A DNA stretch of 58,025 nt from Nitrospiraceae bacterium (lineage in GTDB: Bacteria; Nitrospirota; Nitrospiria; Nitrospirales; Nitrospiraceae). This document shows positions 1 through 58,025 of the stretch, one piece after another (the stretch's first letter is position 1; each line of letters starts with the position of its first letter). The notes under the pieces were generated by a model that was not told the DNA's origin, did not search any database, and saw only the letters and a program-made list of their open reading frames with translations. Position numbers and translations under genes: made by a program. The stretch lies in contig CAKKRK010000084.1 of the NCBI GenBank assembly GCA_919902665.1, forward strand, positions 1-58,025. Direction: 5' to 3'.

Positions 1-2
1 CC

Positions 3-701
3 TTACGCGACCATGCGATCGCGAGCCTCGGCCAGACTGGTCCCGAGGCGCTTCCTCGGTTGATTGGCCTCATGGCCGATGAAGATGTGGTGATTCGAGA
101 GGCTGCGGCCAGCGCGGTCGTTCGGATGGGGCCCTCCGTTGTCGAACCCATGATCGAAGCCCTGCAAGATGATTCCTGGGCGATCAGAGAACAGGCGGCC
201 TCGGTGCTTGGAAAATTACGGGACCGACGTGCCACTGAGCCTCTGGTCAAGGCGATTCATGACCGTGACGGCGCCGTCAGAACGGCAGCGGTGTGGGCGC
301 TGGAGCGGATCGGCGATTCACAAGCGGTGCCTGGGTTAATCGATGCACTCATGGACAATACCCTACGCGAAGATGCAGCTCGAGTGTTGAAGAAGATCGG
401 CGACGTGCGGGCGGTGGAGGCCTTGATCGATGGACTTTTAGGTTCCAATTGGATGGTTCGGCGTCATGCGGCCGAGGCACTGGGTAAGATCGGTGATCGC
501 CGAGCCGTCACCTCGTTGATCGAGTCGCTGAAAGATGAAGACTGGTTGGTCAGACGCAATGCCGCCGAATCACTCGCGCGGCTTGGCGCAACAGAATCCG
601 TTCAGCCCCTGCTGGCGCTGCTTCAAGACGAGAACACGATGGTCCAGGAAACTGTCGAGGCAGTGCTGGCCAGCCTCGGCTGGACACCTGAACCGCAATA
701 A
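3..701 (+). CDS. HEAT-repeat protein, 5' end outside window
   Basis: The reading frame is open from the first bases of the window, so the gene begins upstream; the TTG at 60 is only an internal codon. The visible part of about 230 residues consists wholly of HEAT/PBS-lyase-type helical repeats of about 31 residues. Each carries variants of 'VRxxAAxALGxIGDxRAVxxLI', for example at the segments DRRATEPLV, DSQAVPGLI, DVRAVEALI and DRRAVTSLI. Such solenoids act as protein-protein scaffolds; no catalytic motif or membrane segment is visible. A second HEAT protein starts 21 bp downstream on the same strand, so the two probably form an operon. Family assignment is firm; partner and pathway cannot be told from sequence. 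Confidence 0.85.
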   Translation, partial: LRDHAIASLGQTGPEALPRLIGLMADEDVVIREAAASAVVRMGPSVVEPMIEALQDDSWAIREQAASVLGKLRDRRATEPLVKAIHDRDGAVRTAAVWALERIGDSQAVPGLIDALMDNTLREDAARVLKKIGDVRAVEALIDGLLGSNWMVRRHAAEALGKIGDRRAVTSLIESLKDEDWLVRRNAAESLARLGATESVQPLLALLQDENTMVQETVEAVLASLGWTPEPQ

Positions 702-722
702 CTCAAATCATATAGAGGATAC

Positions 723-1433
723 ATGCCCATGGCGGATGAAGCTCCGAAGTTGATTCAGATCGCTCTGAAAGGTGGAGAGAAGAAGGACGGGTTCAACCTG
801 GTTACCGAGCGGGTTGTGGCGATCAACCCTGAGAGCAAACAGCTCGAGGTTGAGCTCCTGGCTTACGACGGCAAGACCGTCGTGCTGGATGTGGCCGAGG
901 AAGCGCTGGAGGACCTCAGGAAGCTCAAGGTCGGAGACGGTGCCACGATCCGTGTGGTCGAAGAAGGCGGGAAGCGGGTCGCGAAGAGTTTTAAGATTCG
1001 CGCAAAAGATCCGAACGCCGCCAAAGCCGACGCCATGTTGCTCGATCTCAGAGATTCACACTGGTTGAATCGCAAGTACGCGGCAGAGGTCTTGGGGGAG
1101 TTGAAAGATCCGCGTGCCATTGATCCTTTGGTGGCGGCGTTGAGCGACGAAGTTGGTGACGTGCGGCAACGAGCCTATGATTCATTGATCAAACTCGGTG
1201 GCCCCTCCGTGCCATCGCTTATTCCACTCCTCGTATCCGAAGAGGACGAGATTCGTCAATCCGCAACTGAGATTCTTCGGAAGATTGGCAAACCAGCCGT
1301 CGAACCGCTGGCCACTGCGTTGACCGACGCCGATGATCGGCTGACAACCCGAATCATGAAGGTGCTCGATCGAATGGGATACAAACCGAAAACGAAGGAC
1401 ACACCGAAAGCTGAGTTGCCGAGGTTGACCTAG
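723..1433 (+). CDS. HEAT-repeat protein with N-terminal beta-rich domain
   Basis: The protein has 236 residues. About the first 95 form a charged, probably beta-rich domain of unknown type (alternating V/I and K/E, no Cys). The rest, from roughly residue 100, is three to four HEAT repeats (KYAAEVLGELKDPRAIDPLV; DVRQRAYDSLIKLGGPSVPSL; EIRQSATEILRKIGKPAVEPL). The start is ATG 723, preceded by AGAGGA; a second ATG at 729 is equally possible. It lies 21 bp behind another HEAT-repeat gene and is probably co-transcribed with it. There is no signal peptide, so it is probably cytoplasmic. Function is unknown beyond scaffolding. Confidence 0.8.
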   Translation: MPMADEAPKLIQIALKGGEKKDGFNLVTERVVAINPESKQLEVELLAYDGKTVVLDVAEEALEDLRKLKVGDGATIRVVEEGGKRVAKSFKIRAKDPNAAKADAMLLDLRDSHWLNRKYAAEVLGELKDPRAIDPLVAALSDEVGDVRQRAYDSLIKLGGPSVPSLIPLLVSEEDEIRQSATEILRKIGKPAVEPLATALTDADDRLTTRIMKVLDRMGYKPKTKDTPKAELPRLT

Positions 1434-1439
1434 CAAGGT

Positions 1440-1550
1440 GTTGAAAACATCCGCCAGCGGCATTCTCGCATCGCACGCCTCGCAAAGTCGGCGATGCGGG
1501 CTCAGAAGCTCAGCGTACGATTCGCCTCTTCACTCGCTGCGGCCTTGCTG
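1440..1550. repeat. dispersed intergenic repeat, copy A
   Basis: This GC-rich non-coding stretch lies between the convergent HEAT and ugd genes. It contains GTTGAAAACATCCGCCAGC (1440-1458) and CTCGCTGCGGCCTTG (1533-1547). Both blocks recur, closer together, at 31,691-31,737 just upstream of ssrA. An internal inverted repeat GCATCGC/GCGATGC could fold. It looks like a genome-dispersed repeat; only two copies can be seen here. Confidence 0.45.
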
Positions 1551-1583
1551 AACGGCTTTGGGGGGATACCCTGCGAGCTCCGC

Positions 1584-2909
1584 TCAGCGAGTGCTCTTTG
1601 AACTCTGTTCCATACGCCCTACCGATATATATTTGAAGCCAGCAGCCCCCACGCGTTCAGGATCATAGACGTTTCGGAGATCAAGCAGGACAGGAACTCG
1701 CATGATCGACTTCAGCTTTTCAAAGTCCAGGGTTCGAAACACATTCCACTCGGTCATAATCACCACAGCGTCCGCTCCTTCAGCCGCGTGGTAGGTATCT
1801 TGGCAGGGCAGGAGTTCAGGCATGATCTGGCACGCTTCCGTTAGGGCCTCTGGATCATACGCGCGAATGCTCGCACCCTCGGCTATGAGGGCTCGACCAA
1901 TCGCCAAGGCCGGGGCCTCCCGGATGTCGTTGGTATTGGGCTTAAATGAAAGGCCCAGCATCGCCAACGTCTTCCCTTTCAGTCCCCCAACCGCCTCCCG
2001 GATCTTCTCGATCATCCGTTCTCGCTGAACGTCATTCACCCGTGAAGCCGCGGAAGCAATCTGCATAGGATAGCCATGGCGCTCGCCGGTCTGAATGAGT
2101 GCGGCGAGATCTTTCGGGAAGCATGAGCCACCAAAGCCTGGGCCTGCATGAAGAAACTTCGACCCGATGCGATGATCAAGCCCCATGCCCTTCGCCACCA
2201 TTTGAACATTGGCTCCGACTTTTTCACACAGGTTCGCGATCTCATTGATGAACGAAATCTTCGTCGCCAGGAAGGCATTGGAGGCATATTTGATGAGCTC
2301 AGCGGTCGGCACGTCGGTCACAACGATGGGGGTTTCGATTAGATAGAGCGGGCGATACAGATCCTTCATGATCGCCACGGCCTGATCGCTGTCCGCCCCG
2401 ATCACCACGCGATTCGGTCGCATGAAGTCTTCGATGGCCGACCCTTCACGGAGAAACTCTGGATTTGAGACCATGTCGAATCCCAAGGCATTCGTCTGAG
2501 CCTTGGCAATCACCTCACGAAGTTTTGCGCCAGTGCCGACGGGTACCGTGGACTTGGTCACGATGACCTTGTAGCCCGTCATGTGCCGCGCAATCCCTTT
2601 GCCGACTTCTTCCACATACGAGAGATCGGCAGATCCATCACCCCTAGGGGGAGTCCCAACAGCGATAAAGATGACCAGCGCCTTCTCGACGGCCTTCGCA
2701 ATGTCCGTGGTGAAACTGAGGCGGCCTTCTTTGATCCCCTTGGCCACCAATTCCTTGAGACCTGGTTCATAAAATGGGACGTCGCCTTTTTCAAGCTTCT
2801 CGATTCTTCGGCTGTCACTGTCCATGCAGGTGACATGAACGCCAAACTCGGCGAAACAGGCTCCTGTCACGAGTCCGACGTAACCGCTTCCAATCACACT
2901 GATGTGCAT
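1584..2909 (-). CDS. ugd: UDP-glucose 6-dehydrogenase
   Basis: UDP-glucose 6-dehydrogenase oxidises UDP-glucose twice with NAD+ to UDP-glucuronate, a precursor for exopolysaccharide and LPS sugars. The 441-residue length is normal for the family. The N-terminal Rossmann motif GSGYVGLVTGACFAEFG (residues 7-23) binds NAD. The mid-domain contains the family motif GPGFGGSCFPKD with the catalytic Cys, and the C-terminal UDP-binding domain carries SFKPNTNDIREAPA. The ATG at 2909 is preceded by AGGAGG. It is divergent from the membrane/spermidine-synthase-like gene at 3093. No other polysaccharide gene lies beside it, so the product it feeds cannot be named. Confidence 0.95.
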   Translation of the reverse strand: MHISVIGSGYVGLVTGACFAEFGVHVTCMDSDSRRIEKLEKGDVPFYEPGLKELVAKGIKEGRLSFTTDIAKAVEKALVIFIAVGTPPRGDGSADLSYVEEVGKGIARHMTGYKVIVTKSTVPVGTGAKLREVIAKAQTNALGFDMVSNPEFLREGSAIEDFMRPNRVVIGADSDQAVAIMKDLYRPLYLIETPIVVTDVPTAELIKYASNAFLATKISFINEIANLCEKVGANVQMVAKGMGLDHRIGSKFLHAGPGFGGSCFPKDLAALIQTGERHGYPMQIASAASRVNDVQRERMIEKIREAVGGLKGKTLAMLGLSFKPNTNDIREAPALAIGRALIAEGASIRAYDPEALTEACQIMPELLPCQDTYHAAEGADAVVIMTEWNVFRTLDFEKLKSIMRVPVLLDLRNVYDPERVGAAGFKYISVGRMEQSSKSTR

Positions 2910-3092
2910 GGGCTCCTCCTCGTTCCATTACGTAAATCGTGTAAAAGTATAACAACCTGAGCCTTATGGAGCAACGAATTCCAGGATTGATCAGCCCCAT
3001 GAAGATCCTTCACCCTTCGTTGACTCTCGGAAAATGCGTTGAGTACAATCCGACGCCGTTTCCCACTCTATTAGGAGAGAGGCTCAACACCT

Positions 3093-4652
3093 TTGCCCAA
3101 ATCGATGACTGTACATCCTGCACATATTCCCCGCTGGTTTCTGCTCTTGACCGCTCTCATGACCGGGGCAGTGGTCATGGCGTTGGAAATCCTTGGCAGC
3201 CGGCTCTTGGCTCCCGTCTTCGGCAGCTCGTTGTTTGTCTGGGGTGCACTGATAGGAGTGATCCTGGCCGCTATGAGCAGCGGATACGCGTTCGGCGGGT
3301 GGATCTCGGATCGCTATACTGGCAGTGGGGTGCTGGCCGCCCTGTTGTTTTTTTCAGGAAGCTGGACATTTCTCGTCGCGTGGGCGAACCAACCTATTCT
3401 GTTTGAGATCGAGAAGCTGGTGCAAGACCCTCGCTGGGGCCCTTGCCTCGCCGCGACCGCACTCCTCGCCCCTCCCGCGTTCGGGCTCAGCGGCGTCTTG
3501 CCGGCCATGTTGCGTTTAGCGGTCGCCGACATGGAGCACATCGGCCGGCAGACAGGCCGCATGATTGCCCTGTCGACCATCGGCAGTCTGGCCGGAACCT
3601 GGGGCACTGCCTTCTTTCTCTTGTCGTGGCTCGGAAGCCAATCGCTCATGGCCTGGCTGGGTGGTATTCAAGTCGGACTTGGGTTCCTGTGGTTTATGAA
3701 AGGAACATCAGCCCGCCCCTTGGTATCACTGATGATCCTCGGTTGCTTCGCCCTATTGGGAACCATGGCTCTCAACCCAATCCAACGATTGAAGACCCCT
3801 ATCTATCAAGAGGAAAGTCCATACCAGCAGGTTCGAATTCGAGAAGACAATCTCTTTCGGTATCTTGTATTGGATCGTACGTTCCACGCCACGATGTGGA
3901 AAGTCGACCCGACAACCCTCTTCCTCCCCTACAGCCAAATGATGGTGTCTTCGCTGGCATTGGTGTCCGAACCAAAGCGCGGCCTCATTCTCGGGCATGG
4001 TGGGGGTTCAATCGCGAAGTGGTTGGCACAGCACTGGCCGGATTTGGAGATGGATATCGTGGAGTTCGACCCGGTCGTCGTCCGAATGGCCGAAGAGTAT
4101 TTTGAGTATCGCCCACCGGCAAACCATCACATCTTCGTGAAGGATGGACGAGCCTTTCTCAACGCGACGAATCACACCTACGATGTCATGTGGATCGACG
4201 CCTTCGCACGAGATATGATCCCGTTTCATCTCACCACGACGGAGTTTTACTCCTTGGTGCGAAGGCACCTGAACCCGGAGGGAATCGTCGCAGTCAATCT
4301 GGCTTCATCCGGTAAAGAAGGCGACCTCGCTCGAGCTGCTGCAGTGGTTCAAACCATGCGACAGGCCTTTCCAATCCTCACCACATTCGGCGTCGAGGGG
4401 CCCTGGAAAACGGGAATGACCCCGGCGAAGAATCTGATCTTCTTTGGAGGCCATGCGATCGAGCATGAATCAGAGAACGGTGTCGTCGCGAAGATCACAG
4501 ACATGGCGATGAATCAGCGCCTGCCGATGGAAACAATTGCGTTATTGAGTACTCGCCGAACCGAATCCTGGCCACCTGGCGTCGTCCTGAGCGACGATTT
4601 TGCCCCCTACGATCTTCTCCTTGGGCGAGAACGATCACAATTGGTGGAATGA
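3093..4652 (+). CDS. membrane protein with C-terminal spermidine synthase-like domain
   Basis: The 519 residues form two parts. The N-terminal half (to about residue 230) has six or more hydrophobic helices beginning LLLTALMTGAVVMALEILG, as in the fused MFS/spermidine synthase family. The C-terminal half has a Rossmann-type aminopropyl/methyltransferase fold with the nucleotide-binding stretch GLILGHGGGSIAKWL, the acidic segment DIVEFDPVVV and DVMWIDAF. In this family the typical polyamine substrate residues are often altered, so real spermidine synthesis is uncertain. The start is TTG 3093, 10 bases after GAGAGG. An in-frame ATG at 3105 would remove four residues but sits farther from that ribosome site. 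It is a single gene, convergent with otsB. Confidence 0.8.
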   Translation: MPKSMTVHPAHIPRWFLLLTALMTGAVVMALEILGSRLLAPVFGSSLFVWGALIGVILAAMSSGYAFGGWISDRYTGSGVLAALLFFSGSWTFLVAWANQPILFEIEKLVQDPRWGPCLAATALLAPPAFGLSGVLPAMLRLAVADMEHIGRQTGRMIALSTIGSLAGTWGTAFFLLSWLGSQSLMAWLGGIQVGLGFLWFMKGTSARPLVSLMILGCFALLGTMALNPIQRLKTPIYQEESPYQQVRIREDNLFRYLVLDRTFHATMWKVDPTTLFLPYSQMMVSSLALVSEPKRGLILGHGGGSIAKWLAQHWPDLEMDIVEFDPVVVRMAEEYFEYRPPANHHIFVKDGRAFLNATNHTYDVMWIDAFARDMIPFHLTTTEFYSLVRRHLNPEGIVAVNLASSGKEGDLARAAAVVQTMRQAFPILTTFGVEGPWKTGMTPAKNLIFFGGHAIEHESENGVVAKITDMAMNQRLPMETIALLSTRRTESWPPGVVLSDDFAPYDLLLGRERSQLVE

Positions 4653-4670
4653 GGACAGGCTTCTCCGGAT

Positions 4671-5498
4671 CTATTCGTTGGGGTGCGGAACAGGTCGAGT
4701 GGCTCCATGTTCATGGCAGCCGCTCCAGGTGTGAATGCTTTGGTCACCGACCTCGACGAGAAGTCGAAGCATCTCGGTGATTTCCGTCTGTCTTTTGAGG
4801 AAATACCGAGCGGCGGACCCCTTCTTCTTGCCGACTCGCACGGTAAGAATGCGGTGGTCCCGCAGCGCAAAGACATCCTCATCGGTCTCGTCGTCTCCCA
4901 CGTAGAGAGCCGTACTACAGTCAAGTCTGCGCATGTACTCCAGCAATGCCGTCCCCTTGTGTGACGCCGTGGGCGGCATCACATTGACGACGGACTTCCC
5001 AAGGACAATGCGAGGAGGAGGAGACAATTCAGCAATGATGCGAGTGATAAGCGCCCGGGCCTCGTCTCGCTGCTCGACCGTTCGATAATGGAAGGAGAGC
5101 GAATAGGACTTATTCTCGACAGTCACACCACTTCGTAGCAACTCGTCCTGAAATCGTCCGGTGATCAATTCCAGCCATCCAGAACTGGTCTCGCGGACTT
5201 GCTGGATATCTTCCTGGCGCGTGTGAGGACCTTCTGAGCCATGGTTTCCAATCAAGTGAGGCACGGTAGTCCCGACACGTGAGCGCAAGTCCTCCACGGA
5301 GCGTCCCGAGATAATGGCGGTGGGAGCGCGCGTCGCGAGTTTCTCAAGCCAGAAACGGATGGGGCGCGATAGCCGCGCCGCATGATGCTCTCGGACGATT
5401 TTCGCCAAGGTCCCATCAAAATCAAACGCATAAAGAGACCGGCCCTTCAGGATGGCCTCCAGATCAAGCTTCCCTTTTTCCGTCAAAAGATAATCCAT
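4671..5498 (-). CDS. otsB: trehalose-6-phosphate phosphatase
   Basis: The enzyme hydrolyses trehalose 6-phosphate to trehalose and phosphate, the second step of the OtsAB pathway. It has 275 residues and is HAD-superfamily: motif I FDFDGTL has the nucleophile and acid/base aspartates at about residues 26 and 28, and the later motif GDDETDEDVF binds Mg2+. The family feature NHGSEGP follows motif II. It starts 10 bp after the otsA stop codon on the same strand, so the two are co-transcribed. It acts in the cytoplasm. The last 15 residues run past the usual family end and include HEHG and a Pro-rich tail of no known role. Confidence 0.93.
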   Translation of the reverse strand: MDYLLTEKGKLDLEAILKGRSLYAFDFDGTLAKIVREHHAARLSRPIRFWLEKLATRAPTAIISGRSVEDLRSRVGTTVPHLIGNHGSEGPHTRQEDIQQVRETSSGWLELITGRFQDELLRSGVTVENKSYSLSFHYRTVEQRDEARALITRIIAELSPPPRIVLGKSVVNVMPPTASHKGTALLEYMRRLDCSTALYVGDDETDEDVFALRDHRILTVRVGKKKGSAARYFLKRQTEITEMLRLLVEVGDQSIHTWSGCHEHGATRPVPHPNE

Positions 5499-5508
5499 GG
5501 TCCTTCCA

Positions 5509-7749
5509 TCAACTCAACAGACTCGGCCGCCGCACCTGTTGCATGACTCGCTCCTTTTGTCTCATTCGGGCGGCATCGATGAGCATACGACCGGCCCAGC
5601 GATACACATTGAACTCCTGAATCAGTCCACGCATGCTCTGCATCCTGGCCCGCTGCTCCACCTTCGGCATCGTCAGGCCAAGGTGAAGCGCGGCCGCAAA
5701 TTGATCAATGTCGTAGGGATTGATGACGAGCGCCTCCGTCAGTTCCCGAGCGGCTCCGGTGAATTGACTCAGAATCAACACTCCCTGCTCGTCGTCCCTG
5801 GCACCGACGAACTCCTTCGCAACCAAATTCATACCGTCATGGAGACTGCTGACCACACAGAGGTCTGCTCCACGATAACACTCACAGACCTGAGACGCCT
5901 CGTGATGCTGAATCCGTAAGCAGATCGGCTCATACCCGTCTCGCCCAAACCGTTTGTTGATCTGCTCCGCCAACGCTAAGACCTGGCTGGTGAAATGCTG
6001 GTACTGATCGATCATGGCACGGCTGGGGGCGGCAATCTGAATAAAGGTAAACTTCCCGATCCATTCGGGCTGGAGTTCCAGCAATCGTTCCACAGCCATG
6101 AACCGCTCCAGGATCCCCTTCGTATAATCTAGACGCTCCACTCCCAGGCCCACGAAGCGATCCGGAGGCATCCCACACATCTCCCGCAACCTGGTTCGGC
6201 ATTCAGGGACCGACGGCTGGTCGCGCAACCATTGCAACGGCCACTCGATGGAGATCGGATAGGGGTTGACCGCTGTCATCTTCCCCCCATAAGAAACCGT
6301 TGAACTGTTTCGATCGATGCGCGCCTCGAGTATCCGATCGACACAGTCGATGAAGTTGTTGCAGTGGACTCTGGTATGGAATCCCAGAATGCTGCTTCCG
6401 AGCAGCCCTTCCAGAATCTCCTGCCTCCAAGGACAGATCCCAAAACTTTCCGCATTGGCCCAGGGAATATGCCAGAACATGATGATCGTCGCCGTCGGCA
6501 ATCGATCTCGGATGAGCTTTGGAACCAGGGCGAGATGGTAATCCTGAACAAGCACAACCGGATTGTCGGTCGTGGCCTCCTCGTAGACGGCCTGAGCAAA
6601 ACGCTCATTGACGGCGACATAGTGTTTCCAATCGGATGAACGGAACGTGGGCCGGACATGGGCGATGTGGCAGAGCGGCCATAACCCCTCGTTGGCAAAT
6701 CCGTAATAGTATCCGGCCTCTTCCTCGGCAGTCAGCCACACACGCCGAATCTCATAGGTGGGATGCCCCGGCGGAACGCTGACATGGTTCCGGCCGTCCA
6801 CCACCTCTCGATCCGCTGATCCGTTCCCGTGCGCGACCCATGTCCCGGAGCAGGCGCGCATCACCGGCTCAAGCGCCGAGACAAGTCCGCTCGCCGGCAC
6901 CTGCACGACGATATTCCGATCTTGCCAAAAGTGGGCATAGGGCTGCCGGTTGGACACAATCAGCACCTGATCGCCCGAGAACTGTTCATGAAGAATGGAT
7001 TTGAGACTGGTCGGGGACCAGGAAATCTGCGTCTCATCGCGCATGCGGCGATCGGTCTCAAGAGCCTGGACCAACGAGCGCAAGTCCTTCGCCAGCGGCT
7101 GGAGTTCCGGAGCATGTTGCCCCTGCGTGAGAGGGGTCAGCAGTCTTTCTCCCTTAACCATCGCTCGTACCCCGGCCACCCATTCTTTCCAGCTGAAATG
7201 TGCGACCAACACCGTAACGAGCGAAATAACTGCCGTAAGACCCGCAAATAAATAAAAGACGTAGCGTTTGGTATCGCTGCTCCGTTGTTGGATAAACCTC
7301 ATGTCCTGGAGGAGTAACAGACGTCCAAGCCGACGCCCGCTGGATTCAATGGACGCCGACATGATATGCAGCGGTCCACTACTGAACGATCGGAGGGTCG
7401 AGGAGTTGGGAGCGAGGTTCAGAGTATCCTTACAGGGGAGATCCTGCGGATAGGCCTGGGTCTCATAGAGCAGACTGTTCTCGAGGTCACAAAAGCCCAG
7501 GGCATACAGCCGCTCATCCTGAATAATGCGCGTAAAATAGGCAGAGATCTTGTCTTTAGAGTTCTTGACCAGAAGCTCCGCCAGCGGTCCCTCCATCGTA
7601 TTGACCATGAGTTTGGACCGCATATCGAGATCGCGGACAAACCATTTCAATTGGAGTGAATCGACGAGCGGGATGACCCCATAGGCGATCACGGCCAGCA
7701 CGATCACCAAGGGGAGCACAAACCGCAGAGAAAGTGCGAGCAACCTCAT
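5509..7749 (-). CDS. otsA: membrane-anchored trehalose-6-phosphate synthase
   Basis: This GT20 enzyme makes trehalose 6-phosphate from a nucleotide-glucose donor and glucose 6-phosphate. The start chosen is ATG 7749 (MRLLALSLRF), because the longer reading frame upstream overlaps the divergent GH15 gene. The product has 746 residues, against about 450-500 for ordinary OtsA. Residues 9-30 and 163-184 are transmembrane helices flanking a segment of about 130 residues that should lie outside the cytoplasm. A linker of about 75 residues follows, resembling a HAMP/coiled-coil signal helix. The GT20 domain begins near residue 262 (VLIVSNRQPY) and holds the family motifs MFWHIPWANAE, ERLDYTKGI and LHDGMNLVAKEFV. 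The layout suggests synthesis controlled by an envelope signal. It forms an operon with otsB. Confidence 0.9.
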   Translation of the reverse strand: MRLLALSLRFVLPLVIVLAVIAYGVIPLVDSLQLKWFVRDLDMRSKLMVNTMEGPLAELLVKNSKDKISAYFTRIIQDERLYALGFCDLENSLLYETQAYPQDLPCKDTLNLAPNSSTLRSFSSGPLHIMSASIESSGRRLGRLLLLQDMRFIQQRSSDTKRYVFYLFAGLTAVISLVTVLVAHFSWKEWVAGVRAMVKGERLLTPLTQGQHAPELQPLAKDLRSLVQALETDRRMRDETQISWSPTSLKSILHEQFSGDQVLIVSNRQPYAHFWQDRNIVVQVPASGLVSALEPVMRACSGTWVAHGNGSADREVVDGRNHVSVPPGHPTYEIRRVWLTAEEEAGYYYGFANEGLWPLCHIAHVRPTFRSSDWKHYVAVNERFAQAVYEEATTDNPVVLVQDYHLALVPKLIRDRLPTATIIMFWHIPWANAESFGICPWRQEILEGLLGSSILGFHTRVHCNNFIDCVDRILEARIDRNSSTVSYGGKMTAVNPYPISIEWPLQWLRDQPSVPECRTRLREMCGMPPDRFVGLGVERLDYTKGILERFMAVERLLELQPEWIGKFTFIQIAAPSRAMIDQYQHFTSQVLALAEQINKRFGRDGYEPICLRIQHHEASQVCECYRGADLCVVSSLHDGMNLVAKEFVGARDDEQGVLILSQFTGAARELTEALVINPYDIDQFAAALHLGLTMPKVEQRARMQSMRGLIQEFNVYRWAGRMLIDAARMRQKERVMQQVRRPSLLS

Positions 7750-7797
7750 GGAAACAAGGTAGTTTACTTTCGTGGAGAAATCAAATATGGTCAGCCT

Positions 7798-9582
7798 GTG
7801 TACCAATACGGACTCATCGGAAACTGCCAAATTTCCGCGCTGATCAGTGCACAAGGGTCTCTCGACTGGTTGTGCCTCCCGAGGCCAGATAGCCCTCCGA
7901 TCTTCGGGAAAATCCTGGACCAGGAGGGTGGCCAGTTTTCCATCTCCGCATCTATCCCATCCTCGGAAACAACCACGACACAACAATACCTCCCGAACAC
8001 CAATATCCTGATTACCACCGTCTCGTTACCCAATGGGGACGCCTTCCGGATTACCGACTTTTGCCCTCGCTTCCTGCAATATGGCCGTATCTATCGTCCA
8101 GCCGCCCTCTTTCGGATCGTCGAGCCGCTGAGCGGATCACCGTCGATTCGTGTCTGTTGTAAGCCAGTCTCCGGTTGGGAGAAAACGCCGGTTCGACCTG
8201 TCCGCGGCAGCAGCCACGTTCGATACGATATTCGGGGAGACTACTTGCGGCTGCTCACGAATATGCCACTGACGTACCTCTGCGAGGAAACGCCGGTCAT
8301 CCTGACGTCGAAGATGTACTTCGCACTGACGTGGGGACTCGGGATTGAAGATGATCTCGTCAAAGTCAGTCACGAATTTCTCGATCAGACGACCAAGTAC
8401 TGGCGGACCTGGGTCAAGCAGTGCTCGATCCCGGTCATCTATCAGGAGGAGGTCATCCGCTCGGCCCTCGCACTGAAACTCAACTGTTACGAGGACACCG
8501 GAGCGATTCTCGCTGCGCCCACCACCAGCTTACCCGAAGAACCAGGCGGACCTCGTAACTGGGACTATCGCTACTGCTGGCTGCGCGATGCCCATTTCTC
8601 GCTTTCGGCGTTTCACAATCTCGGCCAGTTTGAAGAAATGGAAGGCTTCCTAAAGTTTCTTCTGAATGTCGGCTATGCCAGTGAGCAATCCCACGATCGC
8701 TTGGCGCCGGTGTATAAACTCAGTCAGGACCTGCCCCTTCCGGAAACTGAGCATGCCAACTGGCAGGGATTTCTCGGAAGCCGGCCCGTGCGAAGCCACA
8801 ACCAGGCAGCCGAACATATACAGAGCGACGTGTACGGCGAGATGATTCTCACGCTGGCTCCCATCTTCTTTGACAATCGGTTCATTGACCTGCGGACCAA
8901 AGAACATGAAGCGCTGGTCGCCAATTTGGTCCGCCTCTGTGAGCGAAGCATCTCCCAGCCGGATGCCGGACCATGGGAGATTCGTAATGGCTGGAAGGAG
9001 CATTCGTTCACGAATCTCATGTGTTGGGCCGGACTAGACCGAGCCTACCGTATGCAGCAAGCCGGGTTCCTCCGCGATCTGCCGACCAACCTGGACAGCG
9101 CCCGCGCGCGCGCGGCAAATGCTTTATTGCAAGCCACCAAGGACAAGGCCCTCCGGAATGGACCGACTGACGAGAGTTACGACGCCTCCTTAGCTCAATT
9201 GGCCATTCTCGGATTTCCAGATCAACAGGTGTGCGATACGACGATCACGCAGATCAAACAAGCCCTCGCCGTGCGCCAAGACGGAAAGGAAACGGGGTTT
9301 TTCTTCCGCTACCTCCGGCAGGACGATTTCGGTAAGCCTCAGTCGAGCTTTGTCATTTGCTCATTCTGGGTCGTTCAAGCGCTCGCCAAACTGGGTCGTC
9401 TCGCTGAGGCAAAGCAGATCATGAACCAGATTCTCACCGGAGCCAATGGCGTCGGGCTCTTTGCCGAGCACTTCGTGCCGGAAACTCGCGTCCAACTCGG
9501 GAACTTCCCGCAGGCCTATTCCCACGTCGGCTTGATCAACGCCGCGTTCGCCGTCAGCCCGCCATGGAGCGATGTGCTGTAG
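7798..9582 (+). CDS. GH15 family glucoamylase/trehalase-like hydrolase
   Basis: The 594-residue protein matches glycoside hydrolase family 15, whose (alpha/alpha)6-barrel enzymes hydrolyse alpha-glucosidic bonds; bacterial members include glucoamylases and trehalases. The N-terminal domain begins YQYGLIGNCQISALISAQGS, typical of this bacterial subfamily. The catalytic barrel has RNWDYRYCWLRDAHFSLSAF, then EIRNGWKEHSFTNLMCWAGL and the second acidic region near the C terminus. No signal peptide is visible, so the enzyme should be cytoplasmic. The start is GTG 7798 with only a weak upstream ribosome site. It is divergent from otsA with just 48 bp between starts, which makes a trehalase role plausible; that role is inferred from context. 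Confidence 0.85.
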   Translation: MYQYGLIGNCQISALISAQGSLDWLCLPRPDSPPIFGKILDQEGGQFSISASIPSSETTTTQQYLPNTNILITTVSLPNGDAFRITDFCPRFLQYGRIYRPAALFRIVEPLSGSPSIRVCCKPVSGWEKTPVRPVRGSSHVRYDIRGDYLRLLTNMPLTYLCEETPVILTSKMYFALTWGLGIEDDLVKVSHEFLDQTTKYWRTWVKQCSIPVIYQEEVIRSALALKLNCYEDTGAILAAPTTSLPEEPGGPRNWDYRYCWLRDAHFSLSAFHNLGQFEEMEGFLKFLLNVGYASEQSHDRLAPVYKLSQDLPLPETEHANWQGFLGSRPVRSHNQAAEHIQSDVYGEMILTLAPIFFDNRFIDLRTKEHEALVANLVRLCERSISQPDAGPWEIRNGWKEHSFTNLMCWAGLDRAYRMQQAGFLRDLPTNLDSARARAANALLQATKDKALRNGPTDESYDASLAQLAILGFPDQQVCDTTITQIKQALAVRQDGKETGFFFRYLRQDDFGKPQSSFVICSFWVVQALAKLGRLAEAKQIMNQILTGANGVGLFAEHFVPETRVQLGNFPQAYSHVGLINAAFAVSPPWSDVL

Positions 9583-9948
9583 CAGCACAGTGAACGTATC
9601 CGCCCTCTTCCATTAGGTGCATTCCCGAAACAGACAGTGGAGTCTCTGCGATAAGTGCTGCCGTGAGAGGCTTATCATTCTCCTTTCAATCCCATGAAAG
9701 CATAGAAGAGGTGTCGGGTCACCCCAGGGAAAGCATGTTGGTGAGTTGAAGACTCTTTCCGGCGGCGTCCATGAAGGGATGAGCCGCCGAGATTAAAGCA
9801 AAGCCACTGGAGGTGTTTATCCGCGGGCGCCAGTTCGATAAAACGAAAAAGAGCCCGCGGATCAACCGAAGGTTGGTATGGGGCGAGGACTACCGAATAC
9901 TCCATGTAATTGATTGAATGTATTTAATATATAAAATTGAACTTCAAT
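9583..9948. other. non-coding left flank of the integrated element
   Basis: These 366 bp lie between GH15 and the left terminal repeat of the element. A 76-codon minus-strand frame (9675-9905) exists but has no recognisable product and no clear ribosome site, so it is not called a gene. The last 50 bases are AT-rich (TATTTAATATATAAAATTG). A partial match to the ssrA 3' end, TGGTATGGGGCGAGG at 9874-9888, is the best candidate seen here for the lost half of an attachment site, but it is weak. Confidence 0.4.
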
Positions 9949-9970
9949 ACTTGCCCCCAAAGTTGCCCCC
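9949..9970. repeat. left terminal repeat of the integrated element (TTGCCCCC pair)
   Basis: ACTTGCCCCCAAAGTTGCCCC marks two TTGCCCCC boxes 11 bp apart. The same arrangement occurs at 31,198-31,219 next to the integrase gene, with 21 of 22 positions identical and in the same orientation. Paired short repeats at both ends of an element fit arm-type integrase binding sites. The repeat abuts the stop codon of the 205-residue gene at 9971. Confidence 0.7.
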
Positions 9971-10588
9971 TTACTTGCTCTGTCTCAATCGCTTGAGACC
10001 AGTCCATGATGCCATCCCCTCCGCCACTTGTTCGACATTCGCCTCATATTCAGCCAACAGTCGCGCGAAGGTTCGCCAGTGCATACCTTTAGGTTTCAGA
10101 CCATCGCCATTCAAAATGCCAGGCTCCCATCCTAGCCTTGCCCGGATTCTGTCTGCACGTATTCTGGCTCGACCATCCCAGGTTTCGCGCTGACTGGGAT
10201 AGGCCAGCTTGTAACAGTGGCGACAGGCGAAGATGCCGCCCCCGTATAAGATCGCAACGCGTCGGTTGCAGCCACGCGCCGGGCAGCGGAACCATAAGCG
10301 TTGGCCGCCAAGGTTACAAGCTGTCCGCTCAAACCACACGGGATAGTTCTCATCTTTCCATTCACCACCGCCACTTCGATGGCGATAGATTAACCACAAG
10401 CGGTCCGTTTCCACACGCACCTGGATGGATGCGGTGACCTCGCCGTTACGACTCCACTGCCGCCCAAAGACACAGCCTGCTATAAGCAATCCCTCCCGTT
10501 GCCAACGCCGCACATCGATGGCCCGGTAGTCATCGGTCGTGTCGTTTGCACCGTAATGCCAGTGCCGCCCACTACCCATTCCGCCCAT
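9971..10588 (-). CDS. mobile-element protein with zinc-ribbon-like cysteines
   Basis: The 205-residue protein belongs to a type often seen at the ends of integrated proteobacterial elements, beginning MGGMGSGRHW. A middle segment has C-x4-C (CPARGC) and, 17 residues later, C-x2-C (CRHC), which together look like a zinc ribbon. It is followed by basic, Arg-rich sequence (GRARIRADRIRARLGW), so nucleic-acid binding is plausible. The start chosen is ATG 10588, preceded by GAGG six bases upstream; a TTG at 10600 and an ATG at 10579 are alternatives. It is the outermost gene of the element and its stop codon touches the terminal repeat. Molecular function is unknown. Confidence 0.6.
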   Translation of the reverse strand: MGGMGSGRHWHYGANDTTDDYRAIDVRRWQREGLLIAGCVFGRQWSRNGEVTASIQVRVETDRLWLIYRHRSGGGEWKDENYPVWFERTACNLGGQRLWFRCPARGCNRRVAILYGGGIFACRHCYKLAYPSQRETWDGRARIRADRIRARLGWEPGILNGDGLKPKGMHWRTFARLLAEYEANVEQVAEGMASWTGLKRLRQSK

Positions 10589-10707
10589 TTCTGCCCTCAA
10601 ATTATGTCGAAATCATTTGGGAAGTCGCATGTCTTGTTAACATACTACTCGCACACACATTGGCTTTCCGCCTCAATGACAGTTGTCCCTTTTGCATCGC
10701 ACAAAAC

Positions 10708-13197
10708 CTACGAAACCGGTGAAACCGATTCCACTCGCCACTTTTCCGCCGAACTGTTGCCTTTGGTCCGCACAAAGCGCAGCCCGGCAACAATGCGCCC
10801 CGCATGACGCTTGATCCACCAGCCGAGCTTGCGGCGATTGACCTCACCCTTCTCCTCCGCGATGTCGTGCAACACCTCACGCAATTCCGCCCGGTCGTGT
10901 TGTAAGAGATTGGCTTGCTTCACGGCATCGCGCACCATAGTCGGGGTCTTACCAAGCACCGAGTGCCATGCAGCGAGCAACCGCGCCAGCGTCTCGCGGT
11001 CAGGGTCTTCGGCGATGGCTTCAAAAACCGAATCGGTGGGATCGTCACAGCCAAGCCACAGCAAGGGCTGCCGACACAGATCCGACCATTCGCCGTAGCT
11101 CGCCAACGACTTGCAGGCGGTCTTTGGCCTGCCTGCAACAATCCAGGCCCGCACGATGGTCAATGCTGCCGAGACATAGCGCCCACGTTCACAGCGCAGG
11201 TCGCGCACCAAGTCCGGCCTGGTGAATGTGCGCGCTGCGGGAATCTCCATACCGGGATCGAGGCGGATGGTGATACAGCGCCGGGTCATGTCCTGCACCG
11301 GGCCGACATTGTTGCCGCTGGAGAGGAACAACGTACGGGTGCTGACGCTGGCGGTCTTTGACACACCCAGAATGCGCCCGGCCAGAAATTCCGATGTCAA
11401 CACGGTGCAGAGGCTCTTGTGTGCGACCAGATCAGAAGTGAGATTGTCGAACTGAATGACCGCCGGGGCACGCAGCAGCTCGGCCAGCAGCAGTTTGCGG
11501 CATTCCTCGTCATCAGCGGGGAACGTCGTAGGCGTACCACGCTGCGGCGTGGCAAAGACCGTGATCAGATCGCACAAGTAAGACTTGCCGGAACCGATCA
11601 CATGCGCCTGCGCATGGAACATCGGCGCAAGGGGAAGGCTAGGCCGAATCGCTGCCGTCAGGATGGCCGCGAGCGCGGCTCCCCGGTCAGGCTCGGTGGC
11701 GAAGCTGAACTCTTCCAGCAAGTCTTGCAGTACTGCGAGCGCCTGTTCGGCCTCGGCGCAGGTCGGGTTCCCGGGAATAGAAAACTGCCGCGTATCAAAC
11801 ACTCCGAACATGCCGGTCGCGGGGTCATATCCCGCCACTGTCATCAGACTGCCGTCCGGGCGCAGGTATGGCTGACGGGCCAATCCGTTGAGCACGGGCA
11901 GATGTGCGTAACTGTTGGCGTCGAACAGCACCGCCGCATGGCGGGCAGGCGGATCGATGCGCACCCAATCCTGTGCGCGGGCGTCGAAACGCTCCCAGGT
12001 CGCCACCCCAGCCAGTACCCGCACCAACGCAGGCTGCGACACGTCTTGCACCCGTGTTTCGCGAGTACCAGGGTCGGTGACGACGGTGACAATCAAGCTG
12101 TCCCGTTGATAGTGCCGCCCGGATTGCGCCAGCTCTTGTTCGGCTGCGTCCACCACGCGATGCAGTTCTCCCGCCATGATCCGGATGGTGGGCTTCATGC
12201 GCGCCACACCAACTTCAATGTCGAGGACACGCAGCAGATCACGGATATGCCTACCAGCACAATGTCCGTGTAAACATTTGAAACCACCGATGGGCCAATG
12301 GTCGTCTGGCTCGAAATAGGCCGTGCCGCTGTCCAGCCTGTCCGTGTGTTCCTCCATCCAGGGACACGTGATGTCGTGCTTACCCTCCCCCAATGACCCC
12401 TTGTACCAGCCACGATTGCGCAGCGCAGCGAGAACGGCGTTCTCCTCTGGACGTGGAATCCACACCGGGTCGCCATCCGCCGGTTGCGCCTGCGCTTCCC
12501 GTTCACCCTGACGCTTGGGCCGCTCGGCTTGTGCGATGTCCAACTGGAGCCCATCCACCAGCTCTTTCACCGAATAGCGCAACTCCGGTGCCCAGCGCAC
12601 GATATGGCAGGGGAAAGGTGGCGTATGTTTACCATTCACCGCCGCCGGCAGCCGCGCTAACCGTGCGCGTGGGCCGTTGGCGCCGGGATCGCATAATCCG
12701 GCATGCACGACGGCGTTCATCAGCCGGTCTGCAGCATTCCCATCAGTTAGTGGCTCATGCAGCAGATACCCAGCCTGGTAGTTGCCGGGTGAAGTCTCCA
12801 GAAGCCAGCTTGGCAATAAAGTCAGCCGATCCATAGCCACCTTGGTGCCCACATCATCGAGCATTAAGGCATACAACGCATGAAAGCGTGCCTTCTGTCG
12901 CCGAAATTGACCGGCCTCGTCAGGATGGAACACCGCGAGGCTGAAATAATTGTTCGCACTAGCTGGAAGGCCCGCGTCCTGGTCGTCGTTGCCAGCCCAG
13001 GGTTGGCCAAACCACGCCTTGCCTGGGACGTTGGCGGGGCTGCCTCCGAAGCTGACCACCACGGGCCGCACATCGCCTAGATCATCACCAAACACCTCGC
13101 GCATAAACTCGCCATTGCTCACTATGTTGGTTTCGCCGGTTTTGCCGGTTTCCGGCAGATCGGAGTTGAAATCTGTCAGAGGCATCATCATAGCCAT
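10708..13197 (-). CDS. RepB-type primase/helicase-like replication protein of the element
   Basis: The 829-residue protein has an N-terminal region like the RepB-type DNA primase domains of mobile elements (NYFSLAVFHPDEAG, then LDDVGTK and a Leu-rich helix). A middle zinc-type segment contains CPWMEEH and FKCLHGHC. The C-terminal half is ATPase/helicase-like with the P-loop HVIGSGKSYLC and, later, FDNLTSDL at the Walker B position. It should prime and unwind the element's DNA during its excised phase. The start is ATG 13197 (MAMMMPLTDF), 4 bp after the alpA stop codon with GAGGG before it, so the two genes are translationally close. A longer reading to 13,239 would overlap alpA and was rejected. 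Confidence 0.75.
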   Translation of the reverse strand: MAMMMPLTDFNSDLPETGKTGETNIVSNGEFMREVFGDDLGDVRPVVVSFGGSPANVPGKAWFGQPWAGNDDQDAGLPASANNYFSLAVFHPDEAGQFRRQKARFHALYALMLDDVGTKVAMDRLTLLPSWLLETSPGNYQAGYLLHEPLTDGNAADRLMNAVVHAGLCDPGANGPRARLARLPAAVNGKHTPPFPCHIVRWAPELRYSVKELVDGLQLDIAQAERPKRQGEREAQAQPADGDPVWIPRPEENAVLAALRNRGWYKGSLGEGKHDITCPWMEEHTDRLDSGTAYFEPDDHWPIGGFKCLHGHCAGRHIRDLLRVLDIEVGVARMKPTIRIMAGELHRVVDAAEQELAQSGRHYQRDSLIVTVVTDPGTRETRVQDVSQPALVRVLAGVATWERFDARAQDWVRIDPPARHAAVLFDANSYAHLPVLNGLARQPYLRPDGSLMTVAGYDPATGMFGVFDTRQFSIPGNPTCAEAEQALAVLQDLLEEFSFATEPDRGAALAAILTAAIRPSLPLAPMFHAQAHVIGSGKSYLCDLITVFATPQRGTPTTFPADDEECRKLLLAELLRAPAVIQFDNLTSDLVAHKSLCTVLTSEFLAGRILGVSKTASVSTRTLFLSSGNNVGPVQDMTRRCITIRLDPGMEIPAARTFTRPDLVRDLRCERGRYVSAALTIVRAWIVAGRPKTACKSLASYGEWSDLCRQPLLWLGCDDPTDSVFEAIAEDPDRETLARLLAAWHSVLGKTPTMVRDAVKQANLLQHDRAELREVLHDIAEEKGEVNRRKLGWWIKRHAGRIVAGLRFVRTKGNSSAEKWRVESVSPVS

Positions 13198-13201
13198 GCC
13201 C

Positions 13202-13399
13202 TCACCGCCCTGCCTTGCGACTAGCGTTGATGCGCCCAATCAACCAGTCATTCACCTCGGCTTCGATCCAGCCGACTGCCCTGCCTCCAAGCGAAACGGG
13301 CGGGGGGAAGCTGCCTTCCGCGACGCGAAGGTAGATGGTGCTGCGGGAAAGTCCGGTGCGGGCCTTAACGACAGGAAGTCTCAGAATCGTCGTAACCAT
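13202..13399 (-). CDS. AlpA-like excisionase/transcriptional regulator
   Basis: The 65-residue protein has a MerR-type winged helix typical of AlpA/phage excisionase regulators. Landmarks are ILRLPVVKARTGLSRSTIYL (helix-turn-helix), FPPPVSLGGRAVGWIEAEV (wing) and a basic tail. These proteins bind element promoters or att DNA and control integrase and excision. The start chosen is ATG 13399, preceded by GGAGGG with ideal spacing; upstream in-frame codons lack a ribosome site. It leads the alpA-primase operon. Confidence 0.88.
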   Translation of the reverse strand: MVTTILRLPVVKARTGLSRSTIYLRVAEGSFPPPVSLGGRAVGWIEAEVNDWLIGRINASRKAGR

Positions 13400-13544
13400 G
13401 TTTGCCCTCCTTAGGCATGTGTTGAACATGGTGACGTATTGAGAACTAGGCAGAGCCCTTCCTTGCAACCTACCTCGTGAGACATCGCGTCCAGCCGCAT
13501 CAGAGCTGGCTTTTGGAATGGTACGGGGTAGCCCCGTGTTGGCG

Positions 13545-14312
13545 TTACCAGTCGGAGTTGGATTTGGCGGGAGAAGTTTTGTCGTGCAGAATTTGCTTCA
13601 AGCGCGTATCGGAAATGTCTTCTTCTTCAGCAACGATCTTCATAAAGGCCTTGACCCCCTGTGCCTTCAAGACCCTCACCCGCTTCTTGAGTCGTTCGCG
13701 TCGCTGTGCCGCCGATTGCACATCACCAGCGCCCGCAACGGGATGATCGACAAGGCGGGTCAACGTCCGCCGGTCTACCTTGAGGCCCCTCCCTGCGAGG
13801 GACAACACATCGGTCAAGGGAATGGAATGACCAGCCAGAGACAGGGTGAGCCGCCCATCGGCAACCAGGACAAGGTGGCTGGAATGCTTCACACCTTTGA
13901 ACATCCCAACCTCCCATCGCGTAGCATCGCCGCTGCTTCCCCCAGCCCGATGCAAGCCGAGCAATTCAGCGAGCAGCACAGCAACCGATTCCCCAGTCGC
14001 CTGCCACTGTTCAAGTCGATCCACCGGCACAGGCACACGGTTGATGTCACTGCGCTTGTCACACACGATGAACGCATCCGGCTGACGTGCCTTCACGTTG
14101 ATGACGTGGACGGGCATGACACATTCCTGCTCGCAGCCGGAACAGACGGTGCTCGTGGCTGGTCTGGCCTTCGTGATCAAGCTGTGTGCTTTCATCGCCG
14201 CAACTGCGGCGCCTGGCCACTCACGTAACTCTCGGTCGCTGACGAAAATCGCCGCGCCAGACCGCGCACCAATACGTTCCAGCAGTTCGATCAGGGCCAG
14301 TTGGGGCTTCAT
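13545..14312 (-). CDS. mobile-element protein of unknown function with CxxCxxxC motif
   Basis: The 255-residue protein is not recognised by function. Residues 57-64 read CSGCEQEC, a probable metal or zinc site, in the first third. The C-terminal 60 residues are strongly basic and helical (AAQRRERLKKRVRVLKAQGV), ending in Lys-rich sequence, which suggests DNA binding. A middle segment (VDRLEQWQATGESVAVLLAELL) is helical. It stands between alpA and the 395-residue gene on the same strand, about 145 bp upstream of alpA. The context suggests an accessory replication or regulation protein of the element. Confidence 0.55.
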   Translation of the reverse strand: MKPQLALIELLERIGARSGAAIFVSDRELREWPGAAVAAMKAHSLITKARPATSTVCSGCEQECVMPVHVINVKARQPDAFIVCDKRSDINRVPVPVDRLEQWQATGESVAVLLAELLGLHRAGGSSGDATRWEVGMFKGVKHSSHLVLVADGRLTLSLAGHSIPLTDVLSLAGRGLKVDRRTLTRLVDHPVAGAGDVQSAAQRRERLKKRVRVLKAQGVKAFMKIVAEEEDISDTRLKQILHDKTSPAKSNSDW

Positions 14313-14338
14313 GGCTCAAGAAGTTCCGTCGTTCTCAC

Positions 14339-15526
14339 TTATACTGGTTCCTTGGGCTCAATGCCGGAGGCTTCCAGCATATCGCGCAATTTCAAGTCAA
14401 ATTCATCGTACTTGAGCGAGCAGGAATTGGGGTGGGTAATGCGGATGGTCACGACCTTGGCGGGTTTGTCGGCATCCACCACCACCGATGCCGCAAGCTC
14501 CACTTGGGTGATGTTGTACAGGTGCAGCGGAACGGCCTTACTGATCTGGTCGAGCAGCGTATAGACGGCGTCCGGATCTTGCGTGGCATCTGCTTCCAGC
14601 GTGATGCGATCGCCCTTGTTCACCCGCGACGAAAGGCGCAGCTTTTTAACCGCCACATGTTCTATGCCGCTGCCCACGGCATAGCTGAAACTGAAGCTAT
14701 TCTGGCGCAGTGGGTTCAGGTCATAGACGCGCTCGTCCTTTGGATCGGGCGGCAGGTCGTCCAGCTTGAGAATCGCTTGCGCAAACATGCTTTGCAGTGG
14801 TTCGACGGCTTTGCGCGAGCCGCGAAAGTTCAGGTCGAGTGTGCCGTCCTGTTGCGAATAGACGTACACCACCTCGAAGGCAGGATTATGAGGGCGTGGG
14901 TCGAACACACCGTTGACCCATTCAATACTGCGCTGGGAATGGTCTTCGGGATAGCAGAAGAAATAGTCCAGACCCTCGCGCCGATAGGGTTCGACTACGC
15001 AATTCTTGCCACGCCCTTCGGTATGGTGGAAGTAATTGCGGATCAGGGCAGCAAGCTGCTGGATACTCGCATCGTCCACCGCCGCTGGTACTTGCGGCAG
15101 GTTCTTGCGCTTGCGCCAATAACTCAGCGTGTCCGCATGGTAAAAGCGGGTCGCTCCCTTCCAGAAACCCTTGTGATCCAGATAGGTGACCATCGCCCGC
15201 TCGAAGTGGTTGGGCAGCGCCGACAGTGTTTCCACCAAAGGAGTGAGTTGCGCCGGGGTCTCGCGCAACTGCCAACGCGCCTCGTCGAGGATGGCGAGAA
15301 ACCCCTTCTCACAGCATAGCTCGAAGATGTCCAGAAGCTCAGCGTCCATCTCGTTGCGCTGGGCGTCCGGCAGCTCCAGCCAGGCCGCGAACAGTTCGTC
15401 CGGCTTGGCTTCCTTCATGGTGGCAAAGTCTAGGTCCCCGAATAGCCCCCGCTCCTGAAAGTAACGGGCCAGCAGCGCATTCGGCATCTGCCGGAAGAAA
15501 TCCTTGGTGGAGTAATGCCGGGTCAT
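14339..15526 (-). CDS. protein of unknown function, divergent from the hsd operon
   Basis: The 395-residue cytoplasmic-type protein has no motif I recognise. The start is ATG 15526 (MTRHYSTKDFFRQMPNALLA), preceded by AAGGGGA; the reading frame upstream of it is non-homologous filler. The first 170 residues are helical and leucine-rich. The middle has a Cys/His-poor region with YRREGLDYFFCYPEDHSQRS and an FDPRPHNPAFEVVYVYSQ strand pattern, and the last 100 residues alternate beta strands and helices. It lies inside the element between the replication module and hsdM and shares a 319-bp divergent region with hsdM. A role in or control of the defence cassette is suggested by position only. Confidence 0.55.
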   Translation of the reverse strand: MTRHYSTKDFFRQMPNALLARYFQERGLFGDLDFATMKEAKPDELFAAWLELPDAQRNEMDAELLDIFELCCEKGFLAILDEARWQLRETPAQLTPLVETLSALPNHFERAMVTYLDHKGFWKGATRFYHADTLSYWRKRKNLPQVPAAVDDASIQQLAALIRNYFHHTEGRGKNCVVEPYRREGLDYFFCYPEDHSQRSIEWVNGVFDPRPHNPAFEVVYVYSQQDGTLDLNFRGSRKAVEPLQSMFAQAILKLDDLPPDPKDERVYDLNPLRQNSFSFSYAVGSGIEHVAVKKLRLSSRVNKGDRITLEADATQDPDAVYTLLDQISKAVPLHLYNITQVELAASVVVDADKPAKVVTIRITHPNSCSLKYDEFDLKLRDMLEASGIEPKEPV

Positions 15527-15707
15527 GGAATTCCCCTTGGACCGGGATGTGACGAACCCGTTGGAATCTGCCGGATTGTACTGTACATTGCGGGACATTC
15601 TCAGCATCTCCATTGGGGGGGTAGCAATGGCTATCGCCAGGACCACCACGCAGACCTTAAGTATCGAACCTGTGCGGAAAGGGGTGCTGCACGGCACCAG
15701 TCCGTGA

Positions 15708-15836
15708 GTACCGTTCCGGCGCCAACATGTGAAGGTGTTGATGCGGGCTCATCGCGAGCGGAACGACATCACCATCTTTGAACAGCAGGACCTTACTCTG
15801 GATACAGGTAGCGAGCGGTACCTGAGGAACTACTGA
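15708..15836 (+). pseudogene. short open frame/gene remnant upstream of hsdM
   Basis: An in-frame stop at 15,705 precedes an open stretch with GTG at 15,729 that could encode 35 residues (core HRERNDITIFEQQDLTL). It ends at the TGA at 15,834-15,836, 9 bp before hsdM. The other frame just upstream reads SPVREYRSGANM and runs into this one with a one-base shift. That pattern looks like the tail of a decayed gene, but it could also be a short leader peptide of the hsd operon. Confidence 0.3.
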
Positions 15837-15845
15837 TAGAACCCC

Positions 15846-18341
15846 ATGGCCATCAAGAAATCCGACCTCTATTCTTCCCTTTGGGCTTCCTGCGATGAAC
15901 TGCGTGGCGGCATGGATGCCAGCCAGTACAAGGACTACGTCCTGTTCATGCTGTTCATCAAATATGTTTCCGACAAATACGGCAACTCCGACGACTTTGC
16001 CCCGCCCGTCGTCATTCCGAAGGGGGCTAGCTTTAAGGACATGGTCGCCCTCAAGGGCAACAGCGACATCGGCAACCTGATCAACACCAAGGTCATCCAG
16101 CCGCTGATCGATGCTAACCAGAGCCTTGCCCGAAGCGACTTTCCCGACTTCAACGACTCGAACAAGCTCGGCGACGGCGCGCAGAAGGTTGAAAAACTGG
16201 GTAACCTCATCGCTATCTTCGAGAACCCCGCGCTCGATTTCTCCAAGAACCGCGCCGAGAACGACGACATCCTGGGCGACGCCTACGAATATCTCATGCG
16301 GCACTTCGCCACCGAGAGTGGCAAGAGCAAGGGCCAGTTCTACACTCCGTCCGAGGTCAGCCGCGTCATAGCCAAGGCCATCGGCATCTCGCCGGCCAAT
16401 TCCAAAGCCGCCACCACCGCCTATGACCCCACCTGCGGCTCCGGTTCGCTGCTGCTGAAGGTCGCAGCCGAGGCGGGCAAACACATTACTCTTGAAGGGC
16501 AGGAGAAGGACGTGACCACCGCCGGTCTCGCCCGAATGAACATGATCCTGCACGACTTCCCGACGGCCAATGTGCTCTCGGGCAACACGCTGTTCGATCC
16601 CAAATTCAAGGACGGCGAGCAGCTCCGCACCTACGACTACGTCGTTGCCAATCCGCCCTTCTCGGACAAGACCTGGTCCACCGGCCTCACCTTGGGGGAG
16701 GGCGGTAGCGGGGACAAATACCAACGCTTCACTTGGGGTGTCCCTCCGAAGAAGCAGGGGGACTACGCCTACCTGCTGCACATCATCCGCTCACTGAAGA
16801 GCACCGGCAAAGGCGCGTGCATCCTCCCGCACGGGGTCCTCTTCCGGGGCAATGCCGAGGCCGTCATCCGCCAGCAGCTCGTTCGATCGGGCTACCTCAA
16901 GGCCATCATCGGCCTGCCCGCCAATCTCTTTTACGGCACCGGCATCCCGGCCTGCATCGTCGTGCTCGACAAGGAAAACGCGACCGCCCGCAAGGGCATC
17001 TTCATGATTGATGCCTCCAAGGGCTTCAAGAAGGACGGCCCGAAGAACCGCCTCCGCGAGCAGGACCTCCACAAGATCGTGGACACCTTCACCCGGCAGG
17101 ATGAAAGCGACCCGCGCTACGCCCGCATGGTGCCCGTCGCCGAAATCGCCGACCCGAAGAACGACTACAACCTCAACCTCCCGCGCTACATCGACAGCAC
17201 CGAGCCGGAGGATTTGCAAGACATTGACGGCCACCTGCGCGGCGGCATCCCCGAGCGCGACCTCGATGCCCTCGGCGCTTATTGGGAAATCATGCCCGGC
17301 CTGCGCGCCGCCTTGTTCGAGAAGTTCAACCGCCCCGGCTACTCCGCCCTCAAGCTCCTCATCGCCCAAGTGAAGCCCGCGATCTTCAGCCACCCCGAGT
17401 TCACCGCCTTCACCACCAAGGCCAGGAAGCTGTTCACGAAATGGCAGACGGCCTCCGTCCCGAGGCTCAAGGGCTTAGCCAAGGACGGCCATCCTAAGCC
17501 GCTCATCGAAACCATCGCCGAAGACCTACTCGCCACCTTCAAGACCGCGCCGCTGCTTGATGCCTACGATGTCTATCAGCACCTCATGGACTACTGGGCT
17601 GAAGTCATGCAGGACGATTGCTACCTCATCGCCGATGCCGGGTGGAAGGCCGGCGCGTTGCCCCGCGAAATCCGGCAGGTCAAAAACAAGGAAGGCAAAC
17701 TCGTCTGGCCCGAGAAGGAAGACTTCAAGAAGGGCAAGCGCCGCTTCAAGTCCGACCTCGTCCCCGCCGCCCTGCTCATTGCCCGCTATTTCTCCGCTGA
17801 GCGGGATGCCATCGCCGCCCTCGAAGCTGAACTCGCCGGCATCGAGCAGCAGCTCGACGACAGGCGCGAGGAACAAAGCGGCGAGGAAGGGCTGCTCGCG
17901 GAGGTCATCGAAGGCGAGGGCGAGAAGCAGAAGATCACCGCCAAGGCCGTGAAGGCCCGCCTCAAGGAAATCGGTCACGACCCGGACTACGCCGAGGAAC
18001 GCCAGGCCCTCGAAGACTACGCCGCCCTGCTCGACCAGCAGGCCTACGCCAAGGCCCGGCTCAAGACAACGCAGGACGAACTCGAAGCCAAGCTCAACGC
18101 CAAATATCCGAAACTTAACGAAGACGAGATCAAGACACTGGTAGTGGACGACAAATGGCTGGCCACCCTCGCCGCCGCCGTGCAGGGCGAGCTGGACCGC
18201 GTCTCGCAAACCCTCACCGGCCGCATCCGCCAACTCGCCGAACGCTACGCCACCCCGCTGCCGCAGCTCACCGACGAAGTCGCGACGCTCGCCACCCGCG
18301 TGGATGGACACCTCAAAAAGATGGGGGCTGCGTGGAAGTGA
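15846..18341 (+). CDS. hsdM: Type I restriction-modification methyltransferase subunit
   Basis: HsdM transfers a methyl group from S-adenosylmethionine to adenine N6 at the site chosen by HsdS. The HsdM_N helical domain occupies about residues 5-130. AdoMet motif I is DPTCGSGSLLL (from residue 194) and the catalytic motif IV is NPPF (269-272). It has 831 residues, against roughly 500 for classical HsdM. The extra C-terminal 330 residues include a charged coiled coil (about 660-760, rich in EEL, KAR and ALE blocks) and probably contact HsdS or HsdR. The ATG at 15846 has no strong ribosome site. It is the first gene of the operon hsdM-hsdS-DUF262-hsdR-ygjP-like; its stop overlaps the hsdS start by 4 bp. 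Confidence 0.95.
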   Translation: MAIKKSDLYSSLWASCDELRGGMDASQYKDYVLFMLFIKYVSDKYGNSDDFAPPVVIPKGASFKDMVALKGNSDIGNLINTKVIQPLIDANQSLARSDFPDFNDSNKLGDGAQKVEKLGNLIAIFENPALDFSKNRAENDDILGDAYEYLMRHFATESGKSKGQFYTPSEVSRVIAKAIGISPANSKAATTAYDPTCGSGSLLLKVAAEAGKHITLEGQEKDVTTAGLARMNMILHDFPTANVLSGNTLFDPKFKDGEQLRTYDYVVANPPFSDKTWSTGLTLGEGGSGDKYQRFTWGVPPKKQGDYAYLLHIIRSLKSTGKGACILPHGVLFRGNAEAVIRQQLVRSGYLKAIIGLPANLFYGTGIPACIVVLDKENATARKGIFMIDASKGFKKDGPKNRLREQDLHKIVDTFTRQDESDPRYARMVPVAEIADPKNDYNLNLPRYIDSTEPEDLQDIDGHLRGGIPERDLDALGAYWEIMPGLRAALFEKFNRPGYSALKLLIAQVKPAIFSHPEFTAFTTKARKLFTKWQTASVPRLKGLAKDGHPKPLIETIAEDLLATFKTAPLLDAYDVYQHLMDYWAEVMQDDCYLIADAGWKAGALPREIRQVKNKEGKLVWPEKEDFKKGKRRFKSDLVPAALLIARYFSAERDAIAALEAELAGIEQQLDDRREEQSGEEGLLAEVIEGEGEKQKITAKAVKARLKEIGHDPDYAEERQALEDYAALLDQQAYAKARLKTTQDELEAKLNAKYPKLNEDEIKTLVVDDKWLATLAAAVQGELDRVSQTLTGRIRQLAERYATPLPQLTDEVATLATRVDGHLKKMGAAWK

Positions 18342-19591
18342 AAACCGGCTACAAACAGACCGAGGTCGGCGTCATCCCGGAGGAGTGGGAAGTCACTCCG
18401 TTCGTCTCACTTGGGAGCGTTATTGACGGCGATAGAGGAACGAACTATCCGGCCAGTAAAGACTTTAGCATCGACGGTCACTGTCTTTTCTTAGACGCGG
18501 GCAACGTAACGAAAGCTGGATTTAGATTCGGCGACTGCGCGTTTATCAGCCGTGAAAAGGATGAGCGACTTAGCAAGGGAAAGCTTAAACGGGATGACAT
18601 CGTTCTCACCACGCGAGGCACTGTTGGCAACTTCGCCCATTTCGACTCCACAGTCTCGTTTGAGCATATCCGCATCAACTCCGGCATGGTGATTCTACGG
18701 AACGAGTCTGCCGTTCTCGATACTGCGTTCTTGTATGCCTTGCTTCAGTCGAATTTTGTGGAGAAGCAAATCGAGCGACTTACCTTCGGGAGCGCTCAAC
18801 CGCAGTTGACGGTTAAAGGCATCAATGAATTTTGGATTGTTGCGCCACCCCTCCCCGAACAACGCGCCATCGCGACGGCGTTGAGCGATGTGGATGGACT
18901 GCTGGGCGGGCTGGACCGGCTAATCGCCAAGAAGCGCGACCTCAAACAGGCCGCCATGCAGCAACTCCTCACCGGCCAAACCCGCCTCCCCGGCTTCCAC
19001 GGCGTGTGGGAGGTGAAGCGGTTGGGGGATGTCGCCACTTTCTACAAAGGCAAAGGGCTACCCAAAAGTGCGCTCAGCGAATCAGGGGCAGAGCCATGCA
19101 TTCACTACGGCGAGCTGTTCACCCGCTACCCAGAAACCATCGGGGAAATTTTCAGCCTCACTGATGATTCATCAGGCGTGTTTCGTTCGATCGCAAACGA
19201 CGTGCTGATGCCCACGTCTGACGTAACACCCAGAGGGCTAGCCAAAGCGAGTTGCGTCAGGGTCGATGGTGTAATCCTCGGCGGAGACATTCTCGTAATC
19301 CGGTCAGACACGAGTCTAATCCACGGCTCTTTCTTGAGTTTCCTCATTCGCTATGAGGAAACACAGGTCCTTCAACTCGTGACAGGCAGCACCGTCTACC
19401 ACCTCTACGGGAGTGACATGAAAAATTTCACCTTCTCCATGCCGTCCCTCCCCGAACAAACCGCCATCGCCGAGGTGCTGACGGAGATGGACGCGGAGCT
19501 GGCGGTGTTGGAGCATCGGCGGGAGAAGACCCGCGCCCTCAAGCAGGCCATGATGCAGGAACTCCTCACCGGAAGGACCAGGCTCGTATGA
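18338..19591 (+). CDS. hsdS: Type I restriction-modification specificity subunit
   Basis: HsdS recognises the bipartite DNA target for methylation and cleavage. The start is the GTG at 18338 (KTGYKQTEVGVIPEEWEV), whose GTGA overlaps the hsdM stop; this opening is typical of HsdS. The 417 residues have two target-recognition domains (about 5-150 and 215-350). Each is followed by a conserved helical spacer: PPLPEQRAIATALSDVDGLL and, in repeat form, PSLPEQTAIAEVLTEMDAEL. Each spacer then gives a QAAMQQLLTGQTRLP/QAMMQELLTGRTRLV element. The two different recognition domains mean an asymmetric target. It overlaps the following DUF262 gene by 4 bp. Confidence 0.95.
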   Translation: MKTGYKQTEVGVIPEEWEVTPFVSLGSVIDGDRGTNYPASKDFSIDGHCLFLDAGNVTKAGFRFGDCAFISREKDERLSKGKLKRDDIVLTTRGTVGNFAHFDSTVSFEHIRINSGMVILRNESAVLDTAFLYALLQSNFVEKQIERLTFGSAQPQLTVKGINEFWIVAPPLPEQRAIATALSDVDGLLGGLDRLIAKKRDLKQAAMQQLLTGQTRLPGFHGVWEVKRLGDVATFYKGKGLPKSALSESGAEPCIHYGELFTRYPETIGEIFSLTDDSSGVFRSIANDVLMPTSDVTPRGLAKASCVRVDGVILGGDILVIRSDTSLIHGSFLSFLIRYEETQVLQLVTGSTVYHLYGSDMKNFTFSMPSLPEQTAIAEVLTEMDAELAVLEHRREKTRALKQAMMQELLTGRTRLV

Positions 19592-21459
19592 GCACAATTA
19601 CCCCTCACTACCGCAGCGTGCAGCAACTACTGCAAACCCAATCCTTCTCGATTGACGAATACCAGCGCGAGTACAAATGGGAGAAAGAGCACATCGACGA
19701 GCTGCTCTCGGATTTGCAGGGCAAATTCTTAAGTTGCTACAAGGTCGGCGACGATACCAAGAAGGTGAGTGGCTACGAGGAATATTTTCTTGGCTCGATC
19801 ATCGTCAGCAAGCGGAACGGCAAGAGCTACTTGATCGACGGGCAGCAGCGTGTCACGTCGCTGACCCTGTTGCTGATCTGCCTCTACCGGGCAGCAAAGG
19901 CGAAAAACTTGCAGGTCATCCAAACCCTCGCGCCGCTCATCTTCAGTGACAATCTCGGCGAACCACGATTTAACCTCGATATCCCGGAGCGGTTGCCGGT
20001 GATCGAGGCACTGTTCAAGGGTGAGCCTTTTAGTCCCGACGGCAAAGATGAGTCCATCCAAACGATGTTTGCCCGCTATGGTGACATTGAGCAGAACGAC
20101 CTCGTGGTGGACTTGGGTGATGCCCTGCCGCATTTCGCCTATTGGCTGCTGACAAAAGTCGGCTTGATCGAGATTGCGACGGACAACGACAACTACGCTT
20201 ACGCGATTTTCGAGACAATGAATGACCGCGGTAAGCCGCTCAGTCCGGTGGACATGCTCAAAGCCTATCTGCTGGCACCGATTGAAGACGCTGAGAAGCG
20301 ACGCAGTGCCAACCAAGAGTGGAAGAAAGAGGTGTTGGACCTCATTTCGTGGGGAGGAACGCACGAACCGGAGCGCGATGCCAATTGCATCAAGGCGTGG
20401 CTTCGAGCCCAGTTCGCCGAAACCATCCGTGACCGAAAAGCCGGCGCTACGGACAAGGACTGGGAGATCATTGGCACCGTGTTCCATCGTTGGGTCAGAG
20501 ATAACAGCGTCCGGCTCAAGCTGGGTGCAGAGGCCGAAAACCTCGCGATGATCACGGTCAGTTTTCCGTTTTTCGCGAAGGCATATCGAAGGATTCAGGA
20601 GGCAAGCCGAACCTATACCAAAGGACTTCAGGCGGTCTTTTACAACGCTCACAACGACTTTACCTGGCAGAATACCGTGTTGCTGGCCCCGCTCGTGGTG
20701 TCCGACGATGACGAGACGGTGCGCCGCAAGATCGCGGTGACAGCCACCTACCTGGACATCTGGCTCATGCGTCGTGTGGTTAACTACATCCGTGTCGGTT
20801 ATTCGAGCACTTCGTATGCAATGTGGCTGCTGTGCCGGGACATTCGACGCAAACCGCTTGCCGAATTAGTGGATGTGCTGAGCAGAAAGCTGGCAGAGGA
20901 CGATGTGACCTTCAAAGGCAGTCCATCTAAAGGTCGGAGTGGAGTGGGAGAGCTCGGGTTGAATCAGTTTAGCCGTCGATATGTTTTCCATCTGCTCGCC
21001 CGACTGACGGCGTTCACGGAGGCCGGATCGGGCCGCGCGGACTCCTTTGACAAGTATGTAGATCGCACGGCGCAGAATCCCTTCGATATCGAACACATCT
21101 GGGCAAACGATTATGCGAGCCACCGAAGTTTGTTTACCTCAGAACAAGAGTTCCAAGACTGGCGCAACCATGTCGCCTCGCTCCTGCTTCTTCCGGCTGA
21201 TGTGAACCGCAGCCTGCAAGACAAGAATTACCTTGATAAGGCCCCGCACTACGCCAAGCAGAACTTCTACGCGGCAAGCCTGGTCGCCAGCGTGTACCAG
21301 CATCAACCGCAATTCGAGCAATTCAGGACTGCCAGAAACCTGCCCTTTCAATCGTTTGCCAGTTTTGGAAAACCAGAGCAGCTGAAGCGACGGAATTTGG
21401 TAGCAGCGCTTGTGGATGTCGTTTGGTCGGCGGATCGGCTCAAGGAGGTGGCGCAATGA
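19588..21459 (+). CDS. DUF262/DUF1524 protein (GmrSD-like) inside the hsd operon
   Basis: The 623-residue protein begins with a DUF262 (ParB-like) domain holding the invariant DGQQR motif at residues 84-88, preceded by SFSIDEYQREYKW and followed by VTSLTLLLI. Its C-terminal part carries a DUF1524 HNH-like nuclease motif, DIEHIWANDY, with His near residue 503. In Type IV enzymes such as GmrSD and BrxU this pair couples NTP-dependent recognition of modified DNA to cleavage. Here the ATG overlaps the hsdS stop codon by 4 bp and hsdR follows 42 bp later, so it is an integral part of the Type I operon. Whether it acts as an independent restriction enzyme, an accessory subunit or a guard of the R-M system is not known. 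Confidence 0.85.
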   Translation: MSTITPHYRSVQQLLQTQSFSIDEYQREYKWEKEHIDELLSDLQGKFLSCYKVGDDTKKVSGYEEYFLGSIIVSKRNGKSYLIDGQQRVTSLTLLLICLYRAAKAKNLQVIQTLAPLIFSDNLGEPRFNLDIPERLPVIEALFKGEPFSPDGKDESIQTMFARYGDIEQNDLVVDLGDALPHFAYWLLTKVGLIEIATDNDNYAYAIFETMNDRGKPLSPVDMLKAYLLAPIEDAEKRRSANQEWKKEVLDLISWGGTHEPERDANCIKAWLRAQFAETIRDRKAGATDKDWEIIGTVFHRWVRDNSVRLKLGAEAENLAMITVSFPFFAKAYRRIQEASRTYTKGLQAVFYNAHNDFTWQNTVLLAPLVVSDDDETVRRKIAVTATYLDIWLMRRVVNYIRVGYSSTSYAMWLLCRDIRRKPLAELVDVLSRKLAEDDVTFKGSPSKGRSGVGELGLNQFSRRYVFHLLARLTAFTEAGSGRADSFDKYVDRTAQNPFDIEHIWANDYASHRSLFTSEQEFQDWRNHVASLLLLPADVNRSLQDKNYLDKAPHYAKQNFYAASLVASVYQHQPQFEQFRTARNLPFQSFASFGKPEQLKRRNLVAALVDVVWSADRLKEVAQ

Positions 21460-21501
21460 ATGGCGGCTTCATAGCAATACCAATGGTACCGAAAGCAACC
21501 C

Positions 21502-24500
21502 ATGCTTGAGCAACCCCGCTCTGAACGCAAGACGCAGAACCGCGTCATCGCCCTGTTCACGGACCCAGCCAGGCCCGATTGCCTCGGCTACGACTACCTT
21601 GGCGAGTGGACTAAGCGGGAGAACAACCGTTGCATCGAGGCGGACCTGCTCCGCGCCAACCTGAAGGCACGCGGTTATTCGGAAGCACACATTTCCGCCG
21701 CCCTGCAGAAGCTGATGGCTGCCGCGGACGCCACCGGCATCACCCTCTATCAGGCCAACCTGCGCACTTACCAACTGCTGCGCTACGGCGTGTCGGTGCA
21801 GATCGCCGCCGGACGGCCGCACGACACAGTGCATCTGGTGGATTGGGAGCACCCGGAGCAGAACGATTTCGCCCTCGCCGAGGAAGTGACCTTGCGCGGG
21901 GGGTACGAGCGTCGCCCCGACCTCGTGCTTTACCTGAACGGCATCGCCGTCGCTGTGATCGAGCTGAAGCGGAGTTCGGTCGAGATCGCGGATGGCGTGC
22001 GCCAGCTCAGAACCAACCAGGAAGAAATCTTCAACAAGGGCTTCTTCCCAACGGTGCAACTGCTGTTCGCGGGGAACGATTCGCAGGGGCTGCGCTATGG
22101 CACGGTGACTACACGGGAGGAGTTCTTCGTCGAATGGAAATCGGCGAGTCCCGTCTCGCTGATACCGGGCACTCTACTGGACCGGCCACTGGCCGAAATG
22201 TGTGAAAAGTCCCGCCTGCTCGACTTAATCCGCAACTTCATCATCTTCGATGGGGGCATCAAGAAAGTGCCGCGCCCGCATCAGTTCGCGGGCGTGAAGG
22301 CGGCACAGGAACGCATCCGCACACGCGAGGGCGGCGTCATCTGGCACACGCAGGGGAGCGGCAAAAGCATCCTCATGGTGCTGCTGGCCAAGTGGCTGCT
22401 AGAGCACGATCCCGAAGCCCGCATCCTCATCGTCACCGACCGCGACGAACTGGACAAACAGATCGAGGGCGTGATGAAGAACGCCGGGGTCATCGGCGAA
22501 GACTCGCCATCGCCCCGCATCCTGAACCGGGCTGAGTTCGTGGCCAAGCTGGGCGCCCCCTCGCCCCGGCTGCTGTGCGCACTGATCCACAAGTTCGATC
22601 CCGCCGACCTCGAAGGCCCGCCGCCACACGTTCATGGCCGGTTCTACGTCTTCGTGGATGAATGCCACCGCACCCAGGGCGGCGACATGAACCGCCAGAT
22701 GAAACGTTGGCTGGAGCATGCCATCTTTATCGGTTTCACCGGCACGCCGCTGCTGAAAAAGGATGCCGATAAGCTGAGAACCCGCGACATCTTCGGCACC
22801 TACATCCATACCTACAAGTTTCACGAAGGTGTGGCGGATGGGGTCATCCTCGATTTGAAATACGAGGCCCGCGATGTGCCGCAACGCATCACCTCGCCCA
22901 AGGCCATCGAGGCGTATTTCGCGCAAAAGACGAAGACGCTGAACAATTTTCAGAAGGCCATTATCCGCAAGCGATGGGCGACGATGGAGGAGCTGATGAG
23001 CGCCGAGGAGCGCAAGGCCCGCATCGCCGCCAGCATCATCCACGATTTCGACACCAAGCCGCGCCTGAACAACGACCGAGGCACGGCCATTCTCGTGGCC
23101 GCGAGCATCTATGACGCCTGCCACTACTACCGCATCTTCCAAAGCAAGCCGTTCGGCCAATACTGCGGCATTATCACGTCCTTCGAGCCGACCGCGACGG
23201 CGATTTCGAAGGAGCCTGCGAACAGCGACGAACGCTACAAGTTCGACACCTATACGAAGCACGTCCTCAAGAGCGGGCAGACGACGAAAGCCTACGAGGA
23301 CGAAGCCAAGCGCCGCTTCATCAAAGAGCCTGCAAACATGAAGCTACTGATTGTTGTGAGCAAACTCCTGACCGGTTTCGACGCACCGAGTTGCACCTAT
23401 ATCTACCTCGATAACGAACTGCACGACCACAATCTCTTCCAGGCCATCTGCCGCACCAATCGCCTGGACGGTGATGACAAGGACTACGGTTATATCGTGG
23501 ACTTCAAGGAGCTGTTGGAAGATGTGGAGGAGGCCATCGCGGTCTATAGCTCCGATGAGCTGGACATTGATCAGGGCAACGGCGGCACCAACAACGTCGA
23601 GCTGAAGGACTGGCTCAAAGAAGGAAAGAAGCAGCTTGATGCCGCCCGCGAGGCGCTTCGCTACCTCTGCGAGCCGGTACCGCTCCCGCGTGAAGTGGAG
23701 CAGTTCCTCCGTTACTTTTGCGGTGACGCGGCCAACCCTCAAGCATTGGCGGACACGGAGCCGCTGCGCATTGCCTTCTACAAATCCGTCGCCACGTTCG
23801 TGCGCGCCTACGCCGACATCGCGCAAGACCTCACCGAGGCCGGTTACTCGGATACCGAGGCCGGAGCGTTACAGAAGGAAGTCGAGTTCTACGGCGACAC
23901 CCGCAGCGCCATCAAAAAGCACTCAGGCGAGGAGTTGGACATCAAGCCCTACGAGGCAGACATGCGGAACCTGCTCAATACCTACGTCCAAGCCGACCCG
24001 GCGGCAAATATGGGCAACCTCAATTCGCTGTCGCTCACGGAGCTGATCGTCGAGACCGGCATCCACGACGCCATTGCCCGCAAGCTGAACGAGAAGGGCA
24101 AGCTCTCGAATAATGCCATCGCCGAGGGCATCATCAACAACGTTCGCAAGACCATCATCCGTGACCAGCTCACCGACCCGAGGTTTTACGCCGAAATGTC
24201 GAAGCTCCTGGGTGATCTGATCAAGCAGAGTCGTGCAGATGCGGCAGCTTACGAGGAGTTCCTTCGGAAAGCGGAAGCACTGGCCAAGCGGCTGGTGGCG
24301 AAGCAACCGGAGGAGGACGTTCCTGCGATGCTTCACGGCAACCGGGAGGCTATCGTCATCTTTCGCAACCTTCCTCAGATCCTCGCGGGTGGCCACGGCG
24401 CTGCCGATGTCGCCGCTGAATCTCAAGCCGAATACGGGAGCAAGCTGGCAAGGCTGGCGCTGGAGATTGATCGTGTCATCCGGGAGCAGGCGCCAGCGGG

Positions 24501-24624
24501 GTGGAAGGGCGACCATGCACGTGAGGCGCAGGTGCTCAATGCGCTGTTCCCGTTACTCGACCGCAATCGTGAGGCAACGAGGGCTCTCTTTGAACTGGTC
24601 AAGAACCAACCGGGGTACGGATGA
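21502..24624 (+). CDS. hsdR: Type I restriction endonuclease subunit
   Basis: HsdR gives ATP-dependent DNA translocation and cleavage. The 1040 residues show an N-terminal PD-(D/E)xK nuclease (D140, E154, K156 in [10 protein letters not shown]...VIELKRS). The SF2 motor follows, with Walker A GSGKS (285-289), motif II DECH (387-390) and motif III TGTP (413-416); further motor motifs include [16 protein letters not shown]. The C-terminal 250 residues are a helical region for assembly with HsdM. The ATG at 21502 is used; the 42-bp gap from the DUF262 gene lacks an obvious ribosome site. It overlaps the YgjP-like gene by 4 bp. Confidence 0.95.
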
Positions 24625-25337
24625 GCGAGACCCTGCAACTTGGCGACCTTTCCGTTGAGCTGACTCGCAAGGCGGTCAAGCATGTGCATTTGTCTGTGCA
24701 TCCTCCAGAAGGCCGCGTGAGCCTGGTTGCCCCCACCGGAACCAGGATGGAAGTTGCGCGTGCCTATGCCATCTCGAAGCTAGTGTGGATTCGGACACAG
24801 CGGGCAAAATTTGCTGAACAAGCTCGGGAGAGCCCCCGCCGGTTCATCACACGAGAGACTCACTACCTATGGGGACGGCGCTATCTGTTATCGGTGGAGC
24901 ACCAAGATGCGAAGCCCAGCGTCAGGCTAGGTCATCGACGGATCACCCTCGTTGTGCGACCCGGCAGCACAAAGGCGGTCCGCGCAAGGGTCATGCACGA
25001 GTGGCATAAGTCCCTGCTTCATCGGACAGTGCCTCCGCTAATCCGGAAGTGGGAGAGGAAACTGAGGGTGGAGGTCGCTGGATATTTCCTCCAGCGTATG
25101 AAGACGAAGTGGGGGGGCTGCAACCACAGGGCACGTCACATCCGGCTGAACACGGAACTCGTGAAAAAGCCGAAGGACCTGCTTGAATATGTGATCGTTC
25201 ACGAGATGATTCATCTGATCGAACCTAGACACAGCGAACGTTTCATGTCGCTACTGGCTACGCACTATCCAACTTGGCGCGAAGCGCGGGCGGAGCTGAA
25301 TGAACTGCCACTCGGAGCGTGGGGAAATAGACGGTGA
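24621..25337 (+). CDS. YgjP-like (DUF45) metal-dependent hydrolase
   Basis: The 238-residue protein is a DUF45/YgjP-like zinc protein with the metallopeptidase signature HEMIH at 194-198 and a third metal ligand at H204 (EPRHSERF). It also has the family motif [20 protein letters not shown] (162-181). The ATG overlaps the hsdR stop codon (ATGA), so translation is coupled. DUF45 genes are known to sit behind hsdR in many Type I loci. A protease or nucleotide-hydrolase activity has been proposed for the family; the substrate here is unknown. Confidence 0.88.
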
Positions 25338-25461
25338 AGCTTGGCTAAGGGAACAGGTGAGAAGCGGCGAAGCTAGCCGAGATCCACCTCAGGCGCATTG
25401 TAGTGGCGGTATAACGTCCGCACCCACCTTGGCCATGAAGGAAAACAGCAGGTCATAGCTA

Positions 25462-26058
25462 TCATTGGTGCGAATTTCCAAACGAAGCCAACTGTTCATG
25501 GTCACTGTGCAGGCCTACGTCCACAGTAGCAGGGACCGGCAGCTTTTCACCTTTGCGGCCACGCTGCAATCGCTCAAGCTCATGCAAAGCCCGGTACAAT
25601 TTGTTTTCTATCGCAGTTTCATACCGTTGAAATTTTCCAGTTAGAGAATCGAGCGCAGTTGGTTTGAGTGGAGCGGGGATTCCCGGGTCAATCACCACCA
25701 GCTTCCCTGCAAACTCCTCCAGATCGACCTCAAATCCACCTTCTTTCTTTGAGATGGGTGGGTGAAGTTCGCCGGTAATGAACCGCGCTTCTAGACCATG
25801 CGCTCGCTTCAGTCGAACGAGGCACAAGCAGATATGTTCCGATAATGCCGTTTCGATTGGCCCAACAGGCTTTAACGACTCTTTTACCGAACTCAGGATG
25901 GAAGGGTAATCAAGCTCGTCGAGTTCGGTGACGCCTTGTGATAGCAGACCATGCTTGACCGCATTGTACCGGGTTGAAACGGTATTGACCGGGCCAGTCG
26001 ATGCCTTAGCATTGACCTGGTTTGCCTCTAGTTTCGCCTTTGATAGGTGAGTGCCCAT
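25462..26058 (-). CDS. hypothetical protein with NAxxSTGP...NAxKHGLLS motif
   Basis: The 198-residue protein begins with the conserved pattern NAKASTGPVNTVSTRYNAVK followed by HGLLSQ. This pattern is found at the N terminus of a widespread family of uncharacterised bacterial proteins often near mobile DNA. The rest is helical, with a C-terminal charged helix (YETAIENKLYRALHELERLQ). There are no catalytic motifs or membrane segments. The start at ATG 26058 is supported by continuity of the motif. It lies convergent to the YgjP gene as element cargo. Confidence 0.6.
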   Translation of the reverse strand: MGTHLSKAKLEANQVNAKASTGPVNTVSTRYNAVKHGLLSQGVTELDELDYPSILSSVKESLKPVGPIETALSEHICLCLVRLKRAHGLEARFITGELHPPISKKEGGFEVDLEEFAGKLVVIDPGIPAPLKPTALDSLTGKFQRYETAIENKLYRALHELERLQRGRKGEKLPVPATVDVGLHSDHEQLASFGNSHQ

Positions 26059-26133
26059 GAGTGAGAATCGTCCTCCGAATTTCTATGGCATTGTCTCTGT
26101 CTTGACTCGCAGGAGAAGCCTGGCCTCATCTCA

Positions 26134-27738
26134 TCATCGAGTTGAGCCACCTACCTTCGAGGACTGTGCCCGCCGACGCTGCTCGCATTTCTCCGTGACG
26201 ATCCCCAGCCCATCGGCAGAACAACGTGTGCCGTCCGGGTCATTGCCCGAAACGGCGGAGGGGAGCGTGTTGCGGCGTTTCGTACTGAGTTTCCCTGTGG
26301 CAGGATCGCGATAGCGCACAGTTTGATCTGCCGAAGCGGCCGCCTGAGGTGGCCGAGCAGCTTGAGGCAGTTTAGCTGTTGGCGGAGGACTGGAGGTTGA
26401 GAAATCACCACTCGAACGAAACGGATTGGCAGAGTCGACCGCTGGCGTGAACGCTGACTCCTCGCGTATCACTTCTTCACGCTTCGGTAAAGGCGTTGAG
26501 GACCGGAAGGGGTTCCCGTTGTCTGATACCGAGGCGGCAGGCTTCTGGGGTGTCCCTTTGAATGGGTTGGCAATCGGCTGGTCTGCATGCTTGCGCTTGG
26601 AATAGTTGAATGAGCCGATGTCGGCCTCCAAGTGTTCGAGTTCCCCCATGATGGTCTTGAAGTGATGCTCGATCTGATCGAACGCCGTGCTGCTGATGGC
26701 CTTCGTGAAGGGGTTGGTGTCATGTGCGAGTTCGTTGATCTTCTGAATACCGCGGAAGATTGTGTGGACCCGAGGATCGTCACGCTGATAGCCACGATCC
26801 GCCCGCACCATGTCGATCGCGTCAGCCGTGACCTGGTCGGAGAAGCTTTGGAGTGGGGAGGTGATCCACTTGGACGCCGTCTCAGCCCGTTCCGCGAGCC
26901 TATCGGCGGCGATGACGAAATCCGCCAGCTTGTAGAAGCCGTCGCCCCTCGCCATGCCGTGGACGACCTGCATGAAGCTTGAGAGGTCCGAAGCCGTCTC
27001 AGGCAAGGTGTTTCGAACCCGGTCCTGCCAGGTAGCCTTGAGCTGACCGGCGGTGTGCGTGACGGCGCGGACATGTGCTTGCCGCAAGGCCTCGGCCTGC
27101 CGACGAGACTGCTCGACGCGTGCCTGTCGATCTCGCTCGTCTTGTCGTTCTCGCTCGGCTCGTTCGTCCGCATCACGACGCTCGCGGTCAGCCTTCTCCT
27201 CGGCGATGTGGCGATCGCGCTCTTCCTGGTTCTTCCGTTCGGTGTTCCGCCGGTCTCTCTCCCGCTCCTGGTCCTGCCGCTCGTGGTCGCGGCGATCCTG
27301 CTCCGCCTCCGCGGCGTCTCGTCGATCCCGTTCGTCCCTGCGTCGTTGCTCCGTCAGGTAGTCATTGAGCCGCCGACGGCAGTTGCCGACCTCCTGCTGC
27401 GCATACTTTCCCGCTTGATCCCTTGCCGTATGGAGCGCCTGGCAGCTCGATTTGGAGCAGGTCCCGCCGTCGTCGCCATGTTCCTCGTCCGGGGCATCCC
27501 GCAGGCATTGTTCATGCTGAGCGCTGAGTTCACGCTGAATGTCGGCGAACTCTTGCTGCAGGTCGTCACAGGCCTCAGGTGAGGTCGGGAAGAGCGGCGC
27601 ACTGAGGGTGATGTAGCGAGTCGAAGGGCTGGGCGCGAGATAGAACCCGGCAGCCCAGCTTGCGGTAGCGTCAAGCCACCCGAAGAGAGTGAGTGTCAGC
27701 GAGACGGTAACACGGAGCATCGCGGAAGAATACTGCAT
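26134..27738 (-). CDS. exported protein with long charged helix and repeated NPF motifs
   Basis: The 534-residue protein has an N-terminal signal peptide (VTVSLTLTLFGWLDATASWA, cleavage near residue 29); ATG 27738 and ATG 27720 are both possible starts. Five cysteines (57, 78, 94, 99, 120) follow. Residues 128-215 are almost pure R/D/E/Q (QRRRDERDRRDAAEAEQDRR and similar), a long single helix or coiled coil. A helical domain occupies 225-370. The C-terminal tail is low-complexity and Pro/Ser-rich, with NPF at 342, 391, 409 and 438, the last three as NPF[KR][GS]. No known enzyme domain is visible. It is a cargo gene of the element, divergent from the TPR gene at 27905. Confidence 0.6.
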   Translation of the reverse strand: MQYSSAMLRVTVSLTLTLFGWLDATASWAAGFYLAPSPSTRYITLSAPLFPTSPEACDDLQQEFADIQRELSAQHEQCLRDAPDEEHGDDGGTCSKSSCQALHTARDQAGKYAQQEVGNCRRRLNDYLTEQRRRDERDRRDAAEAEQDRRDHERQDQERERDRRNTERKNQEERDRHIAEEKADRERRDADERAERERQDERDRQARVEQSRRQAEALRQAHVRAVTHTAGQLKATWQDRVRNTLPETASDLSSFMQVVHGMARGDGFYKLADFVIAADRLAERAETASKWITSPLQSFSDQVTADAIDMVRADRGYQRDDPRVHTIFRGIQKINELAHDTNPFTKAISSTAFDQIEHHFKTIMGELEHLEADIGSFNYSKRKHADQPIANPFKGTPQKPAASVSDNGNPFRSSTPLPKREEVIREESAFTPAVDSANPFRSSGDFSTSSPPPTAKLPQAARPPQAAASADQTVRYRDPATGKLSTKRRNTLPSAVSGNDPDGTRCSADGLGIVTEKCEQRRRAQSSKVGGSTR

Positions 27739-27857
27739 CGGACCCCGTATATCCTACATATCCCGCCCAGGGTGACGGCCAACTCGGCCTTATTTAGCAT
27801 CATGACGTGGCGGGTTGTAAAGGCGGAAGCAGCGTGGCGGCAAAGGTCCAGCTTTTG

Positions 27858-27863
27858 TATAAT
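27858..27863 (+). promoter_or_regulatory. possible -10 box for the TPR gene
   Basis: TATAAT, a perfect consensus -10, lies about 40 bp before ATG 27905. The -35 position (27835-27840, TGGCGG) is poor. It may be a regulated promoter or chance. Confidence 0.35.
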
Positions 27864-27904
27864 GCGCACCGCATCGGGACTCTGATACTTGGAAAGGAAT
27901 GGGT

Positions 27905-28930
27905 ATGGACCTCTCACGGGTTTGGGGGATCGTGCGATTGCTTGGTTTCTCCGTCTTCTTCATGATGCTCATGCCTCTTGTGGCAGTGGCTGCTGACACT
28001 GGCGAGGCGGACTTTGCCAAGGGGTGGGACCTGTTGAAGCACAAGAAATACAAAGAGGCTCGCGCAGCGCTGGAAACGGGGATGAAAATGAATCCCTCGA
28101 ACGCGCTCGCCCAGTTTTATCTGGCCGATGCCTGCCGAGGATTAAAAGACTGGTCTTGCGCGGAAGAACATTACGAAACCTCGCTGGAGCTTGATGCCAA
28201 GTCGAGTGTCAGCGAGCTAGCAAAGCAACGTCTCAACAAGGCAAAAACATGGAGGTTGCTCACTGAAGCGAAAACGACGCTAGAAAAGAACTCCGGGAAG
28301 CAGAACAAAATTCAGAAGGCAAGGGAGAGCTTAGCAATTGCGAAAAGGCTGGGCCTTGATGATGAACAGCTTGCTCTTCATGATGAGCTCGATGCTCAAA
28401 TTGATGAGATCGATGAAAAAAACCGGGAAGTTGCTATTTTGGCTTCGGCTCATCAAATATTTCACCAGCTTGAAGGTACATGGAAATATGTTGGTGGAAA
28501 GGCTGCATACCGTTCCAGCATAGATGCTAACGGCGAGTTTGAAATGGTCTTAGAGCGGTTAAATCGAGACATGGAAGACTTTGGAGTACGACCAGGTCTA
28601 AAGGCTTTTTCCGGTTTTAAGATCATACCTTTCAGAGAAGTTCCGATAGACTCTATAAACTTAGAGCTGTCAGAAAATTATCTATACGCGAAAGGACATG
28701 TTATTCCCTTTGCGATATTTGAAAAGGGGAAGGGCTGTCCCTGGACATTGGGCATGGTGCCTGTCGAGGCCATTATGGCTTACGACAAAGGAGTCGATAA
28801 GATAAGAGTGATAGAGATGCAGCGTAATGCGCGATCTGACAGGTGTGACATTCACGTAATCGATTTACGCACTGGCAGAAATGCGATCGGACACGACCAT
28901 ACATCCGAAATGATTCGCGTTCAAAAATGA
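27905..28930 (+). CDS. exported TPR-containing protein of unknown function
   Basis: The start is ATG 27905 (MDLSRVWGIV), with AAGGA six bases upstream; ATG 27899 is too close to that site. A signal peptide of about 30 residues (LLGFSVFFMMLMPLVAVAA) is followed by tetratricopeptide repeats (AKGWDLLKHKKYKEARAALE; AQFYLADACRGLKDWSCAEE) to about residue 130. After a helical linker comes a C-terminal domain of about 150 residues without recognised motif, probably beta-rich. This part of the element is more AT-rich than the hsd genes. It is followed, 50 bp on, by a second exported small protein, probably an operon. Confidence 0.6.
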   Translation: MDLSRVWGIVRLLGFSVFFMMLMPLVAVAADTGEADFAKGWDLLKHKKYKEARAALETGMKMNPSNALAQFYLADACRGLKDWSCAEEHYETSLELDAKSSVSELAKQRLNKAKTWRLLTEAKTTLEKNSGKQNKIQKARESLAIAKRLGLDDEQLALHDELDAQIDEIDEKNREVAILASAHQIFHQLEGTWKYVGGKAAYRSSIDANGEFEMVLERLNRDMEDFGVRPGLKAFSGFKIIPFREVPIDSINLELSENYLYAKGHVIPFAIFEKGKGCPWTLGMVPVEAIMAYDKGVDKIRVIEMQRNARSDRCDIHVIDLRTGRNAIGHDHTSEMIRVQK

Positions 28931-28980
28931 AGGGCACCTATTCGCAGGCTTTTCTCAAGTATTGCATCTAGGAGGTAACC

Positions 28981-29505
28981 ATGAAGAAATATTTGCCACT
29001 AATCTATGGAGTGCTTGGGGCTGTACTATTGTGCCCAACTAACCCTTGTCTAGCTGAAGACATGTCAATTCAGGACACAGTTAAGTACATTAATGCGCGG
29101 ATCAAGGAAAGCTTAGCCATGCCTGGCCATCAGATACAATCGTTCTCTTTTTCGCTTAATGAGCACTACAAAATCAGCTATTCCTACACGTCATTCAGTG
29201 GAAGTGAATATAGTATAATAGCCCCTGTTGAACTACTTTCAGCGGAGCAAATACGTGTTGAGAGTATTCCAGACTTTCCGGGTGGGTTGACTGTTGTAAT
29301 TAGTTGCGAAGTAAATGACTGTACGGCTGTCCGATACCTAAGCAATCGTAGGCGGGGAGAATACACAACCTACAATTATAGATGGCTGCATATCCCTATG
29401 GGAGCAGAACGAAGATTGGCTGAAAAGGTTAGAAATGCACTCAGTCATTTGATCACAATCGCAAAAGAAGAGCATAAGAGAAAAGATCGAAGTGACCCAT
29501 TTTAG
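28981..29505 (+). CDS. small exported protein of unknown function
   Basis: The 174-residue protein has a clear signal peptide (KKYLPLIYGVLGAVLLCP, cleavage after CLA near residue 25). The ribosome site AGGAGGT precedes ATG 28981, so it is well translated. The mature part is beta-strand-rich (SYSYTSFSGSEYSIIAPVEL) with two cysteines (ISCEVNDC) and a basic C-terminal helix ending KRKDRSDPF. No family is recognised. It lies 50 bp after the TPR protein and both may act together in the envelope. Confidence 0.55.
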   Translation: MKKYLPLIYGVLGAVLLCPTNPCLAEDMSIQDTVKYINARIKESLAMPGHQIQSFSFSLNEHYKISYSYTSFSGSEYSIIAPVELLSAEQIRVESIPDFPGGLTVVISCEVNDCTAVRYLSNRRRGEYTTYNYRWLHIPMGAERRLAEKVRNALSHLITIAKEEHKRKDRSDPF

Positions 29506-29958
29506 ACTTCGTGGAGGGCAGAAAAATGGACAGCAACTATGCTTGAGCGTCAAGCATGGTGCATCAACGTCGGATTCCAGGATGTGCGATGTTTGAGGAT
29601 CGCATTGACGATCCTCCCAGGCTTGCGTCTGCAGGCCACCAGCGAGACCTTCTTGGCTTTCCCCGCTCCACACAGTTGTTGATAGAACGCTAGAATTATT
29701 TTGGCTCTTGCGTGTCGCCACTAAGGCAACCGTATACAGTGCCTGCGCGCAGGAGCCCGGCTGTGTCAAATCGTCCGATGCCCTTTTACTATTCTCAGTT
29801 CAGGTGAGATTGCGAAGCGGGACGTGTGTATTTTTCGAGGTCTCTGCGATCTGCGCCCCGGGACAGCTTCAAGCCGACGAATCGGAACAACAACGGGTTC
29901 CGATGTGCCAAGACTCCGTGAGCCCATAGGCCTCACCACGAAGAAGCTCAAGAAAAGA
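29506..29958. other. non-coding stretch with three perfect hairpins
   Basis: No convincing gene is seen in these 453 bp. Three perfect inverted repeats stand out: ATGCTTGA-GCG-TCAAGCAT (29539-29557), GAGGATCG-cattga-CGATCCTC (29595-29616) and ATCGGAAC-8 nt-GTTCCGAT (29881-29904). None is followed by a clear T-run on the plus strand. They may be protein-binding palindromes, a small RNA, or terminators shared by the converging small exported gene and integrase. Confidence 0.4.
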
Positions 29959-31170
29959 CTAGGCACCTTGTCGCAGTGGGATGACTTCCGCCCCAGCCTT
30001 GAGCTTGTCGAGGTAATCCGCCCATTGCTGCATCATCTTGCGCCGCTCGGGCAGGTGCGCCGTACGGTTGTATGCGCGCCCGTTTGGGTCACGCACGGCG
30101 TGGGCAAGCTGGTGCTCGATGTAATCGGGACGCACGCCCAGTACTTCATCAAGGATAGTCCGCGCCATAGCCCGGAACCCGTGTCCGCTCATTTCTTCCT
30201 TACCAATGCCCATGCGCCGCATAGCCGCAAGAATCGCGTTGTCGCTCATCGGTCTCGCGTTGCTGCGCGCACTCGGGAAGACAAAGCGCCCGCTCCCCGT
30301 AAGCGGTTGCAGCTCGCGCAGGATCTCCACCGCTTGTCGAGAGAGGGGGACGATGTGTGGAGTGTTGGTTTTGGTCACAGTGTAACGCCATTCCGCAGCG
30401 TCCAGGTCAATGTCCGCCCATTCGGCCTTGCGTAACTCGCCCGGACGCACAAAAACAAGAGGCGCTAGGCGCAGGGCACACCGCACAGTGAGCGTGCCTT
30501 CATAACCCTCCATTGCTCGCAAGATTTCAGCAACCTGCTTCGGTTCGGTGGTTGCGGCGAAGTGTTCGCTCTTGGTCGGCGGGAGAGCCCCGCGTAGATC
30601 GACGGAAGGATCGCGTTCTGCACGCCCAGTGGCGACGGCATAGCGGAACACCTGCCCGCAGTTACCCAGGGCACGGTGCGCCGTTTCCAATGCCCCCCGG
30701 CTTTCAATCCGGCGCACGACGGTCAACAATTCCGGTGCCGTGATGTCGGCAATAGGGCGTCCACCGATCCAAGGGAAGATGTCCCGCTCGAAACGCTGGA
30801 CAATGCGCCCGCCGTGATTCGTCGCCCATCTTGTGGAATACTTGGCGAACCACTCCCGTGCCACCACCTCAAAACTGTTGGCTGCTTGGTTAGCCCGGGC
30901 AGACTTCTCCGCCTTGCGGTTCTCGCTAGGGTCGACGCCATCCGCCAACAGTTTCCGCGCTCCGTCGCGGCGGTCGCGGGCCTCTTTCAGGCTTACGTCG
31001 GGGTACACCCCCAGAGATAACCGCTTTTCCTTGCCGTCGAAGCGGTACTTGAGCCGCCACCACTTGCCCCCAGTGGGAGAGAGTTCAAGATAAAGCCCGC
31101 GCTCATCGAACAACTTGATCGGTTTCGCGCCAGGCTTGGCATTACGGATGGCGGTATCGGTCAGCGGCAT
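29959..31170 (-). CDS. int: tyrosine site-specific integrase (P4-like)
   Basis: This 403-residue recombinase inserts and excises the element. The N-terminal DUF4102 arm-binding domain begins PLTDTAIRNAKPGAKPIKLF. A SAM-like core-binding domain occupies about 95-190. The catalytic domain has R242 (VRPGELR), H330-x2-R333 (GHGFRAM), H356 and the nucleophile Y367 (GRAYNRTAHLPER). The start is ATG 31170, directly after a TTGCCCCC box and GGAG. It sits 164 bp from the 3' end of ssrA, the usual place for an integrase whose target is that gene. All catalytic residues are present, so it is probably functional. Confidence 0.93.
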   Translation of the reverse strand: MPLTDTAIRNAKPGAKPIKLFDERGLYLELSPTGGKWWRLKYRFDGKEKRLSLGVYPDVSLKEARDRRDGARKLLADGVDPSENRKAEKSARANQAANSFEVVAREWFAKYSTRWATNHGGRIVQRFERDIFPWIGGRPIADITAPELLTVVRRIESRGALETAHRALGNCGQVFRYAVATGRAERDPSVDLRGALPPTKSEHFAATTEPKQVAEILRAMEGYEGTLTVRCALRLAPLVFVRPGELRKAEWADIDLDAAEWRYTVTKTNTPHIVPLSRQAVEILRELQPLTGSGRFVFPSARSNARPMSDNAILAAMRRMGIGKEEMSGHGFRAMARTILDEVLGVRPDYIEHQLAHAVRDPNGRAYNRTAHLPERRKMMQQWADYLDKLKAGAEVIPLRQGA

Positions 31171-31197
31171 GGGGGCAACTCCATCCTGTGGCAACGC

Positions 31198-31228
31198 ACT
31201 TGCCCCCAATGTTGCCCCCAGTTGCCCC
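31198..31228. repeat. right terminal repeat of the element (three TTGCCCC boxes)
   Basis: Tandem boxes TTGCCCCC, TTGCCCCC and TTGCCCC are spaced 11-12 bp, just upstream of int. The first 22 bases match the left end at 9949-9970 at 21 positions. An inverted copy (GGGGGCAACT) lies at 31,171-31,180. The arrangement fits arm-type integrase sites. Confidence 0.7.
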
Positions 31229-31274
31229 TGGATGTCAATGGACGGTATTACTACTTGCAGGATTTAAAATTCGA

Positions 31275-31321
31275 AGTAAAGCCAGTAGTTATGCTCACTT
31301 TAGGACCCTACTGGCTTTACT
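31275..31321 (-). terminator. 14-bp perfect hairpin between ssrA and int
   Basis: AGTAAAGCCAGTAG (31275-31288) pairs with CTACTGGCTTTACT (31308-31321) around a 19-nt loop. Read in the ssrA direction the stem is followed by TTCGAATTTT, a modest T-run. It could end ssrA transcription before int, or be a recombination-protein palindrome. Confidence 0.5.
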
Positions 31322-31333
31322 CGAACATCGAAA

Positions 31334-31681
31334 TGGTGGAGGCGAGGGGAGTTGAACCCCTGTCCGAAGATCGTCAGTTCACTGTATCTACATGTGTAGC
31401 CGACAATTTAAGTTTCGCAGCCGTCCACGCCAGTCGGCAGGCTTAGAACAGCCGCTAGCCCAGAAAGTTCTCGTCCGCAGCCGCTGAGCACCGGCCTTGG
31501 ACCAGCCCGCTGCATCGCGCTCTTCCACCCCCGCGGGCATCAGATGGAAGAACGTCGCAGTTAATTAAGCTGCGAGTGCCAGTTCTTGATTGGCAGTTGC
31601 GTTTTCTCGGACTTTTACGAGTTCCCGAGAGCTCGACATGCAACAGTGACCTCAGTATCCCCGTCGAAACCGGTCGCCCCC
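31334..31681 (-). ncRNA. ssrA: transfer-messenger RNA (tmRNA)
   Basis: The 5' end GGGGGCGACCGGTTTCGACG and the 3' end with TTCAACTCCCCTCGCCTCCA followed by CCA are typical. The 7-bp acceptor stem (GGGGGCG/CGCCTCC) pairs fully with one G-U. A tag reading frame ends ...ENATANQELALAA then TAA TTAA; the exact resume codon cannot be fixed. tmRNA with SmpB rescues stalled ribosomes and adds the tag for proteolysis. The 348-nt length is normal. The 3' end is intact although an element is inserted beside it. Confidence 0.93.
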
Positions 31682-31690
31682 TTTGTTCAG

Positions 31691-31740
31691 GTTGTAGAAA
31701 ATGACCGCCAGCTGCGCTCTCGCTCGCTGCGGCCTTGTCA
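31691..31740. repeat. dispersed intergenic repeat, copy B
   Basis: It contains CCGCCAGC and CTCGCTGCGGCCTTG (31723-31737), both also found at 1440-1547. It lies directly upstream of the ssrA 5' end, so the repeat overlaps the likely ssrA promoter area. Confidence 0.45.
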
Positions 31741-31885
31741 GAAGACCTTTTTGAATATCTTCAAAAGATTCCTGACTCACCGATACTTATCATAGATACT
31801 CATGATACCGCACCAGTCAATGGGAAGCCACTTGCCAACGGTTTCCCACCCATGGGTATTTTATCAAGGGTACCACCGCACTCTT

Positions 31886-33142
31886 CTATGCTTTCGCTAC
31901 TTCATCCAGGCTTGGCCGGATGAGGTACGGGCCATAGACACACGCAAAGAGTAGGTAGGCCCCACTCCAACAGAGCGCAGCCAGGCCAAGTAGCGTATAG
32001 GTAAGAGCCGTAGGAATATCGACGTTGGGGACAAAGATTCGCAGGAGCGCCCCGACATTGATCAGCACATACATCGACACAGTAAACCCGTCAGCATGCC
32101 GCGGTCGTCCCGTGTGGCCAAGACTCGCGCGAGTCATCACCGCGAGCGTCATCGCGCCCATCGCGCCAGTGGTGAGGAGATGAATCGCGTTTTCAGGAGA
32201 GAAGCCAACCCCTAGAATCGATGCCCCAAGGGCGATGAGAAACAGCGCCACCCATCCATACCCGATGTGCAGAATCAGCACGAGTGGTTCTTTCCAGGTC
32301 CTCCACCCTCCCCAACGGAAAAGACGTACCACGCTCGCCACCCCAGCCACGAAAAGCACGGTCCCTGTCCACATACTTTCCGGACCAATGATCCAGCTGA
32401 TGACGCTCACTAACACAAGAATGATTGCTCCTCCATCAGTCTGAGAAAATACCTCAGGCAGTCTGGATACGTTCCGGTCAGCCAGGTACTCACGCGTAAA
32501 GGTGGAAGCGAGACGTCCTCCGATGATCGTCAACAACATCGTCATGACGGAGAGCGCCAACCGTTCGGGAAGGTCTGTCGGCATGCCACGCAACGCAGCC
32601 AAATGAAAGAGAATATTGGCGCCGGCAAAAAAACTGACCAGCACACCAATCGGTGCGCGATCCCAGCTGCGAGCGGCAACAATTTCCCTCCAGACATAGG
32701 TAGCCAAGATAACTAGAAAAGCTCCATCGACAACTGCGGCAGCGGTGGCGCCCGTTAAAGGCACTGCCACGAGCAACCGTCCTGCCAGCCACAGTAGAAA
32801 CAGGGTCAGTAACGGTGCCCCTCTCAACGGCATCCGGTCCGTCCAATTAGGCATGGCCGTCAATAAGAATCCGGCAATCAAGGCCGGCAGATACCCGAAG
32901 AGCATCTCATGGACGTGCCACTCACGCGGGGAATACAAAAAGACCGCTTGAGTCTTCCCTGCAAACAAGGCAACCCAGACAAGGACGGATAGTGCGGCAA
33001 AAAGCGCAGCACCCAGGAAGAACGGGCGAAACCCATACGATAAGAACGCCGGGCCTTCGTAGGGAGGAAACGTCGGTTCGTCGTGGTCTTGTTGCTCCGC
33101 TGCGGCCGGTTGGCCAGCCATCTGAATCTCGTTCGATGCCAT
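31886..33142 (-). CDS. nnrS: NnrS family membrane protein
   Basis: The 418-residue polytopic protein has about 12 hydrophobic helices. It begins after a short hydrophilic stretch with FLSYGFRPFFLGAALFAALS and carries the NnrS marks REWHVHEMLFGYLPALIAGF and AMPNWTDR. NnrS proteins bind haem and are linked with nitric oxide stress and denitrification; the molecular reaction is not established. It stands upstream on the same strand of the GTPase pair but with a 72-bp gap, so it may be separate. It fits an organism living with reactive nitrogen. Confidence 0.9.
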   Translation of the reverse strand: MASNEIQMAGQPAAAEQQDHDEPTFPPYEGPAFLSYGFRPFFLGAALFAALSVLVWVALFAGKTQAVFLYSPREWHVHEMLFGYLPALIAGFLLTAMPNWTDRMPLRGAPLLTLFLLWLAGRLLVAVPLTGATAAAVVDGAFLVILATYVWREIVAARSWDRAPIGVLVSFFAGANILFHLAALRGMPTDLPERLALSVMTMLLTIIGGRLASTFTREYLADRNVSRLPEVFSQTDGGAIILVLVSVISWIIGPESMWTGTVLFVAGVASVVRLFRWGGWRTWKEPLVLILHIGYGWVALFLIALGASILGVGFSPENAIHLLTTGAMGAMTLAVMTRASLGHTGRPRHADGFTVSMYVLINVGALLRIFVPNVDIPTALTYTLLGLAALCWSGAYLLFACVYGPYLIRPSLDEVAKA

Positions 33143-33214
33143 AGAACTTGATTGTGGTGTGTGGGTCAGAGCCTGTCAACCGAGGGCAAGAGTTCTATGG
33201 GCGGGCCGTCGGTC

Positions 33215-34687
33215 TCATCCCAGGCGGTTCAGAAACCGTTTAGAGGCGGGATAGGTGCTCCAGAGCAGTTCGAGTGTGATAGATGTCAACAACGCCGTGA
33301 GTTGTGTGGATTTCTCTTCCGTTTTGGCTACGAGATCTTGCCCCCGTACGCGTGCCCACACGTCGTGCAAGGTGGTGTGGTGCTTCGAAACCAAGGTTTT
33401 CACGTTCTCGATCCAGAACCTGGGATCTTCGGGATCCGCAACATACTGTCCTTGGCCTCGGCCGAAATGAGCAATGGCCAGATACCGGATGATGACGTCT
33501 TGAACCAGCAAATCCAGATACTCATCCGACCACGTCACCGGAGTCGGGGTACTCCCTGCCTGCCGTTCCGCCCAGGCTTCTCCTCCGAGAAATCCAAGCA
33601 CACCTCCCACCACTGCCCCGGCGACCGTGAACAAGCCCATGCTGACCCCACCCGTCGCCGCATCAAGATGGAGCCCGGCATAGGCTCCGCTGGTCAGGGC
33701 TCCACCGATCCCACCGATGGCGGTCCCACTGAGGGTCGCATCACCACGGCTCTGCGAGCCTCGTTGTACTTCGACATGTTCCATCCTAGCCTGGATCACG
33801 CCGATCGCATTCCCTTCCAGCCCATACAGGGCAATGACCGCTTTCGTCGTCGTCCCAACCTCGTTCACCAAATCCTTTAAGAGGCCATCGACGGCCTGTT
33901 GTTTCTGCATTTCCATCGGTGAGCCGTCACCCCTGGTCATCACCCGAGACTTCGCGGCGCGTGACACCAGCATAGCCCACTGCTCCATCGCCGCATGGAA
34001 GACGGTCAGATTCGCAGTTTGCCAGACGGTGAACAATCGATTCATGAGCTGGCGATCGTGAGAAGGGAGCAGCGATTGAATGGTCTCGAATAGAATACCT
34101 TCCTGGACCCAACAGCGGCTGAATGCATCAAGGCTATGCACACCCCTGACGAAGCCATATCGAGCGAAGTAATCCTTCCAGGGTTGTTCGAGACACTGCT
34201 GTTCTGCACGGTCCTTGGGGGGGCCGGTTTGGTTCAGCAGAACGATAACGGGCTTCCCGATCCATTCCAGCAGTTGCAGTTCCGGCGCGATGTATCCGGC
34301 CATGCTCGGTTCTTCGGTCGCATTCACCAGGTAGAGGACGACGTCCGCCTCTTGCTGGACGTTCAACACCGCCTGTTGGGCACACCAGGACGGCCGATCT
34401 CGAAAACGATCCCACACCTCCGTCACAATCCGAACGATCGGATTCTTGGCCCCCTGCAACCGAGAGAGAATCTTTTGACAGTTGGGAAAACCAGGCGTGT
34501 CCCATAGCTGCAGGGACTCCCCGGCCTCCGTTTCCAGCACGGTGTATTTTTGATTCTCGAGCGTGACATGGGCTCGATCAGCGACGAGGCCGATATCCTT
34601 TCGAAGCAGCGTTCTAGCCAAAGTGGTCTTTCCGATATTCGTATGGGAAATCAAGGAGAGGGCGATCTGCGATTTCTGGACACTCAT
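33215..34687 (-). CDS. GTPase with DUF3482 domain
   Basis: The 490-residue protein has an N-terminal G domain: G1 HTNIGKTTL, G3 DTPGF, and G4-like LNQTGPPKD at the NKxD position, with Asn and Asp kept. The central and C-terminal part is DUF3482-like and contains a glycine-rich hydrophobic hairpin (IGGIGGALTSGAYAGLHLDA and VAGAVVGGVLGFLGGEAW), a membrane insertion segment as in dynamin-like or glycine-zipper proteins. The start overlaps the DUF2868 gene by 4 bp. DUF2868/DUF3482 pairs are conserved but uncharacterised. Confidence 0.82.
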   Translation of the reverse strand: MSVQKSQIALSLISHTNIGKTTLARTLLRKDIGLVADRAHVTLENQKYTVLETEAGESLQLWDTPGFPNCQKILSRLQGAKNPIVRIVTEVWDRFRDRPSWCAQQAVLNVQQEADVVLYLVNATEEPSMAGYIAPELQLLEWIGKPVIVLLNQTGPPKDRAEQQCLEQPWKDYFARYGFVRGVHSLDAFSRCWVQEGILFETIQSLLPSHDRQLMNRLFTVWQTANLTVFHAAMEQWAMLVSRAAKSRVMTRGDGSPMEMQKQQAVDGLLKDLVNEVGTTTKAVIALYGLEGNAIGVIQARMEHVEVQRGSQSRGDATLSGTAIGGIGGALTSGAYAGLHLDAATGGVSMGLFTVAGAVVGGVLGFLGGEAWAERQAGSTPTPVTWSDEYLDLLVQDVIIRYLAIAHFGRGQGQYVADPEDPRFWIENVKTLVSKHHTTLHDVWARVRGQDLVAKTEEKSTQLTALLTSITLELLWSTYPASKRFLNRLG

Positions 34688-36180
34688 TGTGCCCCCCGAA
34701 AATCACCAGGCCACAAACAGTCGGGCAAGGATTGTAGTTCCCCATCCGGTGGGCCGGAAGGGTCTCGGTATTTCATGGCCTGGAGTCCGCACTCTTTCGC
34801 CAGCGTCGTCCAGGCCTGACACCGTTCCCTCAGCCGCTTCTCATGATCTATCTGCGCATAGGCTTCGCAATCCAATAGAACCAGCAGCATGTTGGGTCGG
34901 CCTTTACCTCGAACAATGGTTTTTAGCTCCTCCAAAAATTCGCTGTGTGTTTCCTCGGGAGCCTGGGCCACATTGAACAGGACCACGGCACAGAGACCGC
35001 GATCGGAATCGGTTGGAAACTGTGGAGGAGGCTCGCCGTACTGGACTGAGTGCCCCATGTGAATGTCCGCCAGAACGCCGAAGGCGTCACTAAGGAATGC
35101 CAGAAGCCGATCGTCGCCCTCCTTCACGCGATGGCTATAGGCCAGCACCTTCACAAGCAGCCCCTTCCCTCGGTAGGGATTCAGCAGTCGTCGGAAATAC
35201 GGCTCGTTGCTCGGAAGATGCATCGCATCGGCCAGTCGGGCTTTGCGCATCCATGCAGTCGAGGCGAGCAGGGTTCGTGGGAGAACAATGAACAGCCCCG
35301 TGGTTATCGCCCAGAAATGAATCCAAATCGCCGCATTGCCGCGGGCCGTACCGCGTAGGTCGGCAATGGCTTCCACGCCGGGCATCGGGATCCCCGAGAG
35401 CCAACTTGCCGACGCGAAGAGGATGGAGAGAAAGGTGTGGACTCCCTCAGCCTCCATAAACGTGCTGTCCCATCCCGCCTTGTACAGAAAGCTGAAACCA
35501 CGCAGGTAGAGCCCCGCAATCACACCGATCGCCAGTGCTGCCGCAGCCACATGAAGCAGGCTGCGGGCATGGGTGAGCAGCAATTCACGACTACTGTGAA
35601 GCAGGCGTGCCGCGTAGGTCGCGAGGGATGCTGCAATCCATTGCTGTTCGTCGGAACTTTGTGCGCGATCAGACCGAAGTCGGCTGAGCCGTCCCTTCAC
35701 GACCAGTCCCAAGAGCCATTCCACCAACCCCGGCAGACCTGGCTGCGACCGATCTCGTGACGGTCTGGGTACAACCATGCTGTAGAGCAAGCCGATATAG
35801 GCCACCGCATGCCAGAGCAGGAGCGTGAGAAGGGGGAAATTCAGAAGGTTAATGTGGCTAGCTGGTCCGATAGGGTCGGCGAGGAAGCCTCCCACCAGGG
35901 CACAGCCGATCAGCAGCGTGACCGGAGTCTTGATCCGTAAGACGGCGAAAGCTGAGTTGAACACAGGATGCTTTTGCGTCAGTCGCTCGACAATGTGCTC
36001 GGCCCGCTCAATAACCCGAGCGTCACCAGCCCGCATTGAATCTTCTGCGGCCATGCGGTCTCTCGGATCGTTTCCATGGCGAGGCGGCTCCCGTTCGTAC
36101 CGCAAGATAAACTTGTGGTCCGGGTCATGTTCTTCGCAAGCCTGAACCAGTAGCACCTTAGCAAGTTGGGCAGGCGTCAT
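34684..36180 (-). CDS. DUF2868 membrane protein, partner of the GTPase
   Basis: The 498-residue protein has four to five membrane helices (ITPVTLLIGCALVGGFLA-like region near residues 105-125; a pair near 140-165; AAAALAIGVIAGLYLRGF; FWAITTGLFIVLPRTLLAST). A C-terminal cytoplasmic domain of about 200 residues contains CAVVLFNVAQAPEETHSEFL. It matches the DUF2868 family, which occurs next to a DUF3482 GTPase, as here with an ATGA overlap. Together they probably form a GTPase-driven membrane complex of unknown task. Confidence 0.82.
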   Translation of the reverse strand: MTPAQLAKVLLVQACEEHDPDHKFILRYEREPPRHGNDPRDRMAAEDSMRAGDARVIERAEHIVERLTQKHPVFNSAFAVLRIKTPVTLLIGCALVGGFLADPIGPASHINLLNFPLLTLLLWHAVAYIGLLYSMVVPRPSRDRSQPGLPGLVEWLLGLVVKGRLSRLRSDRAQSSDEQQWIAASLATYAARLLHSSRELLLTHARSLLHVAAAALAIGVIAGLYLRGFSFLYKAGWDSTFMEAEGVHTFLSILFASASWLSGIPMPGVEAIADLRGTARGNAAIWIHFWAITTGLFIVLPRTLLASTAWMRKARLADAMHLPSNEPYFRRLLNPYRGKGLLVKVLAYSHRVKEGDDRLLAFLSDAFGVLADIHMGHSVQYGEPPPQFPTDSDRGLCAVVLFNVAQAPEETHSEFLEELKTIVRGKGRPNMLLVLLDCEAYAQIDHEKRLRERCQAWTTLAKECGLQAMKYRDPSGPPDGELQSLPDCLWPGDFRGAQ

Positions 36181-36562
36181 CGATGGTCAGCTACGTGCTC
36201 GCTGTTCATAGTGAATGGTCCCCTCTGAACCGCAATTCGGCGCATTATCGAGGCCCGGAATGATTCCGTCAATGACATGTTGGGGGTTCTTCATCCCGCA
36301 TCATGCAGCTGTGGGTCTCTGTACGAAGATCTGTATCATTTCGTCTCCTTGGGCGTATCCCTTGAGATACGGTCTGCAGTGAAAACCATTCCACCGTGAG
36401 CGTCGGATCACACATGGGGAGCATGCTCCAGTCTCAACCTTGACAAGCACATGCGGCCACGCAGCGGTGCAAGTTTCCCCGTGGCATCATCATTGCGTAT
36501 GCAAATGAGTCATTACGAGTACAGATCATCTGTGCTCGACCTACTCTCAAGGAGGGACTCCC
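36181..36562. other. non-coding region before the zinc-ribbon gene
   Basis: No gene is seen in these 382 bp. It is the shared upstream region of the divergent DUF2868 gene and the small zinc-ribbon gene. A TTGACA occurs near 36,440 but no matching -10 box stands 16-18 bp later. Confidence 0.4.
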
Positions 36563-36784
36563 ATGAAATGCACGAGATGCAGTGGCTTGATGGTTGCGGA
36601 TCACTTACTGGATATGCAGGAAAGTTATGTGCCGATGTGGATGTGGGGACTGCGCTGCGTAGCCTGCGGCAATATCGAGGATCCCCTCATCCATTATAAT
36701 CGGATGATGCACGAGGCTCGAAGAATCAGAAGGCGCATGTCGCGTACAGCGCACCCACTCGCTGCACAAGCTCAGGCAGCATAG
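36563..36784 (+). CDS. small zinc-ribbon protein
   Basis: The 73-residue protein has two CxxC pairs (MKCTRCSGLM at residues 3-6 and LRCVACGN near 31-34), forming a zinc ribbon, followed by a basic tail with RRIRRRMSR. A perfect AAGGAGG precedes the ATG. Such short proteins are common in Nitrospira; nucleic-acid binding is likely but unproven. Confidence 0.75.
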   Translation: MKCTRCSGLMVADHLLDMQESYVPMWMWGLRCVACGNIEDPLIHYNRMMHEARRIRRRMSRTAHPLAAQAQAA

Positions 36785-37013
36785 CTGGGTTCCGACCTAC
36801 TTCCTCGTGGGCTCGTCACGGCTCGCTCCCCGTTCGCCCGGCCGTAACAGACGGGTAACGGGCCATCGTCTGCGTAGCGAGCCCTGCTCGAGCCTGGCAG
36901 ACGGCGACGCCTGCCTCCCGTGTTCTTTCTCGTGGACTCCCAAGGACTTTCCACGGCTTTCAGTATGAATTGGGAGCTGAGTGTCGACCGCCGACAACCA
37001 ATCGCGCTGATCG

Positions 37014-38876
37014 CTATTGATCTCCATTGACCACGGCCAACACCCGCCGACCGTAGCGTTCCGCTTTCATCTCACCGATACCCGGAATCTCTAATAAGGC
37101 TGCCGGCGTCCCTGGTTTGAAACCAGCAATGGCCTTCAACGTTTTATCGTGAAAAATGAGGAACGGCGCCACCCCTTCTTCTTCGGCCAGTTCAGAACGG
37201 AGTTGCCTAAGCCGTTCAACCAGTTGTCGATCCGGCACTGACGCCTGAGCGATGCCTGCGAAGGCGGCAGACGAGCGACGCGGCTTGGCCACTGATACAT
37301 CGGCCTGAGGGTCCTCTCCCTGTGGCAACGCCACCGCACAAATCCCTTGCAGTACCTCTCGCCCCTTGGACGTCAATTCGAGCGTGGGATACTCGGTACC
37401 CTCGATGCGAAGATACCCTGACTGAATGAGATTCTTCACCAGACCAGTCACAACGGGCTTGGTCTGAGCCCGACAGATACCGTATGTCGGACAGTTTTCT
37501 GCACCATAGGCCAACAGCGCCTTCGAACGGCTTCCACGAAGCATGTCGACGATGCGGCCCATGCCGAACCGCCCCATGCACCAGGACACGGTTTCCAATA
37601 TGGCCTTCGCGGAAACTTCGGTTTTGTGAAAGATCGAGCGGCCAGGCTGTGGCGCCGGCGTGACACACCGATCGCATAGACCGCATGGGCCCAACGCCCG
37701 CTCGGCATCGTCGCTGAAATACTCAAGAATCGCGAGCTGCCGACAGGTCGACGTCGAAACATACCCCAACATTTCTTGAAGAAGCGTCTTCATCCGCCCA
37801 GCGCGATCAGTGCCCTCAGGATCTTTTGATGCCTGCTCGATAAAGTATTCTTGCGTGGCCAGATCACGCTCATGGAACAGCAACGCACATGCCGCGGGCC
37901 GTCCATCGCGACCGGCACGCCCCACTTCCTGGTAATAGGCCTCGAGGCTTCCAGGAATGTCGAAATGGACAACCAAGCGGACGTCCGGCTTATCGATACC
38001 CATGCCGAAGGCATTCGTCGCGGCCAGGATTCGCACCGTTCCTCGGCGAAACTCCTCATGGACCATTCGACGTTCCTCATCCGAAAGACCGGCATGGTAA
38101 TAGCCGACCGAGGGGTGGGACTGTCCCAGCCATGCCGCGACCTCCTCCACGGCTCGGCGAGTGGCGCAGTAGACGAGGATCGTCCCCTTCTCCGTCTCGC
38201 GAACCAAGCGTCCCAGTGTCGATAGCTTGTCTTGGCGCGCCTGAGAGAGATGCACGGAGAGGGCGAGGTTGGTCCGACGAAACCCTGCGACGAGTCGAAA
38301 GGGATCGCGAAGCGATAGCCGGTGGCACAGATCTGTTTGCACTCGAGCCGTGGCCGTGGCCGTCAGCGCCAGACAGGGAGGGCTCGTGAGTTCTTGGCGC
38401 AAGCGGCCGATCTTGAGGTAATCGGGCCTAAAATCATGGCCCCACTGGGAAATACAGTGCGCTTCGTCAACCACCAGCAACGAGACCCAGAGGGAACGCA
38501 ACAACCGGAGAAATCCCTCATGCTGCATCCGCTCCGGCGCCACGTACAGTAGCTGCAGCCGCCGCTCCTTGAGCTCCTGCGTCACGCGGTTCTTCTCAAT
38601 CCCCGTGAGGCTGGAGTGAAACGCTGCGGCGGCAATCTTCCGCTGCTTCATGGCCGTCACCTGATCTTGCATCAAGGCGATAAGCGGAGAAATCACCAAC
38701 GTCAGCCCAGGGAGCAGGGTCGCCGGCAACTGATAGCAGAGCGACTTCCCCTGCCCGGTTGGCATGACGGCCATGGCATCGCGCCCCGCTAATACGGAGC
38801 GAATGACGGCTTCCTGACCTGGCCGAAAGGTGGCAAAGCCGAATCGTTCGCTGAGCTGTCGAGTGAGATCATCCAC
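37014..38876 (-). CDS. recQ: ATP-dependent DNA helicase RecQ
   Basis: RecQ is a 3'-5' helicase of recombination and fork repair. The 620 residues show the SF2 core with Walker A MPTGQGKSLCYQ (38-49), DEAH with the aromatic-rich loop AHCISQWGHDFRPDY, the RecQ-C zinc site (CRQLAILEYF...CGLCDRC) and a winged helix. A C-terminal HRDC domain (LIFHDKTLKAIAGFKPGTPA) completes it. The start is GTG 38876 with no strong ribosome site. It is a single gene with a 650-bp region upstream. Confidence 0.95.
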   Translation of the reverse strand: MDDLTRQLSERFGFATFRPGQEAVIRSVLAGRDAMAVMPTGQGKSLCYQLPATLLPGLTLVISPLIALMQDQVTAMKQRKIAAAAFHSSLTGIEKNRVTQELKERRLQLLYVAPERMQHEGFLRLLRSLWVSLLVVDEAHCISQWGHDFRPDYLKIGRLRQELTSPPCLALTATATARVQTDLCHRLSLRDPFRLVAGFRRTNLALSVHLSQARQDKLSTLGRLVRETEKGTILVYCATRRAVEEVAAWLGQSHPSVGYYHAGLSDEERRMVHEEFRRGTVRILAATNAFGMGIDKPDVRLVVHFDIPGSLEAYYQEVGRAGRDGRPAACALLFHERDLATQEYFIEQASKDPEGTDRAGRMKTLLQEMLGYVSTSTCRQLAILEYFSDDAERALGPCGLCDRCVTPAPQPGRSIFHKTEVSAKAILETVSWCMGRFGMGRIVDMLRGSRSKALLAYGAENCPTYGICRAQTKPVVTGLVKNLIQSGYLRIEGTEYPTLELTSKGREVLQGICAVALPQGEDPQADVSVAKPRRSSAAFAGIAQASVPDRQLVERLRQLRSELAEEEGVAPFLIFHDKTLKAIAGFKPGTPAALLEIPGIGEMKAERYGRRVLAVVNGDQ

Positions 38877-39142
38877 AGAGAAGGCGAATTAGAAGGATAG
38901 GGTGGTGATAGTGATCACAGCGAATCAAGTATAAATGACCGACTGACGGCAAGTCGAGCAGGGCCGTGTTCGCGCGATTACCTCTCATACAACATTCCTT
39001 ACCACCTCTCTCGTCTCCAGGCCCCAGCAAGAGGCACACGGCTTCATAGAACAGGCACCGTCACGCGGGGGAAGGTCGCGGAGATAGAGGTGGAGGGAAG
39101 TACACCTGTGACATGACTGGGCAGCTGGAGCTTAGTCCAGGC

Positions 39143-39182
39143 TGTATCCAATTCGATTCATGCAGTGTATCTAATTCGATTC
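39143..39182. repeat. 17-nt direct repeat pair, 23-bp period
   Basis: TGTATCCAATTCGATTC (39143-39159) and TGTATCTAATTCGATTC (39166-39182) agree at 16 of 17 bases. A period of 23 bp is close to two helical turns, fitting tandem sites for a dimeric regulator. They lie 190 bp upstream of the promoter. Confidence 0.5.
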
Positions 39183-39371
39183 TATAAAACCGAGAGAGGT
39201 CGATAGGCCATGGAAGCACAACGTGGCGTCATTTCAAAAATAACGCCTTACGCAAGCCAATTGCCCTCAATGGCACATAGTTTGCTGAGCAACGGAACAT
39301 TCGGTGACTGAACGGCACGCGCATATCGTCATGGATGGGTGCATATACTTATCGTTACTAATCATTAGGTA

Positions 39372-39400
39372 TTGACATCTTTACATTTCATGCATTATAC
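39372..39400 (+). promoter_or_regulatory. sigma-70-type promoter of the cupredoxin lipoprotein
   Basis: TTGACA (39372-39377), a 17-bp spacer and TTATAC (39395-39400) form a near-consensus promoter. A start near 39,407 would leave a 120-nt leader before the ATG at 39,527, which has the perfect ribosome site AAAAGGAGG. Confidence 0.75.
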
Positions 39401-39526
39401 GGCAACCAATTTTCACGACGATTGGGCGCATTGGGTCATGCGTTTCCACCGTCCGCGCGTTCAGCTTAATCGGATCGCAGTAGTCAGGTAACAGGTGCCA
39501 TTCTCTCATCTCAAAAGGAGGCTTTC

Positions 39527-41566
39527 ATGAAGAGGTTCGGTACGTTAGGAGCTGCTCTCTGTCTTGCGGCAGGAGTGGCCGGTTGTTCGGGCGACGAGAC
39601 TGCGCCGCCGGCGGCTAACCCGTTTCCACCGTTGCCGACGGCCAATACGACCTATTTTGATGTGACAGACGAGGCGGGGCGTTGGTTCGATACACGCACA
39701 ACGATCGCCGGCACCAACTCACTTGCGGTTGTGCCGCCTGGCCAGAAGATTCGGTTCCTGCAAACGCGGTCGTTCAATGGTCCGTCTCGCGTCGAAAGCT
39801 TTCATACGGTCACAAGTCTGATTTTCCCGTCCAATGCCACCACATCAGAGCGCATCGATCAACCAACCGCGAATAAAGATGACCACGAAGTGACCCTAAA
39901 CACGCCGGGCCTCTATGTCTTCGTGTGCAAGGTGCACCCCTATATGTTGGGTGGTGTGATCGTCGATGATCCCAATACGAAGACCACACAAGATGAAGCA
40001 GCTCTTGACATCGGCAATGCTCAGGGCGGCGCCAATGATCTTCACCTAGAAGGAGTTGGAGACTTTACCAGCAATTCGAACCTAGGCCTCAGATTATTGC
40101 GCGCGTTCTTTGTTGTGACAAGTCCATCGAACTGGAAGGACTATACCAAAGTTACGACGCCACCTACGAAGTATCAGCCGGCCTATCCTCCAGTAGCGGT
40201 TCGGGTCAATCCTGTCGGGGCGCTTGGACCTGCGCAAGGGGTTGTTAATGGGATTGTTCCCAATTTGAATGCAGCTCTGCAGGGATTCTTCGATGGCGAG
40301 GACATCGTCGCGTCAACCACTCCCACGACGCCTGGTGTTGGCGAAGTATGGGTGGATACGCAGTACGAAGAGAGTGCAGGCAAAGGCCCGGCCTATCCGA
40401 GCACCATCACAGTGGTGGATGCGGCAACATGGGCAATCAAGCAGAAGATTGCCCTGCCGAACCAAAAGATGAACAACGGTCACAATATGTGGGCGAGCCA
40501 TGATCAGAACGAGATCTATCAGACAGAGTGGCATGGCGAAAGTCTCTACGTGCTCAACCGCACGGATGGCTCACTGAAACAGGAACTGGTCCTCGGCCCC
40601 GATCCGGCCCACGTCATGACGAGAGTCAACAACGGGCAGGTGCATGTGGGGCTCAACGGGGGAGATGCGGTGTCTGAAATGGACAGGAACACCGATGGGA
40701 CGCTGACATTCAAACGCAATATTCTCGTGCAGCTACCCGGTCAGCCGCAGGCGCAACCCCATGCCCATTGGATGGGCTTCGATGGGCTATCGATGGTGAC
40801 GCCCAATTCCAATTCGGGCGACTCGACGCTATACGATTTCAGCATCGATGGAATCTTGGCAAAAAACACGACGGGGCCGTTGCCAATCGCGGCTGCAATG
40901 GACCCGCGCTCGATACGCTACTACGTCTCCAACTATTTGGGACACAGTATTTCCGTCATGTGCGGACCCAACGGGCAGCCACTGACGTGCAATGGGAGAA
41001 ATCCTGGGCAGAAGATCGCCGATGTCAACTTGCTTCAGAACTACAACCCGGTTACGGGAATTGTGGGAGGCAATGGAGCGATCGGTGGCCTGCCGATTCA
41101 AACGCCGGTGAGCCCGGATGGGAGATTCGTGGTCACAGGAAACACCCTGACAGCCACCATCTCGATCATTAATACGCAGACTGCCACCCTAGTGAAGAGC
41201 CTTCCCTGTGATCCCGGTTGCCATGGGGTAAACTTCGGTGCCAAGAGTGGTGGTGGATATTACGCCTATGTCACCAGCAAGTTTGCCAACCGCTTGCTTG
41301 TTTACGACATTGATCCAAATGGCGACGGCAATGCCGCTGATGCTGCACTTGTCGGCTCGATCGTGTTGGTCGATGGTGGCACCACCGCGAAGGACGACAC
41401 CATCACCGGCAACAGAGGCATGGGCGGTCAGGGCGTGTTGCCTGTGCCTAACGTGTACAACGGCTGGGTGCAGGCGCTGCCTGCGAATTCGAGTTTCTGC
41501 TCAGCGCTCAACGCTTCGCAGAAGGATCCGTTCCCAGCCGAAGCTCCCGCGACACTTTGCCCGTAA
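39527..41566 (+). CDS. lipoprotein with amicyanin-type cupredoxin domain and beta-propeller
   Basis: The 679-residue protein has a lipoprotein signal (lipobox VAGC, C20). The N-terminal domain, about residues 40-150, is a cupredoxin. The type-1 copper ligands are His93 (SFHTVTS), Cys134, His137 and Met140 in CKVHPYM, the spacing of amicyanin. From about residue 250 the sequence shows YVTN/NosZ-like propeller blades (TITVVDAATWAIKQKI; GESLYVLNRTDGSLKQELVL; ATISIINTQTATLVKSLPC; RLLVYDIDPNGDG). The order is the reverse of nitrous oxide reductase (propeller then cupredoxin) and its catalytic Cu cluster motifs are not visible. It could be an envelope electron carrier or copper sensor. It stands alone with its own promoter and terminator. 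Confidence 0.8.
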   Translation: MKRFGTLGAALCLAAGVAGCSGDETAPPAANPFPPLPTANTTYFDVTDEAGRWFDTRTTIAGTNSLAVVPPGQKIRFLQTRSFNGPSRVESFHTVTSLIFPSNATTSERIDQPTANKDDHEVTLNTPGLYVFVCKVHPYMLGGVIVDDPNTKTTQDEAALDIGNAQGGANDLHLEGVGDFTSNSNLGLRLLRAFFVVTSPSNWKDYTKVTTPPTKYQPAYPPVAVRVNPVGALGPAQGVVNGIVPNLNAALQGFFDGEDIVASTTPTTPGVGEVWVDTQYEESAGKGPAYPSTITVVDAATWAIKQKIALPNQKMNNGHNMWASHDQNEIYQTEWHGESLYVLNRTDGSLKQELVLGPDPAHVMTRVNNGQVHVGLNGGDAVSEMDRNTDGTLTFKRNILVQLPGQPQAQPHAHWMGFDGLSMVTPNSNSGDSTLYDFSIDGILAKNTTGPLPIAAAMDPRSIRYYVSNYLGHSISVMCGPNGQPLTCNGRNPGQKIADVNLLQNYNPVTGIVGGNGAIGGLPIQTPVSPDGRFVVTGNTLTATISIINTQTATLVKSLPCDPGCHGVNFGAKSGGGYYAYVTSKFANRLLVYDIDPNGDGNAADAALVGSIVLVDGGTTAKDDTITGNRGMGGQGVLPVPNVYNGWVQALPANSSFCSALNASQKDPFPAEAPATLCP

Positions 41567-41635
41567 CTATACGGCAAAGGCCAGAGTATGGAGTCAAACA
41601 TCACCTCATACTCTGACAGCGGTTCTGTAGCCGAG

Positions 41636-41672
41636 GCCCCGGTGCGGTGGCACATCGCCACCGCACCGGGGC
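41636..41672 (+). terminator. strong intrinsic terminator
   Basis: GCCCCGGTGCGGTGG (41636-41650) pairs perfectly with CCACCGCACCGGGGC (41658-41672) around CACATCG, followed by TTCTCAGATTTT. It ends the cupredoxin lipoprotein gene. A second, weaker hairpin (AGAGTATG/CATACTCT) lies just upstream at about 41,583-41,614. Confidence 0.8.
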
Positions 41673-41801
41673 TTCTCAGATTTTCCCCGATGCAATCAGT
41701 AGGAGACGAATCGTACTCTAGCCCATAGGATAGGCCTCTGCGCAAGGTAAGACCTCCGCAGGCAGGGAGGTATGAACGGGAGCATTGTGTCGTAGAACTG
41801 G

Positions 41802-42323
41802 TCAAGCTGCGAGTGAATTGGCTTCAGCTGCCTGCTCTCCCACTAGATTCAGCCCATCAAGTCGCTGGATTTTCGGCTGATAGGCACTCACCTTACGCAT
41901 AATCATCGCTCTCAAATCTTCATCGACATGAGAGAGCGCTTCTCGCACCCCAGCGATATCACCGTCCTCCGCCAGATGGGCGACAATGCCGATAAGCGGC
42001 AAGACTCCGGCATCGCCCATGGCCTTGGCAATCTCGATGCCCCCAGACCGATCTCCGGCCTTGACGAAGACTTGCGGCAACTCAAGGTAGAAGTGACTGG
42101 CTAAGAGCGACGGATCAGGGCACGAAACGATGGTGTCTTTCACGGCCTGGACATTCCCCCGCTCTGATTCGACGAATAGCATCATTTGCCAGGCCTCTCG
42201 TAAGTACCTCTTATCAACGATCTCATTTGCAGTTTGCCGTGCCTCGGTGGTATCGCCCGCGAGCGCTTGTCTGATTGCCTGGTCCTTCAACTGTGCATCC
42301 GTCGGTGTTTGAGTTGGCATCAT
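41802..42323 (-). CDS. helical-repeat protein of unknown function
   Basis: The start is ATG 42323 (MMPTQTPTDA), 8 bases after AGGAG; the longer frame to 42,467 lacks a ribosome site. The 173 residues are helical, with repeat-like pairs (IRQALAGDTTEARQTANEIV; QVFVKAGDRSGGIEIAKAMG; LAEDGDIAGVREALSHVDED), as in small TPR/Sel1-type solenoids. There is no signal peptide or catalytic motif. It is convergent with the lipoprotein gene. Confidence 0.65.
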   Translation of the reverse strand: MMPTQTPTDAQLKDQAIRQALAGDTTEARQTANEIVDKRYLREAWQMMLFVESERGNVQAVKDTIVSCPDPSLLASHFYLELPQVFVKAGDRSGGIEIAKAMGDAGVLPLIGIVAHLAEDGDIAGVREALSHVDEDLRAMIMRKVSAYQPKIQRLDGLNLVGEQAAEANSLAA

Positions 42324-42704
42324 GCCTTGACTCCTCTCTGCACTCCTTCGGAGTACGAAATTGTGAATTTTGGAACACCTATTTCGAAATGTAGCGATGA
42401 ATGCCGTTCTTGTCGATCTTTTCCCGTCAAATTGACAGACCCATTCATAGAACACTCGGCGTGACACCTCTAACGATCAACCCTTGCTTCTATTCCCGAG
42501 GTATTTGCTTGAGAACGATACAGAATTGGAATGTATCTGTGAGCCTGACTCACGGGGATTCAAGCATCATTTTTTATTAAGCGCAGAGGCCCAACAGACT
42601 TTCCACGGAATGAATATAGGGACTTAAGCCATTGCCTTCCTTGCTACTTTTTCAGATTTGAATCCTGAAATATTTCAATTTTCCGCTTCGCTTGCGCATC
42701 TGAA

Positions 42705-43040
42705 ATGTCCAGCTATACTTTCCCAATGCGCTCAACAAAATACATCATCGTGCAAGACGGAGACGGGTGGCGCGGCTACCTGGAAGGCTACCAGGAGCAC
42801 GAGGCCTATGGGGAATCGTTCGAAGAGCTGCAGATCAAGCTGTGGCAACTACACCAAGAGCTCATCGCCCAAGAATCAGAAACGGCCCAATGCGGGAACA
42901 GAGAACAAGACCGGCATCATGGTCATACATCTACGCTACCCCGTCACACCCCCACCACCTCCCGCCCCATGTCGCGCGCCCAGATCAAGCGAAAAGCGCG
43001 TGTGGAACAGCTCGTGTTTGCAATGATCAGCAATCGCTGA
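42705..43040 (+). CDS. HicB-like small protein
   Basis: Up to 111 residues, from ATG 42705; ATG 42726 (MRSTKYIIVQDGD) is the better start by homology. Residues of the HicB N-terminal fold are seen (DGDGWRGYLEGYQEHEAYGE and FEELQIKLWQL). HicB proteins are antitoxins paired with HicA, but no HicA toxin is seen within several hundred bases. The last 45 residues are Thr/Pro/His- and Lys/Arg-rich and unlike the usual DNA-binding tail. It may be an orphan or a standalone family member. Confidence 0.55.
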   Translation: MSSYTFPMRSTKYIIVQDGDGWRGYLEGYQEHEAYGESFEELQIKLWQLHQELIAQESETAQCGNREQDRHHGHTSTLPRHTPTTSRPMSRAQIKRKARVEQLVFAMISNR

Positions 43041-43488
43041 GCACCACCAACGTTCGACTATTCTCCTGTCACCAACCTCATGACCGCTGAACACAGAATG
43101 CTGCGAAAAGCTCCTGCCCTCAGCCCCCCATAAACTAATCAGCTCACCCAGCAGCACGAAACCAACGGCGGCTGATACTTTCGACTGACCCGATTAGCCG
43201 ACCTCACGTTGAAATTCACGCCTCTTTCACACGACGGACCTTGCTTTTCCTCCGTGCTTCTCCGCCTGGGTCAGGTAATGGGTAACCAGCGAACGTGGTC
43301 GCCTCCCAACTAATTACTTCGAAACACCTGTAAGATTTTCGTCCGGAAACCGACTCCCGTAGAGGAGATAACCAAATGTTTCTATTCGTATCTTCTCTGC
43401 CTATTTGGGGAAGCTCCGATTGACCCGATAGGTGAAGTGTTGATACACATATTTCGCAGGTATTCTGATCAACTCTGCGAGGCCGGCC
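43041..43488. other. non-coding region before the arsenic operon
   Basis: No gene is seen in these 448 bp. The last 70 bases hold a -35-like TTGACC (43420-43425) and an imperfect palindrome that may be the operator of arsM. Confidence 0.4.
43436..43476. promoter_or_regulatory. imperfect palindrome, possible ArsR-type operator
   Basis: AGTGTTGATACACATA (43436-43451) and the reverse complement of TATTCTGATCAACTCT (43461-43476) agree at 11 of 16 positions with a 9-bp spacer. It lies directly before arsM, just after TTGACC. The assignment is tentative. Confidence 0.35.
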
Positions 43489-44676
43489 ATGCCGATTGAT
43501 GACATCACACAAAAGGTCAGCGAGCGCTATGCCAAAGCCGCCAGTACCGGCGAAGAGATGTGCTGCCCCACCAGCTACGACATGGGACATCTCAAAACCT
43601 TCATTCCTGAAGCAGTGCTCAAAATCTCCTATGGATGCGGCACACCGGCAGGTCTCAGGACGGTGCAGACCGGTGAGACGGTCTTGGACATTGGGTCGGG
43701 CGGAGGTATTGATTGCTTTGAGGCCTCCCGCTTGGTGGGTCCCACAGGCCACGTGATCGGGATCGACATGACCGACACGATGCTGGAGATCGCCCACAAG
43801 AATGCGGCGGTTGTGGCCACAAACCTCGGTTATCCCGCATCGAACGTAGAATTCCGGAAAGGGTTGGCCGATGCGATGCCGGTGCAAGACGGCACGATCG
43901 ATCTGATCATCTCGAATTGCGTCATCAACCTCGCGCCGGATAAGCGGAAGGTGTTTCAGGAAATGTATCGGGTTGCCAAGCCCGGCGGACGGTTCACGAT
44001 CTCCGACATCGTGTCGGATCAAACTGTTCCTCAGTACCTCGTCCATGATACCCAAAAATGGGGAGACTGTTTATCCGGTGCCTTGACGCTCACCGACTAT
44101 ATGAGCGGCATGACGGCAGCCGGCTTTCTTGGTATTCATCTGGTCAAGTCTTCCCCCTGGCGCGTCATCGATGGCATCCATTTCTTTTCTGTGACGCTGA
44201 CCGGGTACAAGCTACTTCCGGCACCAACGACTTCCTCAGTCCAGCATGCAACCCTTCGTGGCCCCTTCAGCCGAGTCGTGGTTGAAGGAGGCGCGACGTA
44301 TCGGCGCGGCATTCCGCAGCCGATCACGTCGGATGAGACGCTGTTGTTGAGAACCCCTCCCTTTGCCGAACACTTCCTCCTGACCACCAACCCTGTCGCG
44401 TTAGACCGTGATGATCCGCGTTGGACCGCAGTCTTCCCAGCCGATGCGCCATGCACCTGGCAAGGCCAGTATGCATTGCTGGCCGGTCCCTTCGTTGAAG
44501 CAGCCGATGACGATCACCATGTCTATCGCCGCGGTGAGCCGCTGGAAATCTGTTCCAAAACAGTGACTGTTCTGGAGAGCGAGGGGTACCAGCCGCACTT
44601 TGTCATTTTGAATCGAGCCGAGGAGCGCCTCAGCGGCGAAGCCGTCACCTGTTCTCCACATGGAGGCTGCTGCTAG
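43489..44676 (+). CDS. arsM: arsenite methyltransferase-like protein
   Basis: ArsM transfers methyl groups from AdoMet to As(III). Residues 55-200 are a class I methyltransferase, with motif I VLDIGSGGGIDC and DIIISNCVINL-type motif II (LIISNCVINL). Arsenic-binding cysteines include C25-C26, C50 and that in SNC. The 395 residues include an extra C-terminal 150-residue domain of unknown fold, ending HGGCC. The stop codon is directly followed by the arsS ATG (no gap). In arsenosugar pathways ArsM supplies the methylated arsenic used by ArsS. The C-terminal part may have a separate role. Confidence 0.87.
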   Translation: MPIDDITQKVSERYAKAASTGEEMCCPTSYDMGHLKTFIPEAVLKISYGCGTPAGLRTVQTGETVLDIGSGGGIDCFEASRLVGPTGHVIGIDMTDTMLEIAHKNAAVVATNLGYPASNVEFRKGLADAMPVQDGTIDLIISNCVINLAPDKRKVFQEMYRVAKPGGRFTISDIVSDQTVPQYLVHDTQKWGDCLSGALTLTDYMSGMTAAGFLGIHLVKSSPWRVIDGIHFFSVTLTGYKLLPAPTTSSVQHATLRGPFSRVVVEGGATYRRGIPQPITSDETLLLRTPPFAEHFLLTTNPVALDRDDPRWTAVFPADAPCTWQGQYALLAGPFVEAADDDHHVYRRGEPLEICSKTVTVLESEGYQPHFVILNRAEERLSGEAVTCSPHGGCC

Positions 44677-45714
44677 ATGCCACTCACGTTGCTTGGCCGA
44701 AGCAACCCCCTCGCCTCAGCGGCTGAACAACTCCGTATCCTCGATCAACCGAGCGGTTCTCCCCCGTTCGACCTGCGACTCACCCAAGCTGGAATGTTCC
44801 CTCTGCGTGCGAGCGGCATCACGGTCTTCCAAATCAACGTCGGTAAGCTCTGTAACCAGACCTGCCGCCACTGCCACGTGGATGCCGGACCGGATCGTCC
44901 CGAAACGATGTCCTTAGAAACCGCCGAACACTGCATCGACGCACTCTCCAAGACGGACATTCCCACAGTAGATATCACAGGTGGCGCGCCGGAGTTGAAT
45001 CCCCATTTTCGCTGGCTGGTCGAACAGTCCCGCAGGCTTGGCCGGCATGTGATGGATCGCTGTAATCTGTCCGTGTTGCTGCTTCCTTCTCAGGCAGATC
45101 TCGCGGAATTCCTGGCTCACCACCAGGTGGAAATCATCGCTTCGCTTCCGTCGTACCGTGCCAACCAAACCGATGCACAGCGAGGTGATGGCATTTTTGA
45201 GAAATCGATGGAGGCACTCCGTCTGCTGAACCGGTTCGGCTATGGCCGTTCAGATAGCGGGCTCGCCCTGAACTTGGTCTACAATCCCGTCGGCGCGTTC
45301 CTGCCTCCGAAGCAGGATGCCATCGAAACGCAGTTCAAGAAAGAATTGCTGACCAGGCATGGGGTTGAGTTCAACCGGCTCTACACGATCACCAACATGC
45401 CGATCAGCCGGTTCCTGGAGTTCCTCCTCGAAAGCGGCAACTATGATCAGTACATGACGCGCCTGGCCAATGCGTTCACTTCGGCTGCAGCCGCCGGCGT
45501 CATGTGCCGGTATACGCTGTCCGTCGGATGGGACGGCAGGCTCTATGACTGTGACTTCAACCAGATGCTCGAACTCCCGGTTGATCACGGAGCGCCGTCG
45601 CATATCCGCGACTTTGATCCTGCTCAACTCCACCATCGCCAGATCGTCACGCGCAACCATTGCTTCGGGTGCACGGCCGGCTCCGGCTCATCCTGTAGCG
45701 GGTCGACTGCTTAG
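44677..45714 (+). CDS. arsS: radical SAM arsenosugar synthesis protein ArsS
   Basis: ArsS is a radical AdoMet enzyme proposed to join the 5'-deoxyadenosyl group to methylated arsenic in arsenosugar synthesis. The 345 residues show the iron-sulfur triad CNQTCRHC (C59, C63, C66), then DITGGAPELN and NLVYNPVGAFLPP. A C-terminal Cys-rich tail CFGCTAGSGSSC follows, where some relatives have selenocysteine; here ordinary Cys is used. Its ATG touches the arsM stop, and the phosphate transporter follows 9 bp later. Confidence 0.93.
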   Translation: MPLTLLGRSNPLASAAEQLRILDQPSGSPPFDLRLTQAGMFPLRASGITVFQINVGKLCNQTCRHCHVDAGPDRPETMSLETAEHCIDALSKTDIPTVDITGGAPELNPHFRWLVEQSRRLGRHVMDRCNLSVLLLPSQADLAEFLAHHQVEIIASLPSYRANQTDAQRGDGIFEKSMEALRLLNRFGYGRSDSGLALNLVYNPVGAFLPPKQDAIETQFKKELLTRHGVEFNRLYTITNMPISRFLEFLLESGNYDQYMTRLANAFTSAAAAGVMCRYTLSVGWDGRLYDCDFNQMLELPVDHGAPSHIRDFDPAQLHHRQIVTRNHCFGCTAGSGSSCSGSTA

Positions 45715-45723
45715 AGGGTCTTC

Positions 45724-46857
45724 ATGGACCTGTCAGTCCTCACATTTCTCCTAATCCTTCTGCTCTCCTTTGCGAACGGCACGAATGACGTATCGAAGGC
45801 CATCGCCACATTGGTCGGCAGCGGCGTCACAAACTATCGAACTGCCATCGCCTGGGGTACAGGGTGGACGATGATCGGAGCTGCCACTGCAGCGTTCGTG
45901 GCCAACGCGATGGTCAAGACGTTCAGCAGCGGTCTCATCCAACCGGACCTCGCCATCCCGTCATCATTAGCTCCGGCAATCCTAAGCGGCGCTATTTTCT
46001 GGGTACTCTTTGCCTCGAAAACCGGACTCCCGGTTTCTACCACCCACGCCTTGATCGGTTCCCTCGTCGGGGCCGGCCTCATGGCGTTCGGAAGCGAGGG
46101 CTTGATCTGGGATACGGTTTCGAAAAAGATCGTACTTCCCTTGTTGCTGAGCCCCTTCCTTTCGTTCGGCGTCTCGTGCCTGGTTCACCCACTTCTGCGC
46201 CTGATTGCGAACCGATGGGAAGGCCTCTGTGTCTGTATCCTGCCAAGTCATCGCGCCCTCGTCACGATCGACGCACAGGGGTGCACCCGGACCTTGTTTC
46301 AGGCCGGAGGTTTCGGCGTACCGATCGCGTCGGTGCCTTCGCAATGTAATCGCGCAGGCCTGTCCGGCCAAACGCTCGGCCTCGACTCCATCCACTGGCT
46401 CTCAAGTGGGCTGACGTCCCTGGCCCGAGGTATGAACGATGCGCCGAAGATTGCCGCGATGCTGTTACTCGGAAGTCTCCAGGCTGGCTGGCCCAGTGTG
46501 GCTCTGCAACTGCTCGTGTTTGCCGGCGTGGCAATCGCCATGGGTGCCGGCAGTTATTGGGGCGGGCGCCGTGTCACAAAAGTGCTTGCGGAACACGTGA
46601 CGACGATGAATCATGTGGAAGGATTGTCCGCCAATCTAACAACCTCTTCTCTCGTGCTTCTCTCTGGATCGCTGGGCTTGCCGGTCTCGACCACCCACCT
46701 CAGCAGCTCCGCGATCATCGGTATAGGTCTGTTGAAAGGATCGTCCGCCGTCCGCTGGACTACAGTGCGGGAAATGTTCCTTGCATGGATGGTGACTGTT
46801 CCAGCCGCCGCGCTCCTGGCTTGCCTGGCCTACTTTCTCCTGACCAGGGTCATCTAA
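45724..46857 (+). CDS. pit: inorganic phosphate transporter (PiT family), arsenic-linked
   Basis: The 377-residue membrane protein has two inverted-topology repeats, each with the PHO-4 signature: FANGTNDVSKAIATLVGSG (about residue 17) and ARGMNDAPKIAAMLLLGS (about 237). A non-membrane insert of about 70 residues lies between them. Ten or so helices are visible. PiT takes up phosphate with a cation; arsenate enters by mistake. Its place 9 bp behind arsS suggests it moves phosphate or arsenic in the same process. The direction of arsenic transport cannot be read from sequence. Confidence 0.92.
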   Translation: MDLSVLTFLLILLLSFANGTNDVSKAIATLVGSGVTNYRTAIAWGTGWTMIGAATAAFVANAMVKTFSSGLIQPDLAIPSSLAPAILSGAIFWVLFASKTGLPVSTTHALIGSLVGAGLMAFGSEGLIWDTVSKKIVLPLLLSPFLSFGVSCLVHPLLRLIANRWEGLCVCILPSHRALVTIDAQGCTRTLFQAGGFGVPIASVPSQCNRAGLSGQTLGLDSIHWLSSGLTSLARGMNDAPKIAAMLLLGSLQAGWPSVALQLLVFAGVAIAMGAGSYWGGRRVTKVLAEHVTTMNHVEGLSANLTTSSLVLLSGSLGLPVSTTHLSSSAIIGIGLLKGSSAVRWTTVREMFLAWMVTVPAAALLACLAYFLLTRVI

Positions 46858-46861
46858 GACC

Positions 46862-46891
46862 TTGTCTATCGCGGCAACAGTCTGCTATGGT
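46862..46891 (+). promoter_or_regulatory. possible promoter of hflKC
   Basis: TTGTCT, an 18-bp spacer and TATGGT stand about 45 bp before hflK. Each box matches consensus at four of six positions. Confidence 0.35.
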
Positions 46892-46935
46892 GCAGCTCTG
46901 TCGTTCATTATCATTGGATTTCCTACATTACTGAT

Positions 46936-48063
46936 ATGGTTTGGGACCCAAAAGATCCGTGGGGCAAAAAGCCTGACCCACTTGAGGAAGTCCTCAAGCA
47001 GGCCCAGTCGCAACTCAAGGACATCCTTCCTCCCGGTGGCCTCAAGAGCCTCCTCCCCTCTGGTGGAGCCTGGAATCTCATCATCGCCGCTCTAGTGATC
47101 TTTCTCGTCTGGCAAAGTGTGTTTATCGTCTCGCCGGATGAAGAGGGTGTTGTGAAACGATTCGGGGTCCCGGTCCGGGCCGTAGAGCCAGGTCCGCACT
47201 TCAAGATTCCTCTGATTGAATCCGTCCTTCAGCCAAAAGTGGCCAAACTCTTTCGTGTAGAAGTCGGGTTCCGCACCAATCAACAAGGCCGCCAGCAGAT
47301 GGTGCCTCAGGAAGCCTTGATGCTGACCGGGGATATGAACATCCTCGCCATCGAATTCATCGTCCAATATAAGATTAAAGAGGCCCGCGACTTCTTGTTC
47401 AACGTGGCGGACATCCATGAAACCATTGGTAAAGCAGCCGAAGCCTCCATGCGTGAAGTCGTCGGAAAAAGTAAGATCGACGAAGCTCTGACCACTGGGA
47501 AAGCCGTGATTCAGCAGGACACCTTGATGTTGCTGCAGACGATTCTCGATCAGTACCATGCTGGCGTACAAATTGCCGCAGTGCAACTCCAAGACGTTGA
47601 TCCTCCGGAAGCGGTCGCCGCCGCGTTCAAAGACGTCACCAATGCCAAGGAAGATAGAGAGAAGCTCATCAACCAATCCCAAAGCTACCGGAACGACATC
47701 ATTCCGAGAGCCAAGGGTGAAGCCGCCGAGCTGGTGAACCGGGCCAGAGGCTTCGCGCAAGCTCGGCTCAATCGTGCCCAGGGCGAGGCGAACCGCTTCC
47801 TGGCTACCCTCAAAGAGTACAACCAAGCGAAAGACGTGATCAGCAAGCGGATTTATATCGAAACCATGGAGGAAATCCTGCCGAACATGGAGAAAGTCAT
47901 CATCGACGGGAAAGGCGGCGAACGGGTGTTGCCGTATCTCCCGCTGGACCGCCTCTCCAAGTCTAAATCCTCATCCCTTGGCAAATCGACCCAGCAACTG
48001 GAGGCTGATGAATCCAGACCGGAGCCCACCTCCATTCAAAAGCCGAGAGGTGGCCGTCCATGA
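46936..48063 (+). CDS. hflK: HflK, membrane protease regulator
   Basis: HflK with HflC forms a large SPFH (prohibitin-like) complex around FtsH and limits its proteolysis of membrane proteins. The 375 residues begin with a Pro/Gly-rich stretch (WDPKDPWGKKPDPLEEVLKQ), a membrane helix near 52-72 (NLIIAALVIFLVWQSVFIV), the SPFH domain (KRFGVPVRAVEPGPHFKIP) and a coiled coil rich in Ala/Arg (GEAAELVNRARGFAQARLNR). The stop codon overlaps the hflC start by 4 bp. A pair with hflC is standard. Confidence 0.95.
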   Translation: MVWDPKDPWGKKPDPLEEVLKQAQSQLKDILPPGGLKSLLPSGGAWNLIIAALVIFLVWQSVFIVSPDEEGVVKRFGVPVRAVEPGPHFKIPLIESVLQPKVAKLFRVEVGFRTNQQGRQQMVPQEALMLTGDMNILAIEFIVQYKIKEARDFLFNVADIHETIGKAAEASMREVVGKSKIDEALTTGKAVIQQDTLMLLQTILDQYHAGVQIAAVQLQDVDPPEAVAAAFKDVTNAKEDREKLINQSQSYRNDIIPRAKGEAAELVNRARGFAQARLNRAQGEANRFLATLKEYNQAKDVISKRIYIETMEEILPNMEKVIIDGKGGERVLPYLPLDRLSKSKSSSLGKSTQQLEADESRPEPTSIQKPRGGRP

Positions 48064-48920
48064 CGAAACAAGGGATCGTTATCGCGCTCCTCGCCGTGAC
48101 CGTTGGATTGTTCGTGCTGGGAGCGTCTCCTCTTTTCGTCGTAGACGTGATCCAGACGGCCATCGTCGTGCAACTCGGCAAACCCGTTCGAAATATCACC
48201 GAACCAGGGTTATATGTCAAAGTGCCGTTCGTCCAGGAGGTGACGTACTTCGAGAAACGATTGCTGGATTACGATTCGAACGCGCAGGATGTCATTACCT
48301 CTGACAAGAAGACCCTCTTGCTGGATAACTTTGCGAAATGGCGCATCGTCGACCCGTTAAAGGTCTATCAGAACTTCCAGAGCCAGCGCGGCGCACTCCA
48401 GCGGCTGCATGACATTATCTATTCCGAGCTCCGCGTCGAGTTGGGTCGCCATGAGTTGCTTGAAATCGTGTCGAGCACGAGAGCGGACATCATGAAGGTG
48501 GTGACCGAACGGGCACACGAGAAGGCATCAGTCTACGGCATCGAGATTCAGGACGTTCGGATTAAGCGCGCTGATTTGCCTGAGCAAAATGAGAAAGCGG
48601 TCTTTGCTCGGATGCAGGCGGAACGGGAACGACAGGCGAAGCAATATCGCGCTGAGGGCGCGGAAGAAGCGCAAAAAATCAGATCGGAAGCCGAAAAAGA
48701 CCGTGAAATTCTCCTGGCTCAAGCCTATAAAGAGTCAGAGGAACTTCGAGGCGGCGGCGATGCCAAGGCGTTTCGGATCTATGCTGACGCTTACCGACAG
48801 GATCTGAAGTTTTTCGAGTTCACCCGTTCCATGGAAGCCTATAAGAGCGCCTTCAAGGACGGCACAACCCTGGTGATGAGCCCCGATTCTGAATTCTTTC
48901 GATACTTGAAGCAGCGCTGA
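48060..48920 (+). CDS. hflC: HflC, membrane protease regulator
   Basis: This is the partner of HflK in the FtsH-bound SPFH complex. The 286 residues have an N-terminal membrane helix (IVIALLAVTVGLFVLGASP), the SPFH domain (VVQLGKPVRNITEPGLYVKV), the conserved GIEIQDVRIKRADLPEQN and a coiled coil (RMQAERERQAKQYRAEGAEE). It ends 4 bp from the convergent fhs stop codon. Confidence 0.96.
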   Translation: MTKQGIVIALLAVTVGLFVLGASPLFVVDVIQTAIVVQLGKPVRNITEPGLYVKVPFVQEVTYFEKRLLDYDSNAQDVITSDKKTLLLDNFAKWRIVDPLKVYQNFQSQRGALQRLHDIIYSELRVELGRHELLEIVSSTRADIMKVVTERAHEKASVYGIEIQDVRIKRADLPEQNEKAVFARMQAERERQAKQYRAEGAEEAQKIRSEAEKDREILLAQAYKESEELRGGGDAKAFRIYADAYRQDLKFFEFTRSMEAYKSAFKDGTTLVMSPDSEFFRYLKQR

Positions 48921-48924
48921 GCCT

Positions 48925-50607
48925 CTACGACAGCCCCACTATTTTCCCGCTGGCCAGATCAAGCCTAATCCGCTCACCGATCGGCCTCTTTGGCAACCCC
49001 GGCATCAACTGAATCCCTGAACAGACCGCCGTCACAAACCCGGCACCAGCTAGGATCCGCAATTCTTTGATCGGAACCGTAAATCCAGTCGGCCTCCCCT
49101 TCGCCGTGGGATTGTGTGAAAGCGACAGCGGCGTTTTCGCCATGCAAACGGGTAAGCCCCCATACCCCAACGCTTCGGCCGTATCTATTTGACGTTCCAC
49201 CTCCGGCTCGAACGAGACCCCGGCAGCTCCATACATATTTGTGGCAATGGTTTCTATCTTTTTTCTGATCGGCCATGACACATCATAGAGATACCTGAAT
49301 TGGGAAGGTCTTTCAGATGCCTTGAGGACAGCAGTCGCGAGCTGTTCGGCCCCTTTCCCACCCTCGGCCCAGTGCGTAGAGACCGCCGCATCGACTGCGC
49401 CCATCCTCAGTGACTGTTCCCGAACCCAGTCCAACTCATCCTGAGGATCATCCTTGAAGGCATTGACGGCGACCACAACCGGGACCCCATGCGCCAGGAC
49501 ATTGGCGACATGCTGTTCCAGATTAGCAATCCCCTTCGATAAGGCCTGCTGGTTCGGCCCCGTGAGACTCGAAGGCAACGCAACGCCAGCCTTGGCGACG
49601 CCACCCCCACCATGGAGTTTCAGCGCCCGTAAGGTCGCCACAACAACCGCCACGGACGGAATGAACCCTGACGCACGGCACTTGATATTGAAAAACTTCT
49701 CGGCTCCAAGATCGCTGCCGAAGCCCGCCTCGGTCACGACAAAGTCAGCACATCGAAGTGCAATGGCATCGGAAATGATCGAGCAGTTCCCATGGGCGAT
49801 GTTGCCGAACGGTCCCGTGTGCACAAATGCGGGGGTCCCTTCTAGCGTTTGAACCAGATTCGGCTTGAGGGCGTCCTTCAGAAGTACCGCCATCGACCCT
49901 ACGCATCCAAGCGCCTCAGCTCTGACCGGTGTTCCTGACGTTGTGAACCCAACCACTATTCGGCCAAGCCGCTCATGGAGATCTTTGTAATCCTTCGCAA
50001 GTGCCAACACCGCCATAATCTCTGAAGCCTCGGTGATGACGAATTGGCCCCGACGTCTGCCGGTTTCTTCCCCCAATAATACATCTCGGAGAGCACGATC
50101 ATTGACGCTCAGCGTCCGAGGCCATGGAGTTCTGGTCGGATCGATCAAGAGAGGGTTTCCATGAAACAGATGATTGTCGAGGAATGCTGAAAGCAGATTG
50201 TGGCTGGCGGCCACCGCATGGGCATCTCCCGTCAGGTGAAGGTTGATATCCTCCATGGGCACAACCTGGGCATGCCCCCCACCCGTACCCCCGCCTTTCA
50301 CTCCAAACACAGGACCGAGCGAGGGTTGCCTAAGAGTAAGCGCGGTCCGACGCCCGAGCCGGGTGAGCCCCATGGCAAGACCGATCGATGTCGTCGTCTT
50401 TCCCTCTCCCAAGGGAGTTGGGTTTATCGCTGTGACAAGTACATACCGTCCTCGCGGTGCAGCATCGAGGCGATCCAAGATTTGCGGCGATATTTTGGCC
50501 TTATCCTGTCCATAGAGAGTTAGCTCTTCGGCGCGAATCCCAAGCTGGGAACCGATTTCTAGGATAGGGCGAGGGGTAACGGATTGAGCAATGTCGAGAT
50601 CGGTCAA
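48925..50607 (-). CDS. fhs: formate-tetrahydrofolate ligase
   Basis: The enzyme makes 10-formyl-tetrahydrofolate from formate, ATP and tetrahydrofolate. The 560 residues hold the P-loop-like TPLGEGKTTTSIGLAMGLTR and GPVFGVKGGGTGGGHAQVVP, both family signatures. The start is TTG 50607; no better ATG lies near. It feeds one-carbon metabolism (purines, formyl-Met). In an autotroph it may use formate made elsewhere, which cannot be judged here. It is a single gene. Confidence 0.96.
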   Translation of the reverse strand: MTDLDIAQSVTPRPILEIGSQLGIRAEELTLYGQDKAKISPQILDRLDAAPRGRYVLVTAINPTPLGEGKTTTSIGLAMGLTRLGRRTALTLRQPSLGPVFGVKGGGTGGGHAQVVPMEDINLHLTGDAHAVAASHNLLSAFLDNHLFHGNPLLIDPTRTPWPRTLSVNDRALRDVLLGEETGRRRGQFVITEASEIMAVLALAKDYKDLHERLGRIVVGFTTSGTPVRAEALGCVGSMAVLLKDALKPNLVQTLEGTPAFVHTGPFGNIAHGNCSIISDAIALRCADFVVTEAGFGSDLGAEKFFNIKCRASGFIPSVAVVVATLRALKLHGGGGVAKAGVALPSSLTGPNQQALSKGIANLEQHVANVLAHGVPVVVAVNAFKDDPQDELDWVREQSLRMGAVDAAVSTHWAEGGKGAEQLATAVLKASERPSQFRYLYDVSWPIRKKIETIATNMYGAAGVSFEPEVERQIDTAEALGYGGLPVCMAKTPLSLSHNPTAKGRPTGFTVPIKELRILAGAGFVTAVCSGIQLMPGLPKRPIGERIRLDLASGKIVGLS

Positions 50608-50751
50608 GAGGCTCTCGTCTCGTTATCTAGATCATACGAGGCCACAGGCATTGCAGAGGCTCTAATCAAGGAGCGGTCGGGCGTCGGACTGTTGGATTTC
50701 GAGAAGCAGCAGAAACAAATTGTGCTGTCCTCATAATATCGAAGCGGTCTG

Positions 50752-51771
50752 CTATTCCAAAATGTACTTGGTTGGATCAAGTGCCTGGCCGTTCAATTTC
50801 ACCATGTAATGCAGGTGAGGACCGGTGGAAAGGCCAGAGCTCCCGACGAGCGCAATGACATCGCCACGCTCGACCCTTTGGCCTTCCTTCACCAAGGCCT
50901 TCGCCAGGTGTCCGTAGAGGGTTTCAACTCCGAATCCATGATCGACGCGGACCATGTTCCCGAGCTTAGGATCGTATCCTACGGATGTAATCCGACCTTG
51001 GGCCGGAGCACGGACCGGGGTGTTTGGCGCAGCACCGATATCTAATCCATCATGCCAGGCTGGCTTCTCCGTGAAAGGAGAAATTCGTGGGCCAAACCCA
51101 GACGTGACCCACCCCTTGACTGGCCAAATCGAAGGCGTCGAGGCCCAGCGAGACGAGCGCTGCTCAGCTGCTTGTGATAACTCGTCAAGAATACGTTCCT
51201 GCACCGTGGCTTGCTTTGAAAGCCATTCCAACCCCGCTTTCACCGATGTAATTGCCAGGAGGGCATCTTGAGAAGGCTCTAGACCAACAGCAGACGAGTG
51301 TTCTTGATTACCCTCAGATGTTTGCTTAGAGATACCTGAGGAAACATCCAGTTCGGTTCTACCGGGTATCGAGCCTCCTTCTTCAGAAATCGGCACCTCT
51401 TCTCCACCCCTACCGTTGGCCATATCTCCCGTCTTGGGTACTTCTATGCCGAGCATGACCCGAAGCCTTTGATTCACCTCATTCATTGCCCCAAGGCGCT
51501 TCTTCAAGTCATCAATAGCCGTGGAGAAGGCTGCGGTCTGCTCTCGTGCGCTCATGGCTTCCGTGCGAAAAGCCGCTAACTCCCATACCTCTCCCGTTCT
51601 GACGGCATAGTGAGAAACCACGAGAAGATCGGCAAGAACGACCAACCCCACACAGATCAACAATCGGCGGAGTAGTTTCTTCGAAAAGCTAAAACGGATA
51701 GGCTTTGCCGTGGACCCCCTGAACACTACAACGGTATAGGCATCGCCGTCTTGAATATTTGTCTGGTTCAT
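50752..51771 (-). CDS. membrane-anchored M23 peptidoglycan endopeptidase
   Basis: The 339-residue protein has one membrane helix near 36-54 (LLICVGLVVLADLLVVSHY), a periplasmic coiled coil (SAREQTAAFSTAIDDLKKRL) and a C-terminal LytM domain. The zinc ligands are H and D in HDGLDIG and the HLH of GPHLHYMV. It should cleave cross-links in peptidoglycan or, if inactive, regulate amidases; all zinc ligands are present. No close operon partner is seen. Confidence 0.92.
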   Translation of the reverse strand: MNQTNIQDGDAYTVVVFRGSTAKPIRFSFSKKLLRRLLICVGLVVLADLLVVSHYAVRTGEVWELAAFRTEAMSAREQTAAFSTAIDDLKKRLGAMNEVNQRLRVMLGIEVPKTGDMANGRGGEEVPISEEGGSIPGRTELDVSSGISKQTSEGNQEHSSAVGLEPSQDALLAITSVKAGLEWLSKQATVQERILDELSQAAEQRSSRWASTPSIWPVKGWVTSGFGPRISPFTEKPAWHDGLDIGAAPNTPVRAPAQGRITSVGYDPKLGNMVRVDHGFGVETLYGHLAKALVKEGQRVERGDVIALVGSSGLSTGPHLHYMVKLNGQALDPTKYILE

Positions 51772-51899
51772 AACCTTCGTCTCCCGTGCCTACTTGTACC
51801 TGGAAGGCATGTCAAAAATTACCCTATAAGCTACCGATCTAGCCCCCCATTGGTCAACCCTAAAATAGTGCTTCGACGGTCTGGTTTCAACCGCATTAT

Positions 51900-52229
51900 C
51901 TAGGAGGTTTCTTGGCGAACCCACTCTAGATATGGTGGAAATCCTTGGCACACAGGAATTGCTATTATTTCCGGCACTTTATACGAATGGATCTTCTGTA
52001 TTGCTTCTTCAAGGGAGTTGAATTTATCAGAGGTTGTCTTGATCAACACTAGCGTTTCCTGGTCGTTTATCAACTTTCCTTCCCACCAATATGTTGACCG
52101 CACGGTGGGAATCGTAGACGCGCAAGCAGCCAGGCGAGACTGTACCACCTGGTCGGCAATCTTCATCGCTTCATCTTGGCTTGCCGTTGTGACCATGACA
52201 ACCACTACCTGGATGGATTCAGTCCCCAT
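51900..52229 (-). CDS. cutA: CutA divalent-cation tolerance protein
   Basis: The 109-residue trimeric ferredoxin-fold protein has the conserved stretch ACASTIPTVRSTYWWEGKLI and KVPEIIAIPV. It is linked to copper and other metal tolerance in bacteria, though its exact action is unclear. The length is standard. Confidence 0.95.
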   Translation of the reverse strand: MGTESIQVVVVMVTTASQDEAMKIADQVVQSRLAACASTIPTVRSTYWWEGKLINDQETLVLIKTTSDKFNSLEEAIQKIHSYKVPEIIAIPVCQGFPPYLEWVRQETS

Positions 52230-52534
52230 AGGATGGCCAGGATACCCAAGCGCCTCTCGACAAGCAACCTGATCATTTCAACAGCGCGGCCCGCTCCCCG
52301 GTTTATTTAACATTGAGCAACATCCGTGCCTTTCCAATAAAGTCTCACAATTGATATTGCATTTATTTACAACGACTTGCGACTTCATCGCGATTGAAGA
52401 TGTGGCTCTTGGACCAGGGGCTGTTCGACAAACGTGGGAATCAGGCATTTTTTGGGACACCGACGTTCAAAAACCGACTTTCCCCGAGTTTTCCACAGGC
52501 TGCCCAAAGAAGGTTACGGCAGTCAAAAACAACC
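52230..52534. other. non-coding region between cutA and the M20 peptidase
   Basis: This stretch of 305 bp holds no gene that can be supported. It is downstream of the peptidase and upstream of cutA on the same strand, so it carries the cutA promoter; no consensus boxes stand out. Confidence 0.4.
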
Positions 52535-53902
52535 CTATACCTTCCCTATCTTTGCTAACTCCGAAAAGTAATGAGCGAATGTCTTCATCCCCCCCGAAGC
52601 CTGACCCCAGTCGTAATATTCGTTGGGAGCGTGATATCCATGCTCAGGTAGGCTCAAACCTATGAAAAGTATGGGGACCTTCCATGTTTTCTGCATGGTG
52701 ACCACCGCACCGATTGATCCTCCTTCTCGCACAAATGCTGGATCCTTGCCAAACCCTGCCTTTACGGCACGTTTCACACAATCCACATATGACCCTTCGA
52801 AACTGCCCTTGAATGGATGGAGCATGCCCTCTTTCTCCACCTTCACATCCGGATTCACCTTTGCCACATGCTTCTTCAACAGGGCAAACACTCTCTCCGG
52901 CACCTGGCCTGGGACAAGGCGCATACTGATCTTGAGCTCCGCATGACCAGGCACAACCGTTTTGACTCCCTGTCCGTGATATCCTCCGCTGAGGCCATGG
53001 ATTTCGAAGGTCGGAGATGCCCAGATCCGTCGCATGACATCGGCGGGATCCTGCACGCGAAGCGATCGAAATCCGTAGGCTTTCTTGAAACGTTCCACTT
53101 CAAAACCGGACTTCAGGAAATCCTTGATCTCAGTGGTCGTGGGCGGGACCACATCGTCATAGAAACCAGGAATCTTTACCCTGCCGGTCCTCGCCTCAAC
53201 ACAGCTGTTCGCCACCTCTATCAACTCGGCCAGCGGGTTACGTGCGGCTCCTCCAGTCACGCCCGAATGTGCATCGTTCTCCCCTGTGCGCAGGATCAGA
53301 CGTGCGCCGAGCAGACCGCGCAAGCCGTATGGCACCGCAGGCCGCCCCTTGGCAATCCAGATCGTATCTGAGACAACCACGGAATCGGGCCGTGGAACAG
53401 CCGTGCGATCCTTAAGTCCTGCAGCAAAATGCGGACTCCCGATCTCCTCTTCCAGTTCCCACAAAAATCGAATGTTGATCGGCCAACCTTGTTCGATCGC
53501 ATATTGAGCGCCAAACATCGCCGTGAGAGCCGGGCCCTTGTCATCGGTCGCTCCTCGCCCTCGATAGATCCCCCGTTCATTCGTAAAGGCAAACGGCGCC
53601 TGCCTCCATTCCGGCTCCTGAGCTGGCTGCACGTCCAGGTGATTGTAGATTGTGACGGTCGGATACTCAGGCCCTACCATCCAACCACCGGAGACGATGG
53701 GATACCCACCTGTCTCTACCACGTGAACCTTGGCATTCATCCCAACCAAATACTGCTTCGCAAGATCAGCCATACGTCGCATATCGCCCGCGCGGGATGA
53801 ATCCATACTGATCGACGGCACCTCCACCATCTGCCCCAAGAGATCCTCAAACCTTGGCCGTGATTCCTTGACAAAGTTCCTCAGTTGCCGCTCATTCACC
53901 AT
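52535..53902 (-). CDS. M20 family dipeptidase
   Basis: The 455-residue zinc peptidase has the metal-site motifs NHLDVQPAQ and GRGATDDKGP (catalytic base then ligand), the ELEEEIGSPHF segment and EHGYHAPNE near the C terminus. Members cleave dipeptides or N-acyl amino acids. The ATG at 53902 follows AGGAG. No signal peptide is seen, so it is cytoplasmic. The substrate cannot be named. Confidence 0.92.
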   Translation of the reverse strand: MVNERQLRNFVKESRPRFEDLLGQMVEVPSISMDSSRAGDMRRMADLAKQYLVGMNAKVHVVETGGYPIVSGGWMVGPEYPTVTIYNHLDVQPAQEPEWRQAPFAFTNERGIYRGRGATDDKGPALTAMFGAQYAIEQGWPINIRFLWELEEEIGSPHFAAGLKDRTAVPRPDSVVVSDTIWIAKGRPAVPYGLRGLLGARLILRTGENDAHSGVTGGAARNPLAELIEVANSCVEARTGRVKIPGFYDDVVPPTTTEIKDFLKSGFEVERFKKAYGFRSLRVQDPADVMRRIWASPTFEIHGLSGGYHGQGVKTVVPGHAELKISMRLVPGQVPERVFALLKKHVAKVNPDVKVEKEGMLHPFKGSFEGSYVDCVKRAVKAGFGKDPAFVREGGSIGAVVTMQKTWKVPILFIGLSLPEHGYHAPNEYYDWGQASGGMKTFAHYFSELAKIGKV

Positions 53903-53988
53903 AGCGAATGCTCCTCCTTGACAAAAAGACGAGGGATTATAGCGATCATGTCTCGCAAGAGAAAGCAGCCCCGGGTTCCAAACTCAAA

Positions 53989-54483
53989 ATGATGATAAAA
54001 TGGCTTTCACCCAGCATGACCACTTCGGCACGAATCATCGCTCCTCTCATCATTGCGCTGCTCACACTTCTAGGAGCAGACACACCGATACCGGTATGGG
54101 CAGAGGAACCGACCAACATCCAAACCATACTCGAAGAACCGCGAGACTATCACCTTCGGCATGTCACCTTGCGAGGCATTGCACGGGATGTGCAACCCCT
54201 GGAGCCCTACCCGATTGCCAATGGAGATAATTGTTATGGGGCGTACCTGTTCCGTCTTGAGGACGATGAGGCGACGATTCCGGTGGCGGTGTTAGGTATT
54301 TGTGGCAGACCAGTTGTCCGCGATCCGGAAGTCGAGGATGGAGATCGAGTCGAAGTCAGCGCCACGATTCAGGCACCGAGTCACGGGGGACACTATCTCA
54401 GTTTCAAAGGGTTGAAAGCGGCGACCGAACAAGAACGTGTGGTACAGGCAGTTGCCGATCGCATTCTTCCAATTGTGGAATAA
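53989..54483 (+). CDS. exported OB-fold-like protein of unknown function
   Basis: The start chosen is ATG 53989 (MMIKWLSPSM), because a signal peptide follows (IIAPLIIALLTLLGADTPIP, cleavage near VWAEE). The mature part of about 125 residues is beta-rich, with YHLRHVTLRGIARDVQPLEP and DGDRVEVSATIQAPS, a pattern of OB-fold domains. Two cysteines (NCYGAY and GICGRP) may pair. It is divergent from the M20 gene and followed by a lipoprotein gene 122 bp on. Confidence 0.6.
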   Translation: MMIKWLSPSMTTSARIIAPLIIALLTLLGADTPIPVWAEEPTNIQTILEEPRDYHLRHVTLRGIARDVQPLEPYPIANGDNCYGAYLFRLEDDEATIPVAVLGICGRPVVRDPEVEDGDRVEVSATIQAPSHGGHYLSFKGLKAATEQERVVQAVADRILPIVE

Positions 54484-54605
54484 GGTCCCCTTCAGATGCA
54501 GGGATTGGAAATCTACGCGTTGAAGGTTGGGACTTTGGGGATATTGCCAAGCATCACAATAGGGATATCCATCTTTCCTCCGGCGAAAGGCATGAGAAAC
54601 CTCTG

Positions 54606-55334
54606 ATGCAAGAGTCAAAGACTGTCTGGTTGCTGATATTCCTGTTAGTAACCGGCTGTGCGAGCAGCCAAGGGTTCGATCGGACGGTGATGAACGAAGT
54701 CCTTCAGCTAGAACCTGCCCCCATCCCTGAGAGTCAGCCCCTCGCGAGCCAGGGCGTTCCCCTTTCCACACCCGTTCGGCTCGGTGTCTTTTTTGTACAT
54801 CACAACTTTCCGCACAGGCAGTCCGTCCGAGCGGTGGAATGGCCAGCGAGGGATAGAGACCAACTACTCCGCGAGCTGGCGCCACTACAAGATACGCATG
54901 TCCTCCAGGATGCATTTGTGCTGATGGATGCCACTCTGCGAGGTGACGATATCCGCGGGATCCGCCAGGCTGGTGCTCGACACGGAGCAGATGTGGTCTT
55001 GATCGTCGACGGAGTTGCGGCCGTCGATCGATACAACAACCGCTTTGCCTGGTTGTATCCGACCGTAATCGGCGCCTATCTCGCCCCTGGTACCGAAAGC
55101 GACACGCTCGTCATGATCACCGGCGACGTGTGGGCTGTGCACTCAGAATGGCACGCACCGATGCAGACAGTTGAAGGAACATCGAAGCTGGTCGGATCGG
55201 CTGTCTTAGTTGAAGATATCGTCGCGCTACAAGAGGCGAAGAGACACGCCATCCAAGCACTCGGCCAACGCATCGTCGATCGGTTCCCACAATGGATACA
55301 AGAGCTCCCACCTCCTGGCCCCCACTCACGGTGA
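54606..55334 (+). CDS. lipoprotein of unknown function
   Basis: The start at ATG 54606 gives a short lipoprotein signal (TVWLLIFLLVTGC, lipobox VTGC with C18); the longer frame upstream is filler. The mature protein of about 220 residues has a domain with RLGVFFVHHNFPHRQSVRAV, HGADVVLIVDGVAAVDRYNN and a C-terminal helix (AIQALGQRIVDRFPQWIQEL). It resembles rhombotarget-type lipoproteins in layout, but the match is loose. Its last 9 bases overlap the end of the convergent porin gene. Confidence 0.6.
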   Translation: MQESKTVWLLIFLLVTGCASSQGFDRTVMNEVLQLEPAPIPESQPLASQGVPLSTPVRLGVFFVHHNFPHRQSVRAVEWPARDRDQLLRELAPLQDTHVLQDAFVLMDATLRGDDIRGIRQAGARHGADVVLIVDGVAAVDRYNNRFAWLYPTVIGAYLAPGTESDTLVMITGDVWAVHSEWHAPMQTVEGTSKLVGSAVLVEDIVALQEAKRHAIQALGQRIVDRFPQWIQELPPPGPHSR

Positions 55335-56516
55335 GTCGAAGCTGACAAGGACTCCCAGCAAAAGCAGATGCTGCTCACGCGCAAGGCCAACGACGTCGGG
55401 ACGGATCCCCCCATTCTTGAAAAACCCGCCTCCCGCCCCAGTTGAGTCATCGTAACGATGTTCTGCTCGCACCACCATGTTGGTCCATTTATATGGAAAC
55501 TTGTACTCGACAGTAGAAGTGATCGCCTTCACGAACTGCTCTGAACCAGTCCACCGACCGTTCCGATCCCAGTAGAACTCGGGTCGCAATACCACGGACC
55601 AAGGCCCGGTGATATGCCACCTGACGACCATGTTGCCTCCCATGACAAAGGTTCGTGGGCGACCAGGCTGGCCAGCTATGCTTTCGGTCCCAATATCAAA
55701 GGATGCCGCCACCGTCACATCGTCCCCTGTCCATTCCAGAATATGATTCCCATACAGACGCCAAAACTCCAGAGAGGTATCCGTTTGAGTTGGTCCTGCG
55801 TATAAGGTTTGGGTCAACGCGACCCGCGGGGTGGCTTTCCAGATCCATCTCCCTCCATAGCTGGGGAGATTATTCGGGTGCGCTAGATGATAGTAGCCAT
55901 TCACGACGAAGGCGGTGACGGTAAGATTGTCGGTGAGAGGATACTGCGCATTCACGCCAAACATCATGTAGGGCGTGTTGTCCGCGATCCACGATCTCGT
56001 ATAATTGGCGTTGTCTTTGGCATAGAGCGACTCGTACCCCATCAGACTGTTGAACAGACCGGCGGTGACCGTCAGCCCGTTGCCGACCGGGGCTAGGTAC
56101 GACATGTTTGCGCGATGAATGTGTCGGAGCACATCCGACCCGTCGACTCGTCTCTCCCCCACCAAAAATGCGAACTCTTCCGAATCCCGCCCGCCTTGGA
56201 GGCCAAGTTCCATACCCCAGCGTGAAGATTCTTTTGCATCCTTACGCACATAGGCCAACCCCATGTTCGGAGAGAGCTGATTGTGATGCGCAGCTGTGGC
56301 ACGATTGCGCCAGAGTTGGTTATCGGGAAAGTTGAAATTTCCGATATACCCAACATCCACGTACCCGCCATAGTGCCAATCTCCAGTGGATGTCACGGCC
56401 GATCGAGAAGTGGGAGCGGCAGATGGCTGGATACTAGGGTCTTGACCGAACGCTGACGAAGCAAGAACCGACGCCACGAAGAAACCGCACCACGATACAA
56501 CGCTCACACGAGACAT
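55326..56516 (-). CDS. outer-membrane beta-barrel protein (porin-like)
   Basis: The start is ATG 56516 (MSRVSVVSWC), preceded by GGAGGA; the frame to 56,567 is not used. A signal peptide ends at ASSAFGQ. The mature 370 residues alternate aromatic strands (GDWHYGGYVDVGYIGNFNFP; SRWGMELGLQGG; WSVVLRPEFYWDRNG; VVRAEHRYDD), as in the outer-membrane barrel family often annotated BBP2-like. It should form a pore in the outer membrane. The substrate is not known. Confidence 0.85.
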   Translation of the reverse strand: MSRVSVVSWCGFFVASVLASSAFGQDPSIQPSAAPTSRSAVTSTGDWHYGGYVDVGYIGNFNFPDNQLWRNRATAAHHNQLSPNMGLAYVRKDAKESSRWGMELGLQGGRDSEEFAFLVGERRVDGSDVLRHIHRANMSYLAPVGNGLTVTAGLFNSLMGYESLYAKDNANYTRSWIADNTPYMMFGVNAQYPLTDNLTVTAFVVNGYYHLAHPNNLPSYGGRWIWKATPRVALTQTLYAGPTQTDTSLEFWRLYGNHILEWTGDDVTVAASFDIGTESIAGQPGRPRTFVMGGNMVVRWHITGPWSVVLRPEFYWDRNGRWTGSEQFVKAITSTVEYKFPYKWTNMVVRAEHRYDDSTGAGGGFFKNGGIRPDVVGLAREQHLLLLGVLVSFDSP

Positions 56517-56639
56517 GATGGCGATTCCTCCGGCGACTTCATGACCATGTGCTGTACGTGGACACACGTGAAGCTCTCGATTCTGGCGGACATCGTATGA
56601 GAGTTGTTGCGGTCGCGCAAGGAGGGCAAGGAAAGATTG

Positions 56640-57389
56640 TTATCGAGAGAGCCTGCGGTAGTGGTTCAACAAGAGGACACCTCCCCAGAGGAAGGAGCCA
56701 AGCATGAGGAGAATCCCGAGTTGGTACGTGAGGTGCGCTAGCCGATGATCCCATTCCAATAAGCCCAGCATCGTCAGAATATTGTTCCAGTCGTGTCCGT
56801 CGGTTTCTTTCCCAGTTACTCCCCCAATAAGTATGAGGTCGAGTGCTCGTGCATCATTGATGTAGGGGGCGATGTCCATTAGGCTTTCAGCTGTCCACCA
56901 CAGGGCCACTGCTGCGCCGAACGGATCGCGGGTTTTGATCAGGAACGTCCCGAGACAGATCATCGGCATGAGAATTTGACCAAGCGTTCCTCCCAGAATC
57001 GTCATGAAGCGACCGAATGGGATAAAGATCAGATGTCCCGCTTCATGAAAGGGCAGGTTGATCAGGTGAAGAACTGACTCACCGGTGTAATTGGTTTCAA
57101 GCGGCGTGGTGATGAATCTCCACCCCCACCAGACCATGGCTACAAATACGGCAGCCCGACCGTAGAGCGTCATCGAATCGGTCGTGGTGTCCGATTCAAT
57201 CAGCCATTGCTTGGCCGTCGTGAACCACCGAGAGCGCGACGCCGATGAGGGAGAGAATGAGACGTAGGTTCTCGCGGTCGGTCGGTATTTTGCAAAGATA
57301 ATCCCGCATCGCACACACTCCTCGGCCTCATCCAGCCGTTGAGCTTGGCACTTTGGACAGCGTGTCGTGGACGCACCAGTCGTAAGCAT
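56640..57389 (-). CDS. membrane protein with zinc ribbon and HEAGH motif
   Basis: The 249 residues begin with a zinc ribbon (CPKCQAQRL...CVRCGIIF). A membrane region follows, in which FHEAGHLIFIPFG carries the HExxH-type motif of site-2-protease-like enzymes. About five hydrophobic helices follow. The second S2P motif (NxxPxxxLDG) is not visible, so activity is uncertain; the M50 gene next door does have that motif. Confidence 0.7.
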   Translation of the reverse strand: MLTTGASTTRCPKCQAQRLDEAEECVRCGIIFAKYRPTARTYVSFSPSSASRSRWFTTAKQWLIESDTTTDSMTLYGRAAVFVAMVWWGWRFITTPLETNYTGESVLHLINLPFHEAGHLIFIPFGRFMTILGGTLGQILMPMICLGTFLIKTRDPFGAAVALWWTAESLMDIAPYINDARALDLILIGGVTGKETDGHDWNNILTMLGLLEWDHRLAHLTYQLGILLMLGSFLWGGVLLLNHYRRLSR

Positions 57390-57472
57390 TTCTCTACTGT
57401 AGGGTCACCCGTAAAATCGAACAAGACAATCAGAAGAATACTGCGAGTGAGAGTGAAGCAGCAGCGAATCGC

Positions 57473-58025
57473 CTAATGAAAGGAAAACGGGACCGGTGCA
57501 AAGGTGACGACGAACACTGCAACCGCAATCCAGCCGACGATCGTCCGGTTGCGACCCAATGGTACATGAGGATCCATGACGGGTGGATGGCCAAGCCCCC
57601 AGATTCCCGCCATGAACGCCCAGAGCAACCAGCCTGCCCAGCCGAAGAAGCCCAAGGCCAACAAGATTGGGAGAAAAACGAGCGCCATCGTCCGTTGCCT
57701 TCTTCCCCAGAGGGCATACGCCACATGCCCACCGTCGAGCTGGCCGATTGGGAGAAGATTCAGAGAGGTGACGAAGAGTCCGAACCAGGCAGCAAAGCCG
57801 ATGGGATGCAACACCACGTCTGCCTCCGGCGGGAGCGGCCCAATGATCACCCAGGCCATGAACTGTAGCAGCAACGGCTCGCCGAGTTGCAATCCAAACG
57901 TGCCGGTTCTATCCACGACTGTGGACAGATGCAGTCCCACGATCAAGGCCACAACGGCAACCACGAAGCCCGCCAAGGGACCGGCGACGCCGATGTCAAA
58001 CAGCGCACGGCGGCTCAGAATCGGA
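57473..58025 (-). CDS. M50 site-2 protease family protein, 5' end outside window
   Basis: The frame is open to the window edge; the visible start codon near 57,976 is internal, because FDIGVAGPLAGFVVAVVAL continues upstream. The motif NLLPIGQLDGGHVAYALWG is the second zinc-ligand motif of S2P intramembrane proteases, and HEXXH must lie outside the window. Several hydrophobic helices follow. It is on the same strand as, and 83 bp downstream-oriented to, the HEAGH protein, so the two may act as a pair. Confidence 0.85.
   Translation of the reverse strand, partial: PILSRRALFDIGVAGPLAGFVVAVVALIVGLHLSTVVDRTGTFGLQLGEPLLLQFMAWVIIGPLPPEADVVLHPIGFAAWFGLFVTSLNLLPIGQLDGGHVAYALWGRRQRTMALVFLPILLALGFFGWAGWLLWAFMAGIWGLGHPPVMDPHVPLGRNRTIVGWIAVAVFVVTFAPVPFSFH

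Follow-up and report, generated by a model that had tools for sequence, protein, structure and literature searches.

A GmrSD-family protein gene as apparently exchangeable cargo between hsdS and hsdR in a Nitrospiraceae Type I restriction-modification operon

Type I restriction-modification genes are the commonest neighbors of GmrSD genes (PMC4619093). RloF of Campylobacter jejuni (Miller 2005) is, according to the accounts of it given in PMC4619093 and PMC11411939, a DUF262 protein encoded between hsdS and hsdR, and the Campylobacter rlo genes are an older example of guests at this site. TgvAB, from the VPI-2 island of V. cholerae, is also embedded in a Type I locus and gives strong protection against T-even phages when HsdR carries the K172A mutation; its authors proposed that TgvAB and the Type I enzyme complement each other with respect to modified and unmodified DNA (PMC11411939). 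Relatives occur in other defense systems as well: BrxU complements BREX (PMC8565348), and HEC-06, which is also GmrSD-like, is found within Hma systems (PMC11411939). SspE and DndI treat DNA marks of the host as "self" (PMC11662687). The hsdS-hsdR site was proposed in 2025 to be a recombination hotspot, based on the E. coli RptR-RMS-DarTG2-M48 (RRDM) island, which has an M48 peptidase gene downstream (PMC12255303). Both the arrangement and the idea of complementarity are already known (RloF, Machnicka 2015, TgvAB), and the gene described here is an ordinary but tidy example of the published arrangement.

The window, by which we mean the whole analyzed stretch of 58,025 nucleotides (contig 84, CAKKRK010000084.1), belongs to a 3.56-Mb Nitrospiraceae genome that is 99.86% complete, contains one DUF262 gene in total, and has a Nitrospira MAG as its nearest named relative. 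Five genes lie on the plus strand in the order hsdM-hsdS-gmrSD-hsdR-YgjP (Table 1). The start of hsdS is likely to be either GTG 18338, which forms a GTGA overlap with the hsdM stop, or GTG 18332, within a long ORF running from 18155. The gmrSD start codon at 19588 sits inside the hsdS stop (end 19591) as a 4-bp ATGA overlap, and 42 bp separate the gmrSD end at 21459 from the hsdR start at 21502; the position between hsdS and hsdR claimed from the sequence alone (the sequence-only reading) was therefore borne out. The same reading proposed coupled translation with hsdS, and the ATGA overlap makes co-translation of the two genes probable. GC3 is 0.68–0.69 in hsdS and gmrSD, below hsdM (0.84) and hsdR (0.79), and gmrSD of the Nitrospira locus L022 is likewise below the hsdM and hsdR genes beside it. 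A YgjP-like gene also followed hsdR in almost every related operon seen (tblastn of relatives), a position comparable to that of the M48 gene in the RRDM island (PMC12255303).

Table 1. Features of the Type I operon, the GmrSD-like protein and a tmRNA gene in the window
Feature	Position	Strand	Basis or remark
hsdM, Type I adenine-N6 DNA methyltransferase subunit, 831 aa	15846..18341	+	PF02384 E 3.5e-94; PF12161 E 1.1e-13; PADLOC MTase_I E 0
hsdS, specificity subunit	18338..19591	+	PF01420, two stretches, E 1.6e-26
gmrSD-like gene, DUF262 + DUF1524, 623 aa, ATG start	19588..21459	+	ORF call, Pfam, motifs, fold
QR motif Q26-R27, DUF262 domain	19663..19668	+	Invariant in alignment
DGQQR, residues 84–88, putative NTP pocket	19837..19851	+	Invariant; function by analogy with PMC4619093, PMC8565348, PMC11411939
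FxxxN, F208-N212	20209..20223	+	Invariant in alignment
E502-H503, predicted His-Me finger nuclease	21091..21096	+	Alignment, model; family motif in PMC4619093
S531, at position of LGNL asparagine (GmrD N169)	21178..21180	+	Just before predicted strand 532–536
N540, helix asparagine of E-H-N-N motif	21205..21207	+	Invariant; alignment, model, PMC4619093
hsdR, Type I restriction/translocase subunit, 1040 aa	21502..24624	+	PF04313 E 1.4e-35; PF18766 E 4e-63; TIGR00348 E 2.2e-142
YgjP-like (SprT-like) metallopeptidase	24621..25337	+	PF01863 E 8.4e-54; 4-bp overlap with hsdR
tmRNA gene, tag ANQELALAA	31334..31681	-	

Both family domains were recognized in a single chain, GmrSD_N (PF03235) at residues 12–229 (E 4e-34, 118.9 bits) and GmrSD_C (PF07510) at residues 488–566 (E 4e-9, 36.9 bits), each above its curated Pfam cut-off (33.2 and 23 bits, respectively). 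The QR, DGQQR, FxxxN, E502-H503 and N540 positions were invariant in an alignment of 10 homologues of 39–83% identity. The AlphaFold2 model (pLDDT 81, pTM 0.65) has a ParB-like domain at the N-terminus, joined by a helical linker to a His-Me finger domain at the C-terminus, with N540 placed in a helix. Strong fold matches in the PDB were limited to GmrSD-type proteins, namely DndI (9jfl, Z 21.9), SspE (Z 17–19) and BrxU (Z 12), followed by ParB domains (Z ~4, residues 5–216) and HNH domains (Z ~3.8, residues 460–604); TM-scores over the whole chain against known structures were only ~0.3–0.4, indicating a different or flexible domain arrangement. Pfam, motifs and fold thus agree that the gene encodes a GmrSD-family (DUF262 + DUF1524) protein, as had been read from its DGQQR (residues 84–88) and DIEHIW (residues 500–505) motifs. 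The best PADLOC models were HEC-06 (E 1.3e-35) and Orf5 (E 8e-32), with split and partial matches; naming the protein after either was dropped because the matches were too partial.

The nuclease motif departs from the family pattern. When checked against the E/D-H-N-N motif, E502, H503 and N540 are present with the family spacing, and the middle asparagine is replaced by S531, which lies nine residues from N540, the same spacing as GmrD N169–N178 (PMC4619093). H503 ends a predicted beta strand (499–503) and is followed by I-W-A, where I-x-P is usual in the family. These replacements are not peculiar to the window protein: the LGNL asparagine is Ser, Gly or Asp in all aligned members of the subfamily, with an invariant N527 four residues upstream of S531; IEHIWAN takes the place of (I/L/V)(E/D)H(I/L/V)xPQ throughout, so that the EHxxP proline is absent; and most members have Asp in place of the proline two positions before YQR. 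As read from the alignment, the replaced LGNL, EHxxP and pre-YQR positions are a small new detail. Because the LGNL asparagine and the EHxxP proline are missing, catalysis by this subfamily should not be assumed, and the replacements might mean that DUF1524 cleavage has been lost and the protein retained only as a sensor or binder. We regard such a loss as highly improbable, since E502, H503, N527 and N540 are invariant, the replaced asparagine position is described as structural and not metal-binding (PMC4619093), and purifying selection on the gene is strong (pN 0.11 compared with pS 0.83, against the Nitrospira homologue).

A protein 58–83% identical to that of the window was found between hsdS and hsdR, on the same strand in the manner of RloF and TgvAB, in Nitrospira (L022), Chlorobiaceae (L023), Sphingorhabdus (L024), Pelovirga (L027) and a Deinococcus plasmid (L085). 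The gene order is therefore not unique to the window genome, which had been named as a point that would count against the sequence-only reading, and its recurrence with the same protein in five other genomes or plasmids argues that the arrangement is not due to chance. The ATGA overlap with hsdS is exact in four of these five loci (five of six including the window), and Pelovirga has a gap of ~60 bp. The same protein also occurs apart from Type I genes. A Rahnella copy (~75% identity) has an integrase gene on one side and an HATPase + Type IIG-like gene on the other, with no hsd genes; a near-identical Yersinia copy likewise has no hsd homologue; and a copy on an Aeromonas plasmid (~75% identity), also with no hsd genes, adjoins genes for an SNF2 helicase and a Type III-like methyltransferase. 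At the Aeromonas locus (L084:9001-19860), gmrSD stands directly before SNF2-like, DUF4391, UvrD-like, Type III-like methyltransferase and AAA ATPase genes; together these may form a multi-gene defense system not described before. A methyltransferase gene, belonging to one of three different restriction-modification (RM) types, was present near all loci of at least 58% identity whose neighbors were read. More distant relatives, with 38% identity in Pantoea and 31% on an E. coli plasmid, stand by themselves. A pattern scan of IMG/VR viral contigs, which reaches close relatives only, found no relative.

Related Type I operons were sought through hsdR in 395 Nitrospirota genomes, and the hsdS-hsdR interval was fully readable in 16. 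A GmrSD/DUF262 gene was present in three of these intervals, no guest gene in two and other genes in the remaining 11. The three comprise L058, which has the same protein as the window; L057, which has an unrelated one; and L072, in which an AAA_13 RloC-like gene stands beside the DUF262 gene. The two slots lacking a guest are L068 (hsdR 77%, no N and ~17 bp between genes) and L074 (268 bp). Elsewhere the guests were Schlafen/AlbA and HATPase proteins preceded by a 23S-IVP-type four-helix protein (L070, L071 and L073), DUF4062 and HATPase (L079), AbiEii (L075), Fic (L077 and L081), IVP with a zinc ribbon (L080 and L083), a transposase-like gene (L076) and unknowns (L078). In L057, the nearest of the Type I relatives whose slot could be read (hsdR 94%, hsdM 89%), the guest is a GmrSD protein only 17–23% identical to that of the window. 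Among 28 other GmrSD-like loci examined in Nitrospirota, five lie in a Type I slot (L057, L058, L062, L063 and L123) and the majority lie outside it; four of the five slot proteins are distinct both from the window protein and among themselves (17–27% identity). The slot is therefore common to many guests, and gmrSD behaves, as judged from these gene neighborhoods, as exchangeable cargo and not as a fixed part of the Type I enzyme.

Several details of these loci are recorded here for completeness. The L057 guest (L057:8073-9998, G006, same genus) is a 641-amino-acid GmrSD-like protein with canonical EHVLPQ and LGNL motifs, and it matches the PADLOC HEC-06/Orf5 models far better than the window protein does (E 3e-63). 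At L072:5491-10772, the AAA_13 gene lies side by side with a DUF262-only protein that has no GmrSD_C match. L065 (hsdR 94%) was set aside as a perfect empty site because of 13 N at the junction, and L068 was taken instead; L066 was not counted among the slots, as the Type I genes intact there are those of a different system. The hsdR gene is split or broken by frameshifts or stops at L068:11203-14315 (G222) and L066:10053-13091 (G123), so that these two relatives may have lost restriction or may switch it by phase variation. The window hsdS is 32–61% identical to those of relatives whose hsdM is 75–91% identical, as expected under specificity switching.

The gene trees are consistent with exchange. 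The window grouped with L057, L023 and L085 in the hsdR tree (100/100), in agreement with the hsdM tree (92/99), and grouping of the window with L023 and L085 was rejected by the gmrSD data (p-AU 0.016). Conversely, the gmrSD-like grouping with L022 and L024 was rejected by hsdR (p-AU 4e-57) and by hsdM (p-AU 0.0014). The gmrSD tree is weakly resolved, with one starred branch, and incongruence on the gmrSD side rests on one AU test; the conflict therefore serves as supporting evidence only. The high gmrSD identity to L022 (83%, compared with hsdR 51%) was considered as proof of recent transfer and set aside, because synonymous sites are saturated: pS against L022 is 0.83 for gmrSD and lower, 0.61–0.68, for hsdM and hsdR, so the protein is under stronger constraint or has a different composition. 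The conflict between trees was relied on in its place.

The sequence-only reading suggested a joint device with the Type I enzyme; in the strong form of this idea, the protein would be a physical or functional partner that needs HsdMS or HsdR. Retention of the ATGA overlap in most Type I contexts and the occupation of the same slot by several unrelated GmrSD lineages are consistent with such a partnership. We nevertheless consider it very unlikely and abandoned this part of the reading, because guests in the slot are exchangeable, non-Type I contexts house the same protein, the gmrSD and hsd trees conflict and TgvAB protects with HsdR K172A (PMC11411939). HsdS proteins of the partner Type I operons are, moreover, only 31–40% identical, which gives no sign of a conserved HsdS surface.

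The main rival to the explanation we prefer comes from the closest match in both sequence (E 4e-8) and fold (Z 21.9), DndI (9jfl, PMC11662687), which is also a single-chain DUF262 + DUF1524 protein of similar size. If the window protein worked as SspE and DndI do, the nuclease would be restrained or licensed by host N6-methyladenine from HsdMS or a neighboring methyltransferase, and would attack unmarked DNA. The methyltransferase genes near the inspected relatives of at least 58% identity, of three RM types, fit this idea, and Tyr25 falls in exact alignment with Y25, the residue with which DndI senses its mark. However, Tyr25 was discounted as evidence of phosphorothioate sensing, since DUF262 proteins generally have the YQR tyrosine, and the hydrophobic patch P-x-Y-Q of DndI (P23, Y25 and Q26) is not kept, the window protein having Asp23-x-Tyr25-Gln26. 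DndI reads phosphorothioate made by DndBCDE, whereas a search of the 99.86% complete genome for DndC (TIGR03183) gave no match, which makes phosphorothioate unlikely as the mark. A search for DUF4007 (SspB) was uninformative, as the controls were silent too. The partner RM specificities also differ, so there would be no marked site in common, and the Pantoea and E. coli plasmid relatives have no partner at all. On balance, a self-mark reader seems unlikely. More doubtful still is a specific version in which the altered-motif subfamily would read adenine methylation by the resident RM system (Type I, IIG-like or III-like) as its self mark, one methyltransferase serving both its own nuclease and the guest.

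With the domains, motifs, fold, gene context, exchangeability and purifying selection described above, the gene is probably exchangeable cargo between hsdS and hsdR whose product is a single-chain GmrSD-family nuclease that acts independently of HsdMSR against modified phage DNA. We infer the activity of the protein, its modified-base target and its translational coupling, partly by analogy. The protein would be translated together with HsdS from the Type I operon. Based on the motifs, the fold and studied relatives, the DUF262 domain would bind and hydrolyze NTP and sense an abnormal chemical state of DNA, and the DUF1524 His-Me finger domain would nick or cut the DNA so sensed, most likely with no need for HsdM, HsdS or HsdR. 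It would probably cover phages that are protected from the Type I enzyme by modified bases, with HsdMSR covering unmodified DNA, for which TgvAB and BrxU are tested precedents. Complementarity with the Type I enzyme, as the sequence-only reading had suggested, thus has a precedent that was tested in TgvAB (PMC11411939), and may extend to this locus by analogy. The accompanying claim that family members cut modified DNA does not extend to every DUF262/DUF1524 protein, SspE and DndI being exceptions (PMC11662687). Several points count against our explanation. Besides the altered nuclease motif, the weakly resolved gmrSD tree and the low whole-chain TM-scores described above, the nearest solved structure, DndI, spares marked self DNA and is not an attacker of modified DNA, and the methyltransferase beside the inspected relatives of at least 58% identity could signify dependence on a mark.

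If complementarity is true, a single operon covers both modified and unmodified phage DNA. With the locus and its relatives, the Type I operons known to have a GmrSD-type nuclease as a guest extend to Nitrospira and several further phyla, and the close relatives show the hsdS-hsdR site as an interchangeable defense slot, in which the same Type I genes have different guests and the same guest has different RM types. The changed nuclease and sensor motifs make the subfamily a useful test of GmrSD recognition.

Among the described systems, RloF and the window protein share the DUF262 domain and the hsdS-hsdR location, a likeness drawn from the published description. TgvAB resembles the window in having GmrSD-family genes between hsdS and hsdR and in its DGQQR and His-Me finger motifs, but it consists of two proteins, both needed, whereas the window has a single DUF262 + DUF1524 chain; only one ORF fits between the window hsdS and hsdR, and a second adjacent DUF262 gene is absent. 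The phage activity on record is that of TgvAB. The RRDM island is likewise a Type I operon with cargo in the hsdS-hsdR interval and a gene for a metallopeptidase further downstream, but its cargo is DarTG2, with no GmrSD protein, and it has the RptR regulator. BrxU (7p9k/7p9m) is, like the window protein, a single-chain DUF262 + DUF1524 protein of the same fold (Z 12) embedded in a defense system; it differs in its host system, which is BREX, in having DHIYP in place of EHIWA, and in sequence, with ~13–16% identity in the structural alignment.
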